Assembly (NCBI GenBank): GCA_017306155.1
Contig: JAFKJB010000021.1
Span: 1 to 61,156 of the forward strand
Origin: Nitrosospira multiformis
Lineage (GTDB): Bacteria > Pseudomonadota > Gammaproteobacteria > Burkholderiales > Nitrosomonadaceae
Length of the DNA stretch: 61,156 nucleotides
Direction: 5' to 3'
The notes under the pieces are model-generated. The model saw nothing but the letters and a program-made list of their open reading frames with translations, was not told the origin of the DNA and did not search any database. The translations under genes were made by a program, and so were the position numbers. The stretch's first letter is position 1; each line of letters starts with the position of its first letter. Below, piece after piece: positions 1 to 61,156 of this stretch.

Positions 1-230
1 TCACACCGTATGGCTTCCTTGCCTCCCTCAGACATGAGCTTTCTCCAGCGGAATAACAAGCTTGGAGCAATACCATACTTTCGCGCAACATACGAGACAC
101 TCATGCCAGATGAGCGCGTTTCCTCAACAGCTTTTAATTTCTCACCAAGACTCCAGCGCCTGCGGCGCTCGATCCCGGTGACTACTTCAATGCGATCAAA
201 ACCAGAAGCACTATGCATAGCATCAGGCAT
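1..230 (-). CDS. IS3-family transposase OrfA, partial
   Basis: Translation from the ATG at 230 gives a helix-turn-helix protein with an ERRRRWSLGEKLKAVEE stretch followed by GMSVSYVARKYGIAP and LLFRWRKLMSEGG. This pattern is typical of OrfA in the IS2 group of IS3 elements, which binds the IS ends and is normally fused to OrfB by programmed frameshifting. An AGGAG lies just upstream of the ATG. Only the first 76 codons are inside the window; OrfB is not visible. IS66 TnpA proteins share part of this helix-turn-helix, so the family assignment rests mainly on the terminus. Confidence 0.75.
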   Translation of the reverse strand, partial: MPDAMHSASGFDRIEVVTGIERRRRWSLGEKLKAVEETRSSGMSVSYVARKYGIAPSLLFRWRKLMSEGGKEAIRC

Positions 231-286
231 ACGCCTATCTCCTGTCATCAGTGCATCCGTGTCCGGTTCAATTGGGGGCTAGTCCA
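1..286 (-). mobile_element. IS3-family (IS2-group) insertion sequence, partial
   Basis: The minus strand reads a TGGACTAGCCCCC terminus ending near 286, which resembles the left end of IS2 (TAGACTGGCCCCC). It is followed by a ribosome binding site and the start of an OrfA-type transposase that runs out of the window at base 1. The element lies against the 3' end of the DUF927 pseudogene, whose last codons are read through the IS terminus. The exact end and any target duplication cannot be seen because the other end is outside the window. Confidence 0.7.
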
Positions 287-1190
287 CTTTTAAAGCGCCT
301 ATGATCATCTATGACCAATAATTGACGTTTCTTAAGTTCTGCTGCCACCTGCTGTAGTTCAAAATCACCGCAGGCGTCCTTAAATCCCGCACTGGTGAAA
401 AGAAATAAATCCTTATGCCGGTAACCCGCACAGTCTCTAATCAGTGTTTCGTAATTTCTGCTAGGGGAATCGAATCGAGCCGCGCCATGTTTTTGTAGGA
501 ACTCGCGCACATTTCTTACTCCCCGGTCTGCGTCACTCAAATTGCTGGCGTCATCCAGCCACGCCCTCCAAGCACTTAAAATCGACTCGTCAATCTCTCT
601 TATATTGAAGAGTAATATTTCAAACTCGACTGCGAGAATTCCTGCACTTTTTACAAGCGCGAAACGCTGTAAAGCTCGTTCTTGTAACGCTGTTAATCCT
701 CTGTGCTGGTCGGCAACCACTGTTACCCAATACTGCACGCTTTCACAAATCTCACGCATTGCTTGTTCATGACATTCGAAATAGTTGACAAATTTATTTA
801 GGAAAGCAGGGCCAGCGGTACCCGTAATACTTCGCACAACTCTCCTTAAGTTGCTTAACAAATGCCGATGACGTTTGCCCGTGGGTGTGCCGAACTATGC
901 CGCCATCTATCGGAATGTCTATAAACCGTATTAATTGCCCAGCATGTGCCACATACCGTCCTTCACGTTCTATCCGCTGTTGAACTGATACTTCGCCGCT
1001 TGATAGCCCTACAAAGCGCCACGAGCGCCGGTAAAGAAGCGACGCATCTTTCCCATGCGAGCCTTGCCTTGCCCACCAAAAAGGTCGTAGACGATTTTTC
1101 CGATATCCTGAGCTGAGCAATACCAAGCTCATCAAGAATCAGTATTCCATCGTTATGAGCCGCCGCTGTCGCTTCAAGTGCATTTCCTGT
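268..1190 (-). pseudogene. DUF927-type helicase-like protein, C-terminal remnant, frameshifted
   Basis: Three pieces in different frames align in order to the C-terminal half of DUF927 proteins. The first is TAAAHNDGILILDELG (about 1190-1090), a Walker-B-like segment. The second is WRFVGLSSGEVSVQQRIEREG...RFIDIPIDGG...AKYYG (about 1030-830). The third is GTAGPAFLNKFV...AGYRHKDLFLFTSAGFKDACG (about 825-290). Frameshifts are needed near 1080 and near 830. No N-terminal part is seen, and the 3' end is replaced by the IS2-group terminus. DUF927 proteins are usually encoded on integrated elements next to primase-like genes, so this is probably a decayed piece of an island. Confidence 0.7.
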
Positions 1191-1792
1191 TGTATTTCAC
1201 TTCCGAATGTACGTTTCATGCGAAGCCGCTGGGTCAGAACCATTACCCAGAGCGCCAATAAAAAACAAGAAGTTATATTTTTGAAATAACTTCCAGGTTA
1301 TGCCGAGGTTACGCTAGGGTTACGCGGAGCCGTAATACCTCCTTTCTCTGCCTTTATACTCCATCTTCTGCATCAGATAGCCCAGCTGTTACTCAAGTAC
1401 CTCAGGTGTACTTTAGTCCAGTAGTCACCAGCGTATCGGGTGATAAGATTCTGCTGTTAATAACCAGACAAAAGACCTAAACAAAACACGACTGCTCGGG
1501 TTTTTGACGGCTGACAGTTGAGTTTAGGCAAATGGCATGAACACTACCACTGTACTCTCTGGCTCCCCGTATTGTCCCGATGAGCCATATTCGCATCTTT
1601 TATCTTCTTCTTTACCCTGTTTTAAGGGAATCATCGGGCCGCAATTCAAAGCGGCATTCCATTCGTTGAAGCAATGTACTAAACTGGAATACGATGGCTT
1701 CGCCCTTTGGCGAAACGATCAGGAGGAACAACTCGACCGTCCTGCGATGATGCTCTTCATCACGCACCCATAAAAAACTAGGGCGATAACAA
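1191..1792. other. Gap with no supported gene
   Basis: About 600 bases with no convincing coding sequence. A 78-codon open frame at 1537-1773 (plus strand) has a weak ribosome binding site and no recognisable features; I do not call it. The sequence is AT-richer than its surroundings and may be remnant DNA from the element that carried the DUF927 gene. Confidence 0.5.
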
Positions 1793-2719
1793 ATGAGAAC
1801 ACTAAAACTAGAACTTTTAATCCTCGTCACTTCATTTTCTATGTTTTCTGTCCCGTCATACGGGGAATCGAAAGGGGCACCGGTGGAAATCGTCGCCAAG
1901 ACGTACAACCGGGTTTTGGTTCAGGCGAACAAGGATGGGCCGCGGCTCGCACTCGACGAAAAGGAAGCTGCAGCAAGCGCTTCGGGCAAGGAAGCAAGCC
2001 ACTGCAATCAGGACAGGCAGACAAGTTTTGCCAAGGGTCGTGCAAAAACCTCCGTAAACAAGCTGAATGAAATGGGATTGGAAATCAACCTGGAAAGTGC
2101 GGCTTTCGCGCGCGGTGGATATTTCATAACCTGCCAGGAGAGCGATCCGAGGCAATTCCCTTGCGACACGGGGGGATGCCTGGGAAATTTCACGAACAAC
2201 AAGTTAGGCAGCGCGGATGTGAGCTCCAGCGCGCGAGTGGAGCTTCGTTTGCCTGCCGCTGATTCTTCGGATTACCGGATTAAGATATCGAAATCGGGTT
2301 CAACTGATCTGGTGGCCACTTTAATGGGGCCGGATGGCAAAGAAATAAAACTGAATGAGCCGGGCGGCAAAGAACCGGTTCTAAGGCGAGCAAGCAAAGG
2401 AAGTTATCATCTGAATCTTGAGCTTCCGGCAGTTGCAAGCAAGAAAGGTCAAGACAGGGAGGAACTTGAGAAATCTGCCACGGTTCGCATCCAGTTAACC
2501 GCGCTTCCTGCTCGGGAGGCCTCAAAACCGGAAGCTCAAAAATCCGAAGCTTCAAAGCCTGAAGCTTCAAAATCTGAAGCTTCAAAGCCTGAAGCTTCAA
2601 AATCTGAAGCTTCAAAGCCTGAAGCTTCAAAATCTGAAGCCCCGAAGTCCGAAACTCCAAAGCCTGAAGCTTCAAAACCTGAAACTCCGAAGTCCGAAAC
2701 TCCAAAGCCTAAAAAATAA
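1793..2719 (+). CDS. Exported protein with KPEA/KSEA repeat tail, unknown function
   Basis: A 308-residue protein. The first 24 residues form a signal peptide (Arg/Lys start, hydrophobic LLILVTSFSMF, then VPSYG). The middle (about 140-240) looks beta-rich and resembles carbohydrate- or calcium-binding modules only in a general way (RIKISKSGSTDLVATL, GSYHLNLELP). From about residue 240 the protein is an unstructured Lys/Pro/Glu/Ala/Ser tail with three perfect 10-residue repeats. There are four Cys in the middle region, which could form disulphides after export. I do not recognise a family. The tail could span or bind the cell wall or envelope; that is a guess. The gene appears to stand alone. 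Confidence 0.65.
   Translation: MRTLKLELLILVTSFSMFSVPSYGESKGAPVEIVAKTYNRVLVQANKDGPRLALDEKEAAASASGKEASHCNQDRQTSFAKGRAKTSVNKLNEMGLEINLESAAFARGGYFITCQESDPRQFPCDTGGCLGNFTNNKLGSADVSSSARVELRLPAADSSDYRIKISKSGSTDLVATLMGPDGKEIKLNEPGGKEPVLRRASKGSYHLNLELPAVASKKGQDREELEKSATVRIQLTALPAREASKPEAQKSEASKPEASKSEASKPEASKSEASKPEASKSEAPKSETPKPEASKPETPKSETPKPKK
2546..2635 (+). repeat. Three perfect 30-bp tandem repeats inside the exported protein gene
   Basis: The 30-base unit beginning GAAGCTTCAAAGCCTGAAGC occurs three times without change and continues as degenerate copies to about 2710. Each unit encodes EASKPEASKS. Perfect identity at the DNA level suggests recent expansion, and the copy number is likely to vary between strains. 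Confidence 0.85.
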
Positions 2720-3185
2720 CAAATTCTGAGCTCCGCTTGAGGTTTGTCTCATTGGAGCCTGGTTGAATGGGCCACTTCGGCATTGTGTTCCTGCCGGGTG
2801 GCCCACGATTGACCCGCGATACTGGCTTCACGGAGCACTTCTGGTGTGAGGAGAACCTTCACGCCATACCCGCGCTCCTGTCATAATTTCCTGCGCCCTG
2901 CTCTGCTGTCAGGCGCGCAAGCAGTTCAATGAAGAGTGAAGAATTACACCTTCCGACGACTCTTCATTCTCCTTCAACTGATCGAACTGAAACTGCTTCC
3001 TGCTTTCTAATTCATAACCTGAATAGGAAAGTTTGATCGCGTGTCTTTGGGTTCTGATCGTCTGTCAACGAGCTTATGACCCGTAACGTTGAAAGGGTAA
3101 GAGGCAGAAGATAAGTGGCAAACCGCACAGATAATGTGCCGGAAAAGTACGAGAATTTATATCAGGCGAAAATGGAGGCGAGACA
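2720..3185. other. Intergenic gap, no gene seen
   Basis: About 465 bases without a supported gene. An imperfect inverted repeat (GAAGAGTGAAGAAT near 2932 against GACTCTTCATTCTCC near 2959) is the only structure I noticed. Confidence 0.5.
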
Positions 3186-3449
3186 ATGGAAGGGGGTTTG
3201 GTCGATTTGTCCGGGTTGAGTGGCGACCCGGAAAGTGATGATAGGGCGGAGAAGCTCCTGGCACGCTGGGAAGCGGAGATCGAGAATTCTCCGGATAGGG
3301 AATCAGTTGAATATAGGCAGCAACCGCTGATCATCCCCGGAAACCGGCGAAGTCGCGTGCAGCTTTTTGATCGTCGGGCGCGGCGACAATCCATGCGCGG
3401 CCCGGGCGTTTGTTCGCATGCTCCACACAAAAAGCGGAAGCGGAGGTGA
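3186..3449 (+). CDS. Small hypothetical protein, acidic N-terminus and basic C-terminus
   Basis: An 87-residue reading frame with a good GGAGG ribosome binding site seven bases before the ATG. The N-terminal half is acidic (SGDPESDDRAEKLLARWEAEIE) and the C-terminal third is strongly basic, ending KKRKRR. No domain is recognised. It could be a small nucleic-acid-binding protein, but the composition is the only hint. The frame on the opposite strand is not supported. Confidence 0.4.
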   Translation: MEGGLVDLSGLSGDPESDDRAEKLLARWEAEIENSPDRESVEYRQQPLIIPGNRRSRVQLFDRRARRQSMRGPGVCSHAPHKKRKRR

Positions 3450-3594
3450 ATCGCTTCGGTTTGAGGACGTTCCAGCATCATCTGCTTCATGTGTTATTTA
3501 TATGCAGCAGGCGCGATTTCTTTAAGGATGCCTGAGTTGCCTGCTTGTTCGTCACTTATAGGGCGAGGGTCGGGGGTGACGCCCTTTCTCTTTC

Positions 3595-4053
3595 CTATTT
3601 GCAGCTTTTCACATCTTCCGTAACGGTTTTTCCATCTTTCAGCACGACAGTTTGCCGGATAGTCTTGCAATTGCTGCCGTCATCAGCGCCCACGACCTCG
3701 GCTTTCCCGCTCACGCCGCTATCAGGATTGGTAAAAGTCTGGGTCTGGTTGGTTTCATACGCCCGCTGGGAAGTCTGAGCCATGCGGCGCTGGTCTTCCT
3801 GGCCTAAGCGTCCTCCGATTTCCGCACCCAGATAATATCCGCCCACACCACCGGCCACAGCACCCAATATACGGCCAGCAGTTCCCCCGCCCAGGTAGCT
3901 GCCAAGATAGCCGCCGCCAATGGAACCGGCAATACTGCCGATCAAGCCTCCGGCACGCCTCGTTTCGGCGGACTGGCAGGCTGACAGGAGCGCAACCAGG
4001 GCCAGGAGCAGCAAGCGCTTTGTCCATGCAGCTGAAATCGATGCTTGGTTCAT
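3595..4053 (-). CDS. Glycine-zipper outer-membrane lipoprotein (17 kDa surface antigen type)
   Basis: A 152-residue lipoprotein. The N-terminal signal sequence ends in the lipobox LLSAC, giving lipidated Cys near residue 26. It is followed by a long glycine zipper (GGLIGSIAGSIGGGYLGSYLGGG...GAVAGGVGGYYLGAEIGG, about residues 35-83). This is the pattern of the Rickettsia 17 kDa antigen / Gly-zipper_2TM family, which sits in the outer membrane. The C-terminal part (SGKAEVVGADDGSNCKTIRQTVV) is a small beta domain also seen in that family. It is convergent with the preceding small gene and monocistronic. The role is structural or unknown. Confidence 0.85.
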   Translation of the reverse strand: MNQASISAAWTKRLLLLALVALLSACQSAETRRAGGLIGSIAGSIGGGYLGSYLGGGTAGRILGAVAGGVGGYYLGAEIGGRLGQEDQRRMAQTSQRAYETNQTQTFTNPDSGVSGKAEVVGADDGSNCKTIRQTVVLKDGKTVTEDVKSCK

Positions 4054-4261
4054 GATCTTTCCTCCAAAATTTTGCTTCCGGCTGAATCCGGCGCTTGTCC
4101 AGGTAACGTGTGGCCGGAATATAGTTATCCTTGCCGTGATTCTTTTGCATCCCTTTGTGTTGTTAACGAAAAAGGAGACGCGAGGATGACAGCGCCTGTT
4201 CTGTTTTCTGCGGGATGATTTTCTGCGACAATTATTATTTTCCTCTTATTCCCGGACTGCA

Positions 4262-4441
4262 ATGAAATTCAGGAAAATAATAGGGTTCGTTACTCTGTTG
4301 GCCGTTCTTCCCGCGCTCTCGGGCTGCTGGTATCTCCTGGCGGGGGGTGCCGGCGCTTATGGCGGCTACAAGATGAAAGAGAAGGGTTATACGTTGCAGA
4401 ACCCCATCACGAAGGAGAAAAGCAGCCAGAAATCGAAATAA
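4262..4441 (+). CDS. Small lipoprotein, 59 residues
   Basis: A short reading frame beginning MKFRKIIGFVTLLAVLPALS followed by the lipobox LSGC, so lipidation would leave a mature peptide of about 40 residues. The mature part has a short glycine-rich stretch (LLAGGAGAYGGYKMKEKGY) and a lysine/serine-rich end. It resembles the small Gly-rich lipoproteins common in betaproteobacteria near BON-domain genes. Its function is unknown. No strong ribosome binding site is visible, so confidence is moderate. Confidence 0.6.
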   Translation: MKFRKIIGFVTLLAVLPALSGCWYLLAGGAGAYGGYKMKEKGYTLQNPITKEKSSQKSK

Positions 4442-4610
4442 AAGTATGAAATATCGCGCGGCCTTGCTGTGGCCGCGCACGTTTGAAGGCTTCCTGTTCG
4501 CCTGTGCGCCCTCTCTTTTCCAGGGACTCCTGTTCAGGAAGAATCTCCCGGGTTTTCCCTCATCACTGTTGTTCCTGAATTTACCTCCTCTGTGCGAAGG
4601 CACACTCCCT

Positions 4611-4624
4611 TAATGATTCTCATT
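4611..4624 (-). promoter_or_regulatory. Fur-box-like core (AATGAGAATCATTA)
   Basis: The minus strand reads AATGAGAATCATTA, which equals the central 14 bases of the classical Fur consensus GATAATGAGAATCATTATC; the outer bases do not match. It lies 47 bases upstream of the candidate -35 of the next promoter and 109 bases before the DUF5132 gene. An overlapping inverted repeat ATTCTC-ATTCC-GAGAAT spans 4616-4632. Binding by Fur is inference. Confidence 0.5.
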
Positions 4625-4670
4625 CCGAGAATGGAATGGACTCACGAATATTAAATTTTTGTGTCAGCAC

Positions 4671-4698
4671 TTGAAAAATAACAAAAATTATCTATAAA
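4671..4698 (+). promoter_or_regulatory. Sigma-70-type promoter for the metal island
   Basis: TTGAAA (4671-4676), a 16-base spacer and TATAAA (4693-4698) give a good sigma-70 match about 35 bases before the DUF5132 start codon, in an AT-rich stretch. Confidence 0.55.
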
Positions 4699-4732
4699 TC
4701 TATTTTGGCTCCTGAAAGCAAGGTGAAAAATC

Positions 4733-5185
4733 ATGCCATCCGAAAACTTCAAGAGCAACTTGATCACGGGCCTGGCAGCTGGCGTGGGGGCGACACTGCT
4801 CGCGCCGGTGCTGCTCCGGCTCATCAGGCCCGCTACCAAGGCCGCTATCAAGGGTAGCGTCCTTCTGTATGAGAAAGGACGGGAGTCATTTGCCGAATTG
4901 AGCGAAACGGTAGATGACCTCGTGGCAGAGGTCAAGTCGGAGATGGAGGCTGGGCCGGCGGGAGACGCAGCGATGGCTGCTGACATGCAGGGGAAAACCG
5001 GGACACCGTCTGCACAACACCGGTCGGTTCCTGACACCGGACAAAATTCACCCACTACAGCCGCAGTTCAGCCAGATGACGCTGCCAGGATGTCGCAAAG
5101 TCCGTCGGCATCGCCGGGGGCGAAGGCGAATGCAGGCCAGCGCGAGGAAGGAGCGCAAGGCCATCCGCCAGCCAAGGGGGGATGA
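4733..5185 (+). CDS. DUF5132-domain membrane-associated protein
   Basis: A 150-residue protein. Residues about 5-60 (NLITGLAAGVGATLLAPVLL..IRPATKAAIKGSVLLYEKGRESFAELSE) match the DUF5132 pattern: a short hydrophobic membrane segment followed by an amphipathic helix ending in a VDDLVAEVKSE acidic stretch. The rest (about 85-150) is low-complexity Pro/Ala/Gln. DUF5132 genes are commonly found beside HMA_2-type proteins and cation P-type ATPases, as here. The 3' end overlaps the next start (ATGATGA), so the two are likely co-translated. The biochemical role is unknown; a scaffold or partner for the ATPase is a guess. Confidence 0.75.
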   Translation: MPSENFKSNLITGLAAGVGATLLAPVLLRLIRPATKAAIKGSVLLYEKGRESFAELSETVDDLVAEVKSEMEAGPAGDAAMAADMQGKTGTPSAQHRSVPDTGQNSPTTAAVQPDDAARMSQSPSASPGAKANAGQREEGAQGHPPAKGG

Positions 5186-5697
5186 TGACACCGCTTGCGC
5201 GGGTGGCGCACGCCCTGCCGGGCAGAAAGCGGATAAAGATCGATGGGAAGCGCGGCGACGCTGCGTACTTTGCGACGCTGGAAAAAAAACTGGCGGAGTG
5301 CCCCGGTGTTGTAGCGGTAACGACGGATCCGCGGACGAGCACAGCGCTTGTCAGTCATACCGCAGAAGATCCTGTTTTGTGGAACTATATCGCCGAACAC
5401 GGGTTGTTTCAGTTCGGAAAGAATGAAACGTCAGTACCCACGCCAGTCCATTCTTCAATCGCGGGGGGGATCATGGCTGCCGAACATAAGCCCTATACGA
5501 AATCCGGAAAGAAACCAGATATCCGGCGACTGATATTCCTGGCAATGATGGGTATGGGCGTTGTGCAGGTAATAAGGGGCAATATAGCGATCCCCGCGAT
5601 AGCGGCATTCTGGTATGCGTACTGTGTTTTTCCGGGGATGAACGGCGACAACCTGGAACATGCCCTCATTGAAACCAGATTGCCCGAAGAATCTTAG
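5182..5697 (+). CDS. HMA_2-like domain protein with C-terminal membrane segments
   Basis: A 171-residue protein. Residues 5-65 resemble the heavy-metal-associated-like HMA_2 fold: ARVAHALPGRKRIKI, then ECPGVVAVTTDPRTSTALVSH. The CxxC metal-binding pair of true HMA domains is absent. The C-terminal half has two hydrophobic segments (LIFLAMMGMGVVQVI and IAIPAIAAFWYAYCVF) likely to be membrane helices. It overlaps the preceding DUF5132 gene by four bases. The gene group (DUF5132, HMA_2, MetK paralogue, P-type ATPase) suggests a role with the ATPase, perhaps as a regulator of ion transport; this is inference. Confidence 0.7.
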   Translation: MMTPLARVAHALPGRKRIKIDGKRGDAAYFATLEKKLAECPGVVAVTTDPRTSTALVSHTAEDPVLWNYIAEHGLFQFGKNETSVPTPVHSSIAGGIMAAEHKPYTKSGKKPDIRRLIFLAMMGMGVVQVIRGNIAIPAIAAFWYAYCVFPGMNGDNLEHALIETRLPEES

Positions 5698-5887
5698 ATT
5701 TGGAAATGATTGGATGATAATTTCCGAAAATCCCGTAAAACAAAAATCTGTTGCAATTCTGAGCGAGCCAAGAGGGTTGCAAGAGTCCCGTCAGGGAACG
5801 CTGCACAGAAGCATTAGAAAGCAGCAAAATGAGAGAATATTCGCATCGTCATAGACGGAAATCGTAGCTATACGAGGAGAAATCGAA

Positions 5888-6064
5888 ATGAATACACCGA
5901 GATCAGGCAAGCCCGCAGAGGGAAAGCCGCACCCTGAGAAAAAAACACGGAACAATATCGAAACGCCGAAAGAAGAAGCATCTGCCCGTGGTGAAGCACG
6001 CCCGGAAGAGGAGGGGTACGTGGGCACGACACCCCCTATCGCCCAGACGCTGACCGTGCGATAG
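5888..6064 (+). CDS. Small charged protein, possibly the 5' part of the next gene
   Basis: A 58-codon frame with a strong GAGGAGA ribosome binding site ahead of the ATG. The peptide is Lys/Glu/Pro-rich and looks disordered (GKPAEGKPHPEKKTRNN, then EEASARGEARPEEEG). It ends GTTPPIAQTLTVR-stop. In another frame the sequence continues without a stop into the Ala/Gly repeat protein that follows and has no good start of its own. So this may be the true N-terminus of that protein with a one-base frameshift near 6055-6064. It is either a separate small gene or a broken gene. Confidence 0.45.
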   Translation: MNTPRSGKPAEGKPHPEKKTRNNIETPKEEASARGEARPEEEGYVGTTPPIAQTLTVR

Positions 6065-6105
6065 GGGTAGCTGGCCATACTGTAAAAACTGGCATTGCCA
6101 GCAGC

Positions 6106-6678
6106 TTGAGAGGCATCGACGAAATCGAATCGGAAATCGTCAGCCTGGTGCGCAATACAGTATCCAATACGCTGAGAGCCACAGGGGCGGTCGGTGCGGA
6201 AGCAGTCGATATAACAAGGGATGTCGTCAAGGGCGCGTTTGCCGCCACCGAAGACGCAGGGACCGGATTGGTGCTTTCCACGAAAAGCGTTGCCAAGGGC
6301 GTGGTAATGGGTGTGTCCGATGTGGGCGGCGACGTTATCACGGCAGCAGCAGAAACCGTAAAGGCGGCGGTACGTGGTGCTGCGGATGCCGGTGGGGATG
6401 CCTTGCTGGTTGCCAAACGGACAGTGGATGGCGTGGCCGAGGGAACGAGGGAGACGGGAGGCAATGTTGTAGAGGCGGTCAGGGCGACTGTAAACGCGGC
6501 AGCTGGAGGAATAGGCGACATCGGCACGACTGCTGTTGCGAGCGTGCGCGACATCCTCATGAGTATTGTGGGAGGTGTAAAGGACGTGGCAGGCGCTGCA
6601 ATGCCAAGGTCATACCACGCGGACGACCGTGTTTCACCTCCGCCGCCAGAGTATGTTTCGCCTGCGGAGAGCAAATAG
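6106..6678 (+). CDS. Ala/Gly/Val repeat protein (LEA- or phasin-like), start uncertain
   Basis: About 190 residues of imperfect helical repeats of roughly 11-residue period (VKGAFAATEDAGTG, AKGVVMGVSDVGGD, VKAAVRGAADAGGD, VDGVAEGTRETGG, VNAAAGGIGDIG). Such repeats occur in late-embryogenesis-abundant-like and phasin-like proteins and can form amphipathic helices on surfaces or membranes. The only start in frame is a TTG at 6106 without a clear ribosome binding site; the frame is open further upstream to the end of the small ORF at 5888-6064. The real product may therefore begin at 5888 if a frameshift is corrected. It lies within the metal island; its function is unknown. Confidence 0.6.
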   Translation: MRGIDEIESEIVSLVRNTVSNTLRATGAVGAEAVDITRDVVKGAFAATEDAGTGLVLSTKSVAKGVVMGVSDVGGDVITAAAETVKAAVRGAADAGGDALLVAKRTVDGVAEGTRETGGNVVEAVRATVNAAAGGIGDIGTTAVASVRDILMSIVGGVKDVAGAAMPRSYHADDRVSPPPPEYVSPAESK

Positions 6679-6696
6679 CCGGCGCAACCTTTACGA

Positions 6697-6725
6697 GGGT
6701 TGAGGCACCTCGGACGCCTCAACCC
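6697..6725 (+). terminator. Strong hairpin after the repeat protein gene
   Basis: GGGTTGAGGC (6697-6706) pairs perfectly with GCCTCAACCC (6716-6725) around a 9-base loop, 18 bases after the stop codon. No T-run follows, so it may be a transcript-end stabiliser or a weak terminator. Confidence 0.5.
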
Positions 6726-6886
6726 TGGCGCTGCTTGCAGCCGGTTCTGCTCCAACCATGGGTTTCTTGTTTTCATGGATTCTCTCCGCCTCCGGAAGGA
6801 TTCAGTAGCTTGCTCCGCTTCATCACACCGTAACAAAGCCACTGTTAAATACCACCATGAGGAAGATACCTTAATGGAGGTAAATC

Positions 6887-7247
6887 ATGGCCCACTATAT
6901 CCACCATGTGCCTGGCAGATTGCGTGTCAATACGCCGGTCCTGAAAAAAAAACGAGTTTCGCGCCCGACAGTTGAAATCGTACCTGGAAGGGATGAACGG
7001 GGTTCTTCAGGCTGAAACCAGCATTGTCACAGGCAGTGTCGTGATCAGGTATGACAGATGTCTGGTGAGTTCAACGTCGATTCTCGATTTCCTGCATGAC
7101 CTCGGTTATATCCAGAATACCGGCACCCTGTCCGGACCTGCGCAAGGGACTCCGGTAACGCAGAAGGTGGCGGATATTTTCGTGCAGAAACTTGTGGAAA
7201 CTGCGTTGGAACGATCAGCTGTTGCTTTGGTCGCAGCGCTGATCTGA
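6887..7247 (+). pseudogene. HMA_2-domain protein gene, broken at a run of nine A
   Basis: The frame starts at 6887 with a good AATGGAGG ribosome binding site and reads MAHYIHHVPGRLRVNTPVLKKK, then leaves frame. Dropping one A from the A9 tract (6944-6952) restores KKNEFRARQLKSYLEGMNGV...SIVTGSVVIRYD...ILDFLHDLGYI, a complete HMA_2-like domain of about 119 residues. The HVPGRLRV opening is the family hallmark, and metal-binding Cys residues are absent. The break could be a real mutation, a phase-variable switch, a site of transcriptional slippage, or a sequencing error in the homopolymer. The total length (361 bases) agrees with one extra base. Confidence 0.7.
6944..6952 (+). repeat. Poly-A9 tract that shifts the HMA_2 frame
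   Basis: Nine consecutive A residues after CTG. Eight would keep the downstream HMA_2 sequence in frame. Tracts of this length are prone to replication slippage and to RNA polymerase slippage. Confidence 0.85.
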
Positions 7248-7302
7248 TCTGGCGCGAGCAGATACTGCTTACTGGAATGCTGCGATCCACCGCGATATCG
7301 GA

Positions 7303-8493
7303 CTAACGCAGCAGTGCAGCCTTGTCCGTGCTCTCCCACGGCAATCCGATATCCATCCGTCCCACCTGACCATAAACCGCGAGCCTGTGGTAAAAAACCC
7401 CGCGAAATAATTGAGGCTGGTAGCGTAAATTAAAAGCGCGGATGATTCCGGCCGGGCGGAAATCGAACCGGTCAAGAATACGGGCCGTTATTTCGGTATC
7501 TGGAATGCTCCCCGTCCCAAAAGTATCCACTTGCACGCTTACCGGCCTCGATATTCCTATCGAATACGCCAGATGTACCTCGCACGTTTGCGCAAGGCCC
7601 GCGGCAATCACGTTCTTGGCCGCGTGGCGCGCTGCGTAGGCGCCCACCCGGTCGATACGGGAAGGGTCCTTGCCGGAAAGCGCGGACTCCGAATGCCGGG
7701 AATATTCACCGTATGTATCCACCGCGTTCTTGCGACCTGTCAGCCCGGAGTGCAGAGACGGTCCTCCGCCGGCAACCAACCCCTCGGGATTGATGAAAAT
7801 ATGAGTGCGGGAGTCGGGCCGCAGCGCCTCCGCTGCAAAAACCGGCTCAATCACATGCGCGTTGAGATCATCGCGCAGCGGGCCGACGCCGCGCATGGAG
7901 GTCTTCTCCTGAGTGGCAACGATGGTGATGGAATGGATGCGATACGGTCTGCCTTCGCGATATTCCACCCCTACCTGCGTTTTTCCATCGGGTGCAAGAT
8001 AGGGAATCTGCTTCTGGAAACGTGCGACCGTGAGCCGGCGCGCCAGTTTATGCGAAAGCGAGATGGGCAGCGGCATAAAGGCTGCGCTTTGATTGCAGGC
8101 AAAACCGAATACATTCGCCTGATTCTTGGCGGTAACGGATTCCAGTTCTTCCTCACTCATTTCCCTCTCATCCGAGAACGGATAAGAGGGTGCCGGCAGT
8201 TCGGTCAGGCTCGTCATGATGGTGCAATCTTTTGCATTGAAATCCCCCTGCTCGTAGCCAATCTGACGTATAACCTGACGCGCGACCTCCGGGATGTCGA
8301 TAGAAGCGGACGAAGCGAAGCGCGCTGCGATAAAAAGTATTCCTGTGGATACCGCGCACTCCGCGATCACTTTCGAAAAGGGGTCCTGTTGCAGAAAGCG
8401 GTCGACCAGCGCGTCACTTACCTGATCGCACAGTTTATCCGGGTGCCCGTCAGTAACGGATTCGGAGGTGAACATGAAATCCTGCTTCATCAT
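7303..8493 (-). CDS. Divergent S-adenosylmethionine synthetase paralogue
   Basis: A 396-residue member of the MetK family: FTSESVTDGHPDK at the N-terminus, FINPEGLVAGGGP in the middle, and GLTGRK, SGKDPSRIDR and YAARHAAKN later. Against E. coli MetK, the ATP and phosphate residues His14, Asp16, Lys165, Arg244, Lys245 and Lys265 have counterparts. The GDCGLTGRK aspartate (Asp238) is replaced (SLHSGLTGRK), the GGGAFSGKD loop is SESALSGKD, Lys269 is Arg, and the gating segment GAGDQGLMFGYA has become AKNQANVFGFA. So it is probably not the main SAM synthetase. Its start overlaps the end of the P-type ATPase gene by four bases, indicating one transcript. The substrate may be SAM-related or altered; this cannot be told from sequence. 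Confidence 0.8.
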   Translation of the reverse strand: MMKQDFMFTSESVTDGHPDKLCDQVSDALVDRFLQQDPFSKVIAECAVSTGILFIAARFASSASIDIPEVARQVIRQIGYEQGDFNAKDCTIMTSLTELPAPSYPFSDEREMSEEELESVTAKNQANVFGFACNQSAAFMPLPISLSHKLARRLTVARFQKQIPYLAPDGKTQVGVEYREGRPYRIHSITIVATQEKTSMRGVGPLRDDLNAHVIEPVFAAEALRPDSRTHIFINPEGLVAGGGPSLHSGLTGRKNAVDTYGEYSRHSESALSGKDPSRIDRVGAYAARHAAKNVIAAGLAQTCEVHLAYSIGISRPVSVQVDTFGTGSIPDTEITARILDRFDFRPAGIIRAFNLRYQPQLFRGVFYHRLAVYGQVGRMDIGLPWESTDKAALLR

Positions 8494-11400
8494 CCATACT
8501 CCTGCGATGGTGGTGGGAGAGATAACAGCTCTTGACTCCGCTTGCCTTTGAAGGTGACGTCTTTGGTTGCTTCATTCAGGAAAAAAGGCAGCGCAGAACC
8601 TGCGCCTATCACTACCATATCAAGCGGGCCTATCGGGGTGCTACCAAGCAGACTGCGGACGCCTGGCACCAGCATCGCAGCCGCCTGGAGCGCAGCTGTT
8701 CCACCGATCGCCATGTCGAGATAGCGATTGGGGTGGAGCGTCTCATGGCTGAATATGCTGATATGGTCCGAACGGCAACTGTATGCGTGAAGCAGTTGCG
8801 CCATCGTCAGGGTCATAAAGACGACCGTGCTGGCCTTCTGCCCTCCGCCATAACGCGCCCTTGCGTAGCCGTAGCTGGCCATTGAGCCCGCGGTCATCGT
8901 CAGAGCCTCCAGGCCGTAGCGCTTGAAGTCGGCTGGACCTAAAATCGGTTCCCGAGGATCTCGCGGTGGCCGCCGCAGAACGTCGGGCTCGGGGGGTTCA
9001 ACAGCAAGCGCCAGTCCGGGGAAGATATCGGTTATCAGGTTGATCCACAGCAACTGGATGGTGGTGAGCGGTGTGCCCCATCCGGCTCCTATCGAACCCA
9101 GCATCACCATGATCTCGGACAGGTTGGTGGCGGTAAGAAAATGAACCGATTTGCGAATATTGTTGTAAATCGTCCTGCCTTCCGAGACGGCCACAATCAT
9201 GGTGCCGAGATTATCGTCTTCCAGTACAACGTCGGCCACGCGGCGAGCAACGTCCGTGCCGATGCCGCCCATCGCGACGCCAATATCCGCGGCCTTGAGG
9301 GCGGGCCCGTCATTGATGCCGTCACCCGTCATTGCCGCAACCTTGCCGCCCCACTGCAGTGCCTGCACGATTTGCAGTTTGTTCGCCGGGCTGACGCGGG
9401 AGAAGATGTTGACCTTCTGGGCAAGCCCGGTCAGGATCTCCGCGTCGAGCTGCTCAAGCCGGGTAGAATCAAGAATGTCGAGTTCGCTGCCGCCGGATAA
9501 CCCAAGTTCCTTCCCTATCGCATACGCGGTGCCGCTCTGATCGCCGGTTATCATTACCGTGTCTATCCCGGCCTGATGAAACAAGGCGATCAGTTCCTTC
9601 ATCCCCTGCCGCAGGGGGTCGGCCATTCCCGTCATCCCCAGCCAGATGAGCTCATCCGCTGAAGATTGATCGGCTTCCTTCGGTTCCACGTAGGCAAATC
9701 CCAGCACACGCAGCGCTTCTGCGGCCATACCGTCATTTTCCATGAGTATGGCGGCCCGCTCGGTCTCCGTGAGAGGCAGACGTGTACCGTCCTTCAACCA
9801 CCATCGGCACATTTCCAGCACCTCGACCGGATTACCCTTGACGGCCACGAGCTTCCCGCCCCCTCGCACGCGATGGGTCGTACTCATATAATTCCGCGTT
9901 TCGGTGCGGTATTCCACTTGTTCTCTGGGGTAGCCCTGGCGAAGCGCGTCAACTGAAACGCCTGCCGCCAGCGCAAGGTGCACCAGCGCGCTTTCTGTTG
10001 CGGAACCCTTGAGTACGTAGTTGCCTCTCTCACCGTTCAGTTCCACCTCGTTGCAAAGGACAGCTGCATGGATGAGCCGCAGCAATTCATCACTCTGATA
10101 GGGGTCGATTCTTGCACCCGCATCGTAAAACACATCCTTATCCACTGTAATGCGGCGCCCGCCACAGTGTATGCTCAGCACCGACATCTGGTTGAGAGTG
10201 AGCGTGCCGGTTTTGTCGAGGCAGATCACTTGTACTGCGCCCAAGGTTTCCACTGCATCGAGGCGTCGCACCAGCACTTTGTGACGGCTCATTGTCCGGA
10301 TACCCAGCGCAAGAGTGGTCGTGGCGACGGTAGGCAGGCCCTCCGGGACTGCGGCTACGGCAAGGGAAATAGAGGATTTCAACATTTGCAGCCAGCCGTG
10401 ACCACGGACCAGTCCGATGAGAAACATTGCCCCACAGATGCCCAGGGACAGCAACACCATCTGGTTCCCAAGGATGGAGAGCTGGCGTTGCATGGGTGTC
10501 TCCGGAGGTCGCGTTTCACCTACCAGCGACTGAATAGTGCCGATCTCGGTATATCGCCCGGTCGAAACCACTGCTGCCAGGCCGCTGCCCCCCGTTACCG
10601 CCGTCCCCATGTATGCCATGTTGACCCGGTCCGCAAGGGAGACGTTCTGCTTGTCCAGCTGGTTCACCCTCTTTGCCACCGGAAGGCTTTCCCCGGTGAG
10701 CATGGATTCGTCTACCATCAGATTGCGCGATTCGAGCACCCTGCTGTCGGCAGCTACCCGAGTCCCGGGTGTCAGTACCAGGATGTCGCCCGGCACCAGA
10801 GACTCAGCAGCTATCTCCCGAAGCTGAGCATCGCGAATGACCACTGCGTTCTGCTTAGCCACGTGTCCGAGCGCATTAATCGTTCGCTCTGACTGGGACT
10901 CGGCAACGTAGCCTGCCCCCGCGTTGATCACAACTACTCCGAGGATCACCGCCGCATCGATCAGTCCTCCAGTGGCTGCGGAAAGAACGGCGGATATGCC
11001 GAGTAAAGCCACAGGCAGGCTTTTAAACTGCCCCAGAAAAATGCTCAGCTCGGAACGGGGTGGCGTCTCCGGCAGGCTATTGACACCGAAATAGCCAAGC
11101 TTCCGCTCCGCGGAAGCTTGGCTGAGGCCGAGCTCTTTAGAGGTTTCAAGCGCAGCCACCACGGTATCGCCAGGCAGGACATGCCAATTTTTCCCATCCT
11201 GTGGAAGAACGGGATTGGAATCAGAAGAAATGACAGGAGAAACAGGGCGTCTGGACGAACGCAAAGAATGGCCATCGCCTGCCGGGTTTTCAAGAATGAT
11301 TTCCTGCCCGGCATCCGGCAGCAGCTGCTTCACCCAGGTTTTTATTTCTTCCAGATCGCGTGCCGGATCAAAAATGATCAGCACTCGGCCTGTGAGGACG

Positions 11401-11612
11401 TTTGCAGAAGCTTCTCTTATCGCAGCATGCTTGCGCAAGGCCGATTCGAGCTTGCGCCGGACCGGCTGGCACCGATACAAGCCCTGGACTTCAAGCCTTG
11501 CGCGACCCTCCACGGCCGCGTGAATGACGCGCACCGGTTCAGGAGGCCCAGTTTCAATCTCGCCTGTCGCGAAGGAGGAAGGCAGTTGCATCTGGTCAAT
11601 AAATCGAGCCAT
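8490..11612 (-). CDS. Cation-transporting P-type ATPase with N-terminal HMA_2-like domain
   Basis: A 1040-residue P-type ATPase. Residues about 25-90 form an HMA_2-like domain (HAAVEGRARLEVQGLYRCQP) lacking a CxxC pair. The actuator loop carries the TGES motif (VDESMLTGES). The membrane segment AAVPEGLPTVATTTLALG has the PEGLP motif typical of P2-type Ca2+/Mn2+-like pumps, in place of the CPC of heavy-metal pumps. The phosphorylated Asp lies in DKTGTLT near residue 464. TGD (MITGDQ) and GDGINDGPALKAADIG (near 770) complete the hydrolysis site. The hydrophobic C-terminal segments match the six-helix P2 arrangement. The ion is not certain: Ca2+, Mn2+ or Mg2+ fit better than Cu or Zn. The gene is first in an operon with the MetK paralogue. 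Confidence 0.9.
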   Translation of the reverse strand: MARFIDQMQLPSSFATGEIETGPPEPVRVIHAAVEGRARLEVQGLYRCQPVRRKLESALRKHAAIREASANVLTGRVLIIFDPARDLEEIKTWVKQLLPDAGQEIILENPAGDGHSLRSSRRPVSPVISSDSNPVLPQDGKNWHVLPGDTVVAALETSKELGLSQASAERKLGYFGVNSLPETPPRSELSIFLGQFKSLPVALLGISAVLSAATGGLIDAAVILGVVVINAGAGYVAESQSERTINALGHVAKQNAVVIRDAQLREIAAESLVPGDILVLTPGTRVAADSRVLESRNLMVDESMLTGESLPVAKRVNQLDKQNVSLADRVNMAYMGTAVTGGSGLAAVVSTGRYTEIGTIQSLVGETRPPETPMQRQLSILGNQMVLLSLGICGAMFLIGLVRGHGWLQMLKSSISLAVAAVPEGLPTVATTTLALGIRTMSRHKVLVRRLDAVETLGAVQVICLDKTGTLTLNQMSVLSIHCGGRRITVDKDVFYDAGARIDPYQSDELLRLIHAAVLCNEVELNGERGNYVLKGSATESALVHLALAAGVSVDALRQGYPREQVEYRTETRNYMSTTHRVRGGGKLVAVKGNPVEVLEMCRWWLKDGTRLPLTETERAAILMENDGMAAEALRVLGFAYVEPKEADQSSADELIWLGMTGMADPLRQGMKELIALFHQAGIDTVMITGDQSGTAYAIGKELGLSGGSELDILDSTRLEQLDAEILTGLAQKVNIFSRVSPANKLQIVQALQWGGKVAAMTGDGINDGPALKAADIGVAMGGIGTDVARRVADVVLEDDNLGTMIVAVSEGRTIYNNIRKSVHFLTATNLSEIMVMLGSIGAGWGTPLTTIQLLWINLITDIFPGLALAVEPPEPDVLRRPPRDPREPILGPADFKRYGLEALTMTAGSMASYGYARARYGGGQKASTVVFMTLTMAQLLHAYSCRSDHISIFSHETLHPNRYLDMAIGGTAALQAAAMLVPGVRSLLGSTPIGPLDMVVIGAGSALPFFLNEATKDVTFKGKRSQELLSLPPPSQEYG

Positions 11613-12112
11613 CTCTACAGAAGTAATGTAATTACATCGTTCTACTGCTACGAATATGCTCTGCGACGCTCATGGCGCGCTCCTGTTGCTGTCCTGGCCT
11701 TGTGCCGGAGCGAGCAGTTGTATTTACAGAGCCGAAAACTTGCCCGTGGCATTCCGAACGATTAGAGTCCCCTCTATTTTTTAGGCTAAATCAATCCTTT
11801 TATCAAGCTAACTTTGGCTCTTGACTGTTACATGCATATTTCCAGGCTTCGAAAGCGCGAATAGGACAGAGCAGCTTATCCCGAGTTTCGGATTTTATAA
11901 ACAGCACAGGAATCGGAGTTGCTTATCCATCTTGACAACATTGGTTTACTGTAATAGCTTTCCTCGTGCTGGAAAGAGCATGCAACTGCCAAACAGGCAA
12001 CTGCGGCAACTGAAGGTAGTTGTTGCCTGGCCCATATCCTCTCTGCGCTCAATCCAGCTTGTTTCATGTCTTCCAATTCCCCCCAACTTTTGCCATCAAA
12101 AAGGAGTAATAA
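11613..12112. other. Divergent intergenic region before the RiPP cluster
   Basis: About 500 bases between the ATPase (leftward) and the precursor peptide (rightward). Open frames here (for example 11821-12180) have no coding features and overlap the precursor start. The stretch is AT-richer than its surroundings and contains a promoter candidate for the precursor. It probably also holds the promoter of the ATPase operon. Confidence 0.6.
11932..11960 (+). promoter_or_regulatory. Candidate promoter of the RiPP cluster
   Basis: A perfect TTGACA (11932-11937), a 17-base spacer and TAGCTT (11955-11960; three of six matches). It would give a leader of about 145 bases before the precursor start. 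The -10 is weak, so an activator may be needed. Confidence 0.4.
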
Positions 12113-12856
12113 ATGGCCGACGAGCAAAATCCGGAAGCGTCAGAACCCTCTGCAGCGGAATCTGGTACAGCAGTCCCTGAGGCCTCCGGTCCTCAACCTC
12201 GCTCATTGTCTTCCAGCACAAAACTTGCAGATCTGACAATCGATGATCTGAATTCTATTATTGCATCTGAAACCAATCGCGCAATTGCTGCCAGAATGGT
12301 AAATCCAGGCGCTATCGGCCGCCAGGGAGTCCACGTGAATTCGGGACCTCCCGGATTCGTGAATGGAGGAGGACATGCCAATTTCGATCCACGAACGAAC
12401 ACGGTTGGAGGTCGACCGGGGCTTGCGGATATGGGGAGGGCAGGTGTGCACGTCAACTCAGGGCCTCCCGGATTCGTCAATGGAGGAGGACATGCCAATT
12501 TCGATCCCCGAACGGGCACGGTTGGAGGCCGGCCGGGGCTTGCGGATATGGGGAGGGCAGGTGTGCACGTCAACTCGGGGCCTCCCGGATTCGTCAATGG
12601 AGGAGGACATGCCAATTTCGATCCCCGAACGGGCACGGTTGGAGGCCGGCCGGGGCTTGCGGATATGGGGAGGGCAGGTGTGCATGTCAACTCGGGGCCT
12701 CCCGGATTCGTCAATGGAGGAGGACATGCCAATTTCGATCCCAGGACGGCAAGCTCCGCTTTTGTCAATGTAACCTTGCCGGACGGCGGTCAGGTTTCCA
12801 TTCCAGCCACCGGGCCCGTCGATATGCACGTGCGCGGCTTCCATATTACCCGCTAA
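12113..12856 (+). CDS. Multicore RiPP precursor peptide with HVN/FVN/HAN triads
   Basis: A 247-residue peptide with a strong AAGGAG ribosome binding site. Residues 1-71 are a leader: a disordered Glu/Pro/Ser start, then a helix (KLADLTIDDLNSIIASETNRAI) likely to be the enzyme recognition segment. Residues 72-110, 111-149 and 150-188 are three 39-residue units, 189-212 a fourth truncated unit, and 213-247 a tail. Each unit has GVHVNSGPPGFVNGGGHANF followed by DPR, thus three aromatic-X-Asn triads (HVN, FVN, HAN); the tail adds one more FVN. The triads fit the three-residue cyclophane motif (aromatic-X-X, often ending in Asn) acted on by radical SAM/SPASM enzymes; His-containing versions are known. 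Cysteine is absent. The modified product would be a string of cyclophanes. I cannot tell whether the units are cut apart. Confidence 0.85.
   Translation: MADEQNPEASEPSAAESGTAVPEASGPQPRSLSSSTKLADLTIDDLNSIIASETNRAIAARMVNPGAIGRQGVHVNSGPPGFVNGGGHANFDPRTNTVGGRPGLADMGRAGVHVNSGPPGFVNGGGHANFDPRTGTVGGRPGLADMGRAGVHVNSGPPGFVNGGGHANFDPRTGTVGGRPGLADMGRAGVHVNSGPPGFVNGGGHANFDPRTASSAFVNVTLPDGGQVSIPATGPVDMHVRGFHITR
12326..12748 (+). repeat. 117-bp tandem repeats encoding the precursor cores (3.6 copies)
   Basis: Units at 12326-12442, 12443-12559 and 12560-12676, and a partial one at 12677-12748. Units 2 and 3 differ by about one base; unit 1 has a handful of mostly silent changes and Asn in place of Gly after DPRT. 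Such DNA identity indicates recent unequal exchange. This is coding sequence, not a CRISPR array. Confidence 0.9.
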
Positions 12857-12869
12857 ACCGTCTCAATCG

Positions 12870-14030
12870 ATGAAACTCCAGCCCGCCGGCAATGCGATCT
12901 GGCCCGAGCGCGCCGCCGGGCTGCTTCACGCTTTTATCGAAGCTGCCTGCCAGAATGAGGAAATACGAGGCCTGCTGCAGACCGATCCCGCCAAGGCTCT
13001 TTATCAATGGCAGTGGGAGCATGATAATCTGCCTGCATCCCTGCTTCCTCCCGCTGAACCGGTCTCTGTCACCCTTGATGAGGAAACTTTGTGGGGCCCT
13101 CTGAAGTGGCGTACGCAACCGGAAGAAGCCGTAGCGGATTTCCTGCTACAACCGCAGTGGCGTCTTCTAGCCGCTGGCGCCAGGCCTCTTGCCCTGATTC
13201 ACGGAGATGAGCAAAGCCTGACCGCTCTGGGTAGTTGGGCCAGGTCGCGGAGTTATTTTGCCGTGCTCGGCCCGCATGAGTTTCTGCCGCGAGATGACTC
13301 GCACAAGGGGGGATACAGCAATAGCATGGAGCAGGTGGGGAGTGCTCGTCCGGGTTCCGGCGCATGGCGAGGCCTGTTGGTCGCGGCAGACGAGCAGACT
13401 GTGCTGATGGCCTGGCTATGCCAGTTATTCGACTGGGAAACCCTGTTGGGCAGGTTGCTCGGATATCCGGATTGTTGCTGCGATGCGTTCGCACGGCGCT
13501 GGCCGACTGCCTGCCTGCATCACGAGGGTGACGTTGGAATCACGCTTCTGGCAGAATCTAAACCGGAAGCTGGATCATCGGCTGGAATTCGTCATCTGGA
13601 CTGGACAGTGAATATTTTCGCCCGCTATTTCGGGTGGGAAATCATCCAGCATTTTCCGTGCAGCTGGAATTGCGGAGCTACAGCAGCCATGGCACGGCGT
13701 TATTTTTCGGTGCTTTCCCGTTACTGGCCAGGGGAAGGCGAAGTTCTCATGCAGCATTTGTCAGCGCCGTTGCTGATCATGCCGGGTAGAGGTTACGCAC
13801 TCTTTCCGGGCGCAAGGATAGTAGAAGAGAAGAAGGGTACAAGCCTGTGCTACGACCCGGAACGCCTGCGGATTGTCGGAATGGAAAGCGCTTCTACCAG
13901 ACTGGCTTTGTCTTCTGGCCGCCTGTATTCAGGCGCAGGCGAGGACTGGAAAATCCACGGGAGCGAGAAGTCCGGCTGGCTGCTGAGCATTGGGCCCGGC
14001 CTGCAAGATCAACAGGAAATCGGAAAATAA
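12870..14030 (+). CDS. RiPP-cluster protein with a GYPDCCCDAF motif, unknown function
   Basis: A 386-residue protein starting 13 bases after the precursor. I recognise no complete domain. The most telling feature is LLGRLLGYPDCCCDAFARRW near residues 193-212. GYPxCC followed by Phe occurs in DUF483-type proteins and in some peptide-modification neighbourhoods, and three adjacent Cys could bind metal or act as redox thiols. Further Cys/His are at HFPCSWNCGATAAMARRYF (about 262-280). The N-terminus is helical and lacks a signal peptide. Position between precursor and radical SAM enzyme, with short spacing, implies a part in maturation, either as a partner or an enzyme. The reaction is unknown. 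Confidence 0.75.
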   Translation: MKLQPAGNAIWPERAAGLLHAFIEAACQNEEIRGLLQTDPAKALYQWQWEHDNLPASLLPPAEPVSVTLDEETLWGPLKWRTQPEEAVADFLLQPQWRLLAAGARPLALIHGDEQSLTALGSWARSRSYFAVLGPHEFLPRDDSHKGGYSNSMEQVGSARPGSGAWRGLLVAADEQTVLMAWLCQLFDWETLLGRLLGYPDCCCDAFARRWPTACLHHEGDVGITLLAESKPEAGSSAGIRHLDWTVNIFARYFGWEIIQHFPCSWNCGATAAMARRYFSVLSRYWPGEGEVLMQHLSAPLLIMPGRGYALFPGARIVEEKKGTSLCYDPERLRIVGMESASTRLALSSGRLYSGAGEDWKIHGSEKSGWLLSIGPGLQDQQEIGK

Positions 14031-14034
14031 AAAC

Positions 14035-15630
14035 ATGAAATACTTCAGCAGGCCTTCCCGCGAAAGCGCGGAAAGCGCCTATCTCGGAGATATCTTCGGC
14101 AAGCGTTTCGAGCCTTTCGGTACCCTCAGCGTCAGTGATGACACGCGCATGGGCATCCACGGCGTCGTTCTGGAAGAAATTGAAGGCCAGGCACTCGCCA
14201 TCCATGCCGAGAGCGCGGCATGGGCCTTTCTCAGCAAGGGTGAAGAAAAATGGTTCCGGCAGCTCGACCACAAACCATTTGGCTGGTTACGGAACAGCTT
14301 TCCGAGTTGTGACTCGCGACAGGATCCTGACCGGGCACTGAACTTCGTTGCCCACCTGTACCGCAGGGGCCTGCTCACACTCAACGGCCATGCCGCGGTG
14401 GATCACCGCATGTTTGCGGATGGGCCGAACTACAACGAGGGAAACCTTATCGAGTTGCTGATTACGGAGAAGTGCAACCTCGCCTGCCCTTATTGTCTTG
14501 CCGGCGCAAACTCGTCGATGCCTGCCATGAACCGGGATACCATCCGCAAGACCGTGGACCTGGCATTTGCCATGCGGGAGAGCGATACGCTGGCCTTTGA
14601 GTTCGCAGGAGGGGAGCCGTTCCTGAAATACGAACTCATGAAGGAAACGGTCGAGTACATTCGCAGCCATCCGTTACGGGGCAACCGGCAACTGTTCATC
14701 AGCACGCAAACCAATGCCACGCTGCTGAACGAGGAGCGTGTCCGCTGGCTGAAGGATGAGGACATCCGTGTCGGAATTTCCATTGACGGAGGCATGCAGA
14801 GCCAGAACGCGAGCCGGCCGCAGGTGAACGGCAAGGAGTCGTTCAGCAAGCTGGCAAAAGGAATCGAGTTGCTGCATCGCTTCGAAGTGCCTTTCGGCGG
14901 CCTGGTAGTCCTGAACCGGTCCAATGCCGGCAATCCCGCGGAGCTTGCCGCTACCATGCTGAGCCTCGGCATCCACGGCTTCCGTCTCAATCCGGTGGCC
15001 TACCTGGGCGATGCGCGGAAGAACTGGAACAGGGTGGGGTTGAATCAGGAGCAGATCATAAGCTTTGTGAAGCGCCTCATGACGCATATCGTGGAGCAAG
15101 GACTGCCACTGCTGGAGGACAATGTGCGCAGCATGTGCGACTTCCTGACCAGTAAGCAGCGCCGGACGCGGTGCATGCGCTCGCACTGCGGAGCGGGCGA
15201 TACCTTTCAAGCCATTGCCGCCAACGGCGATATCTATCCCTGTGGCCGCGCCACACAGTCGCCCGGTCTCAAGCTGGGAAACATCTTCGACTCAGGTGTC
15301 GAAAACCTCTCCCAGCCGGCGCGCCATCACCCGGTCATTGCGCAGATACGGGAACGCCGGCCGGCTGATCTCGAAGGCTGCGGCACCTGCTCCTATCGGC
15401 AACTCTGCCAGTCAGGATGTTCGGTGCAAGCGTGGGAACGTTATGGAACGGTGCGCCAGCGCACTCCCGAGTGCGCTTTCTACAAGACGCTGTATCCCTA
15501 CTTCATGCGCTGGTTATCCTTCGACAAAGCCGCTTTCGATCACTTGAACGCGTACAGTTATTTCAACAACGAGGGCGAACGCTTTTCTCATGATTTCGCA
15601 CCCTTGCAGGAAAAGGCAGTCGCGCTGTGA
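14035..15630 (+). CDS. Radical SAM/SPASM peptide maturase, probably cyclophane-forming
   Basis: 531 residues from the ATG at 14035; an upstream in-frame start at 13990 would overlap the previous gene and is less likely. A RiPP-recognition-like N-terminal part of about 140 residues precedes the radical SAM core. The CxxxCxxC cluster is CNLACPYC (Cys147, 151, 154), with the Gly-rich SAM strand EFAGGEPFL and SIDGG following. The C-terminal SPASM region has many Cys (RCMRSHCGAG, DIYPCGRATQ, CGTCSYRQLCQSGC, ECAF; about 380-485), enough for two auxiliary [4Fe-4S] clusters. This architecture matches the enzymes that join an aromatic ring carbon to the beta carbon of the residue two positions later. 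The substrate is most likely the adjacent repeat peptide. The 3' end overlaps the next gene (GTGA). Confidence 0.88.
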   Translation: MKYFSRPSRESAESAYLGDIFGKRFEPFGTLSVSDDTRMGIHGVVLEEIEGQALAIHAESAAWAFLSKGEEKWFRQLDHKPFGWLRNSFPSCDSRQDPDRALNFVAHLYRRGLLTLNGHAAVDHRMFADGPNYNEGNLIELLITEKCNLACPYCLAGANSSMPAMNRDTIRKTVDLAFAMRESDTLAFEFAGGEPFLKYELMKETVEYIRSHPLRGNRQLFISTQTNATLLNEERVRWLKDEDIRVGISIDGGMQSQNASRPQVNGKESFSKLAKGIELLHRFEVPFGGLVVLNRSNAGNPAELAATMLSLGIHGFRLNPVAYLGDARKNWNRVGLNQEQIISFVKRLMTHIVEQGLPLLEDNVRSMCDFLTSKQRRTRCMRSHCGAGDTFQAIAANGDIYPCGRATQSPGLKLGNIFDSGVENLSQPARHHPVIAQIRERRPADLEGCGTCSYRQLCQSGCSVQAWERYGTVRQRTPECAFYKTLYPYFMRWLSFDKAAFDHLNAYSYFNNEGERFSHDFAPLQEKAVAL

Positions 15631-16877
15631 CGGCAGCGCCCACTGGCAAGGCGGGCTTTCCGGAAGAATCCTTGCAAAGCCTGCTGACGGATTGCAGCGG
15701 GCTCTGCTACCCCTCTTCGCCCGGAACCACTATGGATATCCTGTTCAGCCTTTCCGCGCTGCAACGCTCGGAGCGTTTCCGCAACCGGCTGCACGCGGCA
15801 CTGGAGGCGATGGATGGAAACGAAAGGCGGCTGGCGCAGCACGTCATCGTCCTTCTCGACAGTTTATCTCCCGACAGCCGTGCACGCTTGTTCGCCAATC
15901 CCCTGGCGGAAATCGATGCCGCAGGAGGAACCTACTCCGCACACGATAACCACTGCATCCGGGGGACAAGACAGGTATTGGCGGGAGTCCGCCATCTGAT
16001 CCATCATCCGGCGGTGCGCAACACCACCTTCATTCTTTCCCCCTGCCTGTTCAACGAAGGACCGCTCTATCTGCCGCATGCGCACGCCCTGCTTTTCAAC
16101 GAGGATCCGGATGCCACGCTGGCTTTCACGGAACGCGAAGAAAGCACTCACTTCGTATGGAGTGACGGGCTGAGCCTGACCCTGCCGAATGATGGCAATG
16201 GACTGCCGTCAGGCTTCGACCACCCGCGCCTGCAACCGCTTCCCCGCATCGCAGGCTTTCCTGTGTTGAACGCCGTTGCCGAAGCCGCACCTTTTTTAAT
16301 CTCTTTCGAACCGGCAAGCCAGGAAGAGATCGCGCAGTCGGCGGAACGTTTCGATCATGCGCTGGAGCTTCTCCGCCAGATCTGGCCGCTGGCTTATCAT
16401 GCCCTCCGGCGTCACGTCAGTGCGCTATGCATACTCGAACAGCGGAATCACTCGCGCAGTCACAGTCCGCCTGAGTTGCCGGGAACCATACTGATGAGCC
16501 TGGACGACGTCGAGTGTATCGGCGACTTGTTATGCCATGAATCGAGCCATCTTCGCATGAATGTCTTCCGGCTCTACGATCCTATTGCGCATGCGCGCAG
16601 CGTCGAGCAGGAGGAAGCCGGTTTCGTATCCCCCTGGCGGCCCGATCTGCGTCCCCTGCGGGGACTGGTGGACGGCGTGCATGCCTTTCTCAACGTATGC
16701 CGCTACCATCAGCGGCTGCGGGAACGGTTGCCGGATGCATGGGCTTCCGGCGTGATCTACGAGCGGCAGAAACGGAACGTCATCCAGGCCAATGCAGCAT
16801 TGCGCGAACACGGGATTCCCACCGAACTCGGCAAGATGCTGCTGGACAAATTTGATCAAGAGGCAGCCCTGCTATGA
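15627..16877 (+). CDS. HExxH protein, probable 2-oxoglutarate peptide beta-hydroxylase
   Basis: 416 residues from a GTG that overlaps the radical SAM stop codon. The signature LLCHESSHLRMN (His304, Glu305, His308) is an HExxH motif, followed by SPWRPDLRPLRGLVDGVHAF, which is typical of the RiPP-associated HEXXH-motif family (TIGR04267-like). Members of that family have been shown to be Fe(II)/2-oxoglutarate beta-hydroxylases of peptides rather than proteases. The Arg-rich segment after the motif could supply the co-substrate contact. The N-terminal 180 residues are poorly conserved and probably bind the peptide. Expected reaction: beta-hydroxylation of residues in the repeat peptide. A metalloprotease that cuts the leader is the alternative. 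Confidence 0.75.
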   Translation: MTAAPTGKAGFPEESLQSLLTDCSGLCYPSSPGTTMDILFSLSALQRSERFRNRLHAALEAMDGNERRLAQHVIVLLDSLSPDSRARLFANPLAEIDAAGGTYSAHDNHCIRGTRQVLAGVRHLIHHPAVRNTTFILSPCLFNEGPLYLPHAHALLFNEDPDATLAFTEREESTHFVWSDGLSLTLPNDGNGLPSGFDHPRLQPLPRIAGFPVLNAVAEAAPFLISFEPASQEEIAQSAERFDHALELLRQIWPLAYHALRRHVSALCILEQRNHSRSHSPPELPGTILMSLDDVECIGDLLCHESSHLRMNVFRLYDPIAHARSVEQEEAGFVSPWRPDLRPLRGLVDGVHAFLNVCRYHQRLRERLPDAWASGVIYERQKRNVIQANAALREHGIPTELGKMLLDKFDQEAALL

Positions 16878-17536
16878 CATTTTTGGCAGCATCCTTCACT
16901 GAAACGCACTCCGTCGCGGACGGAAATGCGGATATCGATACCATGACAATGGCACGGCTGCGCCTGGAGTTCGAGGACCGCGGTGCCGCCGTGCTGGGAC
17001 CCTCCGCACTCGCTTCTGATGCGCATCAAGCGCTGCTGGACGAGGCCCTGGCGCAGCGCCGGCACGCAAGCTGGAGCCTGTTTGCCGAGCAATGCCCCGG
17101 CGAAATCTCCCAGAATAACCTGCGCGCCCACCTCGGGCCGCAGGCGCGCAGCTTTCTTTCTTCCCCTGCGATACAGGCTTCGCTGCGTGCTGTCACCGGC
17201 CATCGCCTTGCTCCTTCCTGGAGCGCGAGCTGCTATACCTACTATGACGGACCCGGGCAGCATATGGGCGAGCATTGCGACAAGTGGGATGCCTGCCGGA
17301 TCGCTCTGCTCGTCTACCTTCAAACCACGTGGGCATCCCGTTCGCAACCCACGGAGGGGCTTCAACTGCATGTCTTTCGCGGTGACAACGCCACCAGCGA
17401 ATTGCTGGTGCGCATTACCGCGCTGTCCAATCGCATCGTCATCCTCAATGGAGCGGAACAGGCGCATCTTCGGCCAGCGCTGGCTGAGGGAGAGCACATG
17501 ACGATGCTCGCGGGATGCTACCACCTGACCGATTGA
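16874..17536 (+). CDS. Fe(II)/2-oxoglutarate oxygenase (HxD...H) of the RiPP cluster
   Basis: A 220-residue protein whose ATG overlaps the preceding stop (ATGA). Near residue 130 it has GQHMGEHCDKWD, giving the HxD iron pair (HCD). A distal His lies in EQAHLRPALAEGEH near residue 197, with Arg for 2-oxoglutarate. The pattern and size match the small 2OG-Fe(II) oxygenases reported next to cyclophane-forming maturases. It is unrelated in fold to the HExxH protein before it, so the cluster would have two independent iron oxygenases. The likely target is the cyclophane-bearing precursor (hydroxylation or further oxidation). Confidence 0.78.
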   Translation: MTFLAASFTETHSVADGNADIDTMTMARLRLEFEDRGAAVLGPSALASDAHQALLDEALAQRRHASWSLFAEQCPGEISQNNLRAHLGPQARSFLSSPAIQASLRAVTGHRLAPSWSASCYTYYDGPGQHMGEHCDKWDACRIALLVYLQTTWASRSQPTEGLQLHVFRGDNATSELLVRITALSNRIVILNGAEQAHLRPALAEGEHMTMLAGCYHLTD

Positions 17537-17546
17537 GAGAGCCAGC

Positions 17547-18137
17547 ATGCAATGGAACGATTGGCCTCCCCGCGACGCATCGCTCATGGCGGGGTACGAG
17601 TCATGGCGGGGCGGAAGGCTGAGCGAGGCGCAGTCGTTCTTCGAGGAACGAATGCGGTCGCAGCCGGAGGATGCCGATGTCTGGAGAGGCCTGGGGAATG
17701 TATCCTGGTCCCGCAGAGATTTCGTATCGGCTCTTCGCTATTTCAATGAAGCTTTGCGCCTTGAGCCATGGAATCCGATGTATTGGAGCAATATGGGCCT
17801 TGCACGCCGCGATCTTGGTCAGCCGGAAGCCGCAATTTCCGCATTTCGTGTCGCCCTGGGCCTTGATTCCCTCTATGCTCCGGCGCTCAACGAGTGGGCA
17901 AACGTTCTGTTCGATATGGGTCGCTATGAGGATGCGTTGCCGCTCTATGACGCCTCCCTCGCGATTGACGATGGCCGGGCAGTGGTTCACCACAACAAGG
18001 GCGTCTGCTTGCGGCATATGGGGAAGCTGACGGAGGCTGTATGCTACTTTCGTGCAGCACTTGAGCTGGAGCCTGGGTATCACTATTCGCAGGAAGAGCT
18101 GCAACGGCTGGTATTTGTCAATCTTCCTCCCGCATGA
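17547..18137 (+). CDS. TPR protein of the RiPP cluster
   Basis: A 196-residue protein consisting of tetratricopeptide repeats from about residue 15 (SLMAGYESWRGGRLSEAQSFF, VWRGLGNVSWSRRDFVSALRYF, MYWSNMGLARRDLGQPEAAISAF, ALNEWANVLFDMGRYEDALPLY, VHHNKGVCLRHMGKLTEAVCYF), five units in all. TPR proteins accompany several cyclophane RiPP systems and are assumed to hold the precursor or enzymes together. It starts ten bases after the oxygenase, so it belongs to the same transcript. No signal peptide or membrane helix is present; it should be cytoplasmic. Confidence 0.82.
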   Translation: MQWNDWPPRDASLMAGYESWRGGRLSEAQSFFEERMRSQPEDADVWRGLGNVSWSRRDFVSALRYFNEALRLEPWNPMYWSNMGLARRDLGQPEAAISAFRVALGLDSLYAPALNEWANVLFDMGRYEDALPLYDASLAIDDGRAVVHHNKGVCLRHMGKLTEAVCYFRAALELEPGYHYSQEELQRLVFVNLPPA

Positions 18138-18204
18138 CGGCTACAAAGAACTCCGACCGGATTTCTGGTTTCCGTTCCGCGATCTTCTATCCTTATAGTT
18201 CAAA

Positions 18205-18240
18205 ATCAGGCACAGTGCCTGATGCACTCGATGCATCAGG
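18205..18240. promoter_or_regulatory. Two overlapping palindromes before the amine oxidase gene
   Basis: ATCAGGCAC-A-GTGCCTGAT (18205-18223) is a perfect palindrome. It overlaps CCTGATGCA-CTCGA-TGCATCAGG (18218-18240), also perfect, so the two hairpins cannot form together. A third CCTGATGC lies near 18267. This could be an operator with repeated CCTGATGC half-sites or a switch between RNA hairpins. Confidence 0.5.
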
Positions 18241-18295
18241 TTGGGATTTGATCGGACCGTAAACGCCTGATGCGCGGAAGTAACGGGAGAAAAAA

Positions 18296-20278
18296 ATGCC
18301 GAACAGCACATCTCATACGCAGCCTATGCAGCATACGCAGAAAGCGGAAATATATGACCTGGTAATTGTCGGCGGCGGTATTGCCGGACTCTATTGCTGC
18401 CACGAACTTATCAAGAAAGTCCGGAGCGGCTCGCTCGATATCAGGAGTATTCTCCTTCTGGAAGCTTCCGACCGTTTTGGCGGGCGCATCGAAACGTGGT
18501 CTCTGCTGAGAAGCAGCGAGGAAAATGGAAAGAAGATCGGTTTTGAAGATACATGGGATCCGTGTAACTGGGACATCGATAACGGCTGCCTTGCTCCCCC
18601 TGACCCGCAGACGGGTAAGCAGTCTCCATTCAGGGGGCCGACAGAAAAATCATTCAGGAATGTGGATGGCAGCGATGTCGAAAAGCTGACCGATATCGAA
18701 TACTTCCGCGCGGAATTCGGGCCCATGAGAATCGAGCCGCGGGACCAGATTTTATTGCAGGGATTGCTCGACGATCTTGGAATCAGGGAACCTGACCCCG
18801 GGGGGGAAGAAGGCCTGGATGACCTCGTGCCGTTCTCTTCGTACACCTCCGAAGATCCGATGGCGCCTCGATTCACTCTTCAGGAGGAGGAAGCGCAGCA
18901 GAAAACTCCTTTTGACCTGATGATACTCGCTCTCAGGCGCATCTTCGAACTCGTCCATGGTCCGGAATTCGACGGCCCGGCTTCGACTCCCTGGTATACG
19001 GATGCCGCCAATGAACAATGGAGAAAACTGCACAGCGCGCAGTTCTTTTACCGCCATTACTGGAAGGGAGAACTGCTCGAATGGATACAGTATCTTACCG
19101 ATCCTGACTTCGTAACGATCCGGGAGCACGCGCGGTTCAGGGACCAGCCATTATGGGACCTGGGATTCTGGAACGTCCTCAGCGATGTCTTGAGCCATTA
19201 CGCGGTGGTCAAGATCAGGGACTGGGGAAGTTACTACCACTTTGTTCACGAAAACCTGAATGCCGCCGAGTGGATTATCTTCTGGCTCCGGGCAATTCGA
19301 AGCACGGGTTCGCTTCGAGGCATACGCGGGGGGATGAGCAGGATAATCTGGAACCTGCTGGAGATCTTGCGCAAGCACCAGAACAGTCATGAATCTCCTC
19401 GTCTGAAGATCGCGAAAGGCGCGAGAGTAGCGAGCGTGGAAAGACGGGAGGACGCGCTGGTTGCCCTTACCGTACAGAAGCAGGATGAGGTCGAGCTTGT
19501 GCACGCACGAAGGGTCATTTTTGCCCTGCCGAAGCGCCCGCTCGAGGAAATGTCATGGAATGGGGAGCGTCCAAAAGGCAATCTTTACGAAGCACTCAAC
19601 GCGGTCGTTTGTCTTCCGCTGCTGAAATGTTTTTTCGTCATCGAGAAACCCTGGTGGGAAGACAACCGGTCTCTCAACCGCTATGCATCCGACATACCAA
19701 CCCGCGAACTGCTGTATGTGAAAAGCAGGGACCGGACAAAAGGGTTGATCATGATTTATACCGACCGCCCGGCAATCACATTCTGGTCCGATTACCTCAG
19801 AAGCGAATCCGGCAATAATTCCAAAGGTCCCGAGCAACCGGAGGGGCCGCAGGTCGACTACCAGGATGCCGCCAGGGTCTGGTTCCTGGACAAAACACCT
19901 TCTCCGACGTGCGGTTCGATTATCGAGATCAAACCCGGATCAGTTCGACTATGGCAGCGCTTCGTGCAGTTTGCCAGGGATTATGAGCACCATGACTTTA
20001 CCACAGGCCGCCTTCTCGCCTGTGGCATGCGCGACTGGGGGAAGGAGCCTTTCGGCGCCGCGGCGCACGGATGGCGCCCGGGTGTAAGGTCCCGGGAGCA
20101 TATCGAGTTTCTCGAGGCATTTTCCCTCGAAGAAGAGAAGCAGGAAACCGGGCAAAACAACCTGCACGTTTGCGGAGAAGCGTTTTCCGATTATCAGGGA
20201 TTCATTGAAGGCTCGCTGCGATCAGCGCAGCGCGTTCTGACTGTGATAGAGGAACAGCAGAAGCCGGGAAAAAGCTGA
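18296..20278 (+). CDS. FAD-dependent amine oxidase family protein
   Basis: A 660-residue flavoprotein. The N-terminal dinucleotide fold YDLVIVGGGIAGLYCCHEL (residues 20-38) has GxGxxG-type glycines, followed by ILLLEASDRFGGRIETW, the GGR motif of the amine oxidase family (monoamine oxidase, L-amino-acid oxidase, phytoene desaturase). The C-terminal FAD motif is NLHVCGEAFSDYQGFIEGSLRSAQ. The protein is longer than usual, with an insert near residues 110-230. No signal peptide is seen. It follows the RiPP genes on the same strand but after 158 bases containing palindromes, so it may be a further tailoring enzyme or an independent gene. The substrate is unknown. Confidence 0.78.
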   Translation: MPNSTSHTQPMQHTQKAEIYDLVIVGGGIAGLYCCHELIKKVRSGSLDIRSILLLEASDRFGGRIETWSLLRSSEENGKKIGFEDTWDPCNWDIDNGCLAPPDPQTGKQSPFRGPTEKSFRNVDGSDVEKLTDIEYFRAEFGPMRIEPRDQILLQGLLDDLGIREPDPGGEEGLDDLVPFSSYTSEDPMAPRFTLQEEEAQQKTPFDLMILALRRIFELVHGPEFDGPASTPWYTDAANEQWRKLHSAQFFYRHYWKGELLEWIQYLTDPDFVTIREHARFRDQPLWDLGFWNVLSDVLSHYAVVKIRDWGSYYHFVHENLNAAEWIIFWLRAIRSTGSLRGIRGGMSRIIWNLLEILRKHQNSHESPRLKIAKGARVASVERREDALVALTVQKQDEVELVHARRVIFALPKRPLEEMSWNGERPKGNLYEALNAVVCLPLLKCFFVIEKPWWEDNRSLNRYASDIPTRELLYVKSRDRTKGLIMIYTDRPAITFWSDYLRSESGNNSKGPEQPEGPQVDYQDAARVWFLDKTPSPTCGSIIEIKPGSVRLWQRFVQFARDYEHHDFTTGRLLACGMRDWGKEPFGAAAHGWRPGVRSREHIEFLEAFSLEEEKQETGQNNLHVCGEAFSDYQGFIEGSLRSAQRVLTVIEEQQKPGKS

Positions 20279-20602
20279 GTTTTTATCCGGCCTTTTGTTT
20301 CCGCTCCATGTCCGGAAATTCTTCGCGGTAAACTCGGCTTCCATGATTTCGTGGAGGTAGGCGTTTACTATCTATTATAAGGTTAAATCCACCGGCTTTA
20401 GCCGGTCAGCTTTAGCTGCGACATTTCTTGCGGATGTTGAGTTTACTGGCCAGCTTGGGGCAATGTGCTTTTGAAGCTGGGGCATGGGTGCGCGGGCTTT
20501 CAGCCCGCTGCCCCGGCGCCTCATCCCGCCAGCTTTAGCTGGTGGCCATTGAGTGCATGTAACAACTTGAATCAAAAATGCGCTAAGCAGCGCCGGCCAT
20601 GA
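20279..20602. other. Intergenic gap with clustered hairpins
   Basis: About 320 bases between two convergent reading frames. No gene is seen. The region is dominated by the REP-like palindromes listed separately. Confidence 0.6.
20391..20542. repeat. Cluster of four REP-like palindromes (GCTTTAGC core)
   Basis: ACCGGCTTTAGCCGGT (20391-20406), CAGCTTTAGCTG (20407-20418), GCGGGCTTTCAGCCCGC (20492-20508) and CCAGCTTTAGCTGG (20529-20542). All share the form xxGC-TTTA-GCxx and could fold as short hairpins. Such elements are typical of REP sequences moved by RAYT/IS200-like transposases. No such transposase is in the window. Confidence 0.65.
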
Positions 20603-21103
20603 TTATTTCCAGTTCTTCTCAACCCAGTCACGCATCCGCTGCCACTCATCTGAGCCCATATAGGTTCGGGCATATTGCTCCAGCGCGTCCACCTTCTTCC
20701 ACTCGTCCAGTCCGATTTCCTCGGACAGAGGCACATTTCCCCGGCGGAAGTTGCCCGACAGCAGGCTCTGCGCATCCATGGTCACCGCCTGAGAAGTGCA
20801 GTCCATCATCGGATTCAATAGGGCGGTGGGAGGAACTTTATTGTAAGCAAAGGGCCACATCCAGTAGTTCACGCCCCACTTCAGCGGATGGGAGATAGAG
20901 GAAGGAGGAATTCCCTGGGGCACGAGACCGGTTCCAAGGGAGAGGGCGAGCACATTCTCCAGCGCATCCGCGCGCTTGCTTTTGAGGGCGTCGGCAACAG
21001 CACTCATACATGGATTATTAGCGTAAGTGCCGCCATCCGCGAAATACCCCAAGCTGCCGATCTGATATGGCGGGAAATAGGAGATTCTGATTGACGAACC
21101 GGA
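20603..21103 (-). pseudogene. Patatin-like phospholipase, C-terminal fragment
   Basis: The frame reads ISYFPPYQIGSLGYFADGGT followed by ANNPCMSAVADA. DGG is the catalytic Asp motif of patatin-like lipases, and the sequence continues in family style to the end. The frame is open only to a stop at 21104-21106; the N-terminal half with the oxyanion hole (GGxRG) and the nucleophile (GxSxG) is missing. An internal ATG at 21052 could initiate a 149-residue product, but it would be inactive. Upstream sequence shows no homologous remnant in another frame, so the 5' part was probably lost in a rearrangement near the neighbouring repeats. Confidence 0.7.
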
Positions 21104-21266
21104 TTATGAGCGCTGATGATCGATGCGAACCATTGCAAGGTTCCTCCGCACGCTGCCGGAGCAAGAGTCCAGATCAGATGCATCGCCCTCTGGCTCAATG
21201 TCTCGTGACTACACTATCTACAAACTTAGTGCCATTCGGCGCTGTCCTGTTCTGATCACCAGTATT

Positions 21267-21367
21267 AGAGCAATTTTGATGCAAACATAAACAGATCCTT
21301 TCGCCTTGGAAGCGAGGAGAGGCATTAGCGAGAAAGCAAGTGTAAACACTTGATACGAAAATGCTCT
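21267..21367. mobile_element. MITE-like element with GAGCA...TGCTC ends
   Basis: About 100 bases starting AGAGCAATTTTGAT and ending ATACGAAAATGCTCT, which are imperfect inverted repeats. A TA lies at each outer edge (21266-21267 and 21367-21368), as expected for a Tc1/mariner-IS630-type insertion. Its right end shares GTGTAAACACTTGATACGA with the palindrome at 22398-22439. No transposase is encoded. Confidence 0.45.
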
Positions 21368-21666
21368 AGTCCATTCAGTAGGAAAAGCAGGTCCGACGTT
21401 GTTGCTCATTGTCGTTCTCCTGTATTTTCGGGAGCTTGAGCCTTCCCGATAAAAGTTATATCGACAAATTCCAAGGATTAGGGAATAATGCGTCCCCTAA
21501 TGCGAAGGACACATCGCAAACCCTGCAAGAGATCAAGGAAATTTCGAGCTTTTCCGCCCCCATACCATCCTGGTACAACCGTAATAACCATTCTGTAATG
21601 GGGGTAGCCCAAGGGCCTTCTCTTTAAAGGGCATCGCGAGCCTCCTTTCCCGGGAAAAGTAATGTA

Positions 21667-21783
21667 ATGAAGCGAAAAATTATCCTTACTGTTGCTGCCA
21701 TATTCGGTAATGTAGTTGTCATATTGGTTACTGCAGCTGTCATATTCTTTATTTCCGTGATCCTGTATCACGGCTTCTTTTAG
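21667..21783 (+). CDS. Possible 38-residue single-helix membrane peptide
   Basis: The frame begins MKRKIILTVAAIFGNVVVIL and continues as an almost fully hydrophobic helix ending LYHGFF. A positive N-terminus plus a single hydrophobic segment is typical of small membrane proteins or type-I toxins. The ribosome binding site is weak (GGGAAAAG overlapping the upstream sequence). It lies alone between repeats and the cold-shock gene. Chance occurrence cannot be excluded. Confidence 0.3.
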   Translation: MKRKIILTVAAIFGNVVVILVTAAVIFFISVILYHGFF

Positions 21784-21969
21784 CTTTCCAAGAATCTGCC
21801 AAACATAGGGGTAGAGGCAGCTATACGCAAAAAGGATTTTAAGGGATGATCTTGAGCGCATCGATTTTGTAGGTACGGTAGCGAACATATTTTTCGCTTG
21901 GAGATTGACAAAATGCACCCAGCCTTGAAAACGAGGGTATTTTTTGATTGATATGTATAGGAAATAAAA

Positions 21970-22173
21970 ATGGCAATTGGCACAGTAAAGTGGTTCAACG
22001 ATTCAAAAGGTTTTGGCTTCATTACCCCTGATGACGGTAGCGAGGATTTGTTCGCGCACTTTTCGGCGATCGGAATGTCCGGCTTCAAAACGCTGAAAGA
22101 AGGTCAAAAAGTAACGTTTGAGGTTACCCAAGGGCCAAAGGGCAAGCAGGCATCAAACATTCAAGCTGCGTAG
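21970..22173 (+). CDS. cspA: Cold-shock protein, CspA family
   Basis: A 67-residue single cold-shock domain. RNP1 (KGFGFI) and RNP2 (DLFAHF) are both intact: [20 protein letters not shown] and [11 protein letters not shown]. It binds single-stranded RNA and DNA and melts RNA structure. The length is that of typical family members. The region before the start is AT-rich with no other gene, consistent with a long regulated leader. Several paralogues usually exist, so the exact csp name is not assured. Confidence 0.93.
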
Positions 22174-22360
22174 GATCAGGATTGCTGCTCTTCGCGTGGT
22201 TTAGCCACCTTGAAGTTATCCGGCAGCCCTCGTAAAACCGAAACCGGATAAAGCCAGTTCCGCCTGCCGTGCCAGATAGGCTTTCTTGAACCGTTCATGC
22301 TTTGCGCCTGTTGCGGAGATACCGCTTCAGCCACAATCGTAAGAATCCGGTCTCTCGGGA

Positions 22361-22390
22361 CAGGCGACAGGTAGTTCTCCCTGTCGCCTG
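22361..22390 (+). terminator. Stem-loop with 11-bp stem
   Basis: CAGGCGACAGG (22361-22371) pairs with CCTGTCGCCTG (22380-22390) across an 8-base loop. There is no T-run after it. It could end the cold-shock transcript or be part of the repeat next to it. Confidence 0.35.
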
Positions 22391-22397
22391 CCACTGG

Positions 22398-22439
22398 AGC
22401 ATTTCGTATCAAGTGTAAACACTTGATACGAAATGCTCT
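22398..22439. repeat. 42-bp perfect palindrome (GAGCATTTCGTATCAAGTGT arms)
   Basis: Arms of 20 bases, GAGCATTTCGTATCAAGTGT and its exact complement, around a central AA. The right arm recurs with one change at the end of the MITE-like element 1 kb to the left. It is either a collapsed element consisting of two joined inverted ends or a binding site. Confidence 0.75.
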
Positions 22440-22822
22440 TAAGCTCCTGCCTGACTGTTCGCACCTACCCGACCACGCGACCCTCGGCCTCATGGTCTTT
22501 CGGCAGGCGTCCACTGGTTATCAGCAGTTTCAATGCAGCAAATCTTTGTCCTCCGGCAACCATTTCATACTTGCCGGTTCTCTGCTTCTTTCTGGCATTG
22601 AGGGCGAGATGACAAGTTTGCTAACCGGAATGCGGGCAATATCGGTTTCAACAGTCTGGATGGTTTCGATGCTATCCATTGATTGTCTCCTCTGATGAAT
22701 AAATGAATGAGGAAAAGCCGATGCGTCTACGGTGGCTCACTTAACTCGATCCGCTTCCGCGCTGTCAGGTATTTCGCGCTGACGGAATTTTCAACGGTTT
22801 GGATTTACACCCTGAATACCGA

Positions 22823-25800
22823 TTAGTCTTGGGTATGCTCCGGAACACCACCCGCTTTCGGGTCGGGCCTGATAAGCGACTTTCCCGATAATTTGCGAAG
22901 AGCAACATAAAACACAGGAGTGAGGAACAGTCCAAACAGAGTTACGCCGATCATGCCCGCGAATACGGTAATCCCCGTGGCCGAACGCACTTCCGCACCA
23001 GCCCCTGTTGAGAGTACCAGCGGTACAGAGCCAGCGACAAAGGCAATGGATGTCATGACAATCGGCCGCAGCCGCAGGCGGCAGGCCTCCAGCGCCGCTT
23101 CAACAATCCCCTTGCCCTGGAATTCCAGTTCACGGGCGAATTCGACGATCAGGATCGCATTCTTGCAGGCCAGGCCCATCAGCACGACCAGCCCCACCTG
23201 CACGAATATATTGTTGTCGCCGCCGGTCAGCCACACGCCAAGCAAGGCGGCGCACATGCACACCGGCACGATCAGGATGACTGCAAGCGGCAGCGTCCAG
23301 CTTTCGTACAGTGCGGCGAGCACGAGGAAGGCGAGCATGACGGCAAGCGGAAATATGAGCAGCTTGGCGTTGCTTTGCGTCACCTGTTGATAGCTCAGGT
23401 CCGTCCACTCGAGCATCATGCCGTCCGGCAATATTTCCCCGGCCATTTCCTTTAGCCGGATGATGGCCTGGCCCGAGGATAACTGGTGTGGATCGGAATC
23501 GCCAATCAGGTCAGCAGCGGGATAACCGTTGTAGCGCAGCACGGGGTCGGGACCATAGGTCGGCGTGATCGTCGTCATCGCACTCATGGGTATCATATCG
23601 CCACTCTCATTGCGGACACGCAGTTTCTCAATGTCTTCAATGCGTTGCCGTTTCCCGGCATCGGCCTGGACAAAAACGCGGTAGACGCGTCCGAAAAGGT
23701 TGAAGTCATTCACATAGGCTGAGCCCAGGTAGATTTGCAGCGTATTGAACAGTTCGCTCAGTGACACGCCCTGCGCTTTGGCTTTGGTGCGATCAACCTT
23801 GATTTCGAGCTGGGGAATATTTGCCTGATAAGCACTGACCGGATAAGTGAACCCCGGGGTCTGCGCAATTTTACCCTGGAAGGCTTTGGTCGCATCCTGC
23901 AGTGCCCCATAACCCAGGCCGGCGCGATCCTCCACGTAAAGCGAGTAACCGGAACCATTGCCCAATCCTTCGATCGGCGGCGGCATTAATGCGAAGGTAA
24001 TACCCTCCTCAATGGAAGAGAATTTTTCATTGAGCTCCGCGACGATGGCGCTGGCGCTGCGGCTGCGCTGATCGAACGGCTTGAGGATGACATAGGCGGC
24101 GCTGAAATTAGGCGTGTTGGTAACCTGCAGGGCATTGAGGCCCGCATAGGCTGCCACTTTCTCCACGCCCTCGGTGCCAAGGGCGATATCCACCATCCTG
24201 CGCACGACCTCGTCCGTGCGCGCAAGCGAGGCGCCCTCCGGCAGCTTGGCGCCAGTGAAGAGATAAAGTTTATCCTGTGTTGGGATAAAACCATCCGGCA
24301 CCTTATTAAACAGAAGTGCGGTGCAGGCGAGCAGCATGAGGTAGACGCTGAACACGAGCCCGCGTTTTGTCAGCGCATGCCTGACGGTACGATGATAGTT
24401 TCCGGAGGTGCGCTGGAAGAAGCGGTTGAAGGGACGGAATACCCAGCCGAGCAAACGCTCCATCACGCGCGAGAGCACATCCTTGGGCGTGTCGTGGCTT
24501 TTGAGCAGCATGGCCGCCAATGCGGGCGACAGGGTCAATGAATTGATGGCCGAGATTACTGTGGAAACCGCAATGGTCACTGCGAACTGCTTGTAGAATT
24601 GGCCGGTTACACCCGTCAGGAAGGCCATCGGCACGAATACCGCGCACAGTACCAGCGCAATGGCAATGATAGGGCCCGATACCTCCTTCATCGCCTGATG
24701 AGCGGCGGCAAGCGGCGCCAGCCCTTCCTCGATGTTGCGTTCGACATTCTCGACGACGACAATGGCATCGTCGACGACAATCCCGATCGCCAGCACGAGA
24801 CCAAACAAGGTCAATGTGTTAATCGAAAAACCGAGCAGGTACAGCACGGCAAAGGTGCCCACTATCGACACGGGCACCGCGATCAGGGGGATGATCGACG
24901 CACGCCAGGTCTGCAGGAAAAGTATCACGACAACCACGACGAGCGAAATGGCTTCCAGCAGCGTGTTCTGCACGGCGCGGATCGAATCGCGCACAAAAAC
25001 GGTAGGGTCCCATGTCGGATCGTAGACGATGCCCGGCGGGAAGCGCTTGGATAGCTCATCCATCTTTGCATACACCGAGTTTGCTACCGCCAGGGCATTG
25101 GCGCCCGGCGAGAGGAAGACGCCTACCGTGGCGTTGGTGTTCCTGTTGTTATACGCGCGCACGGTATAGTTGCCGGAGCCGAGCTCCACGCGCGCCACGT
25201 TCGACAGACGCACCACCTCTCCATTCGGGCCGCTCTTCAGGATGATATCCCCGAATTCGGCTTCCGTGCTGAGACGGCCGCGCACATTGATTGAAATAAG
25301 GAAATCCGGTTTGTTGGGCGAAGGCTCGGCACCAAGCTGGCCCGCCGATACCTGCACATTCTGTTCGCGCAGCGCATTGAGCACGTCGCCGCTGGTCAGG
25401 CCGCGCGAGGCCACTTTATCCGGATCGAGCCAGATGCGCATCGCGTAGTCGCCCGAGCCGAACAGCTGCACGTCGCCGATGCCGTGCAGGCGGGATAGCT
25501 CATCCTTGACATGCAGCACCAGGTAGTTGCGCAAATAGAGCGAGTCGTAGCGCCCGTCCGTCGAGAACAGGTTCATGTACATCAACGGCGTCGGGGATTG
25601 CTTTTGCGTCGTCACGCCATATTGCCGCACCGCCTCCGGCAAGCGCGGCAGCGCCTGGCTCACCCGGTTCAGCACGCGCACCGCGGCGATATCCGGATCC
25701 ACGCCGGGCGTGAAGGTGATCACTACCTGCAGGGTGCCGTCGGAACTGGCGACAGACTTCAGGTACATGATGCCTTCAACACCGTTGATGGCTTCCTCCA

Positions 25801-25999
25801 GCGGCACGGCTACCGATTCGGCAATCTCTTTCGGATTGGCGCCCGGGTAGTTGGTACGCACGAGAACGGTGGGCGGGATGACTTCCGGATATTCGCTGTT
25901 CGGCAGCAGGGGGATCGCAATCAGGCCGGCGGCAAAAATCACGATCGACAGCACAGCCGCGAAGATCGGCCGGTCGATAAAGAATCTGGAGAAATCCAC
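22823..25999 (-). CDS. RND multidrug efflux transporter (HAE1 family, MexF-like)
   Basis: A 1058-residue inner-membrane pump. It starts MDFSRFFIDRPIFAAVLSIV, the typical first helix, followed by the YPEVIPPTV and YPGANPKEI segments of the porter domain. TM4 carries the proton-relay aspartates in GIVVDDAIVVVENVERN. The second half repeats the fold, with GLACKNAILIVEFA. Similarity is closest in style to the MexF/OqxB/CmeB branch. It forms a trimer and, with the fusion protein encoded just upstream and an outer-membrane channel (not in this window), exports lipophilic compounds. It lies 21 bases after the fusion-protein gene, in one operon. Confidence 0.95.
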   Translation of the reverse strand: MDFSRFFIDRPIFAAVLSIVIFAAGLIAIPLLPNSEYPEVIPPTVLVRTNYPGANPKEIAESVAVPLEEAINGVEGIMYLKSVASSDGTLQVVITFTPGVDPDIAAVRVLNRVSQALPRLPEAVRQYGVTTQKQSPTPLMYMNLFSTDGRYDSLYLRNYLVLHVKDELSRLHGIGDVQLFGSGDYAMRIWLDPDKVASRGLTSGDVLNALREQNVQVSAGQLGAEPSPNKPDFLISINVRGRLSTEAEFGDIILKSGPNGEVVRLSNVARVELGSGNYTVRAYNNRNTNATVGVFLSPGANALAVANSVYAKMDELSKRFPPGIVYDPTWDPTVFVRDSIRAVQNTLLEAISLVVVVVILFLQTWRASIIPLIAVPVSIVGTFAVLYLLGFSINTLTLFGLVLAIGIVVDDAIVVVENVERNIEEGLAPLAAAHQAMKEVSGPIIAIALVLCAVFVPMAFLTGVTGQFYKQFAVTIAVSTVISAINSLTLSPALAAMLLKSHDTPKDVLSRVMERLLGWVFRPFNRFFQRTSGNYHRTVRHALTKRGLVFSVYLMLLACTALLFNKVPDGFIPTQDKLYLFTGAKLPEGASLARTDEVVRRMVDIALGTEGVEKVAAYAGLNALQVTNTPNFSAAYVILKPFDQRSRSASAIVAELNEKFSSIEEGITFALMPPPIEGLGNGSGYSLYVEDRAGLGYGALQDATKAFQGKIAQTPGFTYPVSAYQANIPQLEIKVDRTKAKAQGVSLSELFNTLQIYLGSAYVNDFNLFGRVYRVFVQADAGKRQRIEDIEKLRVRNESGDMIPMSAMTTITPTYGPDPVLRYNGYPAADLIGDSDPHQLSSGQAIIRLKEMAGEILPDGMMLEWTDLSYQQVTQSNAKLLIFPLAVMLAFLVLAALYESWTLPLAVILIVPVCMCAALLGVWLTGGDNNIFVQVGLVVLMGLACKNAILIVEFARELEFQGKGIVEAALEACRLRLRPIVMTSIAFVAGSVPLVLSTGAGAEVRSATGITVFAGMIGVTLFGLFLTPVFYVALRKLSGKSLIRPDPKAGGVPEHTQD

Positions 26000-26020
26000 T
26001 GAAGTTTGCCTCGCCGCGCC

Positions 26021-27181
26021 TTACAGCGCAGCCATCGGGATTTCATTGGGTTTAACCAGCATACCGGGAAAGTGGATTTTCTGCTGGCCGGCGACGACGA
26101 TTTTGTCGCCAGGCGCAAGGCCGGACTGTATCACGCGCAATCCTTCCGCCATGCGGCCGGGCACGATGTCCTTGCGCTGGACTTTATTATCCTTGTCCAC
26201 TACGTAGACGTACTTGCGGTCCTGATCTATCATCACGGCCTTGTCATCGATCAGCAGAGCATTTTCCTTCCTTCCGCTGACGAATTGCACGCGCACGAAC
26301 AAGCCGGGAGTAAAAATGCGATCGGCATTGGGAAGCACGGCGCGTCCGTGTATGGTGCCAACAGCGGGATTGACCTGGTTGTCGAAGAAGTCGATCGTGC
26401 CTGCATGGGGATAACCTTCCTCGTTGGCCAGGCCGACGCGTACCGAAGTGCCGGCCGGCGCGCCTTCGCCATCGTGCTCCTGTTCGCCGTAGCGCAGATA
26501 GCTGTTCTCGTCGACGTCGAAGTATACGTACATCGGGTCTTGCGACACTATCGTGGTCAGTATGGTTTGGTCGGCAACGGCCATATTGCCGGCGGTTACC
26601 AGAGCGCGGCTCGTTTTCCCAGCAACGGGCGCGCGTACCTCGGTAAATTCCAGCTGGAGCTTCGCATCGGCTACCAACGCCTCGGCAGCATCGATATCCG
26701 CGGTGGTCTGCGTGTGCGTGGTGCGGCGCGTGTCCGACTCTTCGCGGGAGATTGCCTCGGATTCTATCAATAGCCGGGCATTCTTGTCCCGCACGCTTGC
26801 GAGCTGTTCCGCCACGCGTGCACGGTCGAGCTGTGCCCGTGCATTAGCCAGTGCTATCCGATAGGGGCGCTGATCGATGAGGAACATCAGATCGCCCTTC
26901 TTCACCTCCTGGCCTTCCTTGTACGCGACGCGCTGCACATAGCCGCTCACGCGGGCTCGCAGTTCAATGGTATGGATCGCGCTGACACGGCCAGTGTATT
27001 CATCCCATTGTTGCACCGGCTTGAAGACTACCTGGGCGACGCTGACTTCCGGGGCGGGCGGCATCTGCCCGCCGCCCGCCTGCTCGCTGTCGCAACCAGC
27101 CAGCGCCAGCATCCATGCGATGATTACGCCTCGCATAATCGATCGTGTATGGAACATTCTATCCATTTGAGAGTGACACAC
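26021..27181 (-). CDS. RND periplasmic membrane-fusion lipoprotein (MexE-like)
   Basis: 386 residues from the first ATG; the translation probably starts later, at the MFHTRSIM or MRGVIIA methionine, because the signal peptide MRGVIIAWMLALAGC with lipobox LAGC lies at residues 16-30. The family order is clear: barrel-sandwich segment (IELRARVSGYVQRVAYKEGQEVKKGD), coiled-coil hairpin (QLDRARVAEQLASVRDKNA to DAAEALVADAKLQLEF), then beta-barrel (APVAGKTSRALVTAGN). It bridges the inner-membrane RND pump and an outer-membrane channel. No regulator gene is adjacent; a palindrome just upstream may be the operator. Confidence 0.93.
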   Translation of the reverse strand: MCHSQMDRMFHTRSIMRGVIIAWMLALAGCDSEQAGGGQMPPAPEVSVAQVVFKPVQQWDEYTGRVSAIHTIELRARVSGYVQRVAYKEGQEVKKGDLMFLIDQRPYRIALANARAQLDRARVAEQLASVRDKNARLLIESEAISREESDTRRTTHTQTTADIDAAEALVADAKLQLEFTEVRAPVAGKTSRALVTAGNMAVADQTILTTIVSQDPMYVYFDVDENSYLRYGEQEHDGEGAPAGTSVRVGLANEEGYPHAGTIDFFDNQVNPAVGTIHGRAVLPNADRIFTPGLFVRVQFVSGRKENALLIDDKAVMIDQDRKYVYVVDKDNKVQRKDIVPGRMAEGLRVIQSGLAPGDKIVVAGQQKIHFPGMLVKPNEIPMAAL

Positions 27182-27201
27182 GCTAAAACGACCAAGATAG
27201 A

Positions 27202-27219
27202 TGGCTGACTCATCAGCCA
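27202..27219. promoter_or_regulatory. Palindrome TGGCTGA-CTCA-TCAGCCA upstream of the efflux operon
   Basis: A perfect 7-base inverted repeat with a 4-base centre, 21 bases upstream of the fusion-protein frame. Its position and symmetry suit a TetR- or MarR-type operator. This is inference from symmetry only. Confidence 0.4.
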
Positions 27220-27350
27220 GTTGATCAGCTCAAACTCTCATCTCATCATCAGAAAATAAAAAAGGAGGTTTCGCACATGCAAAAACTCCCTTTGATCCCG
27301 TTCTTGATCGCTGAAAGGAGAACTGAAACAAATGATTTCAACACAGAATA

Positions 27351-27610
27351 CTACTTGCTGCTGATCACCTGAATACTTGCAGCGCTCAGCAGCTCCAGCT
27401 CTTCTGCTTTGCTGATGCGGTTTGTTGTCCTATAAAGTCCCGCAAGATTGTCCAGCCCGATTGGTACGTCAGGATGATGCAGACCGAGGGATTTCTCCAT
27501 AATCTTTAGCGAACACCCGTAGTATAGCTCAGCTTGCATGTACCGGCCCTGACTGGCATACAGTACCGCGAATTGTTTAGACTGATAGCCCATCGAGGTG
27601 ATCAGGGCCA
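27351..27610 (-). pseudogene. Tetratricopeptide-repeat protein, C-terminal remnant
   Basis: The frame reads FAVLYASQGRYMQAELYYGC, then SLKIMEKSLGLHHPDVPIGLDNLAGLYRTTNRISKAEEL. These are one and a half kinesin-light-chain-type TPR units (LAxLYxxxGRYxxAExxYxxSLxIxExxLGxxHPDV). The frame is open to 27689, but the part before 27610 is not TPR-like and overlaps the next gene on the opposite strand. It is therefore a broken tail of a larger TPR protein, of the kind often fused to NB-ARC or CHAT domains. Confidence 0.55.
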
Positions 27611-28794
27611 AGAGCTTTCTCCCTGATCTCTGGGTGTTTAGCCCCACGCCAACACAACGTGGGACTAAACATCTAAGGAAAACCATCAAGTACCAATTGC
27701 CTCAATCTAAGGTATTCTTCGAAATTCGAGGACTCTGTAACTGGATTTTGGAAGGCGAGAGCACCTTGAATAAGGCAGAGATTTTTCATGATGGCGTGTG
27801 GGTAATAAAAAAGCTGCGAGCCGCCATTCCAGAAGATCCATTCGAAGTCCTGGTGGATGGCAGACCAATGGGGACCGCCAGGCTTTTATCCTTTGCGAAG
27901 CGCATATCCAATTCAAGCCGTTTCCCCCAGGTTTTTGTTCTCTACTCTTCCGGTTATCTGCGGCTCAAGGCCGGAGCTGATCCTGCACCGCCGCTGCCGT
28001 TCGGTCAGAGCCTGGTCCTCGGCCCGGCAATCTCCGGAACATCCGCTTCATGTCCAAAAAAGACCTTGTTCTTTCATCCCCAGTTGGAGCGCGTTGCCAT
28101 CGACACCTCCCAGCTCGATCAGAATGGCACGGGCAGGTTGCTGATCAGGATTGTGGCCTCCCGCGCAAATCGTTCACTCAAGAGCGGCAGGACCAATCAG
28201 ATCATGGAGCTCGCCTGGCTCTTGACCCTGGAAGAGCCGCATGACCTCGCTACCACGCTCCATGTGGCAGGAACGTTTGAATTCACGGAGGACGTGATAC
28301 CGGATCCCATACAGACCAAAATGTTCGAGTCGGTGCGGCTCCTTCAGATTTCCACCATGTTTATTGATGATGCCCGGCATGATGTGGATGCGCTTCGTTT
28401 GCACGCTGAAAACGATGTCGTGACATTATTCTACGATTCTTCATTGGCAAATCTTCTGCTGCCAGTCACGCCTCGCTCACTGAATCCCGCAATGCCGGTG
28501 TTCGACTCCATTCACTCAGATAGTGCCGGGCGACCAAACGGAAATACGCCGAGCTACGGGATCAGGATAAATTCAACCACAGGGCTGACAACAGGTCCCA
28601 TAATGGTTCGGGCATTTTTCAACAGCAGCCAAAGTCTGCGTCATGACAACATGGGGCTCTGGGCCTTTCAGAAAGGGCCGGCTTTGATAAAAAAAGGAAC
28701 AACCGGAAGCATCGACTACACTGTTATCGCAGGTATAAATCCTCATTCCCTTGGAATATTTGAAGCCGCAAGCGAAACACAATTACCTCGTTAA
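27598..28794 (+). CDS. Unrecognised protein of about 398 residues
   Basis: A long open frame with good codon character, but I do not recognise the family. There is no signal peptide or membrane helix. The sequence looks beta-rich (LLIRIVASRANRSLKSG, TTLHVAGTFEFTEDV, GPIMVRAFFNS) with scattered Cys. The given start is a GTG at 27598 overlapping the TPR remnant; internal starts are possible since the first 35 residues look atypical. It is flanked by the TPR remnant and a DUF3460 gene, with no operon partner. The role is unknown. Confidence 0.55.
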   Translation: MIRAKSFLPDLWVFSPTPTQRGTKHLRKTIKYQLPQSKVFFEIRGLCNWILEGESTLNKAEIFHDGVWVIKKLRAAIPEDPFEVLVDGRPMGTARLLSFAKRISNSSRFPQVFVLYSSGYLRLKAGADPAPPLPFGQSLVLGPAISGTSASCPKKTLFFHPQLERVAIDTSQLDQNGTGRLLIRIVASRANRSLKSGRTNQIMELAWLLTLEEPHDLATTLHVAGTFEFTEDVIPDPIQTKMFESVRLLQISTMFIDDARHDVDALRLHAENDVVTLFYDSSLANLLLPVTPRSLNPAMPVFDSIHSDSAGRPNGNTPSYGIRINSTTGLTTGPIMVRAFFNSSQSLRHDNMGLWAFQKGPALIKKGTTGSIDYTVIAGINPHSLGIFEAASETQLPR

Positions 28795-29080
28795 CAGCAC
28801 TTTCCCACCCTCCTCCAAGCCTGGCTTCCTGGCATTCCCTGAAAAATTCCTGATAAGACATTATTGATTGCCCTGTTCATCAATCAAGCAACGCCCCTGG
28901 TTTGTTCTTTGCCCCGAAGGCTCCAATTTCGCGCATTTGATCTCCATAAGCTGTACTATACATCCAGCTTATTATGGGCTAATGGTTCGATCAATAAAAC
29001 GATCTGCCTTATGATGCGAAATAGCAGGATTTGTGGTAAAGTTTTCAGGCAGTTATAAGTGGAAAACGTAAGGAAGGATC

Positions 29081-29269
29081 ATGGCGAAATTTTACGAATC
29101 CGATCACACCCGGTTCATGCGTGAACTGTTCGAGAAAAATCCGAAATTGCCGGAGGACCAGAGGGAGGCGCGCGCAATCTGGTGGGACAAAAAGCTGGAC
29201 GCGGAAGAGCGCCGGCGTTTCAAGGAATCCGCAGTGCCGCAAAAGGCTTACGTCTATTTCGGAAAATAG
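29081..29269 (+). CDS. DUF3460 family protein
   Basis: A 62-residue protein that matches DUF3460 throughout: [20 protein letters not shown], then [17 protein letters not shown] and [12 protein letters not shown]. This small family is restricted largely to betaproteobacteria and supports that assignment for the window. An AAGGA ribosome binding site precedes the ATG. Function is unknown; the protein is soluble and charged. Confidence 0.88.
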
Positions 29270-29365
29270 GCATACCGCCTGGGAGTCCGGAAGCTTTTTC
29301 GGGCATTACCACCCCGGTCCGGGAATTCTCCAGCGCGGCGGAAGTGACCGAAAGCGGCTGAAACC

Positions 29366-30568
29366 TTACAGGGCTTCAAACACCCCTGCTGCACCCATCC
29401 CGGTGCCCACGCACATGGTCACCATGCCATACTTCTGGTGGTGTCGGCGCAAGCCATGCAACAGTGTGGCAACGCGAATGGCGCCGGTGGCCCCCAATGG
29501 ATGGCCAAGCGCAATGGCTCCACCGAGTGGATTGACCTTCTCCCGGTCCAATCCGAGATCATTGATGACCGCAAGGCTTTGCGCGGCAAAAGCCTCGTTC
29601 AGCTCGATCCAGTCGAGGTCGTCCTGTTTCAAGCCCACCTGCTTTAACACCCTTGGTATTGCCTTCACCGGACCGATGCCCATGATTTCCGGCGGTACGC
29701 CCGCTACCGAATAGCCGAGAAAACGTCCTATCGGTGTCAGGTTGAACCGCTTCAATGCGCCTTCGCTTGCCAGCACCACCGCGCCTGCGCCATCGGACAT
29801 CTGCGAACTGTTGCCCGCTGTCACCGTACCATGGGCTGCAAACACCGGCTTGAGCCTGGAAAGAACTTCCGGGTTCGTGCCCGGGCGCGGACCTTCATCC
29901 GTATCCCGAACGACTGTTACATCGCGTATTTCATTGGAAGCAAGATCGGGCCGCTTTTCCACTACAGTATAGGGTGCGATTTCCTGCTCGAATTCCCCCG
30001 TCTCGATTGCTTTCAGGGCTCTTGTGTGACTGGTTGTCGCGAACTCGTCCTGCGCTTCACGGCTGATCTGCCACCGCTGCGCGACTTTTTCCCCGGTAAT
30101 CCCCATGCCATAGGCGATCGCCACATTTTCATCGCGCAGGAATATGGCCGGGTCCAAAGCCGGCTTGTTGCCTGACATCGGCACCATGCTCATGCTTTCG
30201 GTGCCGGCTGCTATGATCACATCGGCTTCTCCCAGCCGGATACGGTCGGCAGCAAGCGCCACGGTCTGCAATCCCGATGCGCAGAAACGGTTCACTGTCA
30301 TGCCGGGCACGCTGTTCGGCAACCCTGCCAGCAGAAGCGAGATGCGCGCGACGTTCAATCCCTGCTCCGCCTCCGGCATGGCGCAACCTGCTATCACATC
30401 ATCGATGGCAGCAGGATCGAGACCTTCACACTGATTGACGGCAGTCTTCAATACATGGGCGAGCATGTCGTCGGGGCGCACGGTCTTGAACATTCCGCGC
30501 GGCGCCTTCCCTACCGGTGTGCGGATGGCAGATACGATGTAAGCTTCCCCGGTTTGCTTCGTTGTCAT
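29366..30568 (-). CDS. fadA: Acetyl-CoA acyltransferase (3-ketoacyl-CoA thiolase)
   Basis: A 400-residue thiolase. The nucleophile is Cys96 in [12 protein letters not shown]; the general acid/base residues are His356 (LGHPLGATG) and Cys386 ([11 protein letters not shown]). It cleaves 3-ketoacyl-CoA with CoA to acetyl-CoA and a shortened acyl-CoA. It is the last gene of the beta-oxidation block and follows the fused dehydrogenase/hydratase gene by about 160 bases. Degradative thiolase rather than biosynthetic acetoacetyl-CoA thiolase is inferred from that context. Confidence 0.93.
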
Positions 30569-30731
30569 GATGAATTTCCTTTACGCTGATTCACAATAAA
30601 AACGGTGATGGCTTTGACCGTCTTCGGCTTCCCTGCCGCACTCATTGAAAACTGCTTTCGCTGCCTTTTTCGTTCTTATCTGCGCTTGTTCTTCCTCATC
30701 AGCGGTAAGTCGCCAAATCGCCCGGCTTTTC

Positions 30732-33296
30732 TCAGTTCCTGAGAGGTTTTCCCGTTTTCAAGGTATGCTCGATGCGTGCCTGGGTCTTTTCGGTTGCCAG
30801 CAGTTCGATAAAGGCATCCCGCTCGAGTTCCAGAAACCATTCCTCATCTACCAGGCTTCCGGGTGTGAGTTCTCCGCCGCACATCACAGAGGCAATCTTG
30901 GTGCTGACCAGAAAGTCATGATCCGAGATAAAGTTGCCTTCGTGCATGTTGACCAGCATGCCTTTGATGTTCGCGATGCCGGTGGCGCCGGCAACGGGAA
31001 TACGGCGCGCTCTCAGCGGAGGACGATAGCCCGCGTCCGCCATTGCCACCGCTAGTGCCCTGGCAACATAAAGTAGTTCAAACCGGTTCATCACGATTTC
31101 GTCGGCACGTCGCAGATACCCGAGTTCTTTGGCTTCCTCCGCACTTTTCGACACTTGCGCCGTTGCCACGCTTTGGAAGTAGTTTTTCAGTATGGGAAAA
31201 GGATCGCCGTCTGTCGCCTTCTGCGCTGCGCGCAGCGCCAGCTCCTTGCAGCCTCCTCCTGCCGGCAGCAATCCCACGCCCGCTTCCACCAGTCCGATAT
31301 AACTCTCCAGGGTAGCAACCGCACGATCACAGTGCATGACGAATTCGCAACCCCCTCCCAGCGCAAGCCCATCCACTGCCGCTACCGTGGGAATCATCGA
31401 ATAGCGCAACGCCTGTGAAGTCTGCTGGAATTGCGCAATCATGGCTTCTACTTCCGCCAGCTTTCCTGCCATCAGGGCATCCGCAAGATTGAGCTTGCGC
31501 GCGGCTTTGAGTACGGCGGATTGGGCCGTTTTCTTGAATTTCTTCGCCAGTACGTTGAGGGCTGAAGGGGGCTCTTCGTTCTTGAAGCGCTCGGTTGCCT
31601 TTTTAAGGTTGGCGCCGACAGAAAAGGGAGGCTCGGTCTGCCAGATTATCAGGGCGCGCCAATTACGCTCGGCTTCATCTATCGCCTGTTGAATTCCATC
31701 CAGCACGTCACTGCCGATAGTGTGCATCCTGCTCTTGAAGCTGAGTATGGCAATGCCGTCATCGCCCTTTTCCGTTCGGCCACCCGCATCAGCCTTTTCC
31801 GGCATGCACCACATCCGCACCGCCGGGGTTTCAAATAGGGTCTGGCCATACTGCGGCTCTTCGCTCAGCAACCGGTCGGGGAACAGTTGCCGCCGGTATA
31901 CCGGCAGCGAGGAGCGTGGCCGAAAGCTCTTGCTGGAAGGCGCATAAGAACCGGGCTTCCTGTGTACGCCCTGTATGTCCGCGTTGACTGCCTGTGCCGG
32001 GCTTTGCCCTAATTCGTGCACCCACTCCGGCAACGCAGCATTGCTCATACTTTTTCCAGCCGCGATATCTTCGCTGATCCATCCGCTGATCTCGCCCCAT
32101 CCGGCAGCCTGCCAGGTTTCAAACGGGCCCTGCGTCCAGCCGAAGCCCCAGCGCATGGCAAGATCGAGGTCACGGGCATTGTCCGCTATTTCCCCGAGAT
32201 GCACCGCGCAGTAATGAAACAGATCGCGAAACACCGCCCACAGGAACTGGGCTTGCGGATGAGGGCTGGCGCGCAGCGCACCCAGTTTGCCGGCAGGACT
32301 TTTGTCCTTGAGCAGTTCCGCTATGTCATCGGCCGCTTTGCCTGCCGAGGATACATATTCGTTGCGCGCAATATCCAGCACGTGGATGTCCTTGCCTGTT
32401 TTCTGGTACACCCCGCGCTTTGTCTTCTGACCGAGCGCGCCTTTGTCTATCAGGGCTTGCAACCAGGGTGGCACTGCATAGTATTCTTGCCAGGGGTCGT
32501 CTGGCAGCATTTCGCGCATGGTGTTGATCACATGGGCGAGAATATCCAGTCCTACCAGGTCGGCCGTGCGGAAAGTCGCGCTTTTCGGGCGGCCAATGAG
32601 AGGACCGGTCAGAGCATCCACGATGTCGAATCCAAGTCCGGACTCGCTTGCATGGTGCATGGTGGCGAGCATGGAAAATACGCCAATCCGGTTGGCGATA
32701 AAATTGGGCGTATCTTTCGCGCGGATGACACCCTTGCCCAGGTAAGTAACCAGGAAGGCTTCCAGGTCATCGAGCATGGCGCTATCGCTGGCTGTACAGG
32801 GAATCAATTCCACCAGGTGCATGTAGCGCGGCGGATTGAAAAAATGGATACCGCAGAAACGGTGGCGCAGAGTTTCCGGGAACACCTGCGCCAATTGATT
32901 GATGGATAGCCCCGACGTGTTGCTGGCAAAAATTGTGCGCTCCCCCAGATGCGGCGCTATTTTTGCGTACAACCCCGTTTTCAGATCCATGCGTTCCGCA
33001 ATCGCTTCGATTACAAGATCGCACTCCCCGAGCAGTTCAAGATTCTGGCCGTAGTTTGCAGGCTGTATGAATGTCGCCCTGGCTGGGCTCGACAGTGGAT
33101 GGGGGTCCTGCTTTTTAAGATTTTCGATTGCCTTGACGACATTCGCATTGGGATCCTCTCCGGCGGAAAGCTCGAACAGGAGAGTTTCGACATTCGCATT
33201 GATCAGATGCGCCGCAATCTGCGCTCCCATGACTCCTGCGCCGAGAATCGCGGCCTTGCGCACGGTAAATTCAGAATTATTCACTTTTGCCTCCAA
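30732..33296 (-). CDS. fadB: 3-hydroxyacyl-CoA dehydrogenase / enoyl-CoA hydratase fusion
   Basis: An 854-residue bifunctional enzyme. The NAD-binding fold is at the N-terminus (KAAILGAGVMGAQIAAHLI, residues 14-32) with the dehydrogenase catalytic region GIHFFNPPRYMHLVELIPC. The crotonase domain lies in the C-terminal third (LGGGCEFVMHCDRAVA, VGLLPAGGGCKELA). This order is the reverse of E. coli FadB and is usual for the betaproteobacterial and other single-chain enzymes of this type. It hydrates enoyl-CoA and oxidises the 3-hydroxyacyl-CoA with NAD+. A lone gene pair with the thiolase follows the classic fadBA logic. Confidence 0.93.
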   Translation of the reverse strand: MEAKVNNSEFTVRKAAILGAGVMGAQIAAHLINANVETLLFELSAGEDPNANVVKAIENLKKQDPHPLSSPARATFIQPANYGQNLELLGECDLVIEAIAERMDLKTGLYAKIAPHLGERTIFASNTSGLSINQLAQVFPETLRHRFCGIHFFNPPRYMHLVELIPCTASDSAMLDDLEAFLVTYLGKGVIRAKDTPNFIANRIGVFSMLATMHHASESGLGFDIVDALTGPLIGRPKSATFRTADLVGLDILAHVINTMREMLPDDPWQEYYAVPPWLQALIDKGALGQKTKRGVYQKTGKDIHVLDIARNEYVSSAGKAADDIAELLKDKSPAGKLGALRASPHPQAQFLWAVFRDLFHYCAVHLGEIADNARDLDLAMRWGFGWTQGPFETWQAAGWGEISGWISEDIAAGKSMSNAALPEWVHELGQSPAQAVNADIQGVHRKPGSYAPSSKSFRPRSSLPVYRRQLFPDRLLSEEPQYGQTLFETPAVRMWCMPEKADAGGRTEKGDDGIAILSFKSRMHTIGSDVLDGIQQAIDEAERNWRALIIWQTEPPFSVGANLKKATERFKNEEPPSALNVLAKKFKKTAQSAVLKAARKLNLADALMAGKLAEVEAMIAQFQQTSQALRYSMIPTVAAVDGLALGGGCEFVMHCDRAVATLESYIGLVEAGVGLLPAGGGCKELALRAAQKATDGDPFPILKNYFQSVATAQVSKSAEEAKELGYLRRADEIVMNRFELLYVARALAVAMADAGYRPPLRARRIPVAGATGIANIKGMLVNMHEGNFISDHDFLVSTKIASVMCGGELTPGSLVDEEWFLELERDAFIELLATEKTQARIEHTLKTGKPLRN

Positions 33297-33311
33297 TACG
33301 ATCTGTCCCCA

Positions 33312-33737
33312 TCACTCCGGAGGAACCACGCGCGGTCGTCGATGCTCATCGACCGCAACGTAGGTTAGCACCGCTTCCGTTACCCGATAGCATATTTCCT
33401 TGTCGCCCTGCCGTAATCCGCGCTGCGCATATACGGCTACATCCACCGTAATGGAGGTTCGCCCAATCCGGACAATATTGGCATAGAAGCTTACGACATC
33501 GCCGACGAATACCGGTTGCTTGAACACGAAGGAATTCACGGCTACGGTCGCGACGCGACCACGGGCCCGACGGATGGCGGGAAGGCTGCCGGCGATATCT
33601 ACTTGCGCCATGATCCAGCCGCCGAATACGTCGCCCGCATAATTCGTATCCGTAGGCATCGGCACCAGCCGCAGCACCGGGTCGGAGTTCTCGGGCAGCG
33701 ACACCTGGGATTCAGCCTCACTATCTGTCATTTTCAT
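33312..33737 (-). CDS. Acyl-CoA thioesterase, hotdog fold (YciA-like)
   Basis: A 141-residue hotdog thioesterase. The opening VPMPTDTNYAGDVFGGWIMAQ has the N-x-x-G-D-V-F-G-G-W motif of the YciA/BFIT branch with its catalytic Asp. It continues DIAGSLPAIRRARGRVATVAV and FVGDVVSFYANIVRIGRTS. It releases free fatty acid and CoA from acyl-CoA, which can relieve CoA trapping during beta-oxidation. It lies 16 bases before the fadB-like gene and 25 after the acyl-CoA ligase, clearly in the operon. Confidence 0.9.
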   Translation of the reverse strand: MKMTDSEAESQVSLPENSDPVLRLVPMPTDTNYAGDVFGGWIMAQVDIAGSLPAIRRARGRVATVAVNSFVFKQPVFVGDVVSFYANIVRIGRTSITVDVAVYAQRGLRQGDKEICYRVTEAVLTYVAVDEHRRPRVVPPE

Positions 33738-33761
33738 GATTCCGCAGGACAGGCCGCCTGC

Positions 33762-35768
33762 TCACTGCTTCATGTAGAGCCTGTCCACCTCGCTCTTGTA
33801 GTGATTCAGTACATGAGTGCGCCGCAGTTTCAACGTCGGTGTCAACATCTGATTCTCGATTGTCCACGGCTCGGTCACCACGGCAATGCGATATATTCTG
33901 GCATAACCCGGGAATCCTTTGATCTGATACGCAATCCGTTCCAGCAGGGTTTCTTTGAACTTCGGATCATCCGCCAGGCGGCGCCAGTCCCGATCGAGAC
34001 TGTGTTCGTCTGCCATGCGTTCCCAATTTCCGGAATTGAGAATTGCCAGTACCGCCAAGTGAGGGCGTCCCTCGCCAACCACCATGACCTGTTCAAATAA
34101 TGGATCCCGCAGAATCGCTGCTTCCATGTTGGCCGGCGGGATTTTTTCTCCGGTGGACATGACAATGATTTCCTTAAGCCGGCCGGTAATGGTGATATGC
34201 CCGGACTCGCCGATTTCCGCGATGTCGCCCGAATTGAGCCAGCCATCCGGAGTCATCACCGCTCGCGTGGCCTCCCCGTCGTTCCAGTAACCGAGCATGA
34301 CGTTGGGTCCGCGAATAAGCAGGGCATTCTGCTCGCCGAGCTTCACCTCCACTCCTGGAATAGGCCGTCCGACACTTGCCGGAACGTTGTCCCCGATTGT
34401 ATTGCAGCAAACGACCGGGCTGCTTTCCGTCATGCCGTAGCCCTGGAGGATGGGCAGGCCCAGGCCGATAAATATGCGGGAAACATCGCTTGACAACGCA
34501 GCACCGCCACTCATCGCTGCACGCAGCCGTCCTCCCAGTTTGCTCATCACCTTCTTTGCCACCAGTATTTCCAGCAACGGCCACAACGCGTGGGAAAAAT
34601 GCTTCCCGGCACGCCCCTGCTGATACTCGAACCGGTTGTACCCGATCTCGACTGCAAGGTCGAACAGCTTGCGACTCAGCAGGGGGCCCTCTGCCAATCT
34701 GGCGCGAATGCCAGCATATACGCGCTCATAGATTCGGGGTACCGAAACGAGGATGGTCGGCCGGATGGTCAGCAGGTCTTCCTGCAACTGGGGGATGGAG
34801 CGCGCATACGCTACTGTCGAACCCCGCATCATCGGCACATAATAACCGGCGGTTCGCTCAAACGTGTGGGACAACGGCAAAAAGGAGAGCAGCACATCGC
34901 TTTCTTCGATCGGCACGACCTGCAGGCAGCTATGCGCATTGGTCAGGATATTATGATGGCTAAGCATCACCCCCTTGGGGGACCCGGAGGTGCCCGATGT
35001 ATAGATGATGGTAGCCAGCTGATGCGGATCCCGAGCACGGACACTGCTTGGCGCGGCTTCTTCCGAGGCCTGATGGTCCGGCTCCGCAGGAAGCTGATAA
35101 ATGGATTCCACGCCCGGCAGCGCTTGCGGCGACTCGGGCGGCCTCTCGCCGGGGAACCACTCCGGCAGCCAGTCATGCAGCGCAAGCACGAGCTCGTCCC
35201 CTGCTCTGTGACCCTGCCTGACACTGCCCTGGATAATGATGACGCGCACAAGCTCTGCGATCTGCTCACGTCCTTCGGAGAAAGCGAGCCACTGCCCCAG
35301 TTCTTCCAGCAGAAGTATCTTGACGCCTGCATCCTGAAGGATATAGGCGGCATTATCCGGGCGATCAGCGGGATAGAGCGGCACCACCACCAGCCCCAGC
35401 CTCAGCGCAGCCTGCTCGAACATTACCCATTCCGGGCAGTTTCTTAACATTATCCCGACGCGGTCACCCGGTCTGAGCTTTTCCTTCGATAGCGCAATCA
35501 CCCAGTGTGCAATGCGCTCATCCATTCGCGACCAGGTAAGGTCACGCCATTTGCCGTTCGAGCGGTCATAATCCCGATAGGCTACCGCTTCGGGTGAGCG
35601 GCGTACCCGCTCACGGAACAACCCATCGAGAGTTCCCGCAATTTCCACCGAAATGATGCCCGCCATGTCCTGCCTTCCAGATGTTGTAGGGATTTCCGCT
35701 TCGCTCGGCATTGCTGCCGGAGATAACGCCGATCGAACCTGCTGCCGGCTGGCGGAGGCATTGTTCAT
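33762..35768 (-). CDS. Long-chain acyl-CoA synthetase (AMP-forming)
   Basis: A 668-residue ANL-superfamily ligase. The P-loop-like motif is TIIYTSGTSGSPKGVMLSHHN near residue 255. Later come QGYGMTESSPVVCCN, the adenine-binding segment, and GWLNSGDIAEIGESGHITITGRLKE, which contains the hinge. The length and the DVLLSFLPLSHTFERTAGYY stretch match the FAA1/ACSL-type long-chain ligases rather than short FadD. It activates fatty acids with ATP and CoA at the membrane surface. Spacing to its neighbours is under 30 bases on both sides. Confidence 0.93.
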   Translation of the reverse strand: MNNASASRQQVRSALSPAAMPSEAEIPTTSGRQDMAGIISVEIAGTLDGLFRERVRRSPEAVAYRDYDRSNGKWRDLTWSRMDERIAHWVIALSKEKLRPGDRVGIMLRNCPEWVMFEQAALRLGLVVVPLYPADRPDNAAYILQDAGVKILLLEELGQWLAFSEGREQIAELVRVIIIQGSVRQGHRAGDELVLALHDWLPEWFPGERPPESPQALPGVESIYQLPAEPDHQASEEAAPSSVRARDPHQLATIIYTSGTSGSPKGVMLSHHNILTNAHSCLQVVPIEESDVLLSFLPLSHTFERTAGYYVPMMRGSTVAYARSIPQLQEDLLTIRPTILVSVPRIYERVYAGIRARLAEGPLLSRKLFDLAVEIGYNRFEYQQGRAGKHFSHALWPLLEILVAKKVMSKLGGRLRAAMSGGAALSSDVSRIFIGLGLPILQGYGMTESSPVVCCNTIGDNVPASVGRPIPGVEVKLGEQNALLIRGPNVMLGYWNDGEATRAVMTPDGWLNSGDIAEIGESGHITITGRLKEIIVMSTGEKIPPANMEAAILRDPLFEQVMVVGEGRPHLAVLAILNSGNWERMADEHSLDRDWRRLADDPKFKETLLERIAYQIKGFPGYARIYRIAVVTEPWTIENQMLTPTLKLRRTHVLNHYKSEVDRLYMKQ

Positions 35769-35786
35769 ATAGTACTCATGCGTTAC

Positions 35787-38126
35787 TCATCCGTTAGTTG
35801 GCGAAGCAGCCCTGGTTGTCTTGTCCGGCTTGGAGCCAAAGTCAGAAGGAAAATCATCCACCATGATCACGCGGCGGCGCAAGTCGCCCATTTTTTTCAA
35901 TATCTCCAGTTCCGTAGAAGTAATGATTCTTTGCTTGAGGGCAACCTCGATACTCTCTTCTTCCTGCGCGGGAATCTGCCCGCTCTTTATCGCCGTACGC
36001 AACTTGGCTTCTGTTGCTTCACAGGATACTGCGCGCTGCAGCGCTTGTTCCAGGATATTCAGCGGCTCGTCTTTGGCCGTGGGTATGTAAATACCGGCAG
36101 TGAGGCGATCACGTGCATCGCCAGGCGCCAACATCAATTCTGCGATTTTGTGCTCCAGTTCGTCAGGGGGTGGAGAGAATGGCTTGCCCAGTGGAAACAC
36201 CATGAATCGAAGTACGCGCCGTGTAAATCCGGCAGCGGGAAAATTATCCAGTACCCCATCGAATGCCTGCTGCACGCAATACAACGCATCCTGCATGCAC
36301 CAATGCAGCAGCGGCAGGTCAGAAGGGGGCCGGCGATCGTCGTTAAAGCGTTTCAGCACAGCGGAACATAAATAGAGAAGGCTTAGAATATCGCCCAGGC
36401 GCGCAGACAGACGCTCCCTGCGTTTGAGCGCTCCACCCAGAACCAGAAGGGAGATATCGGCAAGAAAGGCGAAGGAGGCCGAGCAACGCGTCAGCTGGCT
36501 GTAGTAACCCTGTATTTCCGGATCTGTGTTGAGCGGCGCCTTCGCAAACCTGCCGCTGGTAAGCCCGTGCATGAGCGACCGCAAGCCATTGCCGGCCGTA
36601 AAGACAAAATGCCTGGCCAGAGCCTTGTCGAATTCCGCCAGCCCCCGCTTCGTGTCGGAATCCCCCGCGGCGCGGATTTCCTTCAGCAGATAGGGATGAC
36701 AACGTATCGCGCCCTGACCGAAAATGATCAGGTTGCGCGTGAGGATGTTGGCGCCTTCCACAGTGATGCTGACGGGAATCTGCTGATAGTTCCGTCCCAG
36801 GTGATTGCTGGGTCCCAGGCAGATGCCTTTGCCTCCATGCACATCCATTGCATCGTTGATCACCTTGCGTCCCCGCTCGGTGAGATGGTATTTGACAATG
36901 GCAGAGATCACGGAAGGCTTTTCCCCGATATCCACTGCCCCCGCAGTCATCATTCGCGCCGCATCCATCATGTAGGTATGGCCTCCGATGCGTGACAGCG
37001 CTTCTTCGACACCCTCAAAAAATCCGATAGGCTGCTTGAACTGCACACGCACTCTGCTGTAAGCGCCCGTTGTACGTGCGGCCAGCTTGGCTCCCCCGGT
37101 GCTCGTGGCAGGCAGGGAGATGGAGCGCCCCACGGCAAGGCAATTCATCAGCATGCGCCAGCCCCGGCCGACTCCTTCGATTCCTCCGATCACATACTCC
37201 ATGGGTATGAAAACGTCTTTTCCCGAATTGGGCCCGTTCTGAAAGGCGGCATCGAGTGGAAAATGGCGGCGACCGATTTCAACACCCGGCGTGTCAGTGG
37301 GAATCAGCGCCAGGGTGATGCCAAGATCCTTCTGGCCACCCAGAAGCCCGTCCGGATCATGGAGCTTGAATGCAAGTCCGAGGAGGGTTGCCACCGGGCC
37401 GAGCGTGATGTAGCGCTTCTCCCAGGTCACGCGCATGCCCAGCACCTTCTCATTACCCTTGAATGCTCCATAACATAGGATGGCGGAATCGGGAATAGCG
37501 CTTGCATCCGAACCCGCTTCAGGTCCGGTGAGCGCGAAACATGGCACCTCCGATCCCTTCGCAAGGCGTGGAAGATAGTAATTCTTCTGCTCTTCCGTGC
37601 CGTATTGCAGCAGCAGTTCAGCGGGGCCCAGTGAATTTGGCACCATTACGGTCACTGCGGCGGTGCCGCTGCGTGAACTGATTTTCATGATCACCTCGGA
37701 GTGCGCCAACGCGGAAAAGCCGAGCCCGCCGTACTCCCTGGGAATGATCATGCCAAAAAACCCCTGGTCCTTGATGAACTGCCATACATGGGGCGGCAGA
37801 TCATGCAGTTCCCGCGTGATCTGCCATTCGTCCAGCATCGCGCACAACTCTTCCACAGGACCTTCCAGAAAGGCTTTTTCTTCCGCCGCGAGCTTGGGCT
37901 TGGGGAATGCCAGCAGCTTGCTCCAGTCCGGCCTGCCGCCGAACAGTTCCGCCTCCCACCATACCGTGCCGGCATCCAGCGCTTCCTGCTCGGTTTGCGA
38001 GATAGGGGGCAGAATCTTGCGGAAGATTTTCAGCAGGCGGCTGGAAATGAGGACGCGGCGCACCTGCGGTACGAAAATGATGACGCTGACAACCAAAATC
38101 AGCGTCAGAAGCAGAGATGAGATCAA
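35787..38126 (-). CDS. fadE: Acyl-CoA dehydrogenase, FadE type
   Basis: A 779-residue enzyme of the large FadE type. It starts with a membrane-anchoring hydrophobic helix (LLLTLILVVSVIIFVPQ). The FAD/acyl-CoA dehydrogenase core follows (HVWQFIKDQGFFGMIIPREYGGLG, FALTGPEAGSDA, and HGGKGICLGPSNHLGRNYQ). The C-terminal 300 residues are the DUF1974 region particular to FadE. It introduces the alpha-beta double bond in acyl-CoA, passing electrons to ETF. It is first in the minus-strand beta-oxidation operon; a poly-charged tail ends the protein. Ordinary acyl-CoA dehydrogenases are about 380 residues, so the class is clear. Confidence 0.93.
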   Translation of the reverse strand: MISSLLLTLILVVSVIIFVPQVRRVLISSRLLKIFRKILPPISQTEQEALDAGTVWWEAELFGGRPDWSKLLAFPKPKLAAEEKAFLEGPVEELCAMLDEWQITRELHDLPPHVWQFIKDQGFFGMIIPREYGGLGFSALAHSEVIMKISSRSGTAAVTVMVPNSLGPAELLLQYGTEEQKNYYLPRLAKGSEVPCFALTGPEAGSDASAIPDSAILCYGAFKGNEKVLGMRVTWEKRYITLGPVATLLGLAFKLHDPDGLLGGQKDLGITLALIPTDTPGVEIGRRHFPLDAAFQNGPNSGKDVFIPMEYVIGGIEGVGRGWRMLMNCLAVGRSISLPATSTGGAKLAARTTGAYSRVRVQFKQPIGFFEGVEEALSRIGGHTYMMDAARMMTAGAVDIGEKPSVISAIVKYHLTERGRKVINDAMDVHGGKGICLGPSNHLGRNYQQIPVSITVEGANILTRNLIIFGQGAIRCHPYLLKEIRAAGDSDTKRGLAEFDKALARHFVFTAGNGLRSLMHGLTSGRFAKAPLNTDPEIQGYYSQLTRCSASFAFLADISLLVLGGALKRRERLSARLGDILSLLYLCSAVLKRFNDDRRPPSDLPLLHWCMQDALYCVQQAFDGVLDNFPAAGFTRRVLRFMVFPLGKPFSPPPDELEHKIAELMLAPGDARDRLTAGIYIPTAKDEPLNILEQALQRAVSCEATEAKLRTAIKSGQIPAQEEESIEVALKQRIITSTELEILKKMGDLRRRVIMVDDFPSDFGSKPDKTTRAASPTNG

Positions 38127-38196
38127 GGTAATTTTCCTTGGTAGGTTTGTGACACCTGTAAAAAGCCGGCTCTATATCCTATATACTGATGGCTTC

Positions 38197-38553
38197 TCAG
38201 CCGTCAGCCGGCGGGGGAGTACCGCGGACGGTCATCTTGTTATCCACTTTCTTCACTCCTTCAATCATCCACGCGAGCATGTTGACGCGATCCAGTTGAG
38301 CCTGATTATCCGCAAAACCGCTCAGCATTACCGTTCCGCTGTGCGCTTCCACCCGGACATCGAGATGCCGGACCTCCGGATCCGCCTTCAAGGCGCCCTG
38401 TATCGAACTGTTGAGCGTGCTATCATCCACGACCGCCTGAGGTTCCGGCGTCTTCCATGATTCATGCACCTTCTCTTCTTTTCCGCAACTCGCCAGGGAA
38501 AGGAGGCCTGCGAGGGCGATGGCTAAAACTACGGGTTTATATCTATCGATCAT
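38197..38553 (-). CDS. BON-domain lipoprotein
   Basis: A 118-residue periplasmic or outer-membrane lipoprotein with the signal peptide MIDRYKPVVLAIALAGLLSL and lipobox LASC. Residues 40-112 make one BON domain (DSTLNSSIQGALKADPEVRHLDVRVEAHSGTVMLSGFADNQ). BON domains bind phospholipid or polymers and occur in OsmY-type stress proteins. It is separate from the miaA gene upstream and the fadE promoter region downstream. Confidence 0.88.
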   Translation of the reverse strand: MIDRYKPVVLAIALAGLLSLASCGKEEKVHESWKTPEPQAVVDDSTLNSSIQGALKADPEVRHLDVRVEAHSGTVMLSGFADNQAQLDRVNMLAWMIEGVKKVDNKMTVRGTPPPADG

Positions 38554-38614
38554 TTTATTTTTCCTGGTCAGAAGATAAAAAATGCCAATCTCGCGCTGAT
38601 CAAATAATTACCGA

Positions 38615-39682
38615 TTATGAAACCTCTGTAAACTTCAATCCAGTGCTGAGGAGGTACGTTTTCACCTGTTCGGGCAGATTTTCTTCCAGGCAGTCGAATT
38701 CTCTGGTTTCTTTCATGGAACGAAGCCAGGTGAGTTGGCGTTTCGCCAATTGCCGGGTTGCGGCCAGCGCCATTTCCTGCATTCGCGATGCGTCGGTTGC
38801 GTTTTCCAGATACATCCATACCTGCCTGTAACCCACACAGCGCATTGAAGGGTTATCGTCGCTCAGATAGAATTTATCACGGATCGCGCGCACCTCATCG
38901 ATTAATCCATGCTTCAGCATCTGCTCGAAGCGGCGGGCAATGCGCTGATGCAGCGCCTGGCGGTTGCCGGGAACGAGCGCTATCCTGACCACCTCGTAAG
39001 GCAGTGAAACATTTTTCGGCTTGCCCAGTGTTTCCGACATGGGCTTGCCGGTGAGATAAAACACTTCCAGGGCGCGTTGTATGCGCTGGCTGTCGGTTGG
39101 TTTGATGCGTTCCGCGCTGATGGGGTCAAGCCGGAACAATTCCTGGTGCATCGCGGGCCAACTGCTTTTCCGGGCTTTGGCTTCAATCGCAGCGCGCATG
39201 TCGTTGTCCGCGGAAGGAAGTTCCGAAAGTCCCTCAAGGAGCGTCTTGAAATAGAGCATCGTGCCGCCTGTCAGAAGCGGAATATTGCCGCGGCCCGCGA
39301 TCTGCCGCATCGTGCGCAGTGCATCAGTGCGGAACCGGGCAGCAGAATAATGCTCATGCGGATCGATCAGATCGATGAGATGATGAGGCGTGACCGCCAG
39401 CGCTTCTGCGCCTGGTTTCGCAGTGCCGATATTCATGTGGCGATAGACCTGGGCCGAATCCACGCTGATGATTTCCACCGGAAGATAACGTGCGATATGC
39501 AGTGCGAGTCCGCTTTTCCCGCTTGCCGTAGGTCCCATCAGAAAAATCGCAGGCGGATAGGGGGAACAGGTTGCTTTCTTTTCATTCCGGATTCTTCTGC
39601 CCTGTTCTGTCACGGTAATCGGGAAGAGTTCATGCCTATGGTAGTTTCCTGCGTCGTGGATCAACTTCCGTTTTTTCGTCAA
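38615..39682 (-). CDS. miaA: tRNA dimethylallyltransferase
   Basis: Adds the isopentenyl group to A37 of tRNAs reading UNN codons, using dimethylallyl diphosphate. The P-loop GPTASGKSGLA is at residues 50-60 of the long frame, followed by ISVDSAQVYRHMNIGTAKP and LTGGTMLYFKTLLEGLSELP, both typical. The normal protein begins only about 10 residues before the P-loop, and the first 23 codons have no homology; a GTG at 39613 is a more plausible start than the ATG at 39682. The family length of about 310-330 residues agrees with this. Confidence 0.94.
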   Translation of the reverse strand: MTKKRKLIHDAGNYHRHELFPITVTEQGRRIRNEKKATCSPYPPAIFLMGPTASGKSGLALHIARYLPVEIISVDSAQVYRHMNIGTAKPGAEALAVTPHHLIDLIDPHEHYSAARFRTDALRTMRQIAGRGNIPLLTGGTMLYFKTLLEGLSELPSADNDMRAAIEAKARKSSWPAMHQELFRLDPISAERIKPTDSQRIQRALEVFYLTGKPMSETLGKPKNVSLPYEVVRIALVPGNRQALHQRIARRFEQMLKHGLIDEVRAIRDKFYLSDDNPSMRCVGYRQVWMYLENATDASRMQEMALAATRQLAKRQLTWLRSMKETREFDCLEENLPEQVKTYLLSTGLKFTEVS

Positions 39683-39840
39683 AACGGTTTACGTCGCGAA
39701 TGACTCGGGATTGAAACCTGTTTTATTCAAGGGATTAAACGCGATATTCGATTGAATGACAAGCATTGGTTTTTTCGGTTAGAATCCGTTCCTTGGCCGG
39801 CGCGTCCGGCCCGCGCGTTTGTCCAAACCAATTCTATTTT

Positions 39841-40995
39841 ATGATTCTTGTACTTAGCCCGGATAGCGGACCTGAAAGCCCCGACTACAAACAGTTATTG
39901 GCGTATCTTGCCAATATGCCGGGAATCTCCACTCGAGTACGCACCGAGGTCGGCAGCGAGCAGACGCTCACCGAAGTGTATCTGATCGGGAACACGAAGG
40001 CGCTGCTGGTCGAAGATATGCAAAACCTGCCTTGTGTGGAGCAGGTTGTCCGGATATCGGAAGAATACCGTGTTCTTGGTCGACATAAGGATGATCGCAG
40101 GCCTACCTATTTCGATTATAACGGAGTGCGTTTCGGTCAGGATACGCTGAACGTTTTTGCCGGACTGTGCGCAGTGGATACGCTCGAACACGTCGAACTG
40201 ATGATGCAGGCGCTGCGGGACAACGGGCAAGTGTGCACCCGCATGGGAGCCTACAAGCCTCGTACCAGCCCCTACTCGTTTCAGGGCCACGGCAAGGCCT
40301 GCCTGCCCTACGTATTCGAACTGGCCGGAAAATACGGCATCAGGGTGATAGCCATGGAAATCACCCATGAATCCCATCTGGAGGAAATCTGTGATGCGCT
40401 TTATCGCACCGGCAATGCCACCGGTGTCATACTGCAGATCGGCACGCGCAATACGCAGAATTTCGAGCTACTGAAAATAGTGGGACGCCAGCAGGATTTT
40501 CCGGTGCTGCTCAAGCGTGGTTTTGGTATTACCCTGGATGAGTCCCTCAATGCTGCGGAGTATCTGGCATCCGAGGGTAACCGCAAAGTCGTCTTCGGTC
40601 TGCGCGGCATGAAAACCAACATGGGAGATCCACATCGCAATTTCGTCGATTTTGCCCATGTGCCAGTGGTCAAACGACTGACGCGCATGCCGGTCTGCAT
40701 TGATCCGTCGCATTCTGTCGGTCTGAGAGCCGCGTCCCCGGATGGCATACTCGATATCATGCATGCAACCGCGCAAGGCGTCATCGCCGGCGCCAATATG
40801 ATACTGGTGGATTTTCACCCTGCGCCGGGCAAAGCACTGGTGGATGGACCTCAGGCGCTGTTGATGAGGGAATTGCCGTTTTTCCTGGAAGACGTGGCCA
40901 TTGCACGGAAAGCCTACGAGCAGCGTGTTGCCCTTGCCCAGCGTTATCAGGAGGATGCCGAGCCAGCACTACCCTCCTCGGTGCAAAACGCTTAA
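39841..40995 (+). CDS. aroF: 3-deoxy-7-phosphoheptulonate synthase, type I-beta
   Basis: A 384-residue enzyme from the ATG at 39841; the frame extends upstream without homology. The N-terminal 80 residues (ILVLSPDSGPESPDYKQLLA) are the ferredoxin/ACT-like regulatory extension of the TIGR01361 type. The TIM-barrel core shows MGAYKPRTSPYSFQGHG, the family hallmark, then LQIGTRNTQNFELLK, GLRGMKTNMGDPHRNFVDF and CIDPSHSVGLRA. It condenses phosphoenolpyruvate and erythrose 4-phosphate, the first step of the shikimate pathway. It is divergent from miaA with about 160 bases between. The symbol follows that subfamily's usual name. Confidence 0.88.
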   Translation: MILVLSPDSGPESPDYKQLLAYLANMPGISTRVRTEVGSEQTLTEVYLIGNTKALLVEDMQNLPCVEQVVRISEEYRVLGRHKDDRRPTYFDYNGVRFGQDTLNVFAGLCAVDTLEHVELMMQALRDNGQVCTRMGAYKPRTSPYSFQGHGKACLPYVFELAGKYGIRVIAMEITHESHLEEICDALYRTGNATGVILQIGTRNTQNFELLKIVGRQQDFPVLLKRGFGITLDESLNAAEYLASEGNRKVVFGLRGMKTNMGDPHRNFVDFAHVPVVKRLTRMPVCIDPSHSVGLRAASPDGILDIMHATAQGVIAGANMILVDFHPAPGKALVDGPQALLMRELPFFLEDVAIARKAYEQRVALAQRYQEDAEPALPSSVQNA

Positions 40996-41117
40996 ATTAC
41001 CTGCCTGAATTTCTTTTCAGCCAGACACTCCAGGCACGCCGCGCTGCCGGATACCTCAGTTTCCCCTCTCTCATTCTTTCCAGCCCTTCTTCATAGACAT
41101 GCCGGCAGGAGAGCAGT

Positions 41118-42140
41118 GTGACCGTGATACGACAGGTCCTGATGCTGCTGTTCGCGTTGTTTACATCGACTCTCCTGGATTCCGGCAATGCTGGCGGCGA
41201 AATTCGGCCGGTATCCTCCCCGGGTTTTACTACTCCGGCAACCGGAACTTCTTTGCCGGGTTTTCCGGAGACAATGACGGACGATAACGGTCGCAGTGTT
41301 CGCATGACTCACGCTGCAATGCGCATCATTTCACTTTCACCCAATATCACTGAACTGATATTTGCTGCCGGAGCCGGGAAAAAGCTGGTTGGAGTCAGCA
41401 GGCACAGCAATTATCCGGATGCTGCAAAATCCATTCCCGACATAGGGGACTCATTCAACCTGGATTTTGAAAGAATTATTGCGCTACAGCCCGATCTGCT
41501 GCTGGCCTGGGGCAGTGGCAATGCCAGAGCCGATATCGAGAAGCTGGAAAGACTTGGCCTCACCGTGTTTGCAACAGAGGCGGTCACGCTGGCTGATGTG
41601 CCGCGCCTGCTGCGAACAATCGGCAGACTGGCCGGAACCTCAGGACCGGCGGAACGGGCAGCAAAGACTTATGAAGAGGCATTGCAGCAGATCGAGAACC
41701 GCTACAGCAACCGGCCGAAGGTCAGCGTATTCCAGTTGATCTGGCGTCAGCCGCTGATGACGGTAAACAGCCAGCACCTCATCAGCGATGTCATCCGCGT
41801 ATGCGGCGGCACCAATGTATTTGCGCTGACATCTTCCCTGGCGCCGGTGGTATCCGGGGAAAACCTGCTGGCGGTGGATCCGGATGTCATCATCAGCAGC
41901 GTCTTGCTGGAGCAGGATGAGAGCGCGCCGACTGAAGCCAGGGCTTTCCTGAGGCAGTTTTCGCAGCTTAGCGCGGTGAGGAATAACAATGTATTTTTCG
42001 TGCATCCCGATCTGATCCAGCGCCAGACGACGCGCGTGTTACAGGGGACTCGCCTCGTTTGCGAACAGCTGGAACGCGTTCGTTCCCGCCGTAAAATCGA
42101 CCGTTTGCCTGATTCTGGTTTTCGTACTCCTCCGCCCTGA
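41118..42140 (+). CDS. Periplasmic substrate-binding protein, BtuF-like
   Basis: A 340-residue exported protein from a GTG with a GGAG ribosome binding site. After the signal peptide (VIRQVLMLLFALFTSTLLD), residues 62-330 form the helical-backbone binding-protein fold (RIISLSPNITELIFAAGAG, VGVSRHSNYPDAAKSIPDIG, ALQPDLLLAWGSGN). These strings are typical of cobalamin-binding BtuF and related corrinoid or iron-siderophore proteins. No transporter gene is adjacent, so the substrate is inferred only by similarity. The protein lies alone between aroF and ispH. Confidence 0.82.
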   Translation: MTVIRQVLMLLFALFTSTLLDSGNAGGEIRPVSSPGFTTPATGTSLPGFPETMTDDNGRSVRMTHAAMRIISLSPNITELIFAAGAGKKLVGVSRHSNYPDAAKSIPDIGDSFNLDFERIIALQPDLLLAWGSGNARADIEKLERLGLTVFATEAVTLADVPRLLRTIGRLAGTSGPAERAAKTYEEALQQIENRYSNRPKVSVFQLIWRQPLMTVNSQHLISDVIRVCGGTNVFALTSSLAPVVSGENLLAVDPDVIISSVLLEQDESAPTEARAFLRQFSQLSAVRNNNVFFVHPDLIQRQTTRVLQGTRLVCEQLERVRSRRKIDRLPDSGFRTPPP

Positions 42141-42398
42141 ACATGCACCGGCCAGGGCAGACACCCGGAAGCGGATTGGTCAGTCAGAGGATAAGAATTT
42201 CTCTTGAGAAAACATATGAATGGTAAAATAAGCATTTATGCTTTTGACTTCCCCAGGCCTGCATTGAATGCACCACGGTTTGTAGAATGGCTGTGCACTC
42301 GCAGGCATACAGAGGTTATCCAGGGGGTTGATTTGAGGGTATATGTCGAATGCTAACCGTACCGCCAGCGGTATTTGTGCCTGAATGAGGAGTGCTTG

Positions 42399-43358
42399 AT
42401 GGAAAACGGCGAAATGATCAAGGTATTGCTTGCAAACCCTCGCGGTTTCTGTGCAGGCGTGGACCGTGCAATCGAAATTGTCGAACGTGCGTTGAGTACA
42501 CACGGTGCCCCTATCTACGTGCGTCATGAAGTGGTGCACAACCGTTTCGTGGTGGAGGATCTGGAAAAAAAGGGAGCGGTATTTGTCGAAAACCTCGATG
42601 AAGTCCCGGCTGGCAGCATTCTGATCTTCAGCGCTCACGGGGTTTCCCATGCCGTGCGGCGTGAAGCCGAGGCGGGGCAATTCAAGGTATTCGATGCCAC
42701 GTGTCCGCTCGTGACCAAAGTCCATATTGAAGTGGCAAGGATGCGGGACCAGGGGAGAGAAATCATCATGATCGGCCACGCGGGTCACCCGGAAGTGGAA
42801 GGCACCATGGGCCAGGCCGAGGGGGAAGGCCCTTCCATGTATCTGGTGGAAACAGAAGAGGATGTCGAGAAACTGCAGGTGCGGGATCCGGCTCACCTGG
42901 CTTACGTGACCCAGACCACCTTATCCGTGGATGATGCCAACCGTGTGATCCAGGCCCTGAAAGGGCGCTTTCCCAAAATCCTCGGTCCAAAAAAGGATGA
43001 TATCTGCTACGCCACCCAGAACCGTCAGGATGCGGTAAAAACGATGGTCAAGCAATGCGATCTCGTGATCGTGGTGGGCTCGCCCAATAGCTCCAACTCA
43101 AACCGCTTGTGCGAAGTCGCGAGAAATGCCGGCGTGGACGCATACATGCTGGACCGGGCGGAACAATTGCAGGAAGCCTGGCTGAGAGGCAAAATGCGGA
43201 TCGGTATTACCGCCGGAGCATCGGCGCCGGAAGTGCTTGTACAGGAAGTCATCTCGCGACTCAGACAAATCGTGTCAGAGCAAGCGGAACGGGAAGTGGT
43301 GGTGGAAGAGTTGAGCGGAGTGGTTGAGTCAGTGGTGTTTCCATTGCCAAGAAACTGA
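42399..43358 (+). CDS. ispH: 4-hydroxy-3-methylbut-2-enyl diphosphate reductase
   Basis: The last enzyme of the MEP isoprenoid pathway. I use the ATG at 42399, preceded by GAGGAG, giving 319 residues. The three cluster cysteines are in [26 protein letters not shown] and [11 protein letters not shown]. Other hallmarks are [27 protein letters not shown] and ITAGASAPE. It converts HMBPP to IPP and DMAPP using a [4Fe-4S] cluster. The length is normal. Confidence 0.96.
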
Positions 43359-43585
43359 TCCCGTCTTTTCATCCGGCAGTTTTACTTCCTTAGCTCGGAA
43401 ACTCCTTGCTTCCGTCCATCAATGCCCGCTCGGGCTGACGCGGCAACCTCACAGCGATACAACGGGTAGCTGCGGCATCCATTCATGTCCTGCGTTCTCA
43501 CCGAGCTTCGGCATTCATGCGCAATGCAGGTTGTTCCAGAGTTTTTACAAATTCATTCGATCCGACTGTTTCAGCCAATAGCAAA

Positions 43586-44110
43586 ATGCAACACATATAC
43601 GAAAAGGCAAGAAAGATCACGATGGTTATATTCGATGTGGATGGAGTGCTCACGGACGGGAGTCTCTATCTCACGGATGGCGGGGAGGAGATCAAGGCGT
43701 TCAACAGTCAGGATGGCCATGGCCTGAAAATGCTCAAGGCTACGGGAATCAAGGTGGCGCTTATCACTGGCCGTCAGTCCCGTTGCGTGGATTTGAAGGC
43801 AAAAGACTGGGGCGTTACCCTCGTTTATCAAGGCGCAAAAAACAAGCTTCCCGCATTCGAGGCCTTGCTCGAAGACCAGCACCTGGATGCATCATCCTGT
43901 GCATACGTGGGAGATGATCTGATCGATCTGCCGATCCTGCTGCGCTGCGGTCTTGCCATCTCCGTGCCTGCCGCGCCTGCCCTGGTGAAAAAGCACGCAC
44001 ACTATATAACCCGTCTGGAAGGAGGGCGGGGGGCGGCGCGCGAGGTCTGCGAAATGATCATGCAGGCACAGGACACGCTGGATGCGCATCTTGCGACTTA
44101 TCTCACATGA
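43586..44110 (+). CDS. kdsC: KDO 8-phosphate phosphatase
   Basis: A 174-residue HAD phosphatase from the ATG at 43586 (upstream codons have no homology). The HAD motif I is VIFDVDGVLTDG (Asp nucleophile), motif II LITGRQS, motif III QGAKNKLPAFEAL, and motif IV VGDDLIDLPIL. It produces KDO for LPS core. It leads the block kdsC-lptC-lptA-lptB-rpoN, and the lptC ATG overlaps its stop. Confidence 0.95.
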   Translation: MQHIYEKARKITMVIFDVDGVLTDGSLYLTDGGEEIKAFNSQDGHGLKMLKATGIKVALITGRQSRCVDLKAKDWGVTLVYQGAKNKLPAFEALLEDQHLDASSCAYVGDDLIDLPILLRCGLAISVPAAPALVKKHAHYITRLEGGRGAAREVCEMIMQAQDTLDAHLATYLT

Positions 44111-44682
44111 CCGGCCACCTTCGCCTCGGGTTCCTTGTCGTTATAATAATCCTGTTTGCATCATTACTCTTCCTGCTGAACAAGGATGGGGTAGCGCCCT
44201 TGCTTGTGCCGGAGGGTGTCCCTCCGGTACGGGCTCCCGATTATGTTTTGGAAGATTTTTCGGCCATTCGCACGGATGAGAATGACGCGGGATACAAAAT
44301 GCTTCTCGGAAAAAAAATGGTGCATTATCCCGACGATGATTCGGCTGAGCTGGAACAACCACGTTTAATTACTATCGAACCCGGTAAACCCCCGGTGCAA
44401 CTGAAGGCGGATCATGCCAGGATGTCTGCCGAGGGCGAAGACATTTATTTGAGCGGCAATGTGGTGATTGTCCGAAATGCGGGTAAAGGCCGCGGTGAGA
44501 CAATCTTGACGACCAGCCTGCTGCATCTTGTTCCCGACCAGGATATTGCGCGAACGGACAAGCCCGTGGAGATAATTGAAACGAATGCCACTATCAGAGC
44601 GATTGGAATGGAAATGGACAATCGTACCGGCACCACGCAGTTGCTGTCGCAAGTAAAGGTCGTGCATGACAAGAAACGCTAG
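44107..44682 (+). CDS. lptC: LPS export protein LptC
   Basis: A 191-residue bitopic protein: an N-terminal helix (LRLGFLVVIIILFASLLFLLN) followed by an OstA-type beta-jellyroll (YVLEDFSAIRTDENDAGYKM, PPVQLKADHARMSAEGEDIYLSGNVVIVRNA). It receives LPS from the LptBFG complex at the inner membrane and passes it to LptA. It overlaps kdsC at the start and lptA at the end. Confidence 0.93.
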   Translation: MTGHLRLGFLVVIIILFASLLFLLNKDGVAPLLVPEGVPPVRAPDYVLEDFSAIRTDENDAGYKMLLGKKMVHYPDDDSAELEQPRLITIEPGKPPVQLKADHARMSAEGEDIYLSGNVVIVRNAGKGRGETILTTSLLHLVPDQDIARTDKPVEIIETNATIRAIGMEMDNRTGTTQLLSQVKVVHDKKR

Positions 44683-45238
44683 GTTCTATTTCACGATTTC
44701 CATGAAACTCCTGCCTGCCGCTTTTCTCGCCGTGATGCTCTTCAGCGCACCGGTTCTGGCCGAGCGGGCCGACAGCGAGAAGCCCGTGCATCTGGAGGCA
44801 GACCGCGCTACCGTGCAGGATGCCAACAAGCTGGCTACCTTTATCGGCAATGTCGTACTGACACAGGGAACACTGATTATTCGCGCAGACAAGATGACAG
44901 TGAAAGAAGACGCCAGCGGTTTTCAATACGCCACTGCATTCGGCAATCTCGCCAGTTTTCGCCAGAAGCGTGATGGCAAGGATGAATATGTGGAGGGCTG
45001 GAGCGAGCGTATGGAATACGATGGCAAGGCCGACAAGGTTCAGCTTTTCAAGAAAGCAAGGTTGAGACGCGGGAAGGATGAAGTTCATGGAGACTATATT
45101 TCCTACGATGCGATCAACGAATTCTTTCAGGTAAATGGCGGGGGTGGAACAAGCACCCAAACCCAATCAGAGGGCAGGGTGAGGGCTGTGATACAGCCCA
45201 AGAAGAAGGAGCCCAAACCCGAGGCAGACAATTCATAA
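44666..45238 (+). CDS. lptA: LPS transport periplasmic protein LptA
   Basis: A 190-residue periplasmic protein. The signal sequence lies after a short basic start (MKLLPAAFLAVMLFSAPVLAERA; the ATG within it at 44702 is an alternative start). The jellyroll region reads PVHLEADRATVQDANKLATF, GNVVLTQGTLIIRADKMTV and MEYDGKADKVQLFKKARLRRG. Oligomers form the bridge for LPS across the periplasm. The Lys/Pro tail is common in this group. It overlaps lptC and is followed by lptB. Confidence 0.94.
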   Translation: MTRNARFYFTISMKLLPAAFLAVMLFSAPVLAERADSEKPVHLEADRATVQDANKLATFIGNVVLTQGTLIIRADKMTVKEDASGFQYATAFGNLASFRQKRDGKDEYVEGWSERMEYDGKADKVQLFKKARLRRGKDEVHGDYISYDAINEFFQVNGGGGTSTQTQSEGRVRAVIQPKKKEPKPEADNS

Positions 45239-45250
45239 ACGAACATTGTT

Positions 45251-46057
45251 ATGGAACTTCCCGTCTCCCCAGTCCGCAATCACGCCGGCCATGCGTCCCA
45301 GGCTCCTGAAGCTCCTGTGGTTCCCTCGGGAAAGAGGAGTGAATTCAGGGCAGAGAATCTGAAAAAAAGCTACAAGTCACGCACGGTGGTGCATGATGTT
45401 TCCCTTTCGGTCAAAAGCGGAGAAGTTGTCGGTTTGCTGGGCCCCAATGGCGCAGGCAAGACCACCTGTTTTTACATGATGGTGGGCCTTGTGCCGCTGG
45501 ATGGGGGCAACATCCTCCTTGATGAGCTTGACATCAGCGAGATGCCCATGCACGAGCGCGCACGCCTCGGTTTGAGCTATCTGCCGCAGGAGGCTTCGAT
45601 TTTCAGGCGACTCTCGGTAGCCGACAATATTCGCGCTGTACTGGAATTGAAAAACTATGAGGCTGACGAGATGCAGCGACATCTCGACAATTTGCTGCAT
45701 GATCTGCATATCAGTCATATACGCAACAGTCCTGCCATCAGTTTGTCCGGCGGGGAACGGCGACGCGTTGAAATTGCCCGGGCGCTGGCGACAAGTCCGC
45801 ATTTCATCTTGCTGGACGAGCCGTTTGCCGGAGTGGATCCCATTGCCGTACTGGATATCCAGAAAATTATCCGCTTTCTGAAGGAGCGGGGCATCGGTGT
45901 GTTGATCACCGACCATAATGTCCGGGAAACACTGGGAATCTGTAATTATGCTTATATCATAAGCGATGGCAGGGTGCTTGCGAGCGGCAGTCCAGACGAA
46001 ATCATTTATAATGAAAATGTAAGAAAAGTCTATCTGGGAGAACATTTCCGTCTTTGA
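45251..46057 (+). CDS. lptB: LPS export ABC transporter ATPase LptB
   Basis: A 268-residue ABC ATPase, about 27 residues longer than usual at the N-terminus. Walker A is GPNGAGKTT, the signature [15 protein letters not shown], and Walker [14 protein letters not shown], with the H-loop in [10 protein letters not shown]. It powers LptFG for LPS extraction. The N-terminal Pro/Ala extension ([17 protein letters not shown]) may be untranslated if an internal start is used. It lies 12 bases after lptA. Confidence 0.95.
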
Positions 46058-46107
46058 AAATAAAGCTTCGCTTTACCTGAGACCGGCTTTATTGCTGTTT
46101 TTCCAAT

Positions 46108-47574
46108 ATGAAACCAACCCTTCAAGTCAAGCTGACTCCGCATCTTGCGCTTACGCCGCAATTGCAGCAATCCATCCGGTTATTGCAACTCTCCACGATA
46201 GAGCTGAACCAGGAGATAGAGCGCATCGTGCAGGAGAACCCCCTCCTGGAACTTGATGACAGCATCGTCAATGACAGCGCGGATTATCACAGAGTCATAC
46301 CGGAGGAGTTGGCCGCACCGTTGCCAGATGAGCTGGAGGTTGCCGAGGAAAGCATGTCCGTTCTCTCCATTGAAGCAGAGAGCGACGTAAAACATCCGCT
46401 TGATGAGCGGGAATGGCTTCCGGATGGCAGTATTTTTCGCCACAACCGGGACGACGAGGACGAACGCGATATTCCGCAACAAGCAGCGGAACGGCCAAGT
46501 CTGCGCGACCACCTCAACTCACAGCTCAGCCTGAGCCAGATCTCCCAGCGCGATAGAAAGATCACAGGATTGTTGATCGATAGCCTGGATGATGACGGCT
46601 ATCTCGTCCAGGACCTGGAAGAACTGGTCGACCTGTTGCCCGCCGAACTGGCAATAGATATCGACGATCTGCACATTGCTCTCGAACATTTGCAGCACCT
46701 GGATCCACCCGGCATCGGTGCGCGCAACCTAAGGGAATGCCTGGTCATGCAGCTGCATGCGCTGCCACCCGATACGCCCTACCTGGAGCAGGCGCTGGCG
46801 CTGGCGAACAATCATCTTGAAAGCCTGGCATCCCGGGACTTCAGCGCCATCAAGCGGGTTCTGCACTGCAACGACGACTGCCTTCGTTCCATCCAGCAGA
46901 TGATAACGCGGTTGAATCCGAGACCGGCCACAGCCTTTAGCTCCGCAGTTGCCGGCTACATCGTGCCCGACATCATCGTGACCAGAATCGGCGATTCATG
47001 GGTAGCCAGCCTTAACCCGGAAGCAATGCCGCGTCTCAGGATCAACCGGCTCTATGCCGAGATCCTGAAAGGATGCCATGATGACTCTACCCGTCGGCTG
47101 ACCAGTCAATTGCACGAAGCAAAATGGCTGGTAAAGAACGTACAGCAGCGCTTCAACACCATCCTCAGGGTATCGGCAGCCATTGTTGAACGCCAGCAGC
47201 AGTTTTTCGAGCATGGAGCAGTTGCGATGCGTCCGATGATACTGCGTGAAATCGCCGATGTGCTGAATCTGCACGAATCCACCATTTCGCGGGTTACCAC
47301 GCAGAAATTCATGCGGACGCCACGCGGTATTTTCGAATTGAAGTATTTCTTTGGCAGCCATGTATCAACGGATACCGGCGGCGCCTGCTCCGCTACCGCC
47401 ATTCGCGCGCTGATCAAGCAAATGATCAATACAGAAAATTCAAGGAAGCCGCTCAGCGACAGTCAGATCTCGGAGGTTCTGGGACAGCAGGGTATCATGG
47501 TCGCTCGCCGCACCGTGGCAAAATACCGGGAGTCCTTGCAAATTCCCTCCGTCAATCTTCGGAAATCGTTTTAA
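46108..47574 (+). CDS. rpoN: RNA polymerase sigma-54 factor
   Basis: A 488-residue sigma-54. Region I: KPTLQVKLTPHLALTPQLQQ with Leu/Gln-rich helices. Region II is acidic (about residues 60-130). The core-binding region has DPPGIGARNLRECL. The RpoN box is ARRTVAKYRESLQIPSVNLR at the C-terminus, intact. It directs transcription from -24/-12 promoters with AAA+ activators. Its place after lptB and before hpf is the standard proteobacterial order. Confidence 0.96.
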   Translation: MKPTLQVKLTPHLALTPQLQQSIRLLQLSTIELNQEIERIVQENPLLELDDSIVNDSADYHRVIPEELAAPLPDELEVAEESMSVLSIEAESDVKHPLDEREWLPDGSIFRHNRDDEDERDIPQQAAERPSLRDHLNSQLSLSQISQRDRKITGLLIDSLDDDGYLVQDLEELVDLLPAELAIDIDDLHIALEHLQHLDPPGIGARNLRECLVMQLHALPPDTPYLEQALALANNHLESLASRDFSAIKRVLHCNDDCLRSIQQMITRLNPRPATAFSSAVAGYIVPDIIVTRIGDSWVASLNPEAMPRLRINRLYAEILKGCHDDSTRRLTSQLHEAKWLVKNVQQRFNTILRVSAAIVERQQQFFEHGAVAMRPMILREIADVLNLHESTISRVTTQKFMRTPRGIFELKYFFGSHVSTDTGGACSATAIRALIKQMINTENSRKPLSDSQISEVLGQQGIMVARRTVAKYRESLQIPSVNLRKSF

Positions 47575-47602
47575 CCTCAATTCATTTTCATAGGAGCCAC
47601 AA

Positions 47603-47905
47603 ATGAATATCCATGTCACAGGCCGTCAGGTCGAAATCACATCCGCACTGCACGATTATGTCGTTTCCAAATTGAGCCGGATCATCGAACGTTTCGACCA
47701 GATTGTGGACATTACTGTGACTCTTTCGGTGGAAAAACTGGAGCACAAGGCGGAGGCGCTGGCACGGGTGCCTGGCAATGATATTTTTGTCGAGGCAGAC
47801 AGCACCGACATGTATGCTTCCATAGATAACCTCGTTGACAAACTCGATCGTCAGCTGGTCCGCCGCAAGGAGAAAAATGAAAACCAGCGCACGGATGCTG
47901 TTTAA
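47603..47905 (+). CDS. hpf: Ribosome hibernation promoting factor, short form
   Basis: A 100-residue protein: MNIHVTGRQVEITSALHDYV, then ITVTLSVEKLEHKAEALARV and DMYASIDNLVDKLDRQLVRR. This is the short HPF that, with RMF or alone, inactivates 70S ribosomes in slow growth. A GGAGCC ribosome binding site precedes it. It sits between rpoN and hprK. A ptsN gene often found here is missing. Confidence 0.94.
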   Translation: MNIHVTGRQVEITSALHDYVVSKLSRIIERFDQIVDITVTLSVEKLEHKAEALARVPGNDIFVEADSTDMYASIDNLVDKLDRQLVRRKEKNENQRTDAV

Positions 47906-48084
47906 GGAACTCGGGATCAAGGCAATATGAATCACCGATCAGGTGTGGCAACGGATAGAACCCATTTTTATCAAATAGGTGCGCAACACCGATTTGCGCT
48001 CCGAAACCGTGAACCTGTTCCGCGGCTCCCGGGAAGAAGCCCGTGATCTTTCCCAATCCTGATAATCAGGAGGTATTCAACCAG

Positions 48085-49029
48085 ATGGCCGAAATCGATG
48101 CCAGACAGCTTTTCGAGGAAAAACGCGAGAAACTGGATCTCACCTGGGAAGCGGGGCGGGACGGAGGCGGCAGGCGTCTCGATAATGAGGCGATCGCGCA
48201 TTCGACGCAGGGGATGATCGGGCACCTCAATTTCATCCACCCCAACTGGATTCAGGTACTGAGCGAAACCGAAGCCGAATATCTCAACGGGCTCGATCCT
48301 GCGTCCCTCGAACAGCATATGCAGAAGCTCGCTGAAAGCGACATGCTATGCATCATTGTTACGGCGGGTGCATGTGTTCCAGATTCCATCAGGTCCCTGG
48401 CGGATTCCACGCGTATCCCTCTCTTCTGTACCCCCTACTCCAGTCTCGAAATCCTCTGGGTATTACGTCCCTATCTAGGACGGGTCCTTGCTCCTTCCTG
48501 CAGCAGGCATGGCGTATTGCTCGACGTTCTGGGTCTTGGCGTAATGATTACCGGCGAGAGCAGTGTCGGCAAGAGCGAATTGGCCCTGGAACTGGTGAGC
48601 CGGGGACATGGATTGGTGGCGGACGATGTGGTGGAGCTCTATCGCATTGCGCCGGAAACACTCGAAGGGCGCTGTCCGCCCATGCTGCGCGATTTTCTCG
48701 AAGTTCGGGGACTTGGAATGCTGAACATTCGAACGATTTTTGGCGAAACGGCGGTACGGCGCAAAAAAAACATGAAGCTCATCGTTCATTTGCAGAAACC
48801 CAGCAGCACTGACCTCAATACAATGGAACGGTTGCCGATCAACGATGTCACTGAGAATATCCTGGATGTCAACGTCCGGAAGGTCATTATTCCAGTTGCC
48901 GCCGGCCGAAACCTCGCTGTGCTGGTAGAGGCGGCGGTGCGGAACTACGTTTTGCAGTTGCGCGGCATAGACAGCGGTCAGGAGTTTTTCGCGCGCCATC
49001 AACAGGAACTCGAGAACGGACAAACATAA
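48085..49029 (+). CDS. hprK: HPr kinase/phosphorylase
   Basis: 314 residues from the ATG at 48085, which has an AGGAGG ribosome binding site; the longer frame from 48043 has none. The P-loop is GESSVGKSELALEL, followed by the HPrK signature LEVRGLGMLNIRTIFGETA with K-loop residues. It phosphorylates or dephosphorylates the HPr protein of an incomplete phosphotransferase system. Neighbours are hpf and rapZ, as in other betaproteobacteria. Confidence 0.94.
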   Translation: MAEIDARQLFEEKREKLDLTWEAGRDGGGRRLDNEAIAHSTQGMIGHLNFIHPNWIQVLSETEAEYLNGLDPASLEQHMQKLAESDMLCIIVTAGACVPDSIRSLADSTRIPLFCTPYSSLEILWVLRPYLGRVLAPSCSRHGVLLDVLGLGVMITGESSVGKSELALELVSRGHGLVADDVVELYRIAPETLEGRCPPMLRDFLEVRGLGMLNIRTIFGETAVRRKKNMKLIVHLQKPSSTDLNTMERLPINDVTENILDVNVRKVIIPVAAGRNLAVLVEAAVRNYVLQLRGIDSGQEFFARHQQELENGQT

Positions 49030-49116
49030 ACACATGGGCAAAAACAGAGATGAAACGTTCTCATCCCTCCCTGCCTTTTTGCTCACGAATATTCTCATCC
49101 GATACGATTTGAACCT

Positions 49117-49956
49117 ATGCAGTTGATCGTCATCAGCGGCCTGTCAGGCTCCGGGAAGAGCATCGCGCTTACCGTTCTGGAAGATAACGGCTATTATTGC
49201 GTGGACAACCTTCCGGCCAACCTGCTGCCGGAGGTGACGGTTTATCTGAAGCAATCCGGCCATGAGCGCGTCGCCGTCAGCATTGACGCCAGAAGCCGCG
49301 AAACCTTGCATCTCCTGCCACAGCGGCTGGCCGACTTGAGGCAGCAGAAAATGGATGTCCATCTGGTGTTTCTCGATACCAAGACGGATACCCTGGTGAA
49401 GCGTTTTTCCGAAACTCGCCGCCGTCATCCGCTCAGTGACAATCAATCCACCCTGCCGGAATGCATAGAGATGGAACGCGAGATGTTGCGTGAAATTCAT
49501 GATCTGGCGAACCGCATTGATACCAGCGACCTGAGCGCGAGTTCGCTGCGAGCCTGGATAAGAGATTTCATCGGGCTGGAACCCGGCCACCTGACGCTGT
49601 TGTTCCAGTCTTTTGGCTTCAAGCACGGCATTCCGCTGGATTCCGACATGGTGTTCGATGTTCGCTGCCTTCCCAATCCCCACTACGAGGCCCTTCTGCG
49701 GCCTTTGACGGGAAAAGATGGCGCCGTGATCGAATACATGGATGCAAACAGCAGCGTGCATCGCATGTTCGAGGATATCCGGCGATTCGTCGATGACTGG
49801 CTGCCCTGTTTCATCCGCGATAACCGCAATTACCTGACGGTGGCGATCGGCTGCACCGGGGGACGGCACCGCTCCGTTTACTTCGTGGAGCGGTTGGCGC
49901 GTTATTTTACGGAGAACAACCAGGTTCTGGTACGGCACCGGGAACTGAATGCATAA
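49117..49956 (+). CDS. rapZ: RNase adapter protein RapZ
   Basis: A 279-residue P-loop protein: [20 protein letters not shown], then [17 protein letters not shown], and the C-terminal RNA-binding part with [11 protein letters not shown] and [18 protein letters not shown]. In enterobacteria it senses glucosamine 6-phosphate and recruits RNase E to the GlmZ RNA; in other bacteria it links to HPr signalling. It follows hprK. Confidence 0.94.
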
Positions 49957-50040
49957 AACCGCTATTCACATCAGCAACATTGCAGCCATGTTGGCGAACA
50001 CCGCATTCTCCACTCACCGGCTGTTACCTGTTTCCAGACA

Positions 50041-50676
50041 TTGAATTCTCGCGCCAGTATATCGAAAACTGTCACGCTTGCCTTTACCGGTGCATCAGGC
50101 ATGCCTTATGGCATGCGCTTGCTGGAGCTGTTGCTCGCAGCCGGTGTCCGCGTGTACCTGATGTATTCGCAGGCGGCACAGATCGTGGCGCATCAGGAAA
50201 TGCAGCTGGTATTGCCATCACGTGCCAGGGAAGCCGAGGAGCTGTTCAGTCGTCGCTTCAATATAGAGCAGGGTCAGTTACGCGTGTTCGGACGGGAGGA
50301 TTGGCTGGCTCCGGTTGCCTCCGGCTCAAACCCTGCCGATGCGATGGTGATTTGTCCCTGTACCATGGGTACGCTTGCTGCAATTGCCGCGGGAATGAGC
50401 CAGAAGCTCATCGAGCGTTCAGCGGACGTAATGCTGAAGGAAAACCGCAAACTCATCCTCGTGCCCCGGGAGACGCCGTTTTCCGCCATTCATCTCGAAA
50501 ATATGCTGAAGCTTGCGCGCAGCGGCGCGATAATCCTTCCGCCCAATCCCGGCTTCTATCACCATCCCCGGGACCTTCACGACATGGTGGACTTTGTAGT
50601 GGCGCGTATCCTGGATCATGTCGGAGTCGCCCATGCGCTCATGCCGCGCTGGGGCGAAGAAAGTACAGCGGATTGA
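50041..50676 (+). CDS. ubiX: Flavin prenyltransferase UbiX
   Basis: 211 residues from a TTG at 50041. FTGASGMPYGMRLLELLL is the flavin-binding opening, CPCTMGTLAAIAAGMSQ and RKLILVPRETPFSAIHLENM follow, ending in GFYHHPRDLHDMVDFVVARILD. It makes prenylated FMN for UbiD-type decarboxylases in ubiquinone synthesis. A mate ubiD is not in the window. Confidence 0.93.
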   Translation: MNSRASISKTVTLAFTGASGMPYGMRLLELLLAAGVRVYLMYSQAAQIVAHQEMQLVLPSRAREAEELFSRRFNIEQGQLRVFGREDWLAPVASGSNPADAMVICPCTMGTLAAIAAGMSQKLIERSADVMLKENRKLILVPRETPFSAIHLENMLKLARSGAIILPPNPGFYHHPRDLHDMVDFVVARILDHVGVAHALMPRWGEESTAD

Positions 50677-50720
50677 ATCCGTCTCGGCGAGTTTCCGACA
50701 AACTATCCCCACTATCCAAG

Positions 50721-51374
50721 CTATCTGTCAGTCTCCCGAATTTTCCCTGTCCTGGTGGTGAGAATATCAGCGCACTGGCCAGCAGCAACGGGTTTCAATC
50801 CCGTGCGTGCTGCATGATGGATTCCCGCCTCGGTGACAACGAAATCCATGGGAATGTCGTGTGCGTGGGGATGCAGATTTTCCAGGCGGAGAATTTCGAA
50901 CGCAACACCGATCGCGAGCGGACGCGGGTTCATGGCGGCTAGCGTACGATCGAAATAACCGCTGCCGTACCCCAGGCGAAAGCCAAGTTTGTCGAAGCCG
51001 ATCATGGGGATGATCAAGGCATCCACTGTTACCGGGTCGGTATTGTCAGGCACGGGAATATCATAAGCGCCGATTTTCATGGGCGCTCCCCGCCACCACT
51101 TGCGGAAACGGAGCGGCTCATGTTTATTCACCACCTCCGGGAGCGCCAGCGTGGCGCCATGAGCCTGTAAAAAATCCATTAGCGGACGTGGATCGTATTC
51201 GCCCCGGTGAGGCCAGCAAAACCCGACAGTACCTGTCCGCAGCGCGGGAAAGCCTTGTTCCAGCATTCCGGTAATGGCGTCGCTCCAGCAACGATGATCG
51301 GCTTCGCCTATGCATTCCCTGGCCGCCATCAGTTCCGCGCGCTGGTGCCTTCTCCAGTCCTTCCAGTTATTCAT
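50721..51374 (-). CDS. 5-formyltetrahydrofolate cyclo-ligase
   Basis: A 217-residue enzyme. It has WRRHQRAELMAARE at the N-terminus, GFCWPHRGEYDPRPLM in the middle and PMIGFDKLGFRLGYGSGYFDRTLA, the hallmark, near residue 145. It turns 5-formyl-THF into 5,10-methenyl-THF with ATP (YgfA family). It lies downstream of mutY on the same strand with a 24-base gap. Confidence 0.92.
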   Translation of the reverse strand: MNNWKDWRRHQRAELMAARECIGEADHRCWSDAITGMLEQGFPALRTGTVGFCWPHRGEYDPRPLMDFLQAHGATLALPEVVNKHEPLRFRKWWRGAPMKIGAYDIPVPDNTDPVTVDALIIPMIGFDKLGFRLGYGSGYFDRTLAAMNPRPLAIGVAFEILRLENLHPHAHDIPMDFVVTEAGIHHAARTGLKPVAAGQCADILTTRTGKIRETDR

Positions 51375-51398
51375 TATTCTTTCGAAAAAATACCGCTG

Positions 51399-52550
51399 TC
51401 AGTCATCTGCCATAGCCGGAATTTCATGCGGCTCGGTCTGGAATGTATATTGTAGAAGCACTTTCCTCACCGGGGAGGGGATGGCAGCTTTCAGCGCATC
51501 CCCGGGCATCATCCATATCCGCTGGTTCCCGGACTGCGGTAAGGCCGCCGGGGACAAATGATCCGGCGAGCGGGAAATGACCTGCAGGATGAGCGGGTGA
51601 ATCCGCAATCTGAAGTGGGTAAAGGTGTGGGTGAATGCTCCCATCTGTGACATTGGCCGCACATTTATCCCGAGCTGCATGCAGTATTCAATCACATTCT
51701 CATTCGCCTGCATCTCCGGCAAGCTCCACAACGCACCCCAGATCCCCGTGCCCGGCCGTTTTTCCAGCAGGATTCTGCCCTGTGCCACCACCAGCAGCAG
51801 CGCTACTTCCCTTTCCGGCAATATCTTCCTCGGCCGAGGAGTGGGCAGGCTGCCGACGCGGTTATCCCTGAACGCAATACACTCCAGGCGAAGCGGGCAT
51901 GAGCCGCACCTGGGGTGAGCGCGAGTGCAGAGGGTGGCGCCCAGGTCCATCAGCGCCTGGGTATAGGTCTCGATATCGCATTCCATCGAGTTCTCATCCT
52001 TCACTGGCAGCAAGGCTTCCGCTTTTTGCCACAATTGCGTTTCCACAGACTTTTCGCCGGGATAACCCTCGATTCCGAAGCAGCGCGAAAAAATCCGTTT
52101 CACATTGCCGTCGAGGATTGCCGCCCGTTTTCCGAACGCGAATACCGCAATCGCCGCAGCGGTGGAGCGTCCGACGCCCGGAAGCTGACGAATGGCGTCA
52201 ACCTCTTCGGGAAAAATCCCGCCATGCTCTCCCGCAATCCGCCGCGCCGCTTTATGCAGGTTCCTTGCGCGCGAGTAGTAGCCCAACCCGCTCCACTGTG
52301 CCATTACCTCATCCAGCGATGCCGAGGCAAGACTTTGCATGTCCGGGAAGCATTGCAGAAATCGCCGGTAATAGGGAATAACCGTTCCCACCTGCGTTTG
52401 CTGCAACATGATTTCCGAAAGCCAGACCCGATAGGCATCACGCGTGTTCTGCCACGGCAGATGATGACGGCCATGCTGGCGCTGCCACTGGATGAGCCTG
52501 ATGGCAAAAGAATCCGAAACAGAATCCGGAATATCTCCTCCTGTGTTCAT
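51399..52550 (-). CDS. mutY: Adenine DNA glycosylase
   Basis: A 383-residue base-excision enzyme. The catalytic region is LPWQNTRDAYRVWLSEIMLQQTQV with the Glu in LSEIMLQQT. The helix-hairpin-helix is IRQLPGVGRSTAAAIAVF with Asp in AILDGNVKR. The iron-sulphur cysteines are CTRAHPRCGSCPLRLEC. The C-terminal NUDIX-like domain (LLLVVAQGRILLEKRP) recognises 8-oxoG. It removes A opposite 8-oxoguanine. Its ATG overlaps the stop of the AsmA-type gene by one base. Confidence 0.95.
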   Translation of the reverse strand: MNTGGDIPDSVSDSFAIRLIQWQRQHGRHHLPWQNTRDAYRVWLSEIMLQQTQVGTVIPYYRRFLQCFPDMQSLASASLDEVMAQWSGLGYYSRARNLHKAARRIAGEHGGIFPEEVDAIRQLPGVGRSTAAAIAVFAFGKRAAILDGNVKRIFSRCFGIEGYPGEKSVETQLWQKAEALLPVKDENSMECDIETYTQALMDLGATLCTRAHPRCGSCPLRLECIAFRDNRVGSLPTPRPRKILPEREVALLLVVAQGRILLEKRPGTGIWGALWSLPEMQANENVIEYCMQLGINVRPMSQMGAFTHTFTHFRLRIHPLILQVISRSPDHLSPAALPQSGNQRIWMMPGDALKAAIPSPVRKVLLQYTFQTEPHEIPAMADD

Positions 52551-54076
52551 CAGGGCCGTATGTCCAGTCTGACCCGGGATGCCGCGAAGTCACCCGCCTT
52601 CAACACGCCTATCCGGATCGACCCTTCCATGTTCAAGCCCTCCAGATCATCCAGCAGGTTTAATTCGAATGACTGCTTCAGGCGGCCGGTTTCTTGTCGC
52701 CGCTGCCGATCTTGTTGCCGCGGTGAAAAGCGATCCAGGTTCAATTCATCGATATCCACTTCAAAGGCAAGGTGCGGCGGAATGAAGCCGCTTGCCGAAA
52801 ATATTGCCGCGATATTGCTGTCTGCCATGGTTCCGTTCAGCTTTGCCCGCGCATTACGGGTCAAGCCGTCGAGGGAGGCGCTGCCGGAAAGGCTTCCCTG
52901 AATGCCATTCACGGGGAGACTTGCACCCTTCGCCTCGATTTCTGCTTTCAATTCCGGCAGACTCAGCCAAAGCGCCTGGATATTGCCGCCAAGCGGCGAG
53001 GAAAAACGAGCCTTTATAGCTTGGCTTTGGTTTTTCGATTCCAGATCGGCCGTGAACACCTCACTCCGAAAATCCGTCAGGGTGCCCTTTATCGACGAAA
53101 GAGAAAACTTTCCGCTGGTCAGGCTATGGGACCCGTTAATTTTTGCCACCCCCAAAACTTTATCCCCGGTCACGTTCTGTCCCTTCAAGCCCAGCCGGGA
53201 GGCATTTACCCCGATATCAAAACTGCTGTCAATGCTCCTTATCCCGGCATCGAAGGTGAACCTATCGATGCTGAATTCCCTTCCTTCCTCCAAAAGGCTG
53301 GCAGAAAAATTTCCGCTCGACTGGATGAGCAATCGGGTTGTGTCCGGAAGCTGCGCCTCGGCAGCGAGCTTCACCCCATTGAGCGCGAAATACCGCCTCT
53401 CTGCGTTCAAAGCCAGGTGAAAACGCATGCGAGTTGCCATATCCACTTCGGGGCGCCCAGGATGGGTTATGTTAAACCCCAATTCCACGTTGCTGCGAAT
53501 TGCATCACCCGCATCTGCCCGTTCCTCCGCCCGGTCGGCTTCCAGTCCAATGTTCCGGAATACGAAATGCGTGTCGCTGTCTTCATCCCGAAACGCGAGC
53601 ATGGTTTTTTCCATGCGTACCCGCCCGATATCCAGGTGGAAGCCTTCCTGTTGCTCCTCGCTCCTGATCAGATCATCGATGTTGGTGCTGCCATCGGAAA
53701 AACGGATCAGATTGGCTTTCAGCCCTGTTATATTGATTTCATCCAGCACCAGCTCCTTTCGAAGCAATGGCAGGATTTCGAAAGAAACGTGAACCTTCTC
53801 TATGGTCGCGAATTCGTCGTCACTGTTACGTTCACTGAGGGAAAGCCTGTTGAATTCCACGCCAGGGCTGGGAAAGAACGCAAGCGTGATGGGGCCATCC
53901 AGCCTGAGCCCCCGCTCCTTTTTCTCTTTCACCAGCCGGATGATCTCCGGCTTATAGGCATTGGGATCAAAAATGACAACGATATAAATGATGCTGCTCA
54001 GCAGCAGAATCGTTAAGCCGGCAAATAGAAATAGGAAAAGGAAAGAAGCGTTGGTACAGCGGGGGTAGCGGTTCAT
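52550..54076 (-). CDS. AsmA-family protein
   Basis: 508 residues from the ATG at 54076; the frame extends into the tRNA gene upstream and that part is spurious. An N-terminal membrane helix (ASFLFLFLFAGLTILLLSSI) is followed by a long beta-rich periplasmic domain typical of AsmA/YhdP-type proteins (LRLDGPITLAFFPSPGVEFN, SLSERNSDDEFATIEKVHV, LNEINITGLKANLIRF-like). These proteins move or organise phospholipids and affect outer-membrane lipid balance. Its stop overlaps the mutY start. Confidence 0.85.
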   Translation of the reverse strand: MNRYPRCTNASFLFLFLFAGLTILLLSSIIYIVVIFDPNAYKPEIIRLVKEKKERGLRLDGPITLAFFPSPGVEFNRLSLSERNSDDEFATIEKVHVSFEILPLLRKELVLDEINITGLKANLIRFSDGSTNIDDLIRSEEQQEGFHLDIGRVRMEKTMLAFRDEDSDTHFVFRNIGLEADRAEERADAGDAIRSNVELGFNITHPGRPEVDMATRMRFHLALNAERRYFALNGVKLAAEAQLPDTTRLLIQSSGNFSASLLEEGREFSIDRFTFDAGIRSIDSSFDIGVNASRLGLKGQNVTGDKVLGVAKINGSHSLTSGKFSLSSIKGTLTDFRSEVFTADLESKNQSQAIKARFSSPLGGNIQALWLSLPELKAEIEAKGASLPVNGIQGSLSGSASLDGLTRNARAKLNGTMADSNIAAIFSASGFIPPHLAFEVDIDELNLDRFSPRQQDRQRRQETGRLKQSFELNLLDDLEGLNMEGSIRIGVLKAGDFAASRVRLDIRP

Positions 54077-54088
54077 AGGCGGGAAAGA

Positions 54089-54162
54089 TGGAGCGGGTGA
54101 AGGGAATCGAACCCTCGTCGTAAGCTTGGGAAGCTTCTGCTCTGCCATTGAGCTACACCCGC
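54089..54162 (-). tRNA. tRNA-Gly (CCC anticodon)
   Basis: A 74-base cloverleaf with encoded CCA. The acceptor stem GCGGGTG (5' end at 54162) pairs with CACCCGC at the 3' side; the D arm is AGCTCAATGGCAGAGC, the T arm contains GGTTCGATTCC. The anticodon loop is TTCCCAA, giving CCC, which reads GGG codons. A CCC isoacceptor beside the AsmA/mutY genes is unremarkable. Confidence 0.93.
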
Positions 54163-54512
54163 CGCGTAGCTGCGGATTATACGGAAACTAAGCCATAAAT
54201 GGCAGTAGCGCTTCCCTTATTCGAAACCAGGTTCTTCATCCGGGTGCGCCAAGTTCTCCCTTCCCGTTGACCTTGAGCGACCCTAAGATCGAATGGTATT
54301 CGGGCATGCCTCTCAAAGGCGCAAGGGGTCTAACGGGATAACAGGCATCGAGACCTGCTTTCTCAGTCCCTGGCTGCAATCCTGATGGAACATCCAGTTT
54401 CAACCGGAGTCGACTAGGAGGTAGCTGCGCCGTATAATTCAAATTATAAAATAGGCATACTGTGGAAAGCCAACTTCTGGGCCCGCATTTTCGCTAGGCG
54501 ACTCTTTGGAAA
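54163..54512. other. Gap upstream of thiS, nothing firm
   Basis: About 350 bases with no gene. A minus-strand frame (54236-54442) has no family features. I looked for a thiamine pyrophosphate riboswitch and did not find its consensus. The start of thiS has a weak ribosome binding site. Confidence 0.5.
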
Positions 54513-54755
54513 ATGATACAACTTATAGTCAATGGCCAACCCCGGCTTGTTCCTTCTCCAGATTCGGGGACTGATTCACGGACAACGAATGAGGCAAGAC
54601 TGAACATCAGGCAATTACTGGAGCACATGGGGTTGCAGGGCAAGCGAATCGCGGTCGAGCGCAACGGTGAAATCGTACCGCGCAGCCAATTTGACCAGCC
54701 GATGCTTGCAAGCGGCGACAAGCTTGAAATTGTCGTTGCCGTGGGTGGAGGGTAG
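54513..54755 (+). CDS. thiS: Sulphur carrier protein ThiS
   Basis: An 80-residue ubiquitin-fold protein ending in VAVGGG with the C-terminal Gly-Gly on which the thiocarboxylate forms. It begins MIQLIVNGQPRLVP. The insert at residues 15-30 makes it longer than the usual 66 residues. It donates sulphur for thiazole synthesis and is followed three bases later by thiG. Confidence 0.9.
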   Translation: MIQLIVNGQPRLVPSPDSGTDSRTTNEARLNIRQLLEHMGLQGKRIAVERNGEIVPRSQFDQPMLASGDKLEIVVAVGGG

Positions 54756-54758
54756 CAC

Positions 54759-55553
54759 ATGGACAAGCTTGTCATCGCAGGTAAAGCCTATTCCTCACGC
54801 CTTCTGGTGGGCACGGGAAAGTATAAGGACTTTGACGAGACCCGCACCGCCGTGGATGCCAGTGGCGCAGAAATCATTACCGTGGCTATCCGCAGAACCA
54901 ATCTCGGCCAGAATCCGGAAGAGCCCAGCCTGCTGGATGTGCTGCCGCCATCGCAATATACGCTGCTGCCCAATACGGCCGGATGCTACACGGTGGAGGA
55001 TGCAGTAAGAACCTTGCGCCTTGCGCGCGAATTGCTGGACGGTCATACCCTGGTGAAGCTGGAGGTCCTGGGCGATCCGAAAACACTCTATCCCAACATC
55101 GTTGAAACCCTCAAGGCAGCCGAGATTCTGATCAAGGAGGGTTTCCAGGTCATGGTCTATACCTCGGATGACCCTATTGCCGCCAGGCAGCTGGAAGAGA
55201 TCGGCTGCATCGCGATCATGCCCCTGGCATCCCTGATCGGTTCCGGCATGGGTATCCTCAATCCATGGAACCTGCAGATCATCATCGAGAACGCCAAAGT
55301 CCCGGTCATTGTGGATGCCGGTGTGGGTACGGCGTCGGATGCAGCAATTGCAATGGAACTGGGCTGCGATGGCGTGCTCATGAATACGGCTATTGCTGCC
55401 GCGCAAAATCCGGTGCTGATGGCATCAGCGATGAAAAAAGCGGTTGAAGCGGGACGTGAAGCGTATCTCGCCGGCCGGATGCCGAAAAAGCTGTACAGTG
55501 CCAGTCCCAGTTCTCCAGTGGAGGGGGTTATCGGCAATATGTCAGGGAAATAA
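54759..55553 (+). CDS. thiG: Thiazole synthase ThiG
   Basis: A 264-residue TIM-barrel enzyme: [21 protein letters not shown], then [36 protein letters not shown] (Schiff-base Lys), [20 protein letters not shown] and [18 protein letters not shown]. It condenses DXP, ThiS-thiocarboxylate and dehydroglycine to the thiazole phosphate. No thiO or thiH lies beside it, so the glycine-oxidising partner is elsewhere. Confidence 0.94.
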
Positions 55554-55601
55554 GGACCGGAAAGGATTTTTCACTTCCACCTGTCCTTCCCAGGCATATC
55601 A

Positions 55602-56291
55602 ATGGTTGAACATACTCCCCATCGTCCCATCCGCAGCTTCGTTCTTCGCCAGGGACGCCTTTCAAACGCGCAGCGGCGCGCCCATGAAACATTGATGCCG
55701 AAATACGGCATTCCTTATTCCGGGAAACTACTTGAGCTGGACCCTGTCTTCGGCAGAAGTGCGCCCAGATTCCTGGAGATCGGCTTCGGCATGGGCGAAA
55801 CCACAGCGCTGATCGCGCAGATGCATCCGCAGAATGATTATTTAGCCGTTGAAGTCCATACGCCCGGCGTAGGCAGCCTGCTCAAGCAAGTGGAAGAGCT
55901 GGGGCTTACGAACATACGCATTATTCAGCACGACGTGGTCGAGGTCCTGCAACACGCTTTGCCCCCTGAGTGCTTCGATGGAGTGCACATTTTCTTTCCC
56001 GACCCGTGGCCCAAGGCGCGCCACCACAAGCGCCGGCTGATACAGGCAGAATTCGTCGCCCTGCTCTGCAGCCGCCTGAAGCCCGGCGGCTATATCCACG
56101 TGGCGACCGACTGGGAGGATTATGCAGAGCAGATACTGAGCGTATTGAGCGGTGAACCGTATTTGACCAATACCGCGGCCGGATATGCACCGCGCCCGGA
56201 ATATCGTCCAATGACCAAATTCGAGCAGCGGGGCTTGCGGCTCGGGCACGGGGTCCGGGATGTGATATTCCGGAAAAAGCAGGCCGCCTGA
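55602..56291 (+). CDS. trmB: tRNA (guanine-N7)-methyltransferase
   Basis: A 229-residue Rossmann methyltransferase. The SAM motif is [15 protein letters not shown], followed by [20 protein letters not shown], the family signature. The N-terminal region has [18 protein letters not shown]. It forms m7G46 in tRNA variable loops. It follows thiG with 48 bases between. Confidence 0.94.
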
Positions 56292-56306
56292 AGAGGCTTA
56301 TGAAGC

Positions 56307-57551
56307 TTATACCCGGCTTTGCATGGGAAGGAAAATCTGCAGCAAATCGTTCAAAAACCGCCTGCCGGCCAGAGTAGGCGCAATGCGTTGAAAATCCCGC
56401 GTTATCAGCTGCCGCCGTTCCGCCTCGTCGAGTTGGCGCTGGATATGAGTGAGAGCCAGTCCTGTACGTTCAATGAACATTTGCGGGGCAAACCCATCGG
56501 TCAGGCGTAGCGCGTTCATCATGAACTCAAACGCGCGATCGTTCCGTCCTACTTCGTGCTGCTCCATGATAGGAGGTTCAGATGCCGTTTCGGGGACCGA
56601 TCTGCTCAGATACTCCTTCGGCTGCCTGTAGCGCATCTGGCGCACGATCCTGTCGCGAAAGCTTATTTTGCTGTGCGCGCCGGCACCGATCCCCAGATAA
56701 TCTCCGAACAGCCAGTAGTTCATGTTATGGCGGGATGCGCATCCAGGCCGGGCAAAGGCCGACGTTTCATAATGTGCATAACTTTCCCGCGCGAGCGTCT
56801 GTTCGATCATTGCCTGCATGTTCGCTGTCAGCTCATCATCGGGCAGTGAGGGTGGGTAGCGATGAAACAATGTATTGGGTTCGAGCGTCAGATGATAAGC
56901 GGAAATATGCTGCACGCCATAAGCGACGCCAGTCTCGATATCGTCCCGCGCTTCTTCCAGCGTCTGGTTTGGCAAACCATACATCAGGTCGAGATTCACG
57001 TTGTCGAAGTTCTTCTGCGCAATTTCGACTGAGCGACGGGCATCCTTGTCGTCGTGTATGCGGCCGAGTGATGTAAGGTGACGAGCATTGAAACTCTGAA
57101 TGCCGATGGAGAGGCGATTGATCCCTGCGGCACGGAAATCCGCAAATTTTTGTGCCTCGAATGTTCCGGGATTAGCCTCCAGCGTTATTTCAGCCAGATG
57201 CTCCAGCGGCAGCAAAGCTCTGACGGCGGCGAGAATCGCATCTATGGAGCGGGGACTGAACAGGCTCGGCGTTCCGCCACCAAAAAAAACACTGATGACC
57301 TTGCGTCCCCATATCTGGGGCAGTGAGGCTTCCAGGTCACGGATGAGGGCGGCCACATACTCGGCCTCGGGCATGCTCCCGCTCCGGTCGCGAACTTCAT
57401 AGGAGTTGAAGTCGCAATAGGGGCATTTTTTCATGCACCACGGAATGTGGACATAAAGGCTCAGCGGGGGCAGAGACTTCAGCTGGAGGGCCTGGGAGCC
57501 GAGAATCGCCGCAGGAGAAATAATTGCTGTCATGATGAATCGAAGAGACAA
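56307..57551 (-). CDS. hemW: Radical SAM haem chaperone HemW-like
   Basis: A 414-residue protein: LYVHIPWCMKKCPYCDFNSYE carries the CxxxCxxC cluster. Also seen are FFGGGTPSLF, EANPGTF and INRLSIGIQSF, which occur in HemN/HemW. Without the HemN-specific N-terminal extension it matches HemW, a haem-binding chaperone, rather than coproporphyrinogen dehydrogenase. Two possible starts (57551 or 57533). It is downstream of rdgB on the minus strand. Confidence 0.9.
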   Translation of the reverse strand: MSLRFIMTAIISPAAILGSQALQLKSLPPLSLYVHIPWCMKKCPYCDFNSYEVRDRSGSMPEAEYVAALIRDLEASLPQIWGRKVISVFFGGGTPSLFSPRSIDAILAAVRALLPLEHLAEITLEANPGTFEAQKFADFRAAGINRLSIGIQSFNARHLTSLGRIHDDKDARRSVEIAQKNFDNVNLDLMYGLPNQTLEEARDDIETGVAYGVQHISAYHLTLEPNTLFHRYPPSLPDDELTANMQAMIEQTLARESYAHYETSAFARPGCASRHNMNYWLFGDYLGIGAGAHSKISFRDRIVRQMRYRQPKEYLSRSVPETASEPPIMEQHEVGRNDRAFEFMMNALRLTDGFAPQMFIERTGLALTHIQRQLDEAERRQLITRDFQRIAPTLAGRRFLNDLLQIFLPMQSRV

Positions 57552-57647
57552 GCGAAAGGAGCCATTGTTTCAGCAGTGGTTGAAATTGTCTTTCTCTTCT
57601 GTTTTTGTAACGGTTGAATCGAGGAGGCAAACGAACAAGCGGTCAAA

Positions 57648-58241
57648 TCAGGACTGTTCCTGCCTGATCCTCTCGACGAGTTGCGCGAGCGCTTTTCCGC
57701 GATGGCTGATCCGGTTTTTTTGCTCCATCGGAAGCTCCGCCGCTGTTTTGCCGAGGTCTGCCAGAAAAAAATAGGGATCGTAGCCGAAGCCGCCGCTACC
57801 CCGGGGATTAAGCAGGATTTCCCCATGCCAGCTTCCGTCGGCAATAATGGGTTGCGGATCTTCGGGATGCCGCAGCAGCACCATAACGCAGTAATAGTAC
57901 GCCCGGCGGTCACCCTGGTTTCGCAGCACATCCACCAGCTTCTGATTGTTGCGTTCATCCGATTTCGGTTCCCCTGCGTAACGGGCGGATAAGATACCCG
58001 GCTTGCCGTCAAAAATATTGACGCAAATGCCGGAATCATCGGCGAGTGCCGGCAACCCGGTATTTTTGCTCGCGTGCCGTGCCTTGGTGAGCGCATTTTC
58101 AACGAAAGTGCAATAAGGTTCTTCAGCCTCGGGAAAATCGAATGCCGACTGGGGCAGCACCTCGATTCCCAGAGGTTCCAGCAAGTGGCGAATTTCTCGC
58201 AATTTGCCAGAATTATTGCTGGCAATGACCAGTCTTTGCAT
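57648..58241 (-). CDS. rdgB: dITP/XTP pyrophosphatase
   Basis: A 197-residue Ham1-type enzyme. VIASNNSGKLREIRHLL opens the protein; FVENALTKARHAS and ADDSGICVNIFDGKPGILSARYAG follow, and GFGYDPYFFL is near residue 150. It removes dITP, ITP and XTP from the nucleotide pool. It lies six bases after rph. Confidence 0.94.
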   Translation of the reverse strand: MQRLVIASNNSGKLREIRHLLEPLGIEVLPQSAFDFPEAEEPYCTFVENALTKARHASKNTGLPALADDSGICVNIFDGKPGILSARYAGEPKSDERNNQKLVDVLRNQGDRRAYYYCVMVLLRHPEDPQPIIADGSWHGEILLNPRGSGGFGYDPYFFLADLGKTAAELPMEQKNRISHRGKALAQLVERIRQEQS

Positions 58242-58247
58242 ATCCGT

Positions 58248-58964
58248 TTATCTGTTCAATGCGTTTTTCTGAAGCGCGATCAGTTCCCGTATTCCCTGCT
58301 GCGCCAGATCCAGCATCCTATCCAGATCATTCCGGCTGAACGGCATGCCTTCGGCCGTTCCCTGTATCTCCACCAGGCCAAAGTCATCCGTCATGACAAT
58401 GTTCATATCCGTATCACAGCGCGAATCTTCCAGGTAATCGAGGTCCAGCACCGGCACACCCTCGTAGACGCCCACTGAAACCGCTGCAACATGACCGGTG
58501 ATCGGCGTGGCTTCCAGCGCCTGCTTGCTCAGCAGCGTTCCTACCGCATCATGCACTGCTACAAATGCGCCCGTGATACTCGCCGTGCGAGTGCCGCCAT
58601 CGGCCTGGATCACGTCGCAATCCACCTGAATGGTGCGCTCCCCCAGTTTTGTCAAATCCATTACCGAACGCAAGGCGCGCCCGATCAACCGCTGAATTTC
58701 CATCGTCCTGCCGGACTGCTTGCCTTTGGCGGCTTCCCGCTGCATGCGCTCATTGGTGGAACGCGGCAACATCCCATATTCTGCCGTGAGCCAGCCCTGT
58801 CCCTTACCCCGTAGAAAAAGAGGCACTTTCTCATCCACGCTCGCAGTACAGATTATCCGGGTATCGCCACATTCGATCAGCACTGAACCTTCCGCGTGCC
58901 GAGTGTAATGCCGGGTAATCTCAATGGAGCGAAGTTGATCCGGGTAACGTTTGCTGGGACGCAT
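58248..58964 (-). CDS. rph: Ribonuclease PH
   Basis: 238 residues from the ATG at 58964 ([20 protein letters not shown]); codons upstream of it in the frame have no homology. Signature parts are [37 protein letters not shown] and [21 protein letters not shown]. It trims the 3' ends of tRNA precursors by phosphorolysis. It is followed by rdgB in the usual betaproteobacterial order. Confidence 0.94.
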
Positions 58965-59135
58965 AAGTTGTACTATATCCTTCACTGTTAGCTGGATGGT
59001 GACACATAACCGAACAAGTCGAACGTGCATGCCGCCTTTCGATTGCGGGGAAACGCCGACTCGTTTCCTTTGGAGGCGGCAACGATATGCGATAATGCCG
59101 TAAGCTCCCAATTTTAACGCATCAAGAACCTTCGA

Positions 59136-60029
59136 GTGGATGATCGAGTGGACGAGTTAGCCAAGATCTGCAGCATGACCGGCTATGCAGCGGTCGCGAA
59201 AGAACTTCCGCAGGGGTCTCTGAATCTGGAACTTCGCTCGGTCAACAGCCGTTATCTCGATATCCAGTTTCGCCTTCCCGACGAATTCCGGCAACTGGAA
59301 GCCGCAATGCGCGAATTTCTGGTCGCCCGCCTCAAGCGCGGAAAAATCGAGTGCCGCGTCAGTTTTTCCCGGATTACGCCGCCTGAAGATTTGCAGCATA
59401 TTAATACGGATTTGTTGCAAAAATTGCTGGAACTGGACCGTGCCGTCAGAGCGGTACTGCCCGAGGCTCGAGGGCTGGCAGTGGCAGATGTCCTTCGTTG
59501 GCCCGGAATACTGGGGACGGAATCCTCCTCCGCCGAGAGCCTTTTCGGGCCATGCATGGAGTTGCTGCGTGCGGCACTGGTCGAACTGGCCGCTGCCCGT
59601 AGCCGTGAAGGCGCAAAACTTAAAACCGTATTGCTGGAACGCCTCGGCAATATGCGCCGACTTGCATCCGAAGTCAGTCCACGCATTCCTGCTTTACTGG
59701 CGACGTTTCAGGAAAAGCTCAAAGCGAGACTGTGTGAGGCCATAATAAATTGCGATGACGAACGCATCCGCCAGGAACTGACATTGTTTGCCAGCAAGAT
59801 CGATGTGGATGAGGAACTGTCGCGCCTTCAGGCGCACTTCGATGAGGTGGAGCGCGTTCTGGAGAAAGGCGGGGCAATCGGCAAGCGGCTGGATTTCCTG
59901 ATGCAGGAACTCAATCGGGAGGCCAATACCATTGGCGCAAAGTCCGTGGATGCGGAAGTATCGAAGATCTCGGTGGAACTCAAGGTATTGATCGAGCAAA
60001 TGCGGGAGCAGGTACAGAACATCGAGTGA
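59136..60029 (+). CDS. yicC: YicC-family endoribonuclease
   Basis: A 297-residue protein from a GTG; the conserved part begins at [16 protein letters not shown], so the true start may be later, close to the MTGYA methionine. The family hallmarks are [23 protein letters not shown] and [22 protein letters not shown] at the C-terminus. YicC proteins act in stress-related RNA decay. It is divergent from rph. Confidence 0.88.
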
Positions 60030-60090
60030 TGTTTTATTCACATAAACTCAAACAGCCTCATCGCTGCGGCAGAAACAAGTAAAAGACCCT

Positions 60091-60120
60091 CTTCCTGAAA
60101 GGCTAAGGGTTTTTTATTTG
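60091..60120 (+). terminator. Possible intrinsic terminator after yicC
   Basis: ACCCT and AGGGT pair around a loop, followed by TTTTTT. The stem is short and the loop long, so confidence is low. Confidence 0.4.
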
Positions 60121-60244
60121 TTTAATGGAAAGCGAACGTCTGCAATTATTGATATGAAGCTCAACAATGGATTGGATGCAAAATGTGGCTTTCCTTGTGG
60201 TAAAGATCGATAGGATTAGTGAAAGATACTGAGGATTAAGTTGC

Positions 60245-61012
60245 GTGAACGATGTGGCGTCAGCTTCAGTGTCTTCTATTAAGCACAGCGATTTTATTAT
60301 CTATGTGGATGAGAGCGGCGATCATAGCTTGCAGGTCATTGATCACGATTACCCGATGTTTGTATTGTCATTTTGCATTTTCCGTAAAGACGTCTATGCA
60401 GAAGTAGTGACTCCAGCAATACGCAAGCTTAAATTTGCCACCTTCGGCCACGATATGGTGGTGCTGCATGAGGCGGATATCCGACGCAAAAAAGGTCCAT
60501 TTTCAAGTCTATCCAAGGCGCCCCGTGAAGCATTTTTGAACAATTTAACCGATATTATCGATGCTTCCACCTTTCAACTGGTTGCGGTGGTGATCGACAA
60601 ACGACGATTACGGGAGCGATATGTTAGACCGGAACACCCCTATTATCTGGCGCTGGAGTTTGGACTGGAGCGTATCTATCTTTTATTGAAAGATGCTGGC
60701 CAGAATGATGCATTAAGCTATGTAGTATGCGAGGCGCGAGGAGCAAAAGAAGACGCGGAGTTAGAACTCGCATTCCGGCGCATTCGAGATGGTGCAAACT
60801 ACCATCGTCGACAACTTCCCTTTGATCTTATCATCGCTGACAAAAAGACGAATTCAGAAGGCTTGCAGTTGGCTGACTTGACAGCGAGACCGATTGGTCT
60901 ATCTATACTTAGGCCTGATCAGGAAAATCGAGCTATGGATGTTCTCGAGGGGAAATTCTATCGAAATAGCGGGGGCTATAAACAAGGAGTAGGCCTGAAA
61001 GTCTTTCCCTAG
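60245..61012 (+). CDS. DUF3800 protein
   Basis: A 255-residue protein from a GTG start. The opening FIIYVDESGDHSL is the YxDESG signature of DUF3800, followed by VIDKRRLRERYV and LQLADLTARPIGLSILRPDQ. These proteins carry an RNase H-like fold with acidic residues and are found near mobile elements and defence genes. The target is unknown. It is followed immediately by an IS5-family end, and no partner gene is seen in the window. Confidence 0.85.
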   Translation: MNDVASASVSSIKHSDFIIYVDESGDHSLQVIDHDYPMFVLSFCIFRKDVYAEVVTPAIRKLKFATFGHDMVVLHEADIRRKKGPFSSLSKAPREAFLNNLTDIIDASTFQLVAVVIDKRRLRERYVRPEHPYYLALEFGLERIYLLLKDAGQNDALSYVVCEARGAKEDAELELAFRRIRDGANYHRRQLPFDLIIADKKTNSEGLQLADLTARPIGLSILRPDQENRAMDVLEGKFYRNSGGYKQGVGLKVFP

Positions 61013-61156
61013 GGCCTGTTGACGTTTTGATCTAAAGGTTTTGTGATTAGGAAGAAAACTCGTATTGTTAAAGCTCTCATACAGTAACAACACGAGTTTT
61101 CGATGCCCCGATTGCTGCTCAGTGACGAGTATTGGTCGAAGCTGCACAAGATTCTG
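61013..61156 (+). mobile_element. IS5-family insertion sequence, left end, partial
   Basis: The sequence GGGCCTGTTGACGTTTTGATC just after the DUF3800 stop codon resembles IS5-family termini, and a transposase reading frame begins 90 bases later. The right end is outside the window, so ends and target site cannot be verified. Confidence 0.6.
61103..61156 (+). CDS. IS5-family transposase, N-terminal 18 residues
   Basis: The frame begins MPRLLLSDEYWSKLHKIL and runs off the window. The pattern LSDEYWxKL is the usual opening of IS5-family (IS427-like) transposases with a DUF4096-type N-terminal domain. No ribosome binding site is obvious. The assignment rests on a short stretch. Confidence 0.6.
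   Translation, partial: MPRLLLSDEYWSKLHKIL

Follow-up and report, generated by a model that had tools for sequence, protein, structure and literature searches.

A conserved six-gene operon in Nitrosospira multiformis as a probable maturation system for a four-core RiPP of the cyclophane kind

Introduction

The described systems closest to the locus reported here are the triceptide clusters, the ChlB-ChlH pair and the biphenomycin (bpm) cluster. In triceptide systems (XncB, OscB/GrrM, HaaB, YhhB and FxsB), a radical SAM/SPASM enzyme lies beside a precursor with aromatic-X-X3 triads. Within the consulted part of PMC11002830, XncB and OscB link the C4 of Phe to the beta carbon of Asn, while the C2 of His is bonded to Ala by HaaB and ScaB and to Arg by YhhB, Asn being a known acceptor and Phe and His known donors. 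The consulted part of PMC12636437 describes ChlH as a hydroxylase of His and Asp residues on a cyclophane that has been installed beforehand, and ChlBH as a fusion. The bpm cluster contains two different predicted hydroxylases, one of which (BpmH) is of the alphaKG-HExxH type, and uses MNIO and B12-radical SAM chemistry (PMC12257519, in the part consulted).

The locus analysed here lies in a 61,156-nucleotide stretch of Nitrosospira multiformis DNA (contig JAFKJB010000021.1), hereafter the window. Like the triceptide clusters, it places a radical SAM/SPASM gene (B) beside a precursor (A) with aromatic-X-X3 triads. Unlike them, it has a maturase far below the cut-off of the cyclophane models among the matches listed, a precursor matching no NCBIfam precursor model, only His and Phe as aromatics, and four invariant 20-residue cores; a bond from His to Asn is absent from those described in the consulted part of PMC11002830. 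As in ChlB-ChlH, a radical SAM enzyme is accompanied by an alphaKG-HExxH partner, protein D being a homologue of ChlH, and B of ChlB within the radical SAM domain. However, B and D are separate genes here, in contrast to the ChlBH fusion as described in the consulted part of its source, their sequences are distant from it, and the cluster has additional HxD...H, GYPxCC and TPR proteins. With bpm, as described in the consulted part of its source, it shares the presence, in one RiPP cluster, of two predicted hydroxylases of different kinds, including an alphaKG-HExxH one, whereas the chemistry and the precursor of bpm are different.

Results

The six genes A, C, B, D, E and T form a single tight operon at positions 12113-18137 of the forward strand (Table 1). 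The initial annotation had placed here a repeat-core precursor, a GYPDCCC protein, a radical SAM/SPASM enzyme, an HExxH protein, an HxD...H protein and a TPR protein, and all six were confirmed at their positions. The tight block which it described also stood, while its overlapping stop/start codons were found at two of the five junctions, where the GTG start of D overlaps the stop of B and the ATG of E overlaps the stop of D; the other three junctions have gaps of 13, 4 and 10 nt. Promoter-like sites (2 found, 3.0 expected) and terminator-like sites (6 found, 6.1 expected) were not in excess, an Rfam search gave no match and, beyond the precursor repeat, only short two-copy repeat pairs were present.

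Table 1 Features of the operon and its downstream neighbour, in positions of the window.
Feature	Positions	Strand	Remark
Ribosome-binding site AAGGAG of gene A	12101..12106	+	read in sequence
Gene A, precursor, 247 aa	12113..12856	+	leader, four cores, conserved C-terminal tail
Conserved leader segment LADLTIDDLNSIIASE	12224..12271	+	residues 38-53; alignment
Core 1 HVNSGPPGFVNGGGHANFDP	12332..12391	+	
Core 2	12449..12508	+	identical to HVNSGPPGFVNGGGHANFDP
Core 3	12566..12625	+	identical to HVNSGPPGFVNGGGHANFDP
Core 4	12683..12742	+	identical to HVNSGPPGFVNGGGHANFDP
Conserved C-terminal tail	12743..12853	+	VTLPDGGxVxIPATGPVDxxVRGFHxxR type
Gene C, GYPxCC...HFPCxxxC protein, 386 aa	12870..14030	+	
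Gene B, radical SAM/SPASM maturase, 531 aa	14035..15630	+	ATG at 14035
Gene D, alphaKG-HExxH-type peptide hydroxylase family, 416 aa	15627..16877	+	GTG start
Gene E, HxD...H protein, 2OG-Fe(II) oxygenase-like, 220 aa	16874..17536	+	ATG start
Gene T, tetratricopeptide-repeat protein, 196 aa	17547..18137	+	conserved last operon gene
Gene F, flavin amine-oxidase	18296-20278		downstream of T

Gene A contains a 117-nt tandem repeat (3.6 copies, 95% matches). Exactly four copies of the 20-residue core HVNSGPPGFVNGGGHANFDP are present per precursor in 13 of 13 records, all 52 being identical and separated by variable linkers (1-24 residues in 11 loci); these 52 are the 44 of the 11 loci and the eight of two further Paracoccus yeei plasmids. 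At the DNA level, the 44 copies of the 11 loci compared occur in 41 versions, with synonymous variants at all 20 codons and an unchanged protein sequence, so that the conservation of the core exceeds chance. Cys, Trp and Tyr are absent from all 13 precursors; the aromatic partners can therefore be only His and Phe, precursor thioethers are excluded, and the core Cys by which sactipeptides and ranthipeptides are recognised is lacking in every case. Each core presents three invariant aromatic-X-Asn triads, HVN, FVN and HAN, in the triceptide pattern, and its three Asn residues are all located exactly two residues after an aromatic (permutation P = 0.003). Read by eye, A has no obvious signal peptide. 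The conserved leader segment LADLTIDDLNSIIASE is likely an enzyme-binding helix.

The radical SAM/SPASM nature of B is established by the Pfam Radical_SAM and SPASM models, both above cut-off, and by the SPASM model TIGR04085 (54.6 bits, cut-off 27). The protein carries the CNLACPYC motif already noticed, while the "about ten" C-terminal Cys first counted are nine further Cys from residue 368 on, eight of which are invariant in seven sequences including that of the window. The comparison with NCBIfam cyclophane families that the initial annotation had proposed as a check did not place B in a cyclophane family, the models among the matches listed being far below cut-off. None of the best 25 of 80 families matching B reaches its own cut-off, and the single cyclophane-named model among these 25, AmcB (89.6 bits, cut-off 425), is outscored by the non-cyclophane maturases PapB (161.5 bits), anaerobic sulfatase maturase (153.2 bits) and HxsB (149.8 bits); DynA scores 148.2 bits. 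With the radical SAM part alone, YhhB, GrrM/OscB and FxsB gave 70.9, 65.8 and 56.4 bits against cut-offs of 445, 310 and 370, among the best 25 of 70 families. Among solved structures, 5wgg (93.7 bits) and the sulfatase maturase 4k37 (90.8 bits) come first, and the ChlB radical SAM domain 9gm3 is matched at 58.5 bits. Among 327 sampled genomes of the Paracoccus class, B had its sole match at E <= 1e-45 in the known carrier, and viral contigs gave eight distant radical SAM matches (28-34% identity over 110-153 residues). By sequence, B looks like an isolated family and is classed as a radical SAM/SPASM maturase without a named family.

Protein D scores 81.3 bits against TIGR04267, the NCBIfam model of the alphaKG-HExxH hydroxylases (cut-off 40), and its place in this peptide-hydroxylase family, as first proposed, is thereby upheld. 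Its HExxH motif is HESSH at residue 304; the motif and a SPWRxDxRP segment are invariant in six sequences and are both shared in the alignment with ChlH (8s5f). Used as a profile, D matches the solved chains 22nu (E 5.6e-07) and ChlH 8s5f (E 4.7e-05).

Protein E weakly resembles 2OG-Fe(II) oxygenases. Its facial triad, H134-x-D136...H198, is invariant in six sequences, and PF13640 matches five of the six members at E <= 0.1, the window protein scoring 21.8 bits, below the Pfam cut-off of 27. The structural model is poor (pLDDT 50.1); its top fold matches are the 2OG enzymes HalD (E 1.6e-03) and PHD2 (E 1.8e-03), and 0 of 216 matches reach E 0.001. Many 2OG enzymes keep an Arg (or Lys) some 9-10 residues beyond the distal His. 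The six aligned E sequences have Glu throughout at position +9 and show H, C, R, H, R and N at +10, with no conserved Arg.

For C, which carries GYPDCCC in the window, Cys 202, 203, 264 and 268 and His 261 are invariant in seven sequences. No known family was found for it, and its fold was not recognised from a model of pLDDT 72.8 (best solved match E 0.38). Its likeness to DUF483 (PF04467) is limited to the short GYPxCC stretch, matched in all seven aligned members (best E 0.0053); the window protein gives 16.9 bits over 19 aligned residues, below the cut-off of 25, and the DUF483 model found no match in the window's genome.

The gene order A-C-B-D-E-T is kept in 12 of the 13 records, the contig of the thirteenth ending just after B, and A is present in all 13 records with B. 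The conserved neighbourhood anticipated by the initial annotation is thus borne out, and the pairing of the same radical SAM gene with a different peptide, named there as grounds for rejection, was not found. The carriers are nitrosifiers, a Nitrospira MAG, P. yeei and an Acidobacteria MAG, the records being assigned to three phyla. Within the window's genus, 6 of 23 genomes have both A and B, and in the other 17 neither was found (E <= 1e-60 and 1e-3).

No peptidase or exporter gene common to the loci was seen among the annotated or compared neighbours. Single groups have an alpha/beta hydrolase (P. yeei), a hydrolase (L003) and a cation P-type ATPase (window and L006); the P. yeei hydrolase, upstream of A, was rejected as a shared gene, that of L003 being dissimilar (best E 0.27). 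Of the 10 loci in which the gene after T is visible, 4 (window, L003, L006 and L017) have gene F there, its called start overlapping the T stop in L006 and L017. It was rejected as a seventh cluster gene since it also occurs in cluster-free relatives: three of the four cluster-free genomes fetched (of 17 in the genus) have it upstream of metH, at a distance of no more than about 8 kb, with 94% identity over 470 residues in one of them, and the six cluster genes are all missing there. F is probably a neighbour only. In the same way, metH lies downstream of the cluster in L003, L006, L016 and L017 (on another contig in the window's genome) and yifB upstream in L001, L016 and L017. A role of metH/metK as SAM supply of the cluster was rejected, as those four genomes and the cluster-free ones have one metH each and yifB lies within 6 kb of metH in two of the four cluster-free genomes; both genes are read as chromosomal neighbours with no functional link.

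Among the open-access papers listed by the literature searches, the cluster was not named in titles or in the opening lines of abstracts, and three core fragments occurred in no open-access main text searched.

Discussion

The data strongly support a RiPP maturation operon, and cyclophane chemistry on the cores is likely. From the interpretation first given, the RiPP cluster, the multicore precursor, the His/Phe triads, the radical SAM/SPASM maturase and the alphaKG-HExxH family protein are retained. We infer the chemical steps, their order and sites and the roles of C and T as follows. The conserved leader of A would deliver the precursor to B, which would bond the aromatic rings of core residues His1, Phe9 and His15 each to C-beta of the Asn at i+2. 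Every core would thereby gain three three-residue cyclophanes, and a whole chain as many as twelve. Within the crosslinked cores, D would next hydroxylate His, Asn or Asp at their beta carbons, and E would add a second hydroxylation. A candidate site for the latter is the invariant Gly-Pro-Pro-Gly, since prolyl hydroxylases are among the nearest folds. T and C may act as substrate-holding or cofactor proteins. The best reading is thus an unnamed variant of cyclophane RiPPs, with up to twelve cyclophanes per chain and hydroxylation, and the pathway as a whole, in which B staples, D and E hydroxylate and C and T assist, is in our judgement probable. The scores of B, for which PapB, sulfatase maturase and HxsB stand above AmcB, and 5wgg and 4k37 above ChlB, speak against this pathway, as do the weak match of E and its lack of a conserved Arg.

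These scores, with PapB, HxsB and DynA above the cyclophane models among the matches listed, and the apparently isolated family of B in the Paracoccus-class sample would also suit a RiPP operon in which B performs other radical chemistry on the cores, such as the closure of larger rings, dynobactin-like formation of C-N bonds from His, epimerisation or a different reaction at C-beta, with D and E tailoring the product. We consider this unlikely, since the spacing of all three core Asn behind an aromatic is unchanged in 44 copies and no Cys is available for thioethers. That A is a structural or binding repeat protein, with enzymes serving another substrate, is highly improbable: the link between A and the enzymes is a genomic one, but A and B co-occur strictly and in order in records assigned to three phyla, and short units that never vary, joined by linkers that do so freely, would hardly be expected unless an enzyme reads their sequence.

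The fate of the product is a separate matter, and an uncut chain that keeps its four identical modified units and the conserved tail and works inside the cell, for instance by carrying a metal or cofactor, is compatible with the cyclophane-and-hydroxylation reading as to chemistry. The fixed copy number is a hint that the product may remain one chain, four copies being kept in all 13 records though some linkers are down to one residue; the conserved tail, the lack of a common peptidase or exporter gene among the neighbours covered and of an obvious signal peptide point the same way. However, one-residue linkers occur in only two loci (L003 and L005), peptidases can be encoded elsewhere in the genome, and the single-group neighbours include hydrolases and a P-type ATPase. 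Moreover, the HExxH relatives PflC and PosC cleave the backbone oxidatively, according to the consulted part of PMC12636437, so that D itself could release pieces. We hold the uncut chain to be quite possible, short of probable. Its fullest form would be a new RiPP class: a single intact protein built of four identical 20-residue modules, each stapled by several cyclophanes and doubly hydroxylated (12 crosslinks per chain), kept intracellular for a fixed non-antibiotic task common to ammonia oxidisers, Paracoccus and, provided that the binning of both MAGs is right, a nitrite oxidiser and an acidobacterium. This proposal is speculative and rather doubtful; a unit folding around a fixed partner or metal would fit the zero change in all core copies compared and, if it is true, prolyl hydroxylation of the invariant GPPG would be a collagen-like mark on a stapled peptide.

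The whole operon is one 6-kb piece, in which a frozen and always fourfold core is accompanied by two kinds of putative iron oxygenase and by a maturase that has no named family, and the GYPxCC protein C is a further conserved partner. Should the crosslinks prove real, a chain with twelve of them would be, in our judgement and outside any survey, a very densely stapled genetically encoded peptide. Since warfare cores tend to vary, the frozen core suggests a defined physiological task rather than warfare.

Organization of the cluster and its precursor

The gene calls in the window bore out the list of genes proposed in the initial annotation for the block, namely the precursor A (247 aa), the GYPxCC protein C (386 aa), the radical SAM/SPASM maturase B (531 aa), the alphaKG-HExxH family protein D (416 aa), the HxD...H protein E (220 aa) and the TPR protein T (196 aa), with an AAGGAG site ahead of A. 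The overlapping stop and start codons described for the block hold at two of the five junctions, B/D and D/E, where the neighbours have stop/start bases in common, but not at the other three, which are spaced by gaps of 13, 4 and 10 nt. The cluster is real and conserved; it has no named family model among the matches listed and was not found in the literature searched.

Positions of the cluster and of neighbouring features in the window and in two related loci
Feature	Record	Position	Strand	Remark
Six-gene block A, C, B, D, E, T	window	12113-18137	+	window gene calls
C	window	12870-14030	+	GYPxCC...HFPCxxxC protein without recognised fold or family
Flavin amine-oxidase (PF01593)	window	18296-20278	+	downstream of cluster; VioA-like 58 bits, cut-off 600
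IS3 transposase; VirB4 conjugation ATPase	L002 (Nitrospira MAG)	6448-7311; 15315-17795		flanking cluster
1459-aa open reading frame	L002	25-4404		upstream of cluster; no NCBIfam match at E <= 1e-10
peaA/peaB	L008 (P. yeei plasmid)	1-2555		quinohemoprotein amine dehydrogenase and its maturation protein, a few kb from cluster on P. yeei plasmids

The detailed comparison covered 11 loci (the window and the carriers L001-L006, L008, L009, L016 and L017), which with two further Paracoccus yeei plasmids make 13 records, five of P. yeei and nine species overall. The A-C-B-D-E-T order is kept in 12 of them, and in the thirteenth, L005, the contig stops 130 bases past B. Each of the 13 precursors contains exactly four copies of the core HVNSGPPGFVNGGGHANFDP. 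The core amino acids are identical in all 44 copies of the 11 loci, which are encoded by 41 distinct DNA versions with synonymous changes at all 20 codons, and this identity extends to 52/52 once the two further P. yeei records are included. The linkers between the cores (1 to 24 residues) diverge freely in the 11 loci; the leader, L..LT..DL..I...E, and the C-terminal tail are conserved. Cys, Trp and Tyr are absent from all 13 precursors. Every core presents three aromatic-X-Asn triads, HVN, FVN and HAN, a number reached or exceeded in 0.29% of a million permutations of the 20 core residues; outside the cores, the triad occurs once each in 3 of the 11 precursors, the window's among them.

The maturase and the accompanying proteins

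B scores above the Pfam cut-offs for Radical_SAM and SPASM, both of which match the seven aligned B sequences (E <= 0.1). Among the best 25 of 80 NCBIfam matches, the scores were 161.5 for PapB (cut-off 340), 153.2 for sulfatase maturase (349), 149.8 for HxsB (370), 148.2 for DynA (450) and 89.6 for AmcB (425). The radical SAM part alone (best 25 of 70) gave YhhB 70.9, GrrM/OscB 65.8 and FxsB 56.4, all far under cut-off, and the N-terminal 138 residues had no match at E <= 0.1. Against the PDB, B scored 93.7 bits with 5wgg, 90.8 with 4k37 and 58.5 with ChlB. On these results B belongs with the SPASM peptide maturases but fits no named family among the matches listed.

D reaches 81.3 bits with TIGR04267 (cut-off 40), and its profile matches 22nu and ChlH 8s5f. 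E scores 21.8 bits with PF13640, below the cut-off of 27; the strongest Foldseek matches of its weak model were 2OG enzymes, led by HalD and followed by PHD2 and further prolyl hydroxylases, and all fell short of E 0.001. H134, D136 and H198 of E are invariant and the +10 position is variable. The assignment of E is weakly supported. For C, DUF483 is touched by all seven aligned members below cut-off, and a moderately confident model found no match among solved structures; Cys 202, 203, 264 and 268 and His 261 are invariant. C was present in 1 of 349 sampled genomes of the phylum, the window's own. T is a TPR protein.

Distribution and genomic surroundings

A scan with six short peptides of B against one genome each for 84,980 species, which detects close relatives only and gives a lower bound, found at least six loci: Nitrosovibrio sp. 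Nv17, a Nitrospira MAG, Nitrosospira sp. 56-18, P. yeei, an Acidobacteria MAG and Nitrosovibrio tenuis. B was carried by four of 72,556 plasmid records (E <= 1e-60), all P. yeei, and A by exactly the same four. The family-wide search was positive for B in 6 of 125 genomes, all within the genus of 23, where the precursor search was positive in the same six; a second weak precursor match in one of these is antisense, inside the same gene. Even samples recovered the known carrier only: 1/399 genomes for the order, 1/248 for the Paracoccus family, 1/327 for the Paracoccus class, 1/297 for the Acidobacteria phylum and 1/198 for the Nitrospira phylum. The cut-offs in these genome searches for B ran from 1e-45 to 1e-80; true relatives had E values of 2.4e-221 or smaller, and nothing matched in between.

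In the B tree (11 rows, midpoint root, long-branch warning), the Nitrospira sequence falls within the nitrosifier group, the group of seven being supported at 100/99, and the placement of the Nitrospira sequence beside L001 at only 82/82. The identity of the Nitrospira MAG to the window is 75% for B, 72% for E, 70% for T, 62% for A, 56% for C and 55% for D, with MetH at 63%; for a genus-mate of the window these values are 82, 79, 74, 71, 59 and 67%, with MetH at 89%. The cluster proteins thus drop far less than MetH across the phylum boundary. VirB4 and an IS3 transposase are also encoded close to the cluster on the MAG contig. The data suggest that the cluster has moved between nitrifier guilds, or else that the contig was mis-binned.

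The P. yeei cluster is plasmid-borne, and in several nitrosifiers the cluster is close to yifB and metH. Gene content upstream of metH varies across the four cluster-free genomes L037-L040, and several carriers have the RiPP cluster there; this stretch is possibly a variable chromosomal site. The flavin amine-oxidase is probably a neighbour and not a cluster gene, since it is also present in three of the four cluster-free relatives fetched.

Proposed chemistry and product

Excerpts of PMC11002830 describe a Phe C4 to Asn C-beta bond for XncB and OscB, a His C2 to Ala bond for HaaB and ScaB, and His C2 to Arg for YhhB. According to PMC12636437, the substrate of ChlH carries a preinstalled cyclophane, on which the enzyme hydroxylates His and Asp, and PflC/PosC combine Gln hydroxylation with an oxidative backbone cut; a passage of PMC12257519 predicts alphaKG-HExxH and JmjC hydroxylases together for biphenomycin. 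By analogy, the cluster would work like the triceptide/ChlBH pathway: B would probably staple the three triads in every core, D would probably hydroxylate beta carbons of the stapled cores, and E a further site, possibly within GPPG. Against B as a cyclophane maker, its nearest families by score make no cyclophanes. The cluster is assigned to none of the named triceptide maturase families, because B lies below the cut-offs of the cyclophane models among the matches listed.

The product may be cut into separate peptides instead of forming one chain, as enzymes of the D type are able to cleave and a protease could be encoded elsewhere in the genome. Among annotated or compared neighbours, the loci have no peptidase or exporter gene in common; single groups have an alpha/beta hydrolase (P. 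yeei), a dissimilar hydrolase (L003) or a cation P-type ATPase (the window and L006) beside the cluster. An intact four-unit product is a possible reading that fits this neighbour content, the copy number of four in 13/13 records and the retained tail.
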